Below are positions 1 to 36,230 of a stretch of DNA of 36,230 nucleotides, piece by piece. The stretch comes from Zoogloea sp. (GTDB lineage Bacteria; Pseudomonadota; Gammaproteobacteria; Burkholderiales; Rhodocyclaceae), in the NCBI RefSeq assembly GCF_028689785.1, contig NZ_JAQVCN010000049.1, forward strand, positions 1 to 36,230, given 5' to 3'. The notes beneath the pieces are model-generated. The model was not told the DNA's origin. It did no database searches and was given only the letters and a program-made list of their open reading frames with translations. The first letter of the stretch is position 1; every line of letters starts with the position of its first letter. Position numbers and translations under genes: made by a program.

Positions 1-126
1 TTGGCGACTATGTTCTGGATTTCCGGCGGAAGGTTGAGGTGTTGGCGGATGGTTTTCGGATTCTCGACGATAAATCAGAGGCTTAAAGCAGAAACGGGGA
101 ATTTTTCATGATTCCCGGCCAACCCT
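1..126. other. Unrelated DNA abutting the broken 3' end of metE
   Basis: This stretch has no similarity to the missing metE 3' end in any frame. Its first 120 bases are about 49% GC by my count, clearly lower than the neighbouring genes. On the plus strand a frame open from position 3 runs into a TAA at 84-86 and could be the last 27 codons of a gene entering from the left, convergent with metE. On the minus strand another frame is open from about position 72 to the edge and could be the start of a gene leaving the window. I recognise neither peptide. The segment could be the end of a mobile element, but no terminal inverted repeat or target duplication can be judged from one side. Confidence 0.35.
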
Positions 127-2079
127 CATATGGGTGTGGATCTGGGTCTCGTCGCGAACGCCGTTGGCGGTGATGCGGAAGCTCTCCACTGCCCAGTCCA
201 GGTAGTCCTGCCACTGGCTCTTGCGCAGCGGAAGGCCTTCACGCAGCGCGGCTTCGTCGATCTGGATCACTTGGATGCCGGCCTTCTCCAGGTCCAGCAC
301 TTCCTGGCGGATGGCCAGCGCAAGTTGCTGGCACGATGCCGAACGCGGCTGGTCGTCGCGCACGAAAGACCAGTTGAGGATGGTTACCGGGCCGGTGAGC
401 ATGCCTTTCATCGGCTTGTCGGTGAGGGACTGGGCGTAGGTGATCCACTCGATGGTCATCGGGCGCGGACGGCTGATGTCGCCGAACAGGATGGGCGGCT
501 TCACGCAGCGGGAACCGTAGGACTGGACCCAGCCGAACTGGCTGAAGACGTAGCCGTCGAGCTGCTCGCCGAAGTACTCGACCATGTCGTTGCGCTCGGC
601 CTCCCCATGCACCAGCACGTCCAGGCCCAGGGCCTCCTGCTCGCGTACGCTGCGTTCGATCTCCCGGCGCATCGCTGCCTTGTAGCCGGCCGTATCCAGA
701 CGGCCCGCCTTGAAGTCGCTGCGTGCCTGGCGGATCTCCGCCGTTTGCGGAAACGAACCGATGGTGGTGGTGGGAAAAACGGGCAGTTTCAGCCATTCGG
801 CCTGCTTGGGAGCTCGCTTGTTGTAGCGGCTTTCGCGCATGCCCAGGTGGGTGTCGATACGCGCGACGGCGGCCTGGACGGCGGGATGGGTCACCCGCGA
901 CGAAGTGCGCCGGGCGGCGAGCGCTGCCTGATTGTCGGCAAGCGCATCACGGACAGCCTCGCGGCCCTCCCGCAATGCGGTGCCGAGCAGCTTCAACTCG
1001 TCGAGCTTCTGCAGTGCAAAAGCCAGCCAGGACTTCACTTCCGGATCCAGCTTGTCCTCGCTGGCCAGATCCACCGGCACGTGCAGCAAGGAGCATGAAG
1101 GGGCGATCCACAGGCGATCGCCCAGGCGCTGGGCAATGGGCTCCAGCCAGTCGAGCACTGCCGTGAGATCGGTCTTCCAGATGTTGCGGCCGTTGATCAC
1201 GCCCAGGGACAGCACCTTGCTGGAAGGCAGCAGGTTGAGGATGGGCCCCACGTCTTCACGCCCATTGATCGCGTCCACATGCAGCCCCGCTACCGGCAGA
1301 TTGGCGGCCAGGTACTGGTTCTCCTGAAGCTGACCGAAATAGGTCGCCAACAGCAGCTTGATCCGGCTGCTCTTGAGTTCGTGATAGGCGGTGTTGAAGG
1401 CGTGCCGCCAGTCCGCATCAAGTTCAGTGACCAGCAGCGGTTCGTCGATCTGCACCCATTCCACGCCCTGCTCCGCCAGAGTATCCAGCAGTTGGGCATA
1501 GACCGGGAGCAGGCGTGGCAGCAGCGCCAGCTTGTCGGAATCATCCTTGGCCTTGCCAATGGCCAGGTAAGTCACCGGGCCGATGATGACCGGTTTGGCC
1601 TTCACGCCCTGGGCCTTGGCTTCGGCGAGTTGTGCGAGCAGGCGCGAGGCATCGAGCTGGAACACGGTTTCTGCGGTGAATTCCGGGACGATGTAGTGGT
1701 AGTTGGTGTCGAACCACTTGGTCATCTCACCGGCGGCTACACCACCGCAGCAGCCGGCATGGACCTCCGCGGCCTGGGCTGAACGGCCGCGGGCCACGCG
1801 GAAGGTGTTGTCGAGCACATCCCCGTGAAATCCGCGCACCCGCTCGGGCAGGTTGCCCAGGGTGAAGCTCATGTCCAGCACCTGGTCGTAGTACGAAAAG
1901 TCGCCCACGGGGACCAGGTCGATACCGATCTGATCAGCCCAGTGGCGCTGGCGCAGTTGCGCGCCGAGTGCCTCCAGGGCGTCGCGGGAAGAATCCCCCT
2001 TCCAGTAGGACTCCAGCGCGAACTTCAGCTCGCGCCTGGCGCCGATGCGGGGATAGCCAAGAGTGTGGGTGGTGGTCAT
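106..2079 (-). pseudogene. metE: metE, cobalamin-independent methionine synthase, 3'-truncated
   Basis: MetE transfers a methyl group from methyltetrahydropteroyl-triglutamate to homocysteine without B12, in the cytoplasm. The N-terminal domain (HTLGYPRIG), the NTNYHY segment and the C-terminal barrel motifs [14 protein letters not shown] and [11 protein letters not shown] are all present and in frame. The family is about 750 residues; this frame stops after about 657. It follows the family up to IHTHM, then reads six unrelated residues to a TGA at 106-108. In E. coli MetE the zinc ligands are His641, Cys643, Glu665 and Cys726: only the first is kept here, the second is replaced by Arg and the other two are lost. 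I start it at the ATG at 2079, preceded by GGAG, not nine codons upstream. The long intact frame suggests a recent break. Activity is very unlikely. metR lies divergently upstream. Confidence 0.88.
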
Positions 2080-2156
2080 GTGTTGCTCCGGGATGCGATG
2101 AAGCACTGAATGGTAGGGAGCAGTTTTAATGAAGTAAAATGGTCTTATTTCAACAA

Positions 2157-2173
2157 TTCATGAATTTTTCTCA
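2157..2173. promoter_or_regulatory. Possible MetR operator between metE and metR
   Basis: The known MetR box is TGAA-N5-TTCA. At 2161-2173 the sequence reads TGAA-N5-CTCA, one mismatch, and it overlaps a TTCATGAA palindrome at 2157-2164. It sits 6-18 bases before the metR start, in the AT-rich divergent control region, the expected place for an autoregulated LysR-type operator. The match is short, so this is suggestive only. Confidence 0.35.
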
Positions 2174-2178
2174 CTAAA

Positions 2179-3081
2179 ATGCTGGAGCGAATTCACCTTG
2201 CCGTCATTCTTGAAGTAGAAAACCGGGGGTCCCTGACGGCCGCCGCCGACACTCTGTGCGTCACCCAGTCGGCCCTCAGCCACAGCATGAAGAAGCTGGA
2301 GCAGCAGCTTGGCACCGACATCTGGCGGCGTGAGGGACGCAGCCTGCGGCTTACCCAGGCCGGTCAGTACCTGCTTGCGGTCGCCAAGAGGGTGCTGCCG
2401 CAGCTCTCCCAAGCAGAGGAGCGCCTGCGCCAGTTCGCCCAGGGCGAACGCGGCACGCTGCGCATCGGCATGGAATGCCACCCCTGCTACCAGTGGCTGC
2501 TCAAGGTCGTCTCTCCCTATCTGGCAGCCTGGCCCGACGTGGATGTGGATGTGAAGCAGAAATTCCAGTTCGGCGGTATCGGCGCCCTTTTCGGCTACGA
2601 GATCGACCTGCTGGTGACGCCCGATCCGCTGCTCAAGCCGGGGCTCATCTTCGAGCCGGTGTTCGACTACGAACAGGTGCTGGTGGTCGCCCGGGACCAC
2701 CCCTTGGCCCAGGCGCCCCATGTCACGCCTGGGCAGATGGCGCAAGAAATCCTGATCACCTATCCGGTTGCGCCCGACCGGCTCGACATCTATACCTGCT
2801 TCCTCCAGCCGGCCGGTATCGCCCCCAGGCGCCACAAGACCATCGAGACCACCGACATCATGCTGCAAATGGTTGCCAGCCGACGGGGCGTGGCCGCCCT
2901 GCCCCGCTGGCTGGTCCTGGAGTACGCCAGTAAGGTGGATGTGGTCCCCGTCCGCCTGGGGCCCGACGGAATCTCCAAGCAGATTTTTCTTGGCGTGCGG
3001 GCAGCCGACGGCCCCATCGACTACCTCCAGGCCTTCATCGAACTGGCCCGCCAGCCGATGGCCGCCGCTGTCATGCCTTGA
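2179..3081 (+). CDS. metR: MetR, LysR-type activator of methionine genes
   Basis: MetR is the homocysteine-responsive LysR-type regulator that activates metE and other methionine genes. The 300-residue product has an N-terminal winged helix (residues 1-60, with GSLTAAADTL and TQSALSHSMKKLE) and a periplasmic-binding-protein-like effector domain. It shares MetR-specific stretches such as GMECHPCYQWL, FDYEQVLVVARDHPLA and LQPAGI with enteric MetR. It is divergent from metE, the classical arrangement, which supports the assignment. The start is the ATG at 2179; no strong ribosome-binding site is seen. The gene looks intact although its main target, metE, is broken, so it may now act on other targets or simply be left over. 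Confidence 0.9.
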   Translation: MLERIHLAVILEVENRGSLTAAADTLCVTQSALSHSMKKLEQQLGTDIWRREGRSLRLTQAGQYLLAVAKRVLPQLSQAEERLRQFAQGERGTLRIGMECHPCYQWLLKVVSPYLAAWPDVDVDVKQKFQFGGIGALFGYEIDLLVTPDPLLKPGLIFEPVFDYEQVLVVARDHPLAQAPHVTPGQMAQEILITYPVAPDRLDIYTCFLQPAGIAPRRHKTIETTDIMLQMVASRRGVAALPRWLVLEYASKVDVVPVRLGPDGISKQIFLGVRAADGPIDYLQAFIELARQPMAAAVMP

Positions 3082-3185
3082 CGCCTATCGGATAGAGCTG
3101 ATCTGCCTGGACGAGGTGAAGGACGGAACGCTGCGACAGTTCGACGAACGAAGAAAACGGCTGGGTGTGCCCGTTGTAGCTTCCT

Positions 3186-3722
3186 TCATGAAGGCGTTTT
3201 CATCACCCGCTTGGCTACTTCCAGTCGCCGCCACACGAAATAATCAGTGAGAGCCTTCCTGGATGATTGACGGGCCTGGTCCGGGTGAGCCTCCCATTCC
3301 ATCAGCGCCTGCCTGGCATCGAGATCGGCCGTCAGGAAGCCGGGGCCGAGGGCCAGATAGATCTTGTCCGTCACGCGCTGCAATAGATCCTGCACGAAGG
3401 GATTGCTCTCCCAGTCGTGATGAAAGGCCTCGAGATGCTCCGTGATCCTGAGCAGATCGGCCAGCTCGAACGCGCTGAACTCGGTGACCGTGCAGTGGTT
3501 GATGCGTCGATGCGCCACCGTGACCAGGCCGTCCCTGGCCAGCACCTTGATGGCTTCCCTGACCGGTGTTCGGCTGACGCCAAGCTCTCTTGCCACCGAT
3601 GTCTCGTCGATGGCAGTGCCCGGAGGTAGCTCGTGATTCAGGATCCGCCTGCGCAGGGAATCGGCAATGGCCTCAAAGAGTGCTTTCGGACGAGGAATGG
3701 ATTTGATCTGTAGCGCCGGCAT
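3186..3722 (-). CDS. GntR-family (FadR-like) transcriptional regulator, short C-terminal domain
   Basis: The predicted 178-residue protein has a clear N-terminal GntR winged helix (about residues 10-75; ILNHELPPGTAIDE and LGVSRTPVREAIKVLARDGLV). The C-terminal half resembles a helical FCD ligand domain but is about 40-50 residues shorter than usual, and I do not see the normal set of metal-binding histidines, so its ligand sensing is doubtful or altered. I start it at the ATG at 3722; the frame is open further upstream but that part looks non-coding. It follows prpB on the same strand after about 185 bases, so it may be the last gene of the prp operon or have its own promoter. A role in propionate control is an inference from position only. 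Confidence 0.75.
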   Translation of the reverse strand: MPALQIKSIPRPKALFEAIADSLRRRILNHELPPGTAIDETSVARELGVSRTPVREAIKVLARDGLVTVAHRRINHCTVTEFSAFELADLLRITEHLEAFHHDWESNPFVQDLLQRVTDKIYLALGPGFLTADLDARQALMEWEAHPDQARQSSRKALTDYFVWRRLEVAKRVMKTPS

Positions 3723-3744
3723 GCTCAATCCCAATACAAGTACC

Positions 3745-3783
3745 CTCCCCTTCCGAAGGGCTGATCCGCTTGGGAAGGGGGAG
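3745..3783. repeat. Inverted repeat upstream of the GntR gene
   Basis: Arms CTCCCCTTCC (3745-3754) and GGAAGGGGGAG (3773-3783) pair with one bulged G. It lies 23-61 bases before the GntR start. There is no T-run on either strand, so it is not a standard intrinsic terminator; it could be a leader hairpin or an operator. Confidence 0.45.
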
Positions 3784-3869
3784 TAAAAGAGCCGCACGAA
3801 CCCAGGCCCTGGAGAGACCCGCTTGGGAGAGAATGAACTGGTTCGGCGGCGAAACCGTGGATCGATGTG

Positions 3870-3901
3870 CGGATTGCCAGGCTCGACTACCCGGCAATCC
3901 G
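3870..3901. repeat. Inverted repeat just after the prpB stop, possible terminator stem
   Basis: Arms CGGATTGCC (3870-3878) and GGCAATCCG (3893-3901) are perfect 9-base complements around a 14-base loop, 7 bases beyond the prpB stop codon. No T-run follows on the minus strand. It could stabilise or partly end the prp transcript before the GntR gene. Confidence 0.45.
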
Positions 3902-3907
3902 CTGCGA

Positions 3908-4768
3908 TCAGATGTAGCGTTTTTCGAGCACGTCCCAGTCCGGCTTGCCCACCAGGCGCTGGCGTTCTGCAAAGGGTGTGACCAGACCGCCGGACTCCAG
4001 GATTTCCCTTTCGTCCCGCAGCACGCCTAGGGCCTTCTGCATGCCCATCACCGCGCCCTGCAGTGCGGCATTGGCGTAGAGGACGATGCCGAAGCCAAGC
4101 TCGCCGAGCTCCGTGGCGTTGAAGATCGGTGTCTTGCCGCCAATGACCATGTTCATCAGCTGTGGGGTGGCGAGGCGCTGCGGGAGGGCCCGGATCTCTT
4201 CGGCCGTGGTGACCGCCTCGACGAACAGGATGTCGGCGCCGGCCTCCGCAAAAAGTTGGGCTCGCTCGACCGCCGCCTCAAAGCCGTGAACCGCCGCGGC
4301 GTCGGTGCGGGCCATGATTAGAAAGTCCGGATCACGGCGCGCATCCACGGCGGCCTTGATCTTGCTCACCGCCTCTTCGGTGGAGATCACGTCCTTGCCG
4401 GCAAAGTGCCCACAGCGTTTGGGCGCCACCTGGTCTTCGAGCTGAATGCAATCGGCTCCGGCACGCTCCAGGGTGCGCACCGTGTGATACACGTTGAGGG
4501 CGTTGCCAAAGCCGGTATCGGCATCCACCAGCAGCGGCAGCTCGACGGCATCGCGGATGCGCGCGGTATGGTCGGCAATTTCGGCCAGGCCCATGAAGCC
4601 CTGGTCGGGCATGCCGAACCACATGTTGGTCACGCCGGCACCGGTGATGTAAAGGGCTTCGAAGCCCAGGTCGGCGATGACGCGCGCCGAGAGGGCGTTG
4701 AAGGCTCCGGGGACGATGACACCACGCTTGGCGGCCACCAGTTCCTTGAGTTTCTTGCGGGAAGACAT
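3908..4768 (-). CDS. prpB: PrpB-type 2-methylisocitrate lyase (isocitrate lyase/PEP mutase family)
   Basis: By context this enzyme cleaves 2-methylisocitrate to pyruvate and succinate, the last step of the methylcitrate cycle. It has the family's TIM-barrel motifs: PGAFNALSAR, LLVDADTGFG with metal-binding acidic residues, the IQLEDQ stretch and the catalytic loop KRCGH, then IMARTDA. Several segments (PGAFNALSARV, MPDQGF, GNALNVYHTVRTLE) look more like the 2,3-dimethylmalate lyase/oxaloacetate decarboxylase branch than enteric PrpB, so substrate identity rests mainly on the operon. I chose the ATG at 4768, with AAGGA seven bases upstream; a TTG at 4786 overlapping the prpF stop is the alternative. 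It follows prpF after 14 bases. Confidence 0.8.
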   Translation of the reverse strand: MSSRKKLKELVAAKRGVIVPGAFNALSARVIADLGFEALYITGAGVTNMWFGMPDQGFMGLAEIADHTARIRDAVELPLLVDADTGFGNALNVYHTVRTLERAGADCIQLEDQVAPKRCGHFAGKDVISTEEAVSKIKAAVDARRDPDFLIMARTDAAAVHGFEAAVERAQLFAEAGADILFVEAVTTAEEIRALPQRLATPQLMNMVIGGKTPIFNATELGELGFGIVLYANAALQGAVMGMQKALGVLRDEREILESGGLVTPFAERQRLVGKPDWDVLEKRYI

Positions 4769-4782
4769 ATTGAAATCCTTGC

Positions 4783-5970
4783 TCAAAATGCGTCGCCGGG
4801 CACGCGGACCCAGCCTTCCATCAGAATCCGCGCACTGCGGCTCATGATGGCTTTGGTTACTGTCCAGGTGCCGTCCACCAGACGGGCTTCGGCGCCCACG
4901 CGCAGGGTGCCGGAGGGGTGACCGAAGCGCACTGCGGTGCGCTCGCCCCCGCCGGCCGCCAGATTGACCAGGGTGCCGGGGATGGCCGCTGCGGTGCCGA
5001 TGGCGACCGCCGCCGTGCCCATCATGGCGTGATGCAGCTTGCCCATCGACAGGGCACGCACCAGCAGGTCCACCTCGTTGGCCCTGATCGGCCTGCCCGA
5101 TGAGGCGATGTAGTCCCTAGGGGGAGCGACGAAGGCGATCTTGGGGGTGTGCTGGCGGGTGGCGGCCTCTTCGGGGGTTTTTATCAGGCCCATGCGCAGG
5201 GCGCCGGCCACGCGGATCGCCTCGAAGCGCGCTAGGGCAGCCGGGTCACCGTTGATGGCTTCGCGCAGCTCGGTGCCGGTGTAGCCGATCTCGGCGGCAT
5301 TGACGAACACAGTAGGAATGCCGGCGGAGATCATCGTTGCCTTGATGCAGCCGACGCCCGGCACCTCCAGGTCATCGACTGGTCTGCCGGTGGGAAACAG
5401 GGCCCCGCCCTCCTCCCCATCATCCGACGGTTCGACGAATTCCAGCACGATCTCGGCAGCCGGAAAACTCACACCGTCGAGTTCGAAATCACCTGTTTCC
5501 TGGACCTGCCCTGCCCTCACCGGCACGTGGGCGATGATGGTCTTGCCGATGTTGGCCTGCCAGATTTTCACCACACAGATACCGTCGTGGGGGATGCGCG
5601 CCGGATCCATCAGCCCGGCATGGAGGGCGAAGGCGCCGGCGGCGGTGGACAGGTTGCCGCAGTTGCCGCTCCAGTCCACAAAGTCCTTGTCGATGGAGAC
5701 CTGCCCATAGAGGTAGTCCACATCGTGATCCGGCCGGGTGCTGTGGGACAGGATCACGCACTTGCTGGTGCTTGAGGTGGCTCCGCCCATGCCGTCGATA
5801 TGGGTGGCATAGGGGTCGGGGCTGCCGATCACGCGTTGGAACAAGCGGTCACGGGCCTGGCCCGGTACGCGACAGGATTCCGGCAGGTCGTCCAACCGGA
5901 AGAACACCCCCTTGCTGGTGCCGCCGCGCATGTAGGTGGCAGGAATGCGGATCTGGGGAGCTGTACTCAT
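4783..5970 (-). CDS. prpF: PrpF, 2-methylaconitate cis-trans isomerase
   Basis: PrpF isomerises the 2-methylaconitate formed by AcnD so that aconitase can hydrate it to 2-methylisocitrate. The 395-residue length fits the family. The N-terminal RGGTSKGVFF signature is present, as are SKCVI and SGNCGNLSTAAGAFAL in the first half and the matching half-domain later (MMGTAAVAIGTAAA), as expected for the two-lobed diaminopimelate-epimerase-like fold. The ATG at 5968-5970 shares one base with the acnD stop (TGATG), so translation is likely coupled. AcnD and PrpF normally occur together in place of PrpD, and no prpD is seen here. Confidence 0.93.
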   Translation of the reverse strand: MSTAPQIRIPATYMRGGTSKGVFFRLDDLPESCRVPGQARDRLFQRVIGSPDPYATHIDGMGGATSSTSKCVILSHSTRPDHDVDYLYGQVSIDKDFVDWSGNCGNLSTAAGAFALHAGLMDPARIPHDGICVVKIWQANIGKTIIAHVPVRAGQVQETGDFELDGVSFPAAEIVLEFVEPSDDGEEGGALFPTGRPVDDLEVPGVGCIKATMISAGIPTVFVNAAEIGYTGTELREAINGDPAALARFEAIRVAGALRMGLIKTPEEAATRQHTPKIAFVAPPRDYIASSGRPIRANEVDLLVRALSMGKLHHAMMGTAAVAIGTAAAIPGTLVNLAAGGGERTAVRFGHPSGTLRVGAEARLVDGTWTVTKAIMSRSARILMEGWVRVPGDAF

Positions 5971-8594
5971 CAGGCGGTTTCCTTTGCGGTGGCCAGGAAG
6001 TCCTGGGCGAAACGTTGCAGGACGCCACCGGCTTCGTAGATCGAGACTTCTTCAGCCGTGTCCAGCCGGCAGGTGACCGGCAGTTCGATGGTCTGCCCGT
6101 TCCGGCGGTGGATCACCAGGGTCAGGTCGGTGCGCGGCTGGCGCACGCCGATCACATCATAGGTTTCGGTGCCATCCAGGCCCAGCGTGAGGCGGGTGGT
6201 GCCGGGTTTGAACTCCAGGGGCAGCACCCCCATGCCCACCAGATTGGTCCGGTGAATGCGTTCGAAGCCTTCGGCGACGATGGCTTCCACCCCGGCCAGG
6301 CGCACGCCCTTGGCGGCCCAGTCCCGGGACGAGCCCTGGCCATAGTCGGCTCCGGCAACGATGATCAGGGGCTGCAGACGCAGCATGTAGGTTTCAATGG
6401 CTTCCCACATGCGCATCACCTGCCCTTCCGGCTCCACCCGGGCCAGCGAGCCCGCGCGGACGCTGCCATCGGCGTTGCGCACCATCTCGTTCCTGAGGGT
6501 CGGGTTGGCAAAGGTGGCACGCTGGGCGGTCATGTGATCGCCCCGATGGGTGGCGTAGGAGTTGAAGTCTTCCTCCGGCAGGCCCATCTTCGCCAGATAT
6601 TCGCCAGCCGCCGAATCGGGAAGGATGGCGTTGGAGGGCGACAGATGGTCGGTGGTGATGTTGTCCGGCAGGATGGCCAGGGGCCGCATGCCTCGCAGGG
6701 TCCGCTCGGCAGCCAGCATGCCCTCCCAGTAGGGCGGACGGCGGATGTAGGTAGACCGGGGGCGCCAGGCGTAGAGGGGGCTGATGGCGCTGCCCTCATC
6801 CCGGCGGGGGGCGAACATCGGCTCGTAGATCTGGCGGAACTGCTCGGGCTTGACGGCGCGGGCGACGATGGCGTCGATCTCTTCGTCGGACGGCCACAGA
6901 TCCTTCAGGCGGATCTCTTTTCCGTCGACCGTGGCCAGCACGTCCTGCTCGATGTCGAAACGCACCGTGCCGGCAATAGCGTAGGCCACCACCAGGGGGG
7001 GCGAGGCCAGGAAGGCCTGCTTGGCATAGGGGTGGATGCGCCCGTCGAAGTTGCGGTTACCGGAGAGCACAGCGGTGGCGTAGAGGTCGCGCTCGATGAT
7101 CTCCTGCTGGATCGCCGGGTCCAGGGCGCCGGACATGCCGTTGCAGGTGGTGCAGGCGTAGCCGACGATGCCGAAGCCGAGCTTTTCGAGCTCGGAGAGC
7201 AAGCCCGCCTCTTCAAGATACAGCTTGGCTACCCTGGAGCCCGGTGCAAACGAAGTCTTGACCCAGGGCTTGCGGAGCAGCCCCAGGGCGTTGGCCTTGC
7301 GGGCCAGCAGGCCGGCGGCCACCACGTTGCGGGGGTTGGAGGTGTTGGTGCAGCTGGTGATCGCGGCGATGATCACTGCGCCATCGGGCAGCAGGCCCTC
7401 ATATTCTTCTGCCCGAGCCATTTCCAGCTTGACCGGGCCGGCGATGCCACGCTTCGTCAGAGCCGAGGTCGGCAGGCGCTTGTGGGGGTTGGACGGGCCG
7501 GCCATGTTGCGTACCACCGTCGTCAGGTCAAACTCCAGCACCCGCTCGTACTGCGCCGTTTCAAGGGCGTCCGCCCACAGACCGGTGGTTTTCGCGTACA
7601 CCTCGACCAGTGCGACCTGCTCGGGCGCGCGACCGGTGAGCTTCAGATAGTCGATGGTCTGGGCATCAATGTAGAACATGGCGGCGGTGGCGCCGTACTC
7701 CGGGCACATGTTGGAGATGGTGGCCCGATCACCGATGGACAGGCTGTCGGCCCCTTCGCCGAAAAACTCCACCCATGCACCGACAACCCGCTCCTGGCGC
7801 AGAAACTCGGTGAGCGCCAGCACGATGTCGGTGGCGGTGATGCCAGGCTGACGGGTGCCCGTCAGCCTGACGCCGACAATGTCGGGCAGGCGCATCATCG
7901 AGGCCCGGCCCAGCATCACGGTCTCGGCTTCGAGCCCCCCCACGCCGATGGCGATGACACCCAGGGCGTCCACATGGGGCGTATGGCTGTCAGTACCCAC
8001 ACAGGTGTCGGGAAAGGCGACCCCGTCGCGAACCTGGATCACCGGTGACATCTTCTCCAGGTTGATCTGGTGCATGATCCCGTTGCCCGCCGGGATCACA
8101 TCCACATTCTTGAAGGCGCGCTTGGTCCATTCGATGAAATGGAAGCGGTCCTCATTGCGACGATCTTCCACCGCCCGGTTCTTGGCAAAGGCGTCCGGAT
8201 CGAAGCCGCCATATTCCACTGCCAGGGAGTGATCGACGATGAGCTGGGTGGGCACCACAGGATTGACCTTGGCCGGATCGCCGCCCTGGTCGGCAATGGC
8301 GTCGCGCAGGCCGGCCAGGTCCACCAGCGCGGTCTGGCCAAGAATGTCGTGGCAGACCACGCGGGCGGGATACCAGGGGAAGTCAAGATCACGCCTGCGC
8401 TCGACGATCTGTGTCAACGCGTCGGTAAGCCGCGTCGGATCGCAGCGGCGCACCAGCTGCTCGGCCAGCACACGAGACACATAGGGCAGGCCGGCATAGG
8501 CGCCCGGCCGGATGGCATCAACTGCAGCCCGGGTGTCGAAGTAGTCGATACGGGTACCGGGGAGCGGCTTGCGAAATTGGCTGTTCATATTCAT
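5970..8594 (-). CDS. acnD: AcnD, Fe/S-dependent 2-methylcitrate dehydratase
   Basis: AcnD dehydrates 2-methylcitrate to 2-methylaconitate with a [4Fe-4S] cluster. The 874-residue protein has the aconitase A architecture: GTDSHTPHVDALGV near residue 195, ITSCTNTSNP with the first cluster cysteine, GYACTTCNGMSG with the other two, and the swivelling C-terminal domain containing GADYGQGSSRDWAAKG. It lies between prpC and prpF, which separates AcnD from housekeeping aconitase. The ATG at 8594 is preceded by AGAGG inside the end of prpC; a second ATG at 8588 is possible. The gap to prpC is 7 bases, so the genes are co-transcribed. High-GC coding bias makes long open frames on the opposite strand that I do not believe. 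Confidence 0.93.
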   Translation of the reverse strand: MNMNSQFRKPLPGTRIDYFDTRAAVDAIRPGAYAGLPYVSRVLAEQLVRRCDPTRLTDALTQIVERRRDLDFPWYPARVVCHDILGQTALVDLAGLRDAIADQGGDPAKVNPVVPTQLIVDHSLAVEYGGFDPDAFAKNRAVEDRRNEDRFHFIEWTKRAFKNVDVIPAGNGIMHQINLEKMSPVIQVRDGVAFPDTCVGTDSHTPHVDALGVIAIGVGGLEAETVMLGRASMMRLPDIVGVRLTGTRQPGITATDIVLALTEFLRQERVVGAWVEFFGEGADSLSIGDRATISNMCPEYGATAAMFYIDAQTIDYLKLTGRAPEQVALVEVYAKTTGLWADALETAQYERVLEFDLTTVVRNMAGPSNPHKRLPTSALTKRGIAGPVKLEMARAEEYEGLLPDGAVIIAAITSCTNTSNPRNVVAAGLLARKANALGLLRKPWVKTSFAPGSRVAKLYLEEAGLLSELEKLGFGIVGYACTTCNGMSGALDPAIQQEIIERDLYATAVLSGNRNFDGRIHPYAKQAFLASPPLVVAYAIAGTVRFDIEQDVLATVDGKEIRLKDLWPSDEEIDAIVARAVKPEQFRQIYEPMFAPRRDEGSAISPLYAWRPRSTYIRRPPYWEGMLAAERTLRGMRPLAILPDNITTDHLSPSNAILPDSAAGEYLAKMGLPEEDFNSYATHRGDHMTAQRATFANPTLRNEMVRNADGSVRAGSLARVEPEGQVMRMWEAIETYMLRLQPLIIVAGADYGQGSSRDWAAKGVRLAGVEAIVAEGFERIHRTNLVGMGVLPLEFKPGTTRLTLGLDGTETYDVIGVRQPRTDLTLVIHRRNGQTIELPVTCRLDTAEEVSIYEAGGVLQRFAQDFLATAKETA

Positions 8595-8601
8595 CGACCT
8601 C

Positions 8602-9756
8602 TTACTGACGCTGCTCGATGGACACGAACTGGCGGTCTTCCGGGCCGACGTAATTGGCGCTTGGGCGGATGATCTTGTTGTCGATGCGCTGCTCGATGAT
8701 ATGAGCCGCCCAGCCCGAGGTGCGGGCGATCACGAAGAGTGGCGTGAACATCGCGGTGGGCACACCCATCATGTGGTAGCTGACGGCGCTGAACCAGTCC
8801 AGATTGGGGAACATCTGCTTTACTTCCCACATCACGGCTTCCAGGCGGGCGGCGATGTCGAACATCTTGGTGGAGCCTGCGTCGACGGAGAGCTGGTGGG
8901 CCACGCCCTTGATCACCTGGTTGCGCGGGTCGGACACCGTATAGACCGGGTGTCCGAAGCCGATCACCACTTCCTTGGCGTCCACGCGGCGGCGGATGTC
9001 CGCCTCGGCCTCATCCGGGTTGTCATAGCGCTTCTGGATCTCGAAGGCCACTTCATTGGCGCCGCCGTGCTTGGGTCCGCGCAGGGCACCGATGGCGCCG
9101 GTGATGGCCGAATACATGTCCGACCCCGTCCCGGCGATGACCCGGCCGGTGAAGGTGGAGGCATTGAATTCGTGCTCGGCATAGAGGATCAGCGACGTAT
9201 GCATCGCACGCTCCCACAAGGCCGACGGTTTGCGCCCGTGCAGCAGATGCAAAAAGTGCGCGCCGATGGAGTCGTCATCGGTATCCACCTCGATGCGCTT
9301 GCCGTTGGTGGACCAGTGATACCAGTAGAGCAGCATCGAGCCGAGGGAGGCCATCAGGCGGTCGGCAATATCACGGGCACCGGGAATGTTGTGATCATCC
9401 TTCTCCGGCAGCGCACAGCCCAGCGCCGACACCCCGGTGCGCATCACGTCCATCGGATGGGCGGAAGCCGGCAGGCATTCCAGTGCTTCCTTGACGTTTG
9501 TCGGCAGTCCGCGCATGGCCTTGAGTTTGGCCTTGTAGGCCTTCAGTTCTGCCTGGGTCGGCAGCTTGCCATGCACCAGCAGGTGGGCCACCTCTTCAAA
9601 CTGACAGCGCTCGGCGATGTCGAGGATGTCGTAACCCCGGTAGTGCAGATCGTTTCCGCTCTTGCCCACGGTGCACAGGGCAGTGTTACCGGCGGTGATG
9701 CCCGAGAGGGCCACCGACTTCTTGGGCTTGAATGAGGGCTCTTGTGATGTGTTCAT
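8602..9756 (-). CDS. prpC: PrpC, 2-methylcitrate synthase
   Basis: PrpC condenses propionyl-CoA with oxaloacetate to 2-methylcitrate, the entry step of the cycle. The 384-residue length and sequence fit the short citrate-synthase family: [13 protein letters not shown] and LHYRGYDI at the N-terminus, [14 protein letters not shown] and [11 protein letters not shown] with active-site histidines, and [14 protein letters not shown] near the catalytic aspartate region. The ATG at 9756 has AGGAG upstream. It is the first gene of the minus-strand prp operon. The upstream region carries repeats shared with the divergent ScfR-type regulator gene, so this is the probable regulated promoter. Confidence 0.94.
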
Positions 9757-9804
9757 TCTTGTCTCCTATGCAGTCCGGCTAGGGCTTGCGCTTGTTTTGA
9801 AGAA

Positions 9805-9894
9805 TTCGCAATATACGCACCCTGACCGCAACAAAGAGCACTAAAAAGGCGAAGCGTTGCGAATGTGATCCTGCAAAACTGCGAATATTGCGAA
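9805..9894. promoter_or_regulatory. Divergent prpC/regulator control region with TTGCGAA repeats
   Basis: Heptamers TTCGCAA (9805-9811), TTGCGAA (9857-9863) and TTGCGAA (9888-9894) are accompanied by CTGCGAA (9879-9885) and CTGCAAA (9871-9877); the last three lie close together, about 8 bases apart. The outermost pair is an exact 10-base inverted repeat: TTCGCAATAT at 9805-9814 and ATATTGCGAA at 9885-9894. The left copy overlaps a minus-strand TATATT (9810-9815), a good -10 for prpC. RamB/PrpR/PccR-type regulators are known to bind TTTGCAAA-like elements, which these resemble. Confidence 0.6.
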
Positions 9895-9930
9895 CATGTC
9901 ATTCATGCACACTCAAGAGAGGAGAGCCAC

Positions 9931-11340
9931 GTGAAGAAGACCTTCATGGGCATCCGCCTGCGACGCTTTCGTGAAGAGCGGGGCCTCACCCAGGTTGCCC
10001 TGGCCCGGGCCCTCGAACTCTCCCCCAGCTACCTCAACCAGCTTGAGCAGAACCAGCGCCCCCTCAGCGTGCCGGTGCTGCTCAAGCTCAACGCGGTGTT
10101 CGGAGTCGACGTCCAGCAGTTCTCCGAAGATGACGAAGCTCGTCTCATCGCAGACCTGCGTGAAGTCTTTCTGTCTGCCCCCGGTGATACCCCGGTGTCT
10201 ACCGCCGAGATCCGGGAGTTGGCGGCCAATATGCCTGCTGTGGCGCGCACGCTGATCGCCCTGGATCGGGGGCTGCGCGACCAGCGTGAGCGCACCGAAG
10301 CCTTGTCCATCCGGCTCGGTGACGATCGCAGCGGCACATTTCGTCCGGCCCCCATGCCCTACGAGGAGGTGCGGGATTTCTTCTACGCCCGACACAATCA
10401 CATCGACGAACTCGACCGGTTGGCCGAGTCGATCTTTGAATCCTGTGGCGATGGCAGGGATCTGGTCGCCGCCCTTACCCTGCGCCTTGAGTCCGGCCAT
10501 GGGGTGCGGGTCGCCATCCACAAGGACGACGGTGGCGCCCAGCGCAGCTACGACAGCGCCGCCCGGGTGCTGCGTCTGTCTTCGCGCCTCCAGTGGGGGC
10601 AGCAGGCCTTCCAGCTCGCCACCCAGATTGCCTTTCTCGAGGCCGGCAGCCTCATCGACGGACTGGCGAGTGAAAGCAGCTTTGCCCTGGAAGAATCCCG
10701 CGCCCTCGCCCGTATTGGCCTCGCCAGCTACTTTGCCGGTGCCCTGGTGCTGCCCTACAGCCGCTTTCTGGAGGCCGCGGAGGCGCTCCGCTACGACATC
10801 GGCCTGTTGGAACGGCAGTTTGGCGTGGGCTTCGAGACGGTCTGCCACCGCCTGTCCACGCTCCAGCGCCCTGCTGCCCGCGGTGTGCCCTTTTTCTTCA
10901 TTCGGGTGGATCGGGCCGGCAACATCTCCAAGCGGCAATCCGCCACCGATTTCCATTTCTCGCGCATCGGTGGTACCTGCCCCCTGTGGAATGTGTACGA
11001 GGCCTTCACTTCACCGGGGCGCATCTTCACCCAGATTGCCGCCATGCCCGACGGCCGCCGCTACCTGTGGATTGCCCGCACCACTTCCCGGGAAGCCGGC
11101 GCCTATGGCGCTCCGGAGAAGACCTTCTCCATTGGCCTGGGCTGCGATCTGCGCCACGCGGACCGGCTGATCTATTCCCGCGGGCTTGACCTAACCACCC
11201 CCGACGCAGCCACGCCCATCGGCGCCGGCTGCAAGGTGTGCGAGCGGCATCACTGCCCGCAGCGAGCCTTCCCGGCCGTGGGGCGAAGCCTGTCCATCGA
11301 CGCTGACCGCCGCTACTTCGAGCCCTATCGCCAGGACTGA
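9931..11340 (+). CDS. ScfR/RamB/PrpR-type regulator of propionate metabolism
   Basis: This 469-residue protein belongs to the XRE-type family of short-chain acyl-CoA responsive regulators (RamB, PrpR, PccR). It has an N-terminal helix-turn-helix (about 5-60; RGLTQVALARALELSPSYLNQLEQNQRP), a middle IrrE/ImmA-like domain without the usual zinc-protease HExxH motif (ARIGLASYFAGALVLPY), and a C-terminal domain ending in a cysteine cluster (CKVCERHHC). In mycobacterial PrpR the C-terminal region binds acyl-CoA and an iron-sulfur cluster. I chose the GTG at 9931 because GGAG lies just upstream; the frame is open to 9865 and an ATG lies at 9946. It is divergent from prpC, with shared repeats, so control of the prp operon is very likely. 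Confidence 0.85.
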   Translation: MKKTFMGIRLRRFREERGLTQVALARALELSPSYLNQLEQNQRPLSVPVLLKLNAVFGVDVQQFSEDDEARLIADLREVFLSAPGDTPVSTAEIRELAANMPAVARTLIALDRGLRDQRERTEALSIRLGDDRSGTFRPAPMPYEEVRDFFYARHNHIDELDRLAESIFESCGDGRDLVAALTLRLESGHGVRVAIHKDDGGAQRSYDSAARVLRLSSRLQWGQQAFQLATQIAFLEAGSLIDGLASESSFALEESRALARIGLASYFAGALVLPYSRFLEAAEALRYDIGLLERQFGVGFETVCHRLSTLQRPAARGVPFFFIRVDRAGNISKRQSATDFHFSRIGGTCPLWNVYEAFTSPGRIFTQIAAMPDGRRYLWIARTTSREAGAYGAPEKTFSIGLGCDLRHADRLIYSRGLDLTTPDAATPIGAGCKVCERHHCPQRAFPAVGRSLSIDADRRYFEPYRQD

Positions 11341-11351
11341 GGGCCCCCACC

Positions 11352-12479
11352 CTACTCCCAGGCCAGCGCCCCGCCCGTCTGGTACTCGGTGACCCGCGTC
11401 TCGAAGAAGTTCTTCTCCTTGCGCAGATTGGCCTGTTCGTCGAGCCAGGGCAGGACGTTCTCGGCGCCGGGGAAGGGTTCGGCGAGGCCGACCTGGCGGG
11501 CACGGCGGTTGGCCATGAAGCGGAACTGGCGGGTGTGCAGATCAGCGTTGTAGCCCAGGATGGGGTCGCGCAGGATGTAGGCGGCATAGGCGGACTCGGC
11601 GGCTTCGGCTTCGTCCCACAGGGCTTTCAGGGCGGTCGGGTCGAGGCTCAGGTTCTCTTCCTTGAGCAGTTCGCGCACCACCCGGATGCCGAAGGCGCAG
11701 TGCAGCACCTCGTCGCGCATGATGTACTGGAGCTGTTCCGCAGCGCCCTTCATGAGGCCGCGGCGCTGCAGGGCGAAAATGGGCGTGAAGCCGTTGTAGA
11801 ACCAGCAGCCTTCGAAGATCGCCGCGAAGAAGAAATAGGACAGAGCGAACTCGTGCAGGTTGTCCCGATTGGTCAGGTCGAAGTCCGGCCGCATCACCCG
11901 CTCAAGGCGCCGGTTGGCCAGGGCGATCTTGCCGTGGATGGCGGGCACAACCCGGTAGCGGTTGTAGATCTCCTGCTGGTCGAGGCCGATGCTCTCGATG
12001 CAGTGCTGGTAGGTCCACGTATGCAGGGCTTCTTCGTATACCTGGCGGGCCTGGTAGATCTGCAGCTCGGGGGCGCTCATCTTCTCCATCACCGCCAGGC
12101 CGATGTTGCGCATGGCCAGGATGTCGGAGGTGGTGAGGTAGGCCAGCACGTTCTCGAAGACGTGGCGCTCGGCGCCGCTCAGCTTGTGGTGGTAGTCGTG
12201 CACGTCCTGGGCCATGGAGATCTCCAGCGGCGTCCAGTGGTTGCGGTTGGCCTTGAGGAAGAACTCCCAGGCCCAGGGGTATTTGAAGGGCGCCAGTTGG
12301 TTGATGTCGGTCTTGCCACCAACGATGCGCTTGTCAGCGGCATTCACCGGCGCAAGGGAATGGGCAGAGGGCGGGGTGTTGTCAGTGTGGTTCGGGCTCG
12401 GGGCCGCGGGCTGACCAGACAAGGGGCTGGTAGCGGTTGGGGCGACAGTTTCCCAGTCGTCGAAACGGAAGGCGCTCAT
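11352..12479 (-). CDS. nrdB: NrdB, class Ia ribonucleotide reductase beta (R2) subunit
   Basis: R2 carries the di-iron centre and tyrosyl radical that start ribonucleotide reduction in R1. The metal ligands can be aligned: Asp119, Glu150, His153, then Glu223, Glu257 and His260, with the radical tyrosine at Tyr157 (EEALHTWTYQHC). The 375-residue product has a non-conserved Pro/Ser/Thr-rich N-terminal extension of about 45 residues before GKTDINQ. It ends in GGALAWE. The start is the ATG at 12479; the ribosome-binding site is weak. It follows the BtuF-like gene by 15 bases, so it is read from the nrdA promoter. It converges with the ScfR-type gene, with 11 bases between the stops. Confidence 0.93.
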   Translation of the reverse strand: MSAFRFDDWETVAPTATSPLSGQPAAPSPNHTDNTPPSAHSLAPVNAADKRIVGGKTDINQLAPFKYPWAWEFFLKANRNHWTPLEISMAQDVHDYHHKLSGAERHVFENVLAYLTTSDILAMRNIGLAVMEKMSAPELQIYQARQVYEEALHTWTYQHCIESIGLDQQEIYNRYRVVPAIHGKIALANRRLERVMRPDFDLTNRDNLHEFALSYFFFAAIFEGCWFYNGFTPIFALQRRGLMKGAAEQLQYIMRDEVLHCAFGIRVVRELLKEENLSLDPTALKALWDEAEAAESAYAAYILRDPILGYNADLHTRQFRFMANRRARQVGLAEPFPGAENVLPWLDEQANLRKEKNFFETRVTEYQTGGALAWE

Positions 12480-12494
12480 GTTTTTTGGTCCAGG

Positions 12495-13358
12495 TCATTC
12501 GCCATAGGTGGCGATCTTCTCTTTCAGTTCATGCAGTCCGGCGAGGAAATCGGGGCCAGGGTGCGTGAAGTGCTCGGCCGCCAGAGGCAGGATGGGAATC
12601 CCCGGTTTGGCAACGGCGGGATTGCAGGAGGTGGCGCGGCGGTCCTGTAGCCCCAGAATGAGCTCGGGCTCCCTGGCAGTGATCCACGCGGCCACATCGC
12701 CGTCCGGGGCGCCGGGCTTGAAGTTGCGGATGCTGTCGTGGTCAGCGACCACCTGGAAGCCGGCGGCGGTGATCAGTTCATACAGCGTTGTACCTTTGCC
12801 GTATGAATACGGCGCCGGACCGCAGGCCGACAGGATCAGTACCCGTCGTCCGCGACTGTCCATCTTCGCCGCTGAACGCCAGTCGGCATCGAAAGCGGCA
12901 AGCCGCTGATCGATATTGTTCACGCCGACGGCCCGGCCAACATCACGCATCATCTCCTCCATTCCGGCCAAACCGCGAAGCCCGCCCACGCGTATTGATG
13001 CTGCGCCGGGCGGGGTGGCCTTGCGGGCCACGTCTTCGGCTGTCCATTCCGAGAAGATGAGCAGATCCGGCTCCAGGTCAGCAATGGCCGGGGCGTCCGG
13101 ATCGATCACACCGCCGGTATGGGGCAGCGGCATGGAGTCGTAGCGGCTGACGCCGACGATGCAGCGCGCCAGACCCAGCCAGTCGATGACACGGCTGATA
13201 TATGGAGACTGGCTGATGATGCGCGGGCATTCGGCAGCCTGGATCAGGCCTGGCAGGCACAGCAGGCACAGGAGCAGCAGGCGAAGGTGCCGGGACGTCA
13301 CCTCACGCCATGCCGGCAGGCTGCTCATGCGGGTGCGGGCGTGCGGCGCCGGTGTCAT
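12495..13358 (-). CDS. BtuF-like periplasmic cobalamin-binding protein, between nrdA and nrdB
   Basis: The 287-residue product has a signal peptide (positively charged start, a leucine-rich core near residues 22-36, likely cleavage after IQA) and a periplasmic-binding-protein type 2 fold, beginning PRIISQSPYIS and containing IADLEPDLLIFSEW and AAWITAREPELILGLQ. This is the pattern of BtuF/FepB-like solute-binding proteins. The ATG at 13358 overlaps the nrdA stop as ATGA, so it is translationally coupled. Cobalamin is favoured as ligand because the transcript begins with a B12 riboswitch. It lacks adjacent permease and ATPase genes, so it may feed a transporter elsewhere. Another corrinoid or iron chelate remains possible. 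Confidence 0.7.
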   Translation of the reverse strand: MTPAPHARTRMSSLPAWREVTSRHLRLLLLCLLCLPGLIQAAECPRIISQSPYISRVIDWLGLARCIVGVSRYDSMPLPHTGGVIDPDAPAIADLEPDLLIFSEWTAEDVARKATPPGAASIRVGGLRGLAGMEEMMRDVGRAVGVNNIDQRLAAFDADWRSAAKMDSRGRRVLILSACGPAPYSYGKGTTLYELITAAGFQVVADHDSIRNFKPGAPDGDVAAWITAREPELILGLQDRRATSCNPAVAKPGIPILPLAAEHFTHPGPDFLAGLHELKEKIATYGE

Positions 13359-16120
13359 TGGCAGGCCTCGCAGTCCGGATTGTCGATACTGCAGAAGCGG
13401 GGCTCCTCCCCTCCCCCGCTTTCGGCGCCACCCGTCTTTTCCATCTGGCTGGCACCCAGGGTGCGCAGGTAATAGGTGGTTTTGAGCCCACGGACCCAGG
13501 CCAGCTTGTAGAGTTCGTCGAGCTTTTTGCCGGACGGCAGGGCCAGGTAGAGGTTGAGGGACTGGGCCTGGTCTATCCACTTTTGACGCCGGGCGGCGGC
13601 CTCGATCAGCCAGCGGGGGTCGATCTCGAACGCGGTGGCGTAGCGGGCCTTGAGTTCGTCGGGCACCCGCTCGATGCGCGCCAGGGAGCCATCGAAGTAC
13701 TTCAGGTCGGAGATCATCACTGGGTCCCACAGGCCGAGGGCCTTCAGATCACGGACCAGAGCCTCGTTGACCACCGTGAATTCGCCGGACAGGTTCGATT
13801 TGACGTAGAGATTCTGGTAGGCGGGCTCGATACTGGCCGATACGCCGATGATGTTGGAGATGGTGGCGGTGGGCGCAATGGCCACGCAGTTGGAGTTGCG
13901 CATGCCATGACGGGCAATGTGGGCCTTGAGGGCGCTCCAGTCGAGGCGGACATCGGGGTTGGTTTCCAGGTAGCCGCCCCGGGCCGCGCCCAGAATGGCA
14001 AGGGATTCATGGGGCAACACGCCCTTGTCCCACAGGCTGCCGCGGAAGCTGGAGTAGGCCCCACGCTCCCGTGCCAGTTCGGCCGATGCCCAGTAGGCCT
14101 GGAAACACACGGCTTCCATGCTGGCATCGGCAAACTCCACGGCGGCAGGCGATGCGTAGGGAATACCCAGCCGGTACAGGCAGTCGGCAAAGCCCATGAT
14201 CCCGAGCCCGACCGGGCGATGGCGCAGGTTGGCATTGCGAGCCTTGGGGGTGGCGTAGAAGTTGATGTCCACCACGTTGTCGAGCATGCGCATGGCGGTC
14301 TGCACCGTCCGCGCCAGCTTGGCCTGGTCGAGCTGGCCGTCCTTGAGATGGGCGAGCAGATTCACCGAACCCAGGTTGCACACGGCGGTCTCGGCATCGG
14401 AGGTGTTGAGGGTGATCTCGGTGCATAGGTTGGAGCTGTGCACCACGCCCACGTGCTGCTGGGGTGAACGCAGATTGCACGGGTCTTTGAAGGTGATCCA
14501 GGGATGCCCGGTCTCGAACAGCATGGTCAGCATCTTGCGCCACAGCTGCACGGCGGGCAGCTTCTTGAAAAGGCGGATCTCGCCGGCCTCGGCGCGGGCT
14601 TCATAGGCAAGATAGGCGGTTTCGAAGGCCTGCCCGTATTTGTCGTGCAGGTCGGGCACGTCCGACGGCGAGAAGAGCGTCCACTCCGCGTTCTCGTGGA
14701 CCCGTTTCATGAAGAGGTCGGGAATCCAGTTAGCGGTGTTCATGTCGTGGGTGCGGCGGCGCTCGTCGCCGGTGTTCTTGCGCAGCTCCAGAAACTCTTC
14801 GATGTCCAGGTGCCAGGTTTCCAGGTAAGCGCATACCGCCCCCTTACGCTTGCCGCCCTGATTGACTGCTACCGCGGTGTCGTTGACCACCTTGAGGAAG
14901 GGAATCACCCCCTGGCTCTGTCCGTTGGTGCCCTTGATGCGGCTCCCAAGGGCGCGCACCGGCGTCCAATCGTTGCCCAGGCCGCCGGCGTACTTCTGCA
15001 GCAGGGCGTTTTCCTTGATGGACTGGTAGATGCCCTCCAGGTCGTCGGCCACCGTGGTCAGGTAGCAGGAGGACAGCTGGGAATGCAGGGTGCCGCTGTT
15101 GAACAGGGTCGGCGTTGAGCACATGAAATCGAAGCTCGAGATCAGGTCGTAGAACTCGATGGCCCTGGCCTCCCGGTCGATCTCGCCGAGAGCCAGCCCC
15201 ATGGCAACACGCATGAAGAAGATCTGCGGCAGCTCGATGCGCTGGCCGTCGATGTGCAGGAAATAGCGGTCGTAGAGAGTCTGAAGCCCCAGGTAGCCGA
15301 ACAGGCGATCCCGTTCGGGGCGGATGGCGGCGGTCAGCCGGGTCAGATCGAACTCGCCCAGGCGAGGATCAAGGAGTTCGGCCTGCACTCCCCGGCGGAC
15401 AAAGGCAGGGAGATATTCCGCATAGGCAGCAGCCATTTGCCCGGCAGCCACCGGACGGCCCAGCGCTTCCTGAGTCAATCGGGCTAGCAGCAGGCGGGCG
15501 GTGGCGTAGTCATAACCTGGATCCGTCTCGATGAGCCCGCGGGAAGCCAGGATCAAAGCCTGGTTTACCTCCTCGATGGCTATCCCGTCATAGAGGTTGT
15601 GCAGGGCATGCTCAAGGATCAGGTTTGCCGAGACGGCCTCTTCCAGTCCGACGCAGGCAGCCTCACAGACAGAACGCAATTCGGCGAGATCGAGAGGGCG
15701 CTTCTCCCCGTCAACCATGACGTGCACCACCGAAGACGACACCGTTGCAGTGACCTGGGCGGCACGCTCCTCGGCGCGGCGCTCCCGGTAAAGAACGTAG
15801 GCACGGGCCACGTCGTGCTCCCCGGAACGCATCAAGGCCAATTCAACTTGATCCTGGATATCCTCGATATGCACGGTACCACCGTCGGGCAGGCGGCGAG
15901 TCAGGGAGCGGACCACGATGTCCGTGAGCCGCGCCACCACTTCACGGACGCGGGAGGAGCCGGCGCTCTGGCTCCCTTCCACGGCGAGGAAGGCCTTGGT
16001 CAGTGCCACGGAGATCTTCTCGGGATCAAAGGCGACAACGGCAGCGTTGCGGCGAATGACCTGGAATGCGACGAGCGCCGGCACAGTACCGGCATTGAGA
16101 GCTAAGACGTTCGAGGACAC
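13355..16120 (-). CDS. nrdA: NrdA, class Ia ribonucleotide reductase alpha (R1) subunit
   Basis: R1 reduces ribonucleoside diphosphates to deoxy forms. The 921-residue protein has an N-terminal ATP-cone for allosteric activity control (about 20-115), then the R1 barrel: HSQLSSCYL with the first active-site cysteine, NLCTEI with the catalytic Asn-Cys-Glu triad, AVCNLGSVNL with the partner cysteine, TTYYL with the radical-transfer pair Tyr883-Tyr884, and a C-terminal redox tail with Cys910, Cys917 and Cys920. I chose the GTG at 16120 with GGAG upstream; the frame is open further but that part runs into the riboswitch. It is the first gene of the nrdA-btuF-like-nrdB unit. Regulation is probably by B12 and NrdR. 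Confidence 0.95.
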   Translation of the reverse strand: MSSNVLALNAGTVPALVAFQVIRRNAAVVAFDPEKISVALTKAFLAVEGSQSAGSSRVREVVARLTDIVVRSLTRRLPDGGTVHIEDIQDQVELALMRSGEHDVARAYVLYRERRAEERAAQVTATVSSSVVHVMVDGEKRPLDLAELRSVCEAACVGLEEAVSANLILEHALHNLYDGIAIEEVNQALILASRGLIETDPGYDYATARLLLARLTQEALGRPVAAGQMAAAYAEYLPAFVRRGVQAELLDPRLGEFDLTRLTAAIRPERDRLFGYLGLQTLYDRYFLHIDGQRIELPQIFFMRVAMGLALGEIDREARAIEFYDLISSFDFMCSTPTLFNSGTLHSQLSSCYLTTVADDLEGIYQSIKENALLQKYAGGLGNDWTPVRALGSRIKGTNGQSQGVIPFLKVVNDTAVAVNQGGKRKGAVCAYLETWHLDIEEFLELRKNTGDERRRTHDMNTANWIPDLFMKRVHENAEWTLFSPSDVPDLHDKYGQAFETAYLAYEARAEAGEIRLFKKLPAVQLWRKMLTMLFETGHPWITFKDPCNLRSPQQHVGVVHSSNLCTEITLNTSDAETAVCNLGSVNLLAHLKDGQLDQAKLARTVQTAMRMLDNVVDINFYATPKARNANLRHRPVGLGIMGFADCLYRLGIPYASPAAVEFADASMEAVCFQAYWASAELARERGAYSSFRGSLWDKGVLPHESLAILGAARGGYLETNPDVRLDWSALKAHIARHGMRNSNCVAIAPTATISNIIGVSASIEPAYQNLYVKSNLSGEFTVVNEALVRDLKALGLWDPVMISDLKYFDGSLARIERVPDELKARYATAFEIDPRWLIEAAARRQKWIDQAQSLNLYLALPSGKKLDELYKLAWVRGLKTTYYLRTLGASQMEKTGGAESGGGEEPRFCSIDNPDCEACQ

Positions 16121-16122
16121 GG

Positions 16123-16154
16123 CGATTCTCCAGTTCAAGGGGGGCGGAGAATCG
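16123..16154 (-). promoter_or_regulatory. Hairpin covering the nrdA ribosome-binding site
   Basis: On the minus strand CGATTCTCC (16146-16154) pairs perfectly with GGAGAATCG (16123-16131) around a 14-base loop. The second arm contains the GGAG that serves the GTG start at 16120. The stem would hide the ribosome-binding site. Coming after a cobalamin riboswitch, it is a candidate expression platform acting on translation. Confidence 0.65.
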
Positions 16155-16279
16155 AAGGTACTTGGGCGGCGCAAAGATGCACGGGGGCGGAGATGAGTCC
16201 GAGCCGGCGTACGATCTGCTGCATTCGAGGAGGCTCGACTTGCACACCCTTCGCCAGGGACACCCCGCCCCATTGTTGC

Positions 16280-16475
16280 AAAGAAGGTTGTGGCAGGTCT
16301 CCTGGCTCTCGGGTCAACATGCACCACCGGCCTTCCCGGATGCATTCAGCCGTCCAGTGGCAAAGTGGGAGTGGTGCACTTACCGATGACAGTTGCGGGG
16401 GCAGCTCCGGGTTTCAGGTTTGAACCTGGCACCGGATTCCCTTTTAATCCCCGTGATTGCGGGAACCAACAACAA
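16280..16475 (-). ncRNA. Class I cobalamin (AdoCbl-type) riboswitch
   Basis: Read on the minus strand, the hallmark elements appear in order: AAAGGGAAtCCGGTGcc near 16440-16455, the conserved B12 box GCCCCCGCAACTG near 16390-16403, GCCACTGG near 16353-16362, GGGAAGGCCGG near 16328-16339, and the closing GAGAGCCAGGAGACCTGCC near 16293-16312. Spacing fits the family. The outer stem ends are approximate. It lies about 160-360 bases before the nrdA start. Cobalamin riboswitches usually switch genes off when B12 is present; here that would reduce the B12-independent RNR and the BtuF-like protein. Confidence 0.93.
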
Positions 16476-16479
16476 CTGA

Positions 16480-16509
16480 AGTATGCATACGATACGGATG
16501 TTTCGTCAA
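16480..16509 (-). promoter_or_regulatory. Candidate promoter of the nrd operon
   Basis: On the minus strand TTGACG (16504-16509) and CATACT (16480-16485) are separated by 18 bases. The -35 is close to consensus and the -10 is weak. The position, just upstream of the riboswitch and downstream of the NrdR-like boxes, fits. Confidence 0.4.
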
Positions 16510-16514
16510 TAAAA

Positions 16515-16560
16515 ACACTACATATAGTTCAATTTCATGGCTTCATACCATATGTAGAAT
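16515..16560. promoter_or_regulatory. Two NrdR-like boxes upstream of nrdA
   Basis: Known NrdR boxes follow acaCwAtATaTwGtgt. ACACTACATATAGTTC (16515-16530) matches most positions, and ATACCATATGTAGAAT (16545-16560) matches the core. The two are 30 bases apart start to start, close to the about three-turn spacing typical of NrdR box pairs. CTACATAT and ATATGTAG within them form an 8-base inverted repeat. The boxes lie in AT-rich DNA beside the candidate nrd promoter; the plus-strand rhodanese gene starts 130 bases away. Confidence 0.6.
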
Positions 16561-16689
16561 ACAGATGAATTCAAATGCTCACCCTGCCCTGTGTCTTGAC
16601 TGCAATCGCTCGACCGAATAAATCATTGTTTGCTAATATTTGATTTCATGGTCATCCGGCCACCACATTCCCACATCACAAGGATTTCA

Positions 16690-17070
16690 ATGAAAACCGC
16701 CCACGATCTCGTCACCGCAGCCAAGGCCCTTATCCGTGAAGTCTCCCTCGACGACGCCGAACACGCCATTCGCGAAGCAGATGTGTTGCTGGATGTAAGG
16801 GAGGCGGATGAGTTTGCAGCAGGTCACCTTCCCGGCGCCCTGCACATATCCCGGGGCATGCTGGAGTTCAAACTGGCCGGAACGCCTGAACTGAGCAGCC
16901 GTGATCTGAAAGTGGTGTTGTATTGCAAGACCGGTGGCCGCGCCGCGCTTGCCGCCAAGGCCTTGCTGGACATGGGTTATATCCACGTCCAGTCCCTTGC
17001 GGGTGGCTTTGATGCGTGGGCTGCTGCGGGCCACCCCCTAGCCCGGCCGAGTCTTCCTGCCTTTGATTGA
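16690..17070 (+). CDS. Single-domain rhodanese-like sulfurtransferase
   Basis: The 126-residue protein is one rhodanese domain. DVLLDVREADEFAAGHLPGALHI is the typical first part, and the active-site loop CKTGGR with catalytic Cys79 follows. A six-residue loop is usual for sulfurtransferases of the GlpE/PspE type. There is no signal peptide, so it should be cytoplasmic. The start is the ATG at 16690 with AAGGA eight bases upstream; in-frame ATGs or GTGs further up lie in the control region. It is divergent from the nrd operon and about 150 bases before prc, in the same direction. Its sulfur donor and acceptor cannot be told from the sequence. Confidence 0.85.
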   Translation: MKTAHDLVTAAKALIREVSLDDAEHAIREADVLLDVREADEFAAGHLPGALHISRGMLEFKLAGTPELSSRDLKVVLYCKTGGRAALAAKALLDMGYIHVQSLAGGFDAWAAAGHPLARPSLPAFD

Positions 17071-17221
17071 TCTGTTCGGTCTGGAGCTGGGCAGAAACTG
17101 AAATTTTGTTGCCTGCCCGGTTCTTTTGAAGAACGTCCACACGATTTAGCTGTCGACTGGGGCTATGGAAGCATGTAGTTTCAGGCCGCTAGGCTATCAA
17201 CGAACGTTGTGGAGTAATTGA

Positions 17222-19372
17222 GTGAAGAAAAGGCTGATCTGGGCCCTGGTGGCAACCGCATTTGCTACACCTGCCATCTCGCTGGAGGCCCCGGCTGCAT
17301 CCCCCCGCCTTGCGCCAACCATTGAACAGGCCCAGACGGCTTACCTGAGCTCCCAGCTGCTGGGGCGCTATCACTACAAGAGCCAGCCCCTTGATGACGC
17401 CATGTCGGAGAAGATCTTCGACCGCTACCTCAAGGCCCTCGATCCGGAGCGATTGTTCTTCACCCAGGCCGACATCGACGGTTTTTCGGACGCCCGCACG
17501 CGCCTTGATGACGCGATCCAGCGGGGCAATCTGGCCATTCCCTTTGCCATTTTCCAGCGTTACGAGCAGCGCACCGTCGAGCGCCTGACCTATGCCCGTG
17601 AGGTACTCAAGCAGGGTTTCGAGTTTGAAACCAAGGAGAGCTACCCCTACCTCCGCGAAAAGGCGCCGTGGCCGAAGGATGACGTGGAAGTCCGCGACCT
17701 GTGGCGCAAGCGCGTCAAGAACGACTGGTTGCGCCTCAAGCTTGCCGGCAAGGACGACAAGACGATCCGCGAGACCCTCGAAAAGCGTTATGACAATTAT
17801 CTGGCCCGGGCGGCGCGCAACAAGAGCGACGATGTCTTCCAGATCTTCATGAACGCTTACGCCATGTCCATCGAGCCCCATACCAATTACCTGGGACGTA
17901 GCGCATCGGACGACTTCGACATTTCGATGCGCCTGTCCCTGGTGGGTATCGGTGCCGTGCTGCAAGAACGAGACGAGTACATCACGATCCGCGAACTGGT
18001 GCCGGGTGGTCCGGCTGCCAAATCCGGAAAGCTGGCCGTCGGCGATCGCATCGTCGGTGTCGGTCAGGCTGACGGGCAGATCAGCGATGTGGTTGGCGCG
18101 AGAGTGGATGAGGTTGTCAAATTGATCCGCGGGGCCAAGGACACGCGGGTTGTGCTGGATATCCTGCCTGCGGATGCCGGCCCGGATGGCAAACACAAGC
18201 CGGTGGCCCTGGTGCGTGACAAGATCAAGCTTGAGGAGCAGGCGGCCCGAAAGTCCGTCATCCGGGTTGGTGATGGCCCTGCCCTGCGCAAGATCGGAGT
18301 GATCACCCTCCCCGCCTTTTATGAGGACTTCGAAGGCCGGCGCCGAGGCGACAAGAATTTTCGCAGTGCCAGCCGTGACGTCGTTCGACTGATCGACGAG
18401 CTGAAAAAAGAGAAGGTTGACGGCTTGCTGGTCGATTTGCGCAACAACGGTGGTGGTTCCTTGCGTGAGGCCGTCGAACTCACCGGACTCTTCATCGACA
18501 AGGGGCCGGTGGTGCAGCAGCGCCGGCCGGACGGCAAGATCGGCGTGGAGAGCGATGAAAATGCCGGTGTGGCCTGGGCGGGGCCGATGGCGATCATGAT
18601 CAACCGGGGGTCCGCATCCGCGTCGGAGATCTTTGCGGCTGCCCTGCAGGACTACGGCCGTGCGCCCATCATCGGCGAGCAGAGTTTTGGCAAGGGCACG
18701 GTGCAGACCCTGATCAACCTCGACGAAGTGGCCAAGAACGACAAGCCAAAGTTTGGTGATCTGAAGATGACGGTGGCCCAGTTTTTCCGGGTCAATGGTG
18801 GTACCACCCAGCTCAAGGGCGTGATGCCCGACATCCGCTTCCCCTCCATCGCCGACCCTGACTCCCAGGGGGAATCCAGCTACGACAATGCGCTGCCCTG
18901 GACACAGATCGACGCGGCCAGCTATCGCCCGGTAGGCACGCTGAAGAACATTGTTCCTGCGCTGCAAAGCCGGCATCAGGCTCGCATCGCCAAGGACAAG
19001 AGCTTTCAGGCATTGCTGGAAGATGTGGCTGAGTTCAACCGACTCCGCGAGAGTCGTTCGATCTCGCTGAATGAAGCCGAGCGACGCAAGGAGAAAGACG
19101 TGCGGGAGGCACGACTCAAGGCCAGGGAAAAGATTGACGGCAAGGATAAGCTGACCGCCGCCTTGCGGGATGATGGCCTTCAGGTCGGTGAGCGTAGCCT
19201 GGCAGCGGATCTGGCCGCAGAAAAGGCTCGCAAGGAGGTCAAGGACGTGCTGCTGGATGAGGCGGCGCGTATCGTGGCCGATGAGGCGGATCTACTGACT
19301 GCCGCCCGTCCGCAGCTGGCTCTGAGGGAAAAGCAGAAAAACCTGGTTCAACCGGCAGAGGCGGTACGTTAA
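17222..19372 (+). CDS. prc: Prc/Tsp carboxy-terminal processing periplasmic protease
   Basis: Prc trims or degrades periplasmic proteins from their C-termini, including lipoproteins and peptidoglycan hydrolases. The 716-residue product has a signal peptide (first about 23 residues), an N-terminal helical domain, a PDZ domain (about 235-320, ELVPGGPAAKSGKLAVGDRI), the S41 serine-protease core and the C-terminal Prc domain. By alignment with E. coli Prc the nucleophile is Ser466 in GSASASEIF and the base is Lys491 in SFGKGTVQ. The start is a GTG at 17222 with GGAG seven bases upstream. It ends tail to tail with the next minus-strand gene, sharing the bases TTAA. Confidence 0.93.
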   Translation: MKKRLIWALVATAFATPAISLEAPAASPRLAPTIEQAQTAYLSSQLLGRYHYKSQPLDDAMSEKIFDRYLKALDPERLFFTQADIDGFSDARTRLDDAIQRGNLAIPFAIFQRYEQRTVERLTYAREVLKQGFEFETKESYPYLREKAPWPKDDVEVRDLWRKRVKNDWLRLKLAGKDDKTIRETLEKRYDNYLARAARNKSDDVFQIFMNAYAMSIEPHTNYLGRSASDDFDISMRLSLVGIGAVLQERDEYITIRELVPGGPAAKSGKLAVGDRIVGVGQADGQISDVVGARVDEVVKLIRGAKDTRVVLDILPADAGPDGKHKPVALVRDKIKLEEQAARKSVIRVGDGPALRKIGVITLPAFYEDFEGRRRGDKNFRSASRDVVRLIDELKKEKVDGLLVDLRNNGGGSLREAVELTGLFIDKGPVVQQRRPDGKIGVESDENAGVAWAGPMAIMINRGSASASEIFAAALQDYGRAPIIGEQSFGKGTVQTLINLDEVAKNDKPKFGDLKMTVAQFFRVNGGTTQLKGVMPDIRFPSIADPDSQGESSYDNALPWTQIDAASYRPVGTLKNIVPALQSRHQARIAKDKSFQALLEDVAEFNRLRESRSISLNEAERRKEKDVREARLKAREKIDGKDKLTAALRDDGLQVGERSLAADLAAEKARKEVKDVLLDEAARIVADEADLLTAARPQLALREKQKNLVQPAEAVR

Positions 19373-19821
19373 GAGGCCTGCCGAGCCGCAGTGCTGCGCG
19401 GGCGGGATGCCTCGGTGTCCTGCCCGTCGTCCAGAAGGCTGCGATAACGCGCAACTCCCTTCAGGGTGGTCGGGACAAGCTCCTGGATGACGGACCATAC
19501 CTGATTGCGCCATTCCCGGGCTGGGCCTGAGTGGGAAAAGTGCATTGCCTCCCAGCGCGCCCACGGTACGTCGGGCATGTCCGCCTTGTCTGCATCGGGG
19601 AGCGCAAGAACGCTCTCACGCATCATCTCCAGGGCCGCCATCATTTCTTCACGCAAGGCCGGCGGCCCAAACAGGGCTTCCTTGTCACGGTTCGCAACGC
19701 ATCGCCCGATCGCCTCCGCCGCATCCTGAAGATTACCCAGCAAAGCACCGCGCAAGACCTGTGCGCGGTGGCGCGGACGGTGAGCAGGTGTTGTATCTGG
19801 ACGGGGCAGGAGGTGCGACAT
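19369..19821 (-). CDS. Hypothetical protein, about 150 residues
   Basis: I do not recognise this protein. It is rich in Arg, Ala and Leu with a helical middle part (ALREEMMAALEMMRESVLALP) followed by a tryptophan-rich segment (DVPWARWEAMHF and EWRNQVWSVIQELV) and a polar tail. There is no signal peptide or membrane segment. Its stop TTA (19369-19371, read on the minus strand) is shared with the prc TAA, so the genes are convergent and overlap by four bases. The ribosome-binding site before the ATG at 19821 is weak, and the frame is supported mainly by length and the patterned composition. The start could lie a few codons inside. Confidence 0.55.
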   Translation of the reverse strand: MSHLLPRPDTTPAHRPRHRAQVLRGALLGNLQDAAEAIGRCVANRDKEALFGPPALREEMMAALEMMRESVLALPDADKADMPDVPWARWEAMHFSHSGPAREWRNQVWSVIQELVPTTLKGVARYRSLLDDGQDTEASRPRSTAARQAS

Positions 19822-20003
19822 GGGGTGGTTTTTCCGGTAAAGGGCTCCGGCCAGGGCCGGGAAAATCCGTGACGGGCTTCTTCCGTCTTACGGGGGCCGA
19901 ATTGTATCCCCTTCATATGACAGGGAAAAGTTAAGGCTGTAAGCCCATGTGACAAGCGCCACAAGCGCCAGGCAAGGGGGCTGAGAGGCTTCTGGCTGCG
20001 GTC

Positions 20004-20037
20004 AAAAAAACAATGGCGACCCCGAAGGATCGCCATT
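20004..20037 (-). terminator. Intrinsic terminator of hupB
   Basis: On the minus strand AATGGCGATCC and GGGTCGCCATT form an 11-pair stem (one G-U) closed by a TTCG tetraloop, followed by TTGTTTTTTT. It lies about 47 bases after the hupB stop. Confidence 0.93.
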
Positions 20038-20084
20038 CCTGAAGTGTGCCCGACAATCAGCCGGGCTCATTCCGCAGGGCGGGT

Positions 20085-20360
20085 TCAGCTGTTCACCGCA
20101 TCCTTCAGCTTGGAGCCGGCGGAGAACTTGGGCTGCTTGGAGGCCGCGATCTGGATCTCGGCGCCCGTCTGCGGGTTGCGACCGACGCGGGCAGCACGTT
20201 CGCCGACGGCGAAGGTGCCGAAACCAACGAGAGTCACGCTTTCGCCCTTGGCGAGGGCTTCGGTGATGATTTCCATCACGCCGTCAACGGCACGGCCGGC
20301 GTCGGCCTTGGTCAAACCACTTTTGCCTGCCAGCGCATCGATCAGTTCAGTCTTGTTCAT
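20085..20360 (-). CDS. hupB: HupB-like HU DNA-binding protein
   Basis: HU is a small dimeric nucleoid protein that bends DNA. The 91 residues match the HU family throughout: [21 protein letters not shown] at the start, [21 protein letters not shown] in the DNA-binding arm, and the closing helix. IHF-specific features are absent. The start is the ATG at 20360; the ribosome-binding site is weak. It follows radA on the same strand after about 190 bases, which hold its own likely promoter, and it ends with a strong terminator, so it is probably a single-gene unit. Several HU copies per genome are usual. Confidence 0.95.
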
Positions 20361-20551
20361 AGCTCGTAATGGGTAGGTGATAAAAATGGGTGGATACAGG
20401 AGCTGAGGCAGGTGACGCTTTGCGCCTCAAGCGCGCTACAACACCCGCGGGCAGTAGCTTACATTGCTCTTTTCCGCCTGTGGCGCGAATCTCAAGGTTT
20501 TCCGGGGTTTTCCGCCGTGTTCCGGCACAAAAGGCATAAATCCGCAGTCCG

Positions 20552-21928
20552 TCAGCCGTTCGCCAGCTCCCGCAAACGCTCCAGGGCTTCCTCTATGCGC
20601 TCCACGGCGATCACCTGCATCCCGGCAATGTCCTGCTTCGGCGCGTTGGCACGGGGCACCAGGGCCACGGTAAAGCCCAGTTTGGCGGATTCCTTGAGGC
20701 GCTCCTGGCCCCGGGGAGCCGGGCGGATCTCGCCAGCAAGGCCAACCTCACCGAAGACCACCAGCTGTCGTGGCAAGGGGCGATTGGTGAGGGAAGAGAC
20801 GATGGCCAGCAGCACAGCCAGATCGGCTGCCGGTTCAGCGATCTTGACGCCGCCGACGGCATTCACAAAGACATCCTGGTCAAAGCACACGACGCCCGCG
20901 TGCCGGTGCAGCACGGCCAGCAGCATGGCCAGGCGGTTCTGCTCCAGCCCCACCGAGAGCCGCCGCGGGCTCGGGCTGTGGGCGCTATCCACCAGGGCCT
21001 GGATCTCCACGAGTAGCGGCCGGGTGCCCTCCTGGGTGACCAGCACGCAGGAGCCGGCTACCTGCTGTCCGTGCTGGGACAGGAAGATTGCCGAGGGGTT
21101 GGAGACCCCCTTTAGCCCCTTCTCGGTCATGGCGAACACCCCCAGTTCGTTCACCGCCCCGAAACGGTTCTTGAAGGCCCGCACCAGCCGGAAGCTGGAG
21201 TGGGTGTCACCTTCGAAATAGAGCACAGTGTCGACGATATGTTCGAGAACCCTTGGCCCGGCCAGGGCGCCGTCCTTGGTCACATGGCCGACCATGATCA
21301 GTGTGGTACCGCTCTGTTTGGCAAAGCGCGTCAACTGGGCCGCGCATTCCCGCACCTGGGCCACCGAGCCCGGGGCTGAGCCGAGGCTTTCGGAGTAGAT
21401 GGTCTGGATGGAGTCCACGACCGCCACGTCGGGTTTCAGATCCCGCAGGGTGCCGAGAATGCGTTCGAGGTTGATCTCGGGCAGGAGTTGCAGGCCACCT
21501 GCCTCCAGTTGCAGGCGCCCTGCCCTCAGTGCCACCTGCTCGGCTGATTCCTCACCGCTTACATACAAGGCCTTGAGATGCCCCGAAAGCAGCGACAGAG
21601 CCTGCAGCAACAGGGTTGACTTGCCAATGCCCGGATCACCGCCGATCAGCACGACGCCGCCTGGCACCAGCCCGCCCCCCAGTACCCGGTCGAACTCGTC
21701 GATGCCCGTGGGCACCCGGGGTGACTCCCGGGGGCTGATGTCGGCCAGTGTCTGCAGGCGGCCGCTGTCGCCGGCCAAGGCGCTGAAGCGCTTGGCGACA
21801 GGGGCTTCGGGCTCGATCACGGACTCGACGAGGGTGTTCCAGGCTTTGCAGTGGGGGCATTGCCCCTGCCAGCGGGGCGATTTGCCTCCGCACTCAGAAC
21901 AGACGTGCTCGGTCTTTGCCTTGGCCAT
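20552..21928 (-). CDS. radA: RadA, DNA repair helicase-like ATPase
   Basis: RadA drives branch migration during homologous recombination. The 458-residue protein has the N-terminal C4 zinc finger (Cys10, Cys13, Cys24, Cys27), a RecA-like core with Walker A GGDPGIGKST (96-105), the RadA signature KNRFG (253-257), and the C-terminal Lon-protease-like domain without catalytic function. The start ATG at 21928 is 5 bases after the alr stop, so radA is in an operon with alr. Confidence 0.96.
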   Translation of the reverse strand: MAKAKTEHVCSECGGKSPRWQGQCPHCKAWNTLVESVIEPEAPVAKRFSALAGDSGRLQTLADISPRESPRVPTGIDEFDRVLGGGLVPGGVVLIGGDPGIGKSTLLLQALSLLSGHLKALYVSGEESAEQVALRAGRLQLEAGGLQLLPEINLERILGTLRDLKPDVAVVDSIQTIYSESLGSAPGSVAQVRECAAQLTRFAKQSGTTLIMVGHVTKDGALAGPRVLEHIVDTVLYFEGDTHSSFRLVRAFKNRFGAVNELGVFAMTEKGLKGVSNPSAIFLSQHGQQVAGSCVLVTQEGTRPLLVEIQALVDSAHSPSPRRLSVGLEQNRLAMLLAVLHRHAGVVCFDQDVFVNAVGGVKIAEPAADLAVLLAIVSSLTNRPLPRQLVVFGEVGLAGEIRPAPRGQERLKESAKLGFTVALVPRANAPKQDIAGMQVIAVERIEEALERLRELANG

Positions 21929-21933
21929 CCGCC

Positions 21934-23013
21934 CTACCCCTTCAATACGCGCACCGGAACCCGGGCTGCCAAGGCACAGAACAGCTCATAGCTGATGGTG
22001 CCGGCGGCGTTGGCTACCTCGTCGGCGGCCAGCCCGTCGCCCCACAGGGTTACTGGAGAGCCGACGCCCGCTTCGTCCAGATGGGTAAGATCGCAGGCCA
22101 GCATGTCCATGGACACACGCCCCAGGGTCCGGGTGCGTCGCCCACCTACCAGGATCGGCGTGCCGGTAGGTGCATGGCGGGGGTAGCCGTCAGCGTAGCC
22201 GCAGGCCACAACCCCGATACGCATCGGCCCGGGCGCCTCGAAGGTGCCACCGTAGCCTACCCGTTCGCCGACGCTCAGGCTTTGCACGCCGATGATCTCG
22301 CTGTTCAGGGTCATCACCGGCTTCAGCCCCAGGGCTTCGGCGCTGTGCAGGTCGGGCATGGGTGAAGCGCCGTAAAGCATGATGCCCGGCCGCACCACCT
22401 GCCCGGCCGCTTCGGGAAAACGCAGCAGAGCCGCCGAATTGGCCAGGCTTACGGGCAGATCGAGCCCCTTGGTGCTGGCTCTGAAGCGGGCCATCTGCGG
22501 AGCGATGCCGGCCTCGTCATCGGCCCGGGCAAAGTGCGTCATCAACGTGATGCTGCGCACCCAGGCCAGGGCGCGGAGGCGCGCCAGTACGGCGCCCAGG
22601 GCATCGCCGGCAAAACCCAGGCGGTTCATGCCCGAATTGATCTTGAGCATCACGTCGATGGGGCTGCCAAGCGCGGCTCTCTCCAGCATAGTCAGCTGGG
22701 CCTCGCTGTGAACGGTGGGCGTCAGGCCCAATGCGACGATATCGGTCAGATCCGAAGGTTCGAAAAACCCCTCAAGCAGCACGATGGGCTGGGTCAGGCC
22801 CGCCGCCCGTAGGGCCCGTGCTTCGACCAGATCGAGCAGGGCAAAGCCGTCGGCGATCGGGCCCAGCGCTTGAATGACATGGTTCAGGCCATGCCCGTAG
22901 GCGTTGGCCTTGATAACTGCGTAAGCTTTGGCCTGCCCAGCCTTGCTGCGGGCGAGAGCGTAGTTGTGACGCAGGGCTTCCAGATTGATGGACGCGCGAA
23001 TCGGACGAGGCAT
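21934..23013 (-). CDS. alr: Alanine racemase
   Basis: Alr makes D-alanine for peptidoglycan from L-alanine with PLP. The 359-residue protein has the PLP-binding lysine Lys35 in VIKANAYGHG, the LKINSGMNRLGF segment, RPGIMLYGASP, and the catalytic tyrosine Tyr252 in VGYGGTF from the partner subunit. The start is the ATG at 23013. The gap to the upstream LysR gene is 4 bases and to radA 5 bases, so the three genes form one transcription unit. A paralogue such as dadX is possible elsewhere; the pathway of use (biosynthesis or D-alanine catabolism) cannot be told. Confidence 0.94.
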   Translation of the reverse strand: MPRPIRASINLEALRHNYALARSKAGQAKAYAVIKANAYGHGLNHVIQALGPIADGFALLDLVEARALRAAGLTQPIVLLEGFFEPSDLTDIVALGLTPTVHSEAQLTMLERAALGSPIDVMLKINSGMNRLGFAGDALGAVLARLRALAWVRSITLMTHFARADDEAGIAPQMARFRASTKGLDLPVSLANSAALLRFPEAAGQVVRPGIMLYGASPMPDLHSAEALGLKPVMTLNSEIIGVQSLSVGERVGYGGTFEAPGPMRIGVVACGYADGYPRHAPTGTPILVGGRRTRTLGRVSMDMLACDLTHLDEAGVGSPVTLWGDGLAADEVANAAGTISYELFCALAARVPVRVLKG

Positions 23014-23017
23014 GGTT

Positions 23018-23932
23018 TCAGGCTTTATCAGTGGCGCACATGCGGCCGATTTCCTCGGTGACGAAATCGGCGAAGGTATTGACCAGACGGGAGCGGAACT
23101 TATCCTTCAACAGGATGACTTCCAGCGGGGTGTACAGCCGTGGCGACAGGGGCACGCCCACCAGCCTGCCAGCGGTAACGGCGCTACGGATGGCTGCGCT
23201 TGAGGCGATGGCAATACCAAAGCCCTGGGCCGCCATGTGCTTGACGGTGGACAGGCTGCCCAGTTCGGCGGCCACATTCAGGTCCTCCTGGGGAATGCCC
23301 GCCGAGTTGAAGAACTGATCCACGAGATCGCGGATGGCGTTGCCGGGCTCCCGGTGCAGGAGCGGATAGGCCACCAACTGCTCTGCCCGTACCGACTTGG
23401 CGGTGGCCAGGGGATGGTCGGGAGCAACGATCAGTTGCAACTCGTCGCGGCCGGCGCTGCGCCTGTCCAGGGTGGGCTGCTCGGTGATGATCTCTATCAG
23501 GCCCACATCGAGGTTGCGGTCCATCACCCTGCTCTCGATGAGCTGGGAATTGCCGACCGAGACCCGGGGCACCACCCGCGGATAGCGCCGCTTGAAGCCT
23601 TCGAGCAGGTAGGGCAGCCAGTAGCCGGCGATGGTGGTGCTGGTGCCCAGATGCAGAATGCCGGAGAGCTCGTCGGTGAGTTCGGAGACCCGGGACTCGA
23701 GTTCTTCGGTGAGGCCAAGGATGCGCTCGGCGTAGGCCATGACCAGCTCACCGGCAGAGGTGAGGGTGACCCGCCCGTGGCCCCGGTCAAAGAGCCGGGT
23801 GTTGAACTGCTCTTCCAGCTGCTTGATCTGGAAAGTCACGGCGGGCTGGGTCATGAACAAGGCTTCTGCAGCCCGGGTGAAGGACCCGTGCCGCGCCACC
23901 GCGTGGAAAACCTGGAGACGTCGATCGGCCAT
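23018..23932 (-). CDS. LysR-type transcriptional regulator
   Basis: The 304-residue protein has a LysR winged helix (1-60, RHGSFTRAAEALFMTQPAVTFQIKQLE split across the helices) and a type 2 periplasmic-binding-like sensing domain (about 90-295). The sequence looks like the CysB/CbbR-style group, but I cannot assign a ligand. It is the first gene of a unit with alr and radA, separated by only 4 bases from alr, and it is divergent from lplT. A palindrome just before its start suggests autoregulation. A role in controlling the divergent lplT gene is possible but unproven. Confidence 0.85.
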   Translation of the reverse strand: MADRRLQVFHAVARHGSFTRAAEALFMTQPAVTFQIKQLEEQFNTRLFDRGHGRVTLTSAGELVMAYAERILGLTEELESRVSELTDELSGILHLGTSTTIAGYWLPYLLEGFKRRYPRVVPRVSVGNSQLIESRVMDRNLDVGLIEIITEQPTLDRRSAGRDELQLIVAPDHPLATAKSVRAEQLVAYPLLHREPGNAIRDLVDQFFNSAGIPQEDLNVAAELGSLSTVKHMAAQGFGIAIASSAAIRSAVTAGRLVGVPLSPRLYTPLEVILLKDKFRSRLVNTFADFVTEEIGRMCATDKA

Positions 23933-23935
23933 GGT

Positions 23936-23954
23936 TCATAAATCCGGTTTATGA
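23936..23954. promoter_or_regulatory. Palindrome with T-N11-A motif, probable LysR-type operator
   Basis: TCATAAA (23936-23942) and TTTATGA (23948-23954) are perfect 7-base arms around TCCGG. The centre fits the LysR-family T-N11-A rule. It begins 4 bases upstream of the LysR start, so binding would block its own expression; it also faces the lplT gene. Confidence 0.55.
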
Positions 23955-24058
23955 GTACCCCATTGAATCACAACATTGATCCGTCCGCCAGAACCGACAT
24001 GACCTTCGTGGTATAAAGCGCGGTCCGTCAAATTCACCGAGCTTCCATCTCCCCTGCG

Positions 24059-25321
24059 ATGCCCTTCGGTTTCTACATGATCATGGCGGCGCAGTTCTTC
24101 TCTGCGCTGGCCGACAATGCCCTGTTGATCGCCTCCATCTATGTACTCAGGGAGATGCAGGCCCCCCAGGAATACGAACCGCTGCTGAAGCTGTTCTTCA
24201 CCCTGTCGTATGTGCTGCTGGCGGCCTTTGTCGGGGCGTTTGCCGACTCCATGCCCAAGTGGCGGGTCATGCTGATCAGCAACACCATCAAGATCGGGGG
24301 TTGTTCGCTGATGTTTTTCGGGGTGCACCCCCTTGCCGCCTACGCCATCGTCGGGCTGGGGGCGGCGGCCTACTCCCCGGCCAAATACGGCATCCTCACC
24401 GAATATCTGCCCCATCGCCTGTTGGTGGTGGCCAATGGCTGGATCGAGGGCCTCACGGTTGGCGCCATCATCCTGGGCACACTGGTAGGTGGCCTGCTCA
24501 TCAAGCCGTCTTTCTCCCAGGCCCTGCTGGGCTTTGACCTGCCCTTTATCGACACCGGCGTCGACACCGTTCCCGAGATGGCCTTGTGCGTTATCGGCCT
24601 GCTTTACCTGCTGGCTGCGCTTTTCAACCTCAAGGTGCCGGATACCGGCGTTGACCACAAGGTTCTGAAGAAAAACCCGATTTACCTCATTCACGATTTC
24701 AACCATTGCCTCCGCCTGCTGTGGCGGGACAAGCTCGGTCAGATTTCCCTCGCCACCACTACCCTGTTCTGGGGCGCTGGCGCCACCCTGCAGTTCATCG
24801 TGATCAAGTGGGCAGAGCAGGCCCTGCACCTGGATCTCTCCAAGGCCTCGATGCTGCAGGGGGTGGTCGCCGTCGGCGTGGCAATCGGTGCAGTGATGGC
24901 TGCGCGCCTGGTGTCCATGCGCTCGTCGGTCAAGGTGATCCCCCTGGGGATCGCCATGGGGGTGATCGTCAATGTGATGATCTTCGTCACCGACATGAGC
25001 CTGGCCATGGTGCTCATGGTGCTGATCGGCGGCCTCTCCGGCTTCTTCGTGGTGCCCATGAACGCGCTGTTGCAGCACCGGGGGCACATCTTGATGGGAG
25101 CGGGTCACTCCATCGCCGTACAGAACTTCAACGAGAACCTCTCCATCCTGATCATGACCGGGATCTACGCTTTCCTGATCAGCTCCGGCGTTTCCATCAA
25201 CACGGTGGTGGTGGCCTTCGGGCTGTTTGTGGCTGGCACCATGTACATGGTCAAACGCCGCCACGCTGCCAATCAGCGCGAGTTCGATTCCGTTTCCGAA
25301 CTGGATGACGTGCGCCACTGA
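24059..25321 (+). CDS. lplT: LplT, lysophospholipid transporter
   Basis: LplT is a major-facilitator-type inner-membrane flippase that moves lysophospholipids inward for re-acylation. The 420-residue protein has about 12 hydrophobic segments, starting MIMAAQFFSALADNALLIA, and the LplT-typical stretches AAYSPAKYGILTEYLP and VANGWIEGLTVGAIILG. Partner acyltransferase domains (Aas) are not adjacent. The start at 24059 has a weak ribosome-binding site; a TATAAA at 24012-24017 could be its -10. It is divergent from the LysR-type gene and convergent with the response regulator gene. Confidence 0.88.
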   Translation: MPFGFYMIMAAQFFSALADNALLIASIYVLREMQAPQEYEPLLKLFFTLSYVLLAAFVGAFADSMPKWRVMLISNTIKIGGCSLMFFGVHPLAAYAIVGLGAAAYSPAKYGILTEYLPHRLLVVANGWIEGLTVGAIILGTLVGGLLIKPSFSQALLGFDLPFIDTGVDTVPEMALCVIGLLYLLAALFNLKVPDTGVDHKVLKKNPIYLIHDFNHCLRLLWRDKLGQISLATTTLFWGAGATLQFIVIKWAEQALHLDLSKASMLQGVVAVGVAIGAVMAARLVSMRSSVKVIPLGIAMGVIVNVMIFVTDMSLAMVLMVLIGGLSGFFVVPMNALLQHRGHILMGAGHSIAVQNFNENLSILIMTGIYAFLISSGVSINTVVVAFGLFVAGTMYMVKRRHAANQREFDSVSELDDVRH

Positions 25322-25344
25322 GGCGCAGCCCCGGCCATCAACAG

Positions 25345-26004
25345 CTACTCGCTACCGTCTAGAAGCCGATGGGCCTCGGCGTGACGGTACATGTCCAGGG
25401 TGGTGGCCAGCCCGGTCTTCTGGCGGATGCCGGTCTGGTAGTTGGCCACAGTCTTGGCGCTGAGAAACAGCCGGGTGGCGATTTCTTCCACCGTACGTCC
25501 GGCTGCCAATAATCTGAAAATCTCGAACTCCCGGGGTGACAGGATCAGATGTGCAGCCTGCCCTCCCTCCCCCGCCAACGCGCCGGCGATGTCCGGTGAC
25601 AGGGCCCGCCCTCCTCGTGCCACCTGGCGTACGGCGTCAATGAGGGCGTCGGGCTCGCTGCTCTTGGTCAGATAGCCGTCGGCTCCCGCTTTCAGGGCCT
25701 GGGCAACCATGGCGGGATTGTCGTGCATGGAGAAAATCAGCACTTTGAGTTCCGGCCGGCGTGCCTTGACCCGGGCCAGAGCTTCAAGCCCGCCACGCCC
25801 TGGCATTGATAAATCGAGCACCAGCACATCAGCCTGGTGGCTTGAAAACCACTGGCAGGTCGAGTCACTGTCACTGAAGTCAGCCACCACCTGCATGTCG
25901 TCTTCGAGTTCGAGCAGCCGACGATAGCCAGTGCGGACCACCGCGTGATCGTCGGCCAGCACCACCCTCAGCACGCCCGGAGAGGCCTCCTGCGCTGCAC
26001 TCAT
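25345..26004 (-). CDS. NarL/FixJ-type response regulator
   Basis: The 219-residue protein has a receiver domain (about 12-130) with phosphate-accepting Asp64 in LVLDLSMPG, acidic Asp18-Asp19, and Lys114 in YLTKSS, then a LuxR-type helix-turn-helix (about 150-212; LSPREFEIFRLLAAGRTVEE). It should bind DNA when phosphorylated by its partner kinase. Its ATG at 26004 overlaps the stop of the upstream kinase as ATGA, so the two are co-translated. No target can be named; the nearest candidate is the TonB-dependent receptor gene upstream. Confidence 0.93.
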   Translation of the reverse strand: MSAAQEASPGVLRVVLADDHAVVRTGYRRLLELEDDMQVVADFSDSDSTCQWFSSHQADVLVLDLSMPGRGGLEALARVKARRPELKVLIFSMHDNPAMVAQALKAGADGYLTKSSEPDALIDAVRQVARGGRALSPDIAGALAGEGGQAAHLILSPREFEIFRLLAAGRTVEEIATRLFLSAKTVANYQTGIRQKTGLATTLDMYRHAEAHRLLDGSE

Positions 26005-27335
26005 GAGGGCTCGCCAAGGGGCAACTGCACTGACAGCCTTAGCCCCGGACGCGTGGTTCCAGACTTGCAGGGGGCGATCTCGAGCTGGCCACCCCGGGCC
26101 CAGACCCGTTCGCGGATACCTGCCAGGCCATTGCCGTGGCTCATGGCAGCTTCGGGCGAGGCCATGCCCACCCCGTTATCGGAAATCTGCCAGCGCAGCA
26201 AGGTGGGGGTTTCGGGGTCGATGCAGACCACGATATCCACCTCGGAGGCCTTGGCGTGGCGGGCAATGTTGGCGAGAGCTTCCTGGGTCATTCGGTACAC
26301 GATCAGGCTGGTTTCACGGGGCAGGCACAGGGAGCCCGGTGTCACCGTGAGGTGGAAGCGGGTGTCCTGCCCGGCCGAATCCTGCCAGCTTTTCACCAGT
26401 TCGTGGAGCAGCGGTTGCAGGTCGACACGGGTATGCCCCGGTAGGCTGCCGGCGTCGGGTTGCAGGTGGCGCAGCAAACAGCGGATTTCCCGATGGATTG
26501 CTGCCGTCTGCGATTCCATGTCGCGCACCGCGGCGTGCAGACGGGGGGCTTCAGTGGTCTGGCGCAGCAAATAGGCAATGTTGGCGCGCAGGGCCGTCAA
26601 CCCCTGCCCCAGGTGTTCGTGGAGTTCGATGGCCAGATTCGCCCTTTCGTCTTCCTGAAGCGTCTGCATTTGCAGGGACAGGTGCTTCTGGCGGGCCTCC
26701 GCAGCGGCCAGCGCTTCTGCCAGGTGATTGAGCGCACCGGCAATGTGATCCAGTTCGCGCACCGGCAGGCGTGGTAAGCGCGCGCTGAAATCCTGCTTGC
26801 GAAAGGCGGCGATGGCTCCGACGATGCCCCGGAGGGGGCCAAAGGCGTAGCGCACTGCGGCGTAGAGGCCGGCCAGCATGGCCAACCCGTAGGCCAGGAA
26901 GAGCCCGGCCATGCCGATGATGTCAGACACCGCCTCTTCCTGCTCGCTGGCGGGATTGGCGATCAGGGTAGCCTGGAAGCGGCTGCCGTCACTGCGCTGC
27001 AGGAGCATCCGCGTACGCCCCGCCATGGCATCGGATACTGTGGGTGCCGCGGGGATAAGGATCTGACCAGTCCCATCCTCGAGCTGGAAATCCAGGTGGC
27101 GGAGGTTGCCCGAGCGGCTGATGCTGCGCAGCTTGTCCAACTGGCTATCGAGGGACTCCGGGGCGATGTTCTGTAACGCCGACAGTTCGCCGACCAGGTG
27201 GGCAAGTTGGTCGGCACCTTGGCTTTCCCGGCGGATGTCGCCCTGGGCGCGCAGGGTCGCCACGGCCAGAGCGACCCCGAAACAGGCCACGAAGATCCAC
27301 GCTGCGCGCCGCATCAACAGGCTGGTCATGTCCAT
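26001..27335 (-). CDS. Membrane sensor histidine kinase (HisKA_3 type)
   Basis: The 444-residue kinase has a first membrane helix at about 10-29, a periplasmic sensor of about 105 residues, a second helix at about 137-161, a HAMP linker, a HisKA_3 dimerisation domain with phospho-acceptor His239 (ERANLAIELHEHLGQ), and a HATPase domain with N-box EALANIARHA (352-361), DNGVGM (386-391) and GNGLAGIRERV (401-411). It resembles NarX/UhpB-type kinases. The signal is unknown. The ATG at 27335 lies only about 20 bases after the terminator stem of the TonB-dependent receptor, so expression depends on read-through or on a promoter inside that gene. Confidence 0.92.
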   Translation of the reverse strand: MDMTSLLMRRAAWIFVACFGVALAVATLRAQGDIRRESQGADQLAHLVGELSALQNIAPESLDSQLDKLRSISRSGNLRHLDFQLEDGTGQILIPAAPTVSDAMAGRTRMLLQRSDGSRFQATLIANPASEQEEAVSDIIGMAGLFLAYGLAMLAGLYAAVRYAFGPLRGIVGAIAAFRKQDFSARLPRLPVRELDHIAGALNHLAEALAAAEARQKHLSLQMQTLQEDERANLAIELHEHLGQGLTALRANIAYLLRQTTEAPRLHAAVRDMESQTAAIHREIRCLLRHLQPDAGSLPGHTRVDLQPLLHELVKSWQDSAGQDTRFHLTVTPGSLCLPRETSLIVYRMTQEALANIARHAKASEVDIVVCIDPETPTLLRWQISDNGVGMASPEAAMSHGNGLAGIRERVWARGGQLEIAPCKSGTTRPGLRLSVQLPLGEPS

Positions 27336-27354
27336 GCGTGGTCGCCCCCTGACG

Positions 27355-27379
27355 AAAAACGGGCTCCCGGAGGAGCCCG
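27355..27379 (-). terminator. Intrinsic terminator of the TonB-dependent receptor gene
   Basis: On the minus strand CGGGCTCC pairs with GGAGCCCG over a TCCG loop, followed by TTTTTCG. It lies about 15 bases after the receptor stop and about 20 bases before the kinase start. Confidence 0.9.
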
Positions 27380-27395
27380 CGCTGATGAAAAGGCC

Positions 27396-29900
27396 TCAGA
27401 GGCTGTAGCGCACGCCGATCCAGGCTGTCCGGGGAGCCCCGGGGGCGTAGAAGGTAGAGCCCACTTGCGGGTACTCGCCACCCACTTCGCCAAAGGGCCG
27501 GGCCACCACGCCGCCCGCTGCCGAGAAGGCCGTGGAGCCGAGCTGAGCGCCGGTGGTGTACTCCCGATCAAACAGGTTGTTGATCTGCCCGAAAACCTGG
27601 AGCTGGCGGTTTACCCGGTAGCGGGCGCTCAGATTGAGCACGGCGTAGCCGGCGGAGCGCCCGGAGCCCAGGTAGTAGCTGCCGTCGGGCTGGTGCTGGT
27701 TGTTTTCATTGCCGCGGGCGTAGGAGCCCGATACACCGATCAGGTCGGCCCCCATGGAGAAGGCCGGGGTGAAGCGGTAGTCGGCGGAAGCCTTGAGCAA
27801 GTGCCGGGGGATCAGCGGAATGCGGTTCCCCTTCTTGATGTCGATAGTGCCTTCGAGGCCCGGGCCTTCTTCGTTGGTGCTGTTGCCCGCGCCACCCACC
27901 TCTTCGGACGAACGATAGGTGGCGTCGAGGAAGGTGTAATTGACGGCCAGGCTCAAGGCGCCGATCTCGGTGCTCGCACCGGCCTCTACACCCTGGCGGC
28001 GGGTTTTGCCGAAGTTCTTGAAATAGCCGTAGCCCAGCTGATCATCGGCCACGAACAGGATGTCGTCGTGGCTGGTGGAGCGGAAGAAGCCCAGGTTCCA
28101 GCGGCTGGATGCGTCGAACTGCCCGCGCAGGCCCAGGTCCCAGGTCTTGGTGACGACTTGCTTGAGGGGCGGGTCGCCGGCCATGGCGTTGGGCAGCTTG
28201 CAGGGGTTATCCGGGTTGGCGCAGCCCAGCTCGATGGCGGTTGGCGTGCGGCTGCCTTCGTTGTAGCCGGCGTAGGCGTTCCAGCGGCGTGACGGGGTGA
28301 AGGTGACGCCGACGGCAGGGTTGAAGCGGTTGAAGCTGTGGTTGCCGTCCAGGGAGTCGGAGCCGCCGCCCGGGTTCAGATTGTCCCGGTTCTTGACCGT
28401 GCTGCGGTTGTAACGCCCGGATACGGTGGCGTGCCAGTAGTCGTTTAGCGACAGGGTATCGGTGGCAAACACGCTGATGGTGCGGGTACGTCCATTGAGA
28501 CTGACGCGGGAATCCAGCGCAGTCTCCCCTTCACCGGCGTTCTGGCTGCCGTCGGCCCAGGCGTTGACCGGGGTCACGCTGCGGTCGGCGTTGATGTATC
28601 CGTACTGGCCGGATTGCTGGAAGTGCAGATTGCTCTGATCGTAGCCGGCGCCGACGATGAAGAGGTTCTTGCGCCCTGCCAGCTCCCCCGCCACCGATGC
28701 CTGCCCCGACATGCCGAAGTTCTCCTGGTCTGTGCGGGAGCGGTTGATCAGGCCCGTGCACTTCTCGTTGGGTTCATCGGCCAGAAGTGCATTGGCGATG
28801 CAACGCCAGTAGGGAAAGGGGGTGTTTGCCGCATTGGCGCCGCTGGTGGGGAAGCCGCTGTAGCCGGCCGCCGTGAGTGCGTTACGTTCACTCAGGGTGG
28901 GCTGATAGATCGAGTTCTCCAGGGCGTTTTCGTTGATGTCGCCGTTGTAGGTGGAACTGGTGATCTTACGATAGTAGATATTGCCCGACAGCAGGGTCTG
29001 GTCGTTCACGCTGTGCTTGCCGGTCAGGTTCAGGAACATCGACCGGTTCTTGGTGATGTCGGGCTGGGTGTAGATGCTGCTGTAGTCCTGCTCCAGCAGG
29101 CGCTTCTCCTGCAACCCGTTGCCGTTCATCTTGTTGTCGGCGTAGGCCACGCTCAGATCGAGGTCGGTGCGGGCGTCCTGCCAGCCGAATTTTCCGAACA
29201 CCTGGCGCAGATCGGACGGTGAGTTGGTACGCCAGCCGTTCTCATGGAACTGGTTGGCAGTAATGAACCACTCCAGCCCCTGCTCATTGAAGCCGCCATG
29301 TTCGAACTCCACGGCCCGCCGCCCGTAGGAGCCAGCGCTGGCCTGCACGGAGGTGCCGGCGTGAGTACGCCCTTCCTTGGTCTGGATAGCCAGGGCGCCG
29401 CCCAGGGTGTTGAGGCCGAACAGGGGGTTGGAGCCCGGCATCATGTTCATGGATGCAATCGCCGAACGGGGGATCAGATCCCAGCTCACCACATCACCGA
29501 AGGGCTGGTTGATGCGCACCCCGTCGAAGTACACCGACAGGCCCTGGGGCGTGCCCAGCAGCGGCGACGCGGTGTAGCCCCGGTAGTTGACGTCAGGCTG
29601 GAAGGGGTTGCCCTGAGTTTCGTTGATATGCACGCCGTTCAGGCGGCGGTTCATGAAGGCGGAGATGTCCAGCGCCATGCTGTCGTCGATCTCCCGAGCG
29701 CTGAACGACTGGACCGGTGCCGGGATGTGGCTGACCGGCTGTTCGAGGCCTGGCAGGGGCGTCTGGCCGATCACCGTCACGGTGGGCGCCGTGGTCTGCA
29801 CGCTATCGGCGGCTTCGACGCCAGTGGCAAAGGCGGCGGCAAGCGCCAGCACCAGGGGGCGCACGCGGGGATGGAACGAGGGGGGCAGATGGCGTTGCAT
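27396..29900 (-). CDS. TonB-dependent outer-membrane receptor
   Basis: This 834-residue protein is a ligand-gated porin driven by TonB. It has a signal peptide (about 1-31, ending VEA), a TonB-box-like stretch TVTVIGQ near the mature N-terminus, a plug domain (about 40-165, with GVRINQPFGDVVSWD), and a beta-barrel ending in the aromatic C-terminus VRYSL. There is no extra N-terminal signalling domain. The family is widespread but its substrate is not known to me. I start at the ATG at 29900, with GGAG ten bases upstream; the frame is open far into the tonB region, which I reject. It is divergent from tonB-exbB-exbD, and a Fur-like palindrome is shared, so iron control and iron-chelate uptake are likely but not proved. 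Confidence 0.9.
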   Translation of the reverse strand: MQRHLPPSFHPRVRPLVLALAAAFATGVEAADSVQTTAPTVTVIGQTPLPGLEQPVSHIPAPVQSFSAREIDDSMALDISAFMNRRLNGVHINETQGNPFQPDVNYRGYTASPLLGTPQGLSVYFDGVRINQPFGDVVSWDLIPRSAIASMNMMPGSNPLFGLNTLGGALAIQTKEGRTHAGTSVQASAGSYGRRAVEFEHGGFNEQGLEWFITANQFHENGWRTNSPSDLRQVFGKFGWQDARTDLDLSVAYADNKMNGNGLQEKRLLEQDYSSIYTQPDITKNRSMFLNLTGKHSVNDQTLLSGNIYYRKITSSTYNGDINENALENSIYQPTLSERNALTAAGYSGFPTSGANAANTPFPYWRCIANALLADEPNEKCTGLINRSRTDQENFGMSGQASVAGELAGRKNLFIVGAGYDQSNLHFQQSGQYGYINADRSVTPVNAWADGSQNAGEGETALDSRVSLNGRTRTISVFATDTLSLNDYWHATVSGRYNRSTVKNRDNLNPGGGSDSLDGNHSFNRFNPAVGVTFTPSRRWNAYAGYNEGSRTPTAIELGCANPDNPCKLPNAMAGDPPLKQVVTKTWDLGLRGQFDASSRWNLGFFRSTSHDDILFVADDQLGYGYFKNFGKTRRQGVEAGASTEIGALSLAVNYTFLDATYRSSEEVGGAGNSTNEEGPGLEGTIDIKKGNRIPLIPRHLLKASADYRFTPAFSMGADLIGVSGSYARGNENNQHQPDGSYYLGSGRSAGYAVLNLSARYRVNRQLQVFGQINNLFDREYTTGAQLGSTAFSAAGGVVARPFGEVGGEYPQVGSTFYAPGAPRTAWIGVRYSL

Positions 29901-30050
29901 GAAGGGCAGTCTCCATATTTTTTCGATGGGTTGGAGCCTACCGGCGTGCTCCTCCTGCGACCATGGGAGAAATTCCCGACCTGCCGCCCTCCCCGCCAGG
30001 ACAGCCCTTTCCGTGCTTATCGGGTTTGGTGCACAGCCCGGCAAATTCCG

Positions 30051-30079
30051 TTGACGCATCGCAGCACAGTCAATAAAAT
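30051..30079 (+). promoter_or_regulatory. Sigma70-like promoter of tonB-exbB-exbD
   Basis: TTGACG (30051-30056) and TAAAAT (30074-30079) are separated by exactly 17 bases; each has one mismatch to consensus. It lies about 140 bases before the tonB start and is overlapped by a Fur-like palindrome. The 315-base gap 29901-30215 otherwise shows no gene I can support. Confidence 0.7.
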
Positions 30080-30096
30080 GCGAATTGTTCGCATTT
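30076..30096. promoter_or_regulatory. Fur-like box at the tonB promoter
   Basis: Perfect 9-base arms AAATGCGAA (30076-30084) and TTCGCATTT (30088-30096) flank TTG. The core resembles the GAGAAT-N-ATTCTC style of Fur box, with mismatches. It covers the -10 and the likely transcription start of tonB, the usual position for repression by iron-loaded Fur, and is also upstream of the divergent receptor gene. Confidence 0.6.
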
Positions 30097-30215
30097 GTAT
30101 TTGCGTAGTGCCTGCCTGGCCGCGCAGCGGTGCTACTCTCAGCCAGCCAGCCACTTGCCCGCCAGTGCATGTTGCAGGCAAGCCAGGAACACACCTTCAC
30201 TGGATGGAGATCGAC

Positions 30216-30974
30216 ATGAATCTTGCCCTCACTGCGCAGGGCCCCGCCGGGGTGGATTTGCCCGCGCCCTTCCTGGTCCAGCAGCGGGCCGGCACCGCCG
30301 CAGGGGGAAGGCGCCGCGCTGCCGCTGGTGTCGGCGTCGCAACGTTGATCCATCTGGGATTGCTGGCGGCCGTTGTGCACACCCTCTCTCAGAGCAGCCT
30401 TCCGGTGGTCATCCCGCCCCAACCCGTGATGACGGTCAGCCTCGTTACGCCCGAGCAGCAGAAGCCGGCTCCCACGCCTCGCCAGGAGCCGGTAAAAGTC
30501 CCCGAGAAAAAAGTCAAGCCGACAGTCCAGCCCAAGACTCCGACTCCTCAGGTGCGCCAGAACACCCCGCCGGTGCTCACCTCGGCGGCCACCGCCAGTA
30601 ATCCGGTGGAGGCCACCGCCCCCGCGGCACCGCCAGCACCGGCTGCCGCACCGGCGCCGAGCCCGGCCCGTGAGGCCCCTGCGGCCGTCGTTGCCCCGCG
30701 TTTCGATGCGGCCTACCTGTCCAATCCCATTCCGGAATATCCCCGTCTGTCCCGCCGCATGGGTGAGGAAGGCCGGGTGATGCTGCGGGTGCACGTCGGT
30801 GCCGATGGCAGGCCCCTCGAAGTCACCATCGCCAAGAGCAGCGGCTTTACTCGCCTCGACGAAGTGGCACGCGACACGGTGCTGCGCAGTTGGCGCTTTG
30901 TCCCGGCTCGCCAGGGCGATCAGGCGGTGGCCGGCACTGTCCGTGTCCCCATCGATTTCTCTCTGAATTCCTGA
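30216..30974 (+). CDS. tonB: TonB, energy-transducing periplasmic protein
   Basis: TonB spans the periplasm and passes energy from ExbB-ExbD to outer-membrane receptors. The 252-residue protein has one membrane helix (about 38-58) containing a histidine (His46), a long Pro/Lys-rich linker (about 70-165; EKKVKPTVQPKTPTPQ), and a C-terminal TonB domain (about 170-252; NPIPEYPRLSRRMGEEG). I start at the ATG at 30216 because GGAG lies six bases upstream and it removes an uncharacteristic N-terminal extension. exbB follows after 52 bases. It is probably iron-repressed through the box at its promoter. Confidence 0.92.
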   Translation: MNLALTAQGPAGVDLPAPFLVQQRAGTAAGGRRRAAAGVGVATLIHLGLLAAVVHTLSQSSLPVVIPPQPVMTVSLVTPEQQKPAPTPRQEPVKVPEKKVKPTVQPKTPTPQVRQNTPPVLTSAATASNPVEATAPAAPPAPAAAPAPSPAREAPAAVVAPRFDAAYLSNPIPEYPRLSRRMGEEGRVMLRVHVGADGRPLEVTIAKSSGFTRLDEVARDTVLRSWRFVPARQGDQAVAGTVRVPIDFSLNS

Positions 30975-31026
30975 CCCTTTTCCCTTCTCGCCTTCCCATC
31001 AGGCTCATCCCCGCAAAGGAACTCTC

Positions 31027-31755
31027 ATGAACGAAAACACTTTCAGCATCGGCCAGATCTGGGCCCAGGGGGATGGCGTCTCCCACGCGGTGGCGATCAT
31101 TCTGGTCGTCATGTCCCTCGCCTCCTGGTCGGTCATCCTGGTCAAGGCCTGGGGCCTGATGCAGCTGCGTCGCATGAGCGTCGGGGCAAAGAAGTTCTGG
31201 CACACCACCAGTTTTGACGAAGGCATGGCTGCCCTTGAGCCCCGTCAGGCCGACAACCCGTTCCGCGATCTGGCCAGCCGCAGCACCGAGGCCGTCACCC
31301 ACCACGTCAATCATCAGAACGAACTCCACGGCGTCCTCAACCTCAATGACTGGGTTACCAGCACCATGCGCCAGTCCATCGATGACACCACCAGCCGCAT
31401 GCAGTCCGGCCTGTCCATCCTCGCATCGGTCGGCTCCACCGCGCCCTTCATCGGTCTCTTCGGTACGGTCTGGGGCATCTACCACGCCCTCATCGGTATC
31501 GGCGCCGCAGGCCAGGCCACTCTCGACAAGGTTGCCGGCCCTGTGGGCGAATCCCTGGTGATGACGGCGGGCGGTCTCGCGGTGGCCATCCCGGCGGTGT
31601 TGGGTTACAACGCCCTGGTGCGTGGCAACAAGGAGATCCTGGCCCGCCTCAAGCACTTCGCCCATGATCTGCACGCCTACCTGGTGACTGGCGGCAAGGT
31701 CCGCAAGAACCCGGCCAGCGTCCATCCCCTGCCCGCCCGGAAGGAAGCGCAATGA
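31027..31755 (+). CDS. exbB: ExbB, proton-channel subunit of the TonB system
   Basis: ExbB and ExbD form the inner-membrane proton channel that powers TonB. The 242-residue protein has three membrane helices, around residues 19-42, 129-155 and 170-196, and the MotA/TolQ/ExbB signature GLFGTVWGIYHALIGIG. The ATG at 31027 has AAGGA six bases upstream. It is the second gene of tonB-exbB-exbD and overlaps exbD as ATGA. Confidence 0.95.
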   Translation: MNENTFSIGQIWAQGDGVSHAVAIILVVMSLASWSVILVKAWGLMQLRRMSVGAKKFWHTTSFDEGMAALEPRQADNPFRDLASRSTEAVTHHVNHQNELHGVLNLNDWVTSTMRQSIDDTTSRMQSGLSILASVGSTAPFIGLFGTVWGIYHALIGIGAAGQATLDKVAGPVGESLVMTAGGLAVAIPAVLGYNALVRGNKEILARLKHFAHDLHAYLVTGGKVRKNPASVHPLPARKEAQ

Positions 31756-32171
31756 GCTTTCAGAGCAGCGACTTCGACGACGACGGGGACGTGATGTCGG
31801 AAATCAACATGACGCCCCTGGTGGACGTCATGCTGGTTCTGCTGATCATCTTCATCATCACCGTGCCGGTGATCAATCATGCGGTAAAGCTCGACCTGCC
31901 CAAGGCCAGCAGCCAGAAGGAAGAGGTCAAGCCGGAAAAGATCAGCCTCTCCATCAACGCTGATGGTGGCCTGAGCTGGAACGGCGAGAGCGTGGCCCTC
32001 GACGCCCTGGATGCCCGCTTGGGCGCCACGGCTGCGCTGCAGCCTCAACCGGAGCTGCACCTCCGGGTGGACAAACACGCCGAATACGACCACGTGGCCC
32101 AGCTGCTTTCGGCGGCCAGCCGGCATGGCCTGGGCAAAGTAGCCTTCGTGACGGAGCCGGGAAAGAACTGA
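31752..32171 (+). CDS. exbD: ExbD, proton-channel subunit of the TonB system
   Basis: The 139-residue protein has a short cytoplasmic start, one membrane helix (about 21-42) with the essential proton-carrying Asp25 in PLVDVMLVLLIIF, and a periplasmic ExbD/TolR domain. The MSEINMTPLVDVM motif is family-typical. Its ATG overlaps the exbB stop, and a terminator follows after about 21 bases, so it is the last gene of the operon. Confidence 0.95.
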   Translation: MSFQSSDFDDDGDVMSEINMTPLVDVMLVLLIIFIITVPVINHAVKLDLPKASSQKEEVKPEKISLSINADGGLSWNGESVALDALDARLGATAALQPQPELHLRVDKHAEYDHVAQLLSAASRHGLGKVAFVTEPGKN

Positions 32172-32192
32172 CCCAAAGTCCCGCTGGCAGCC

Positions 32193-32238
32193 AATGGCCG
32201 GAAGCCGCATCCCTGTCGATGCGCCTCCGGCCATTTTT
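32193..32238 (+). terminator. Intrinsic terminator after exbD
   Basis: AATGGCCGGA (32193-32202) pairs with TCCGGCCATT (32226-32235) and is followed by TTT. The loop holds a second small hairpin, GCATC with GATGC. CAGCCAA (32188-32194) and TTGGCTG (32242-32248) could form an alternative outer pairing. Confidence 0.85.
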
Positions 32239-32275
32239 CGGTTGGCTGCGCCGGCTTGTGGGGGATGGCGGTGCG

Positions 32276-33814
32276 TCAGTGTTCTGCGCCCACCGAGCGC
32301 TCGCCGGCCCACAGGGACACGCGGTTGCGGCCGTTCTGCTTGGATTGATAGAGGGCGTTGTCGGCCTGGTCGATGAGTTCGGCTGGGTCTTTTGCGCCGA
32401 GGCGGATGGAGGCCACCCCGAAGCTGGAGGTGATGCGGATGCCCGGAATGTCGCGCACCGCTGCACCCGCGTGATGCTCGATGGCCAGCCGCAGCCGTTC
32501 GGCCACGTCCAGCGCCTGCTCAGGAGTGGAGCCGGGCAGCATGATGCAGAACTCCTCGCCGCCGTAACGGCACAGCATGTCCACCTCGCGCAGCTCCGAG
32601 CCCAGGCACTTCGCTACGGACTTGATCACCTGATCGCCGACCGCATGGCCGTAACGGTCGTTGAATGACTTGAAGTGATCAATGTCGCTCATGATGCAGC
32701 ACACTTCTTCGCCATCTTCCTTCAACTGGGCATAAAGCGGGTCGGCGCTACCGAAGAAGGCGCGGCGGTTGAGGCAGCCAGTCATCGGGTCTCGGGTGGC
32801 CAGGCGATGGAGCTCTTCGTTCTGACGACGGATCTCTTCTCGGGAGCTCTCCAGATCCGTCAGGGTGACAAGCAACTGGTCGTTGATGCGATGAAGCACC
32901 GTCACATCGGAAAAATTTACCAGGCAACCGCGCAACCGGTTGTGTCCATCAAGAATCGGTGAGCAGCCGACGATGGTTCGGACCGGCTCTTCTTCATCGG
33001 GGCGGGCGATCTCCAGGGTTTCGTCACCGATGTTGGTGCGTGAGGCCATTGCCCGGGACCAGGGGAACTCGTTGGGCGCCAAATGAAAGCCTCCCACCAG
33101 CCATTCCATTTCAACCACTGGCTTGCCGGTGATCTCCTCCTGGGCCCGGGGGTGGAGATTACGGAATGCCCGGTTGGCCAACACCACTCGCCCTTGTTTG
33201 TCCAGGATCAGCACGCCTTCGGCCAGGGTGTCGAAGGCCGTACGTACCCGGTCTGGAATTGCAGTAGATGGATCAAGGTACTCCAGCACCCGCCGCATGT
33301 AGAGATAGAAGGCCAGGAAGCTTCCCAGGCCAATGGTGACAAGGGCCACGAGGGGCGGATGACTGAGCCATCCGGAAAGGGTTTCGGGCAGCAAGGGGCG
33401 AAAGCTCAGCTCTACTTCGCCCCAGGGCTTGCCGTTGGAAAGGACGGGTACGCGGACCTGGGTCAGGGTGGACGATCCATCCTCCGGCGGCTGCCAGTAG
33501 CGATCGTGTTCGCCGGCGCGGGCAACAATGCCACCATCGTACTGCCGCACCGCGAGGGAGCGCAGCTCCTTGTTGCGGTTCAGCACCTCACCGAGAGTCT
33601 GCTGCAGGGTGGAGATATCCCCGGCCTGCAGCAATGCAGCCGACTGCACGGCCAGGCCTTCACTGATCTGCTGACGGATCTCCCGGGCCAGATCCGCCCG
33701 GTCGGGGATCAGGCCAAAGACCATGTCGACCACCATCAGCGTGGACAGCACCAGGGCCACGAGGCCCAGGGCGATCCGGGAGATGGGGTTGAAGCTGGGA
33801 AACGGAATCTTCAT
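32276..33814 (-). CDS. Membrane diguanylate cyclase with PAS and GGDEF domains
   Basis: The 512-residue protein makes cyclic di-GMP from two GTP. It has a membrane helix at about 11-33, a periplasmic sensor of about 115 residues, a second helix at about 154-173, a PAS domain (about 190-310), a short coiled linker (LTDLESSREEIRRQNEELHRLAT split over 317-340), and a GGDEF domain (about 341-505). The active-site motif is GGEEF (418-422), and RxxD at 409-412 is five residues before it, the canonical product-inhibition I-site, so it should be active and feedback-controlled. There is no EAL domain. The ATG at 33814 shares one base with the stop of the large repeat protein (TGATG), so translation is probably coupled. 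The periplasmic signal is unknown. Confidence 0.93.
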   Translation of the reverse strand: MKIPFPSFNPISRIALGLVALVLSTLMVVDMVFGLIPDRADLAREIRQQISEGLAVQSAALLQAGDISTLQQTLGEVLNRNKELRSLAVRQYDGGIVARAGEHDRYWQPPEDGSSTLTQVRVPVLSNGKPWGEVELSFRPLLPETLSGWLSHPPLVALVTIGLGSFLAFYLYMRRVLEYLDPSTAIPDRVRTAFDTLAEGVLILDKQGRVVLANRAFRNLHPRAQEEITGKPVVEMEWLVGGFHLAPNEFPWSRAMASRTNIGDETLEIARPDEEEPVRTIVGCSPILDGHNRLRGCLVNFSDVTVLHRINDQLLVTLTDLESSREEIRRQNEELHRLATRDPMTGCLNRRAFFGSADPLYAQLKEDGEEVCCIMSDIDHFKSFNDRYGHAVGDQVIKSVAKCLGSELREVDMLCRYGGEEFCIMLPGSTPEQALDVAERLRLAIEHHAGAAVRDIPGIRITSSFGVASIRLGAKDPAELIDQADNALYQSKQNGRNRVSLWAGERSVGAEH

Positions 33815-36230
33815 CAAGCGAGCCCTTCTCTCTCCTGGTCGAACAAATCGGCTGCGCCTATTTCGTCCCGGGTCATTTCGTCGTCCATCTGGCGACCCCA
33901 GTCCCGCTCGTCCTCGTCTTCGGGGCCCAGTACCGGCAAGGGGTCGAAGGTACGCCAGGCCGGGGCCACCATGAGCAGGCTGGCCACCAGGCCACCGGCC
34001 CGGGTTGCCCACCACACGGCCCCCACCGACAGGACGATGCCCGAGAGCTCCACCGCACGCAGCGCCATCTGGACGTCGGCGTAGGGCTCGGCAAGGGGCA
34101 CCTGCTTGGTGCGATCCGCGTCGCCCCGTGACCCGGCGGAGCTGCTCCCGCTTGCCGGGTCCTGGCCGCTGAGCATGAACTCCATCAAGGCGCCATCCGG
34201 GCTAGCGCCCAGGGTGAGGGTGATCTGGGCCTGGGTGAAGCGCACCAGGGACGCGAGGGGGTAGCGACGGTTGGGGCCCGTACCGTCCGCCGCATCATTG
34301 CGCTGCAGCCCGTTACCGCCCTCCCCGTCCGCCGGGTTGTCCATCAGGGTCAGGGGAGTACTGCCGAGGCCGGGCGACGCCGGCTTGGGCAGCGTGGTGG
34401 CTGCGGGCGCCGGCGTTGTGGGCGTGCTGAGTACGGGGCCGGGCAAGGGGGCTGCCGTCGGCAGGTCGCCGGTCGTGATTGAGCCGGCGGGTGTGAAGCC
34501 TATGGTGGCAGTCAACTCGTTGCCGTCAGTCTGGCCATCGTTGACCTGCAGTACCACCACAGGCTTGTCGGCAAAGGCGTCGTGGCGGAAGACGACACGG
34601 CCGGCCAGCAGATCGGCCTGGGAGAAGCCGGACGCCGGCTGGCCGGGGGCGGTGCTCAACTCGAAGTGTCCGTGTTCAGTACGGATGACGGTGTAACGCA
34701 GATCGCCCTGGGCGGAGTCTACGTCGGTGGCCCGGACGGCATCGCCGGCCAGGGTCACATTACCGCCCGAGTTCACCTGGAAGCTGGCCTTGATCAGGCT
34801 GGGGGCATCATTGACGGGGGTCACGGTGAGCCTGACCTGCACCGCTTCCCCGATTTCCTGGCCATTGGTCGGCCGGTAGCTGAAACTGTCGATGCCGTTC
34901 CAGTCGGCATTGGGGGTGTAGCGGAAGCTGCCATCTGCGGCCAACTCCAGTCGCCCGTTGGCCGGCCCTTCCACCAGCTCGGCGCTCAGGCGCATGCCAT
35001 CCGGGTCAGTGTCATTGGTCAGCACACCGCCCTCGCCTACCTGCAGGGTGTTGTCTTCGTCCACGGTGTAGGCGTCTTCGACGCCCACCGGGGTGTCACT
35101 GACTGGTGTGACGTTGATGCTCAGGCTGTGACTTCCGGCTTCGGTATCTACGCCGCCGTTTGCCGTACCTCCGTCGTCCCGCACCCGAAAGCCCAGGGAC
35201 GCGAAGGCCATCCCGTTTTCATCGGCCGGCGGGGCATATCGGAGCAGCCCCGCTGCAATGTCTGCCGCTGCGATCCATTGCCCCGCAGCGACGCCCTGAC
35301 CATTGAGGCTGAGCACGCCACGCGAAGGCAGACTGACGATCTGCACGGCGGCCAGGCGGTTGGCGTTGTTGTCGTTCGGGTCGGAGAAGCCGAAGTCGCC
35401 GACGCTGAAAGTGTGGCTGTCGTCCTCGTCCAGAACGATGCTGCCATTGCTGCCCTGAGGGGCTTCGTTGATGCCCGTGACATGGACCGTCAGGCTCTGC
35501 GTGGTGTTCAGGATGCCATCCGATACCTGGACGATCACTTCGTAGATATTGTTCCTTCCCGCGTCGGCCGGCCGCTCGAAGTCGGGTTGCGCCACGAAGC
35601 GCAGCACTCCGCTGGCCGCATCGATGGCGAAGTGGGCAGCATCGGCACCACCGACGATGCTGAAACTCAGGGTCTGCGCGGGCTGGTCGGCATCGGTTGC
35701 GGTGACGGTCATCACCGCTGTGGTGTTCTCGGCGACGCTGGCCGTACTGTTGCTGGTGATCAGTGGAGGGCTGTCATTGGCCGAATACACTGTCACGGCG
35801 ATGGCCTGGGTATCGGTACTGCCCTGATTGTCGGAGACCTGAACGATCACGTCGTAGACGTTGTTGCCGCCGGCATCGGTGGGCGCTTCGAAGTCGGGGG
35901 CGACGATGAAGCTGAGGGCGCCCGTGCTGGCGTTGATCTGGAAGTGGGCGGCATCGGCACCGCCGACGATGCTGTAGGTCAAGGTCTGTGCAGGCTGATC
36001 GGCATCGGTTGCCGTCACGGTCATTACGGCCGTGGTGTTCTCGGCGACGCTGGCCGTGTTGCCGCTGGTGATGACCGGGGTGCTGTCATTGACCGATGTG
36101 ACCGTCACGGCGATGGCCTGGGTATCGGTACTGCCCTGATTGTCGGAGACCTGAACGATCACGTCGTAGACGTTGTTGCCGCCGGCATCGGTGGGCGCTT
36201 CGAAGTCGGGGGCGACGATGAAGCTGAGGG
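33814..36230 (-). CDS. Large cadherin-like/tandem-95 repeat protein, 5' part beyond window
   Basis: This frame enters from the right edge with no start in view, so about 805 C-terminal residues are seen. It holds cadherin-like repeats of 104 residues (NTASVAENTTAVMTVTATDADQ, with Asp-rich calcium-type motifs), then DEDDSHTFSV-type and tandem-95-type repeats (YTVDEDNTLQVGEGGVLTNDTDPDG in two parts), a CSPG-like repeat, a Pro/Thr-rich linker, and near the end a hydrophobic segment (ELSGIVLSVGAVWWATRAGG) followed by a charged acidic tail of about 50 residues (EDEDERDWGRQMDDEM). This is the plan of a large surface or periplasmic adhesin-like protein anchored by a C-terminal membrane helix. It runs into the diguanylate cyclase gene. 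Secretion signal and full size are unseen. Confidence 0.85.
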   Translation of the reverse strand, partial: LSFIVAPDFEAPTDAGGNNVYDVIVQVSDNQGSTDTQAIAVTVTSVNDSTPVITSGNTASVAENTTAVMTVTATDADQPAQTLTYSIVGGADAAHFQINASTGALSFIVAPDFEAPTDAGGNNVYDVIVQVSDNQGSTDTQAIAVTVYSANDSPPLITSNSTASVAENTTAVMTVTATDADQPAQTLSFSIVGGADAAHFAIDAASGVLRFVAQPDFERPADAGRNNIYEVIVQVSDGILNTTQSLTVHVTGINEAPQGSNGSIVLDEDDSHTFSVGDFGFSDPNDNNANRLAAVQIVSLPSRGVLSLNGQGVAAGQWIAAADIAAGLLRYAPPADENGMAFASLGFRVRDDGGTANGGVDTEAGSHSLSINVTPVSDTPVGVEDAYTVDEDNTLQVGEGGVLTNDTDPDGMRLSAELVEGPANGRLELAADGSFRYTPNADWNGIDSFSYRPTNGQEIGEAVQVRLTVTPVNDAPSLIKASFQVNSGGNVTLAGDAVRATDVDSAQGDLRYTVIRTEHGHFELSTAPGQPASGFSQADLLAGRVVFRHDAFADKPVVVLQVNDGQTDGNELTATIGFTPAGSITTGDLPTAAPLPGPVLSTPTTPAPAATTLPKPASPGLGSTPLTLMDNPADGEGGNGLQRNDAADGTGPNRRYPLASLVRFTQAQITLTLGASPDGALMEFMLSGQDPASGSSSAGSRGDADRTKQVPLAEPYADVQMALRAVELSGIVLSVGAVWWATRAGGLVASLLMVAPAWRTFDPLPVLGPEDEDERDWGRQMDDEMTRDEIGAADLFDQEREGLA
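35480..36230 (-). repeat. 312-base tandem repeats inside the large repeat protein gene
   Basis: Units of 312 bases (104 codons) recur in frame. Bases 35792-35918 and 36104-36230 are identical over all 127 positions visible, up to the window edge. The next unit toward the 3' end is diverged but still clearly related. Such near-identity points to recent duplication or gene conversion, and to a region prone to length change or assembly collapse. Confidence 0.9.

Follow-up and report, generated by a model that had tools for sequence, protein, structure and literature searches.

Why should a gene for a secreted solute-binding protein (SBP) lie between the two subunit genes of a ribonucleotide reductase (RNR)? 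We met this arrangement in a 36 230-nucleotide stretch of DNA (the window) from a genome of Zoogloea, a genus common in activated sludge. Judging from sequence comparison, the inserted gene, here called X, most likely encodes a corrinoid-binding subunit for BtuCD that was captured by an nrdAB operon under a B12 riboswitch.

An SBP gene in a riboswitch-led nrdAB operon

The order on the minus strand is Cobalamin riboswitch (16275..16485), nrdA (13355..16120), X (12495..13358), and nrdB (11352..12479). NrdA, which starts at GTG and has ATP-cone, Ribonuc_red_lgN, and lgC domains, scores 1665 bits against the NCBIfam alpha-subunit model NF005544 (cut-off 965), and NrdB scores 207 bits against PF00268 and 353 bits against the beta-subunit model NF005550 (cut-off 309); with both subunits above equivalog cut-offs, the pair is a class Ia RNR. 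The gene order and ATGA overlap described in the first-pass annotation are borne out by the minus-strand coordinates and the junction letters: nrdA ends in CAA-TGA, and the ATG contained there is a possible start of X. The same CAATGA ends nrdA in five of the six genomes of the genus without an insert, where its ATG starts nrdB (the sixth has TAATGA), so that the overlap is an inherited junction with nothing particular to X. Both codon 1 and an ATG at codon 11, common to G000, G643, and G669, are candidate starts for X. Comparison of these three with G558 led us to mark codons 1–43 (13230..13358, minus strand) by eye as a signal-peptide-like stretch; conservation over its first ∼22 codons is poor, and these may be a read-through spacer.

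The riboswitch, also named in the first-pass annotation, is present just upstream of the three genes, slightly beyond the span given in that annotation, as a full-length aptamer (RF00174, positions 16485–16275, 116.2 bits against a cut-off of 31.5, model positions 1–189 of 189), and is the top-scoring of five Cobalamin riboswitches in the genome. It is the single riboswitch preceding nrdA, X, and nrdB, and no terminator-like sites were found on the operon's strand across these genes, which is consistent with co-transcription. The scans themselves gave one promoter-like site (1.3 in shuffles), which is at chance level, and three terminator-like sites (4.3 in shuffles), while the fold of the expression-platform region (16320–16060) is little better than shuffles (z −1.52). 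Within the genus the element stands ahead of nrdA in all 11 genomes with an nrdB match, as it does in G741 and G422. An observation that counts against the explanation we prefer is that G514, in which X follows an nrdB remnant, has no riboswitch within the 16 kb read.

The family of X and its probable place in B12 uptake

The first-pass annotation called X BtuF-like, a description that fits its relatives better than X itself. X has no Pfam match at E ≤ 0.001 (PF01497, Peripla_BP_2, reaches 14 bits against a cut-off of 27.5) and does not match the NCBIfam BtuF model NF002894 at E ≤ 0.1, although BtuF is a class III SBP like the X family. Among the 34 family members scanned, 30 match PF01497 and only 5 match NF002894 (both at E ≤ 0.001). 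Searched against the PDB, X alone gives weak matches by phmmer, the best being a heme-binding protein at 0.0025, whereas the family profile reaches binders of iron, enterochelin, heme, and B12, with iron- and enterochelin-binding proteins best (1.4e-11 to ∼1e-10) and BtuF structures further down (1n4a at 5.6e-7; 1n2z, from Escherichia coli, at 5.7e-7). Because the BtuF model is unmatched and iron and enterochelin binders outscore BtuF, the ligand cannot be read off the sequence.

Genomic context is more telling. Relatives of X adjoin btuB, btuC, btuD, or cobO at 59 of the 66 places read, a count from which the weak or fragmentary matches in G647, G601, G401, G617, and G699 were left out; the link to B12 uptake genes drawn in the first-pass annotation thus holds by context. 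Within the same GTDB family, relatives lie in btuB-btuC-btuD-SBP-cobO operons, whose SBPs are of the same family as X and at the nearest 56–60% identical to it, and two of these operons that were scanned (L080 and L086) have a Cobalamin riboswitch. That context weighs against X binding an iron complex and so supplying iron to the di-iron NrdB enzyme; the PDB ranking favors such a role, but a B12 riboswitch heads the operon, and the only FecCD permease that the window genome yielded is the btuC of its btu operon. We regard an iron ligand as very unlikely.

That btu operon (riboswitch-btuB-btuC-btuD-cobO) has no SBP gene, and hence is the btuCD without btuF that the first-pass annotation had suggested looking for. 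None of the 20 readable btuD–cobO junctions in the genus holds an SBP gene; 19 of the gaps are at most 151 nt, and the other contains an IS110-like transposase (named by eye). The SBP is thus placed differently from that of the relatives, where it mostly fills the btuD–cobO slot: in Zoogloea the slot is empty and a subset of genomes has the gene in nrdAB. Since CobO is the only btu-operon protein to score above its equivalog cut-off (BtuB and BtuC fall below theirs, and BtuD is not distinguishable by model scores from heme ATPases), the btu naming rests largely on context and riboswitch.

X is not the only candidate B12-binding SBP in the genome. A search with PF01497 gave five places (two on contig C128, one on C7, a weak one on C71, and X, below cut-off), including a more typical BtuF, P0005, on C128, which adjoins cobalamin-biosynthesis genes (named by eye). 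Its best PDB match is a vitamin B12-binding protein (E 2.6e-55), and it matches NF002894 at E 9.9e-60 with 201.9 bits, below the cut-off of 234. P0005 rules out X as the genome's only BtuF, X is therefore not the sole candidate partner of BtuCD, and P0005 could even be BtuCD's only SBP partner. Alternatively, and overlapping with our preferred explanation, X may be a second, specialized corrinoid SBP that widens the range (to another cobamide, or cobinamide) or the affinity under shortage while P0005 does ordinary BtuCD salvage. P0005 is the protein closest to B12 binders of known structure, X is well diverged from it (19% identity; hhalign probability 96%, E 4.7e-9), and locus L208 has a P0005-like match (58%) ∼1 kb from its X gene. 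Yet L208 is alone in this among 20 family loci, so that in the loci read it is X that accompanies btuCD as SBP; we view this division of labor as a possibility, though a minority one.

The B12-dependent nrdJ that the first-pass annotation had also suggested looking for is on contig C102 (588 bits, cut-off 400), and 19 of the 23 genomes of the genus, the window's included, have nrdJ over the cut-off. An exception that counts against the B12-shortage reading is the X carrier G643, whose only match is nrdA, with no nrdJ over the cut-off.

Taking these features together, we think it probable that X is a periplasmic corrinoid-binding subunit, derived from a btu-operon SBP and co-opted into the B12-riboswitch nrdAB operon, that feeds BtuCD under B12 shortage. 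X would descend from the SBP of btuB-btuC-btuD-X-cobO operons and, by a single event according to the tree, would have been captured into a riboswitch-controlled class Ia RNR operon at its nrdA–nrdB junction. At low intracellular levels of adenosylcobalamin, the riboswitch, judging from its class and from published nrd cases, would permit use of the nrdA-X-nrdB message; B12-independent NrdAB would then make deoxynucleotides in place of NrdJ, while X, exported at the same time, would take corrinoid from BtuB and pass it to BtuCD. BtuCD's own riboswitch operon has no SBP gene. Because cobalamin-biosynthesis genes of this genome also lie behind Cobalamin riboswitches, B12 shortage does not necessarily imply that the surroundings lack it.

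Relation to known riboswitch-controlled RNR operons

Riboswitch control of a B12-independent RNR is already known; what is unreported, so far as we found, is an SBP inside such an operon, of which we found no report in the openly licensed literature. In Streptomyces coelicolor, a coenzyme-B12 riboswitch controls the nrdABS operon (Borovok et al. 2006, as cited in PMC4991794). According to the passages of PMC4991794 drawn on here, that organism combines class Ia nrdAB, so controlled, with an adenosylcobalamin-dependent nrdJ, as in Zoogloea, but the third gene there is nrdS, for an AraC-like regulator, and those passages name no SBP in the operon. As excerpted from PMC545781, a B12-element precedes the B12-independent nrdDG in Desulfovibrio vulgaris and Desulfuromonas, and the logic proposed there is alike, the B12-independent RNR being off and NrdJ used when B12 is present; the RNR differs (NrdDG), and the transport genes lie in separate B12-element loci and not in the RNR operon.

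In these published cases, as far as the excerpts describe them, isozyme and uptake operons are separate members of one regulon, whereas in Zoogloea a likely transport subunit has moved into the isozyme operon, and the btuD–cobO slot of the transport operon has no SBP gene. Should the ligand be confirmed, Zoogloea would offer a clear example of genes being swapped among the operons of a riboswitch regulon, and one could then test whether its corrinoid salvage is limited by a single SBP. Searches for btuF should extend beyond btu operons.

Distribution and history of nrdA-X-nrdB

The insertion is not confined to one strain; had it been, the first-pass annotation would have counted its claim as refuted. 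The order nrdA-X-nrdB occurs in 4 of the 10 genomes of the genus with a readable nrdA–nrdB junction (the other 6 are empty) and in a single genome from a different genus. The division of the window genome into 128 contigs, and the draft state of several carrier assemblies, would favor an assembly or binning artefact, but the order recurs in four further genomes with X 66–92% identical to that of the window, G741 carries it on a single 4.42-Mb contig, and G643 and G669 share the flanking genes. An artefact is refuted by these independent assemblies, and we give it practically no weight.

A strong X match is found in only 4 of the 23 genomes of the genus, and with 19 having none, X is dispensable there. 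This patchiness, together with the empty junctions, would suit a passenger that landed in nrdAB by chance and was kept because harmless. However, the five nrdA-X-nrdB copies of X are under purifying selection (NG86 dN/dS 0.087–0.263, dS being 0.77–1.27 for distant pairs), all five, which come from two genera, keep an open reading frame, and the nrd linkage has a second form in G422, where the order is nrdA-nrdB-X and X belongs to a separate clade; we judge a passenger unlikely. A broken copy reported in G558 was rejected, since the reported stop lies upstream of the likely start and the frame is open from GTG.

In the X tree the five copies from nrdA-X-nrdB group as a single clade (100/99) within a clade that holds btu-operon genes (100/99). 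More speculatively, the Zoogloea family might have in nrdA-X-nrdB a transferable cassette for B12 shortage: an SBP would have moved from its transport operon into another one under the same riboswitch and then been spread by recombination together with pieces of nrdA. In Zoogloea, where it lies beside other B12-independent routes (the methylcitrate cycle and metE), it would form an emerging B12-shortage island; we offer this tentatively. Whole-operon transfer as the full explanation was dropped, because nrdA and nrdB of G558 group differently: nrdA groups with the inserted genomes (100/98) and nrdB with G462 and G671 (93/92, not starred). Both trees have several open forks, and three inserted genomes are represented in the nrdA alignment over only 41% of its columns. 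The history of nrdA and nrdB in carriers is likely mixed. Compared with the insert-free G462, G558 has an nrdB 95.0% identical over the aligned part, a btuC at 90.8%, and an nrdA at 81.1%.

Gene order around nrdA–X–nrdB

On the minus strand of the window, contig C78 of the 5.08-Mb draft genome, a cobalamin riboswitch (16485–16275) is followed by nrdA (16120–13355), the solute-binding protein (SBP) gene X (13358–12495) and nrdB (12479–11352), which bears out the first-pass annotation of such a gene between nrdA and nrdB behind a B12 riboswitch. Both nrdA and nrdB score above their equivalog cut-offs. X, putatively 287 aa long, begins, by eye, like a signal peptide. Only 15 bases separate X from nrdB, and no terminator-like site was found on the operon strand between 11000 and 17200.

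The ATGA overlap described earlier is also there, shared by nrdA and X in the window. The end of nrdA, GAG-GCC-TGC-CAA-TGA, contains an SD-like GAGG in addition to the ATGA, and in five of the six genus genomes where nrdA runs straight into nrdB, the ATG of the same ATGA is the nrdB start (read by eye). The overlap is therefore inherited, and X in the window may have taken over this translational-coupling site. In G558, another Zoogloea genome with X, TAA closes nrdA, and a spacer separates it from a start that belongs to X itself.

nrdB was matched in 11 of 23 genus genomes, all 11 of which have a cobalamin riboswitch ahead of nrdA. The nrdA–nrdB junction is readable in 10 of these 11; X occupies four (the window genome, G643, G669 and G558) and the other six are empty. 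No strong X was found elsewhere in the 23 genomes, which gave one weak match (G672). X in two Zoogloea assemblies is 92% and 90% identical to that of the window. In all four Zoogloea genomes with the insertion, nrdA–X–nrdB adjoins ScfRs and prpC; neither was matched near nrdAB in the stretches read from the non-inserted G462, G671, G655 and G673.

Identity and relatives of X

Alone, X matched no Pfam family at E ≤ 0.001 (PF01497 gave 14 bits, under its cut-off of 27.5) and gave no hit to the BtuF equivalog model at E ≤ 0.1. X was aligned with 33 relatives picked from 54 complete frames; 30 of the 34 members match PF01497, and three cysteines are invariant. Against known structures, the family profile matched class III binding proteins, namely iron and enterochelin binders (1.4e-11 to about 1e-10) and the BtuF structure 1n4a (5.6e-7), and it aligned over almost the full length of P0005, the second, more typical BtuF of the window genome (E 4.7e-9, 19% identity). 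X is thus predicted to belong to a distinct subfamily of class III SBPs, and its sequence does not reveal which ligand it takes. The main caveat on the assignment is that BtuFCD is difficult to separate from iron, siderophore and heme transporters (PMC2667541).

Searches used X as query in 369 class-level, 297 family-level and 23 genus genomes, and the family profile in 395 family-level genomes. Strong X matches numbered 62 places in 61 genomes at family level, with four more in the class outside the family. Neighbours were read at 66 places, some cut by contig ends; this count excludes weak profile matches (G601, G401, G617 and G699) and a fragment (G647). At 59 of the 66, X has a same-strand neighbour that matches btuB, btuC, btuD or cobO, btuD–X–cobO being the commonest arrangement; the 59 include L043, where btuD lies upstream of X. 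The order nrdA–X–nrdB occurs at five places, in the four Zoogloea genomes and in G741, so that the insertion is not confined to one strain. X lies downstream of nrdB at the other two: G422 has nrdA–nrdB–X behind a B12 riboswitch, and G514 has a 120-base nrdB remnant followed by X, with no riboswitch within the 16 kb read. Six genomes of group g332 (L057, L204, L205, L207, L222 and L228) have btuB and then X, with no btuC or btuD match adjoining X in the stretch read.

Evolutionary history

In a 64-row tree, the five nrdA–X–nrdB copies of X form one clade (100/99), which joins five btu-operon genes of other genera (100/99). The two nrdB–X genes are placed far off, in a clade shared with a btu-linked gene, and need two separate changes; by parsimony, nrd linkage of X would have arisen at least twice. 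G741 belongs to a different genus and carries nrdA–X–nrdB on a single 4.42-Mb contig. There, a 40-base stretch that includes the nrdA end is repeated directly (L224 4166–4309; 88%), its second copy lying between nrdA and X and the copies being 104 bases apart; the repeat is a possible footprint of insertion, and suggests that X came in together with the tail of a donor nrdA. Compared with G462, which has no insert, G558 is 95.0% identical in nrdB over the aligned part, 81.1% in nrdA, 90.8% in btuC and 89.9% in btuD; it groups with the inserted genomes in the nrdA tree (100/98) and with G462 and G671 in the nrdB tree (93/92, not starred). These identities and discordant trees, which are small and have several unsettled forks, point to recombination moving nrdA and X apart from nrdB. 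NG86 dN/dS for the five nrd-linked X genes is 0.087–0.263, and X is therefore maintained.

B12 genes and a proposed role

The window genome has five cobalamin riboswitches: one ahead of nrdA, two in a region of cobalamin-biosynthesis genes (where cobM exceeds its cut-off and a CobN-like protein falls short of its cut-offs), one before btuB–btuC–btuD–cobO and one before a gene named by eye as TonB-receptor-like. In the btu operon, only CobO exceeds its equivalog cut-off; the names BtuB, BtuC and BtuD lean on context, since BtuB and BtuC fall short of their cut-offs and the BtuD match does not separate it from heme ATPases. The operon's btuC is the sole FecCD permease found in the genome. P0005, on contig C128, adjoins cobQ-, cbiB- and cobC-like genes (by eye); its best PDB match is a vitamin B12-binding protein (2.6e-55), and it too is under the BtuF equivalog cut-off.

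The first-pass annotation had proposed co-expression of B12 scavenging with NrdAB at B12 scarcity, and the two features it named as bearing on this, btuCD without btuF and a B12-dependent nrdJ, are both present: the btu operon contains no SBP gene, at least two candidate SBPs lying elsewhere in the genome, and nrdJ is above cut-off. Across the genus, btuC is found in 22 of 23 genomes, and none of the 20 readable btuD–cobO junctions holds an SBP gene; the gap is at most 151 bases in 19, and the other is occupied by a transposase that by eye is IS110-like. nrdJ is above cut-off in 19 of 23 genomes; of the rest, G643 matched only its own nrdA, G668 and G672 gave pieces and G675 gave nothing.

The analysis establishes gene order, regulon membership and selection; in the most likely model, the ligand and the partner of X, co-transcription and the direction of riboswitch control are inferred. 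At low adenosylcobalamin the riboswitch would stay open and NrdAB would take over from NrdJ, while X would be exported and pass corrinoid from BtuB to BtuCD, produced simultaneously from its own riboswitch operon.

Riboswitch control of B12-independent ribonucleotide reductase is already known, having been predicted for nrdDG (PMC545781) and reported for nrdABS (PMC4991794, crediting Borovok et al. 2006; further background in PMC8123684 and PMC5962746). For Cupriavidus, btuBCDF is reported to lie inside a cob operon that has a cobalamin riboswitch (PMC2864759). We found no description of an SBP gene inside nrdAB among the titles and opening abstracts listed from open-licence papers, which is weak evidence of absence.

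The window also holds metE (106–2106, minus strand) and prpB-like, prpF, acnD and prpC genes (3908–9756, minus strand), alongside nrdA–X–nrdB (11352–16485). MetE is the B12-independent methionine synthase, and the methylcitrate genes provide a B12-independent propionate route. The metE frame, which matches only ∼640 of the roughly 750 positions in the model and terminates 105 bases before the contig does, looks truncated. Elsewhere in the genus, G673 has a second cobalamin riboswitch immediately after nrdB (L215 5855–6090), with nrdJ, in two matched pieces, farther on; G580, a genome without an nrdB match, has a high-scoring cobalamin riboswitch (L216 8506–8705; 117.7 bits) preceding a 743-aa frame, TonB-receptor-like by eye. 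In G655, a 762-aa metE (L219 9732–12924), 55% identical to the window's, lies on the same strand upstream of the riboswitch and nrdAB, and metE thus neighbours nrdAB in a second context.
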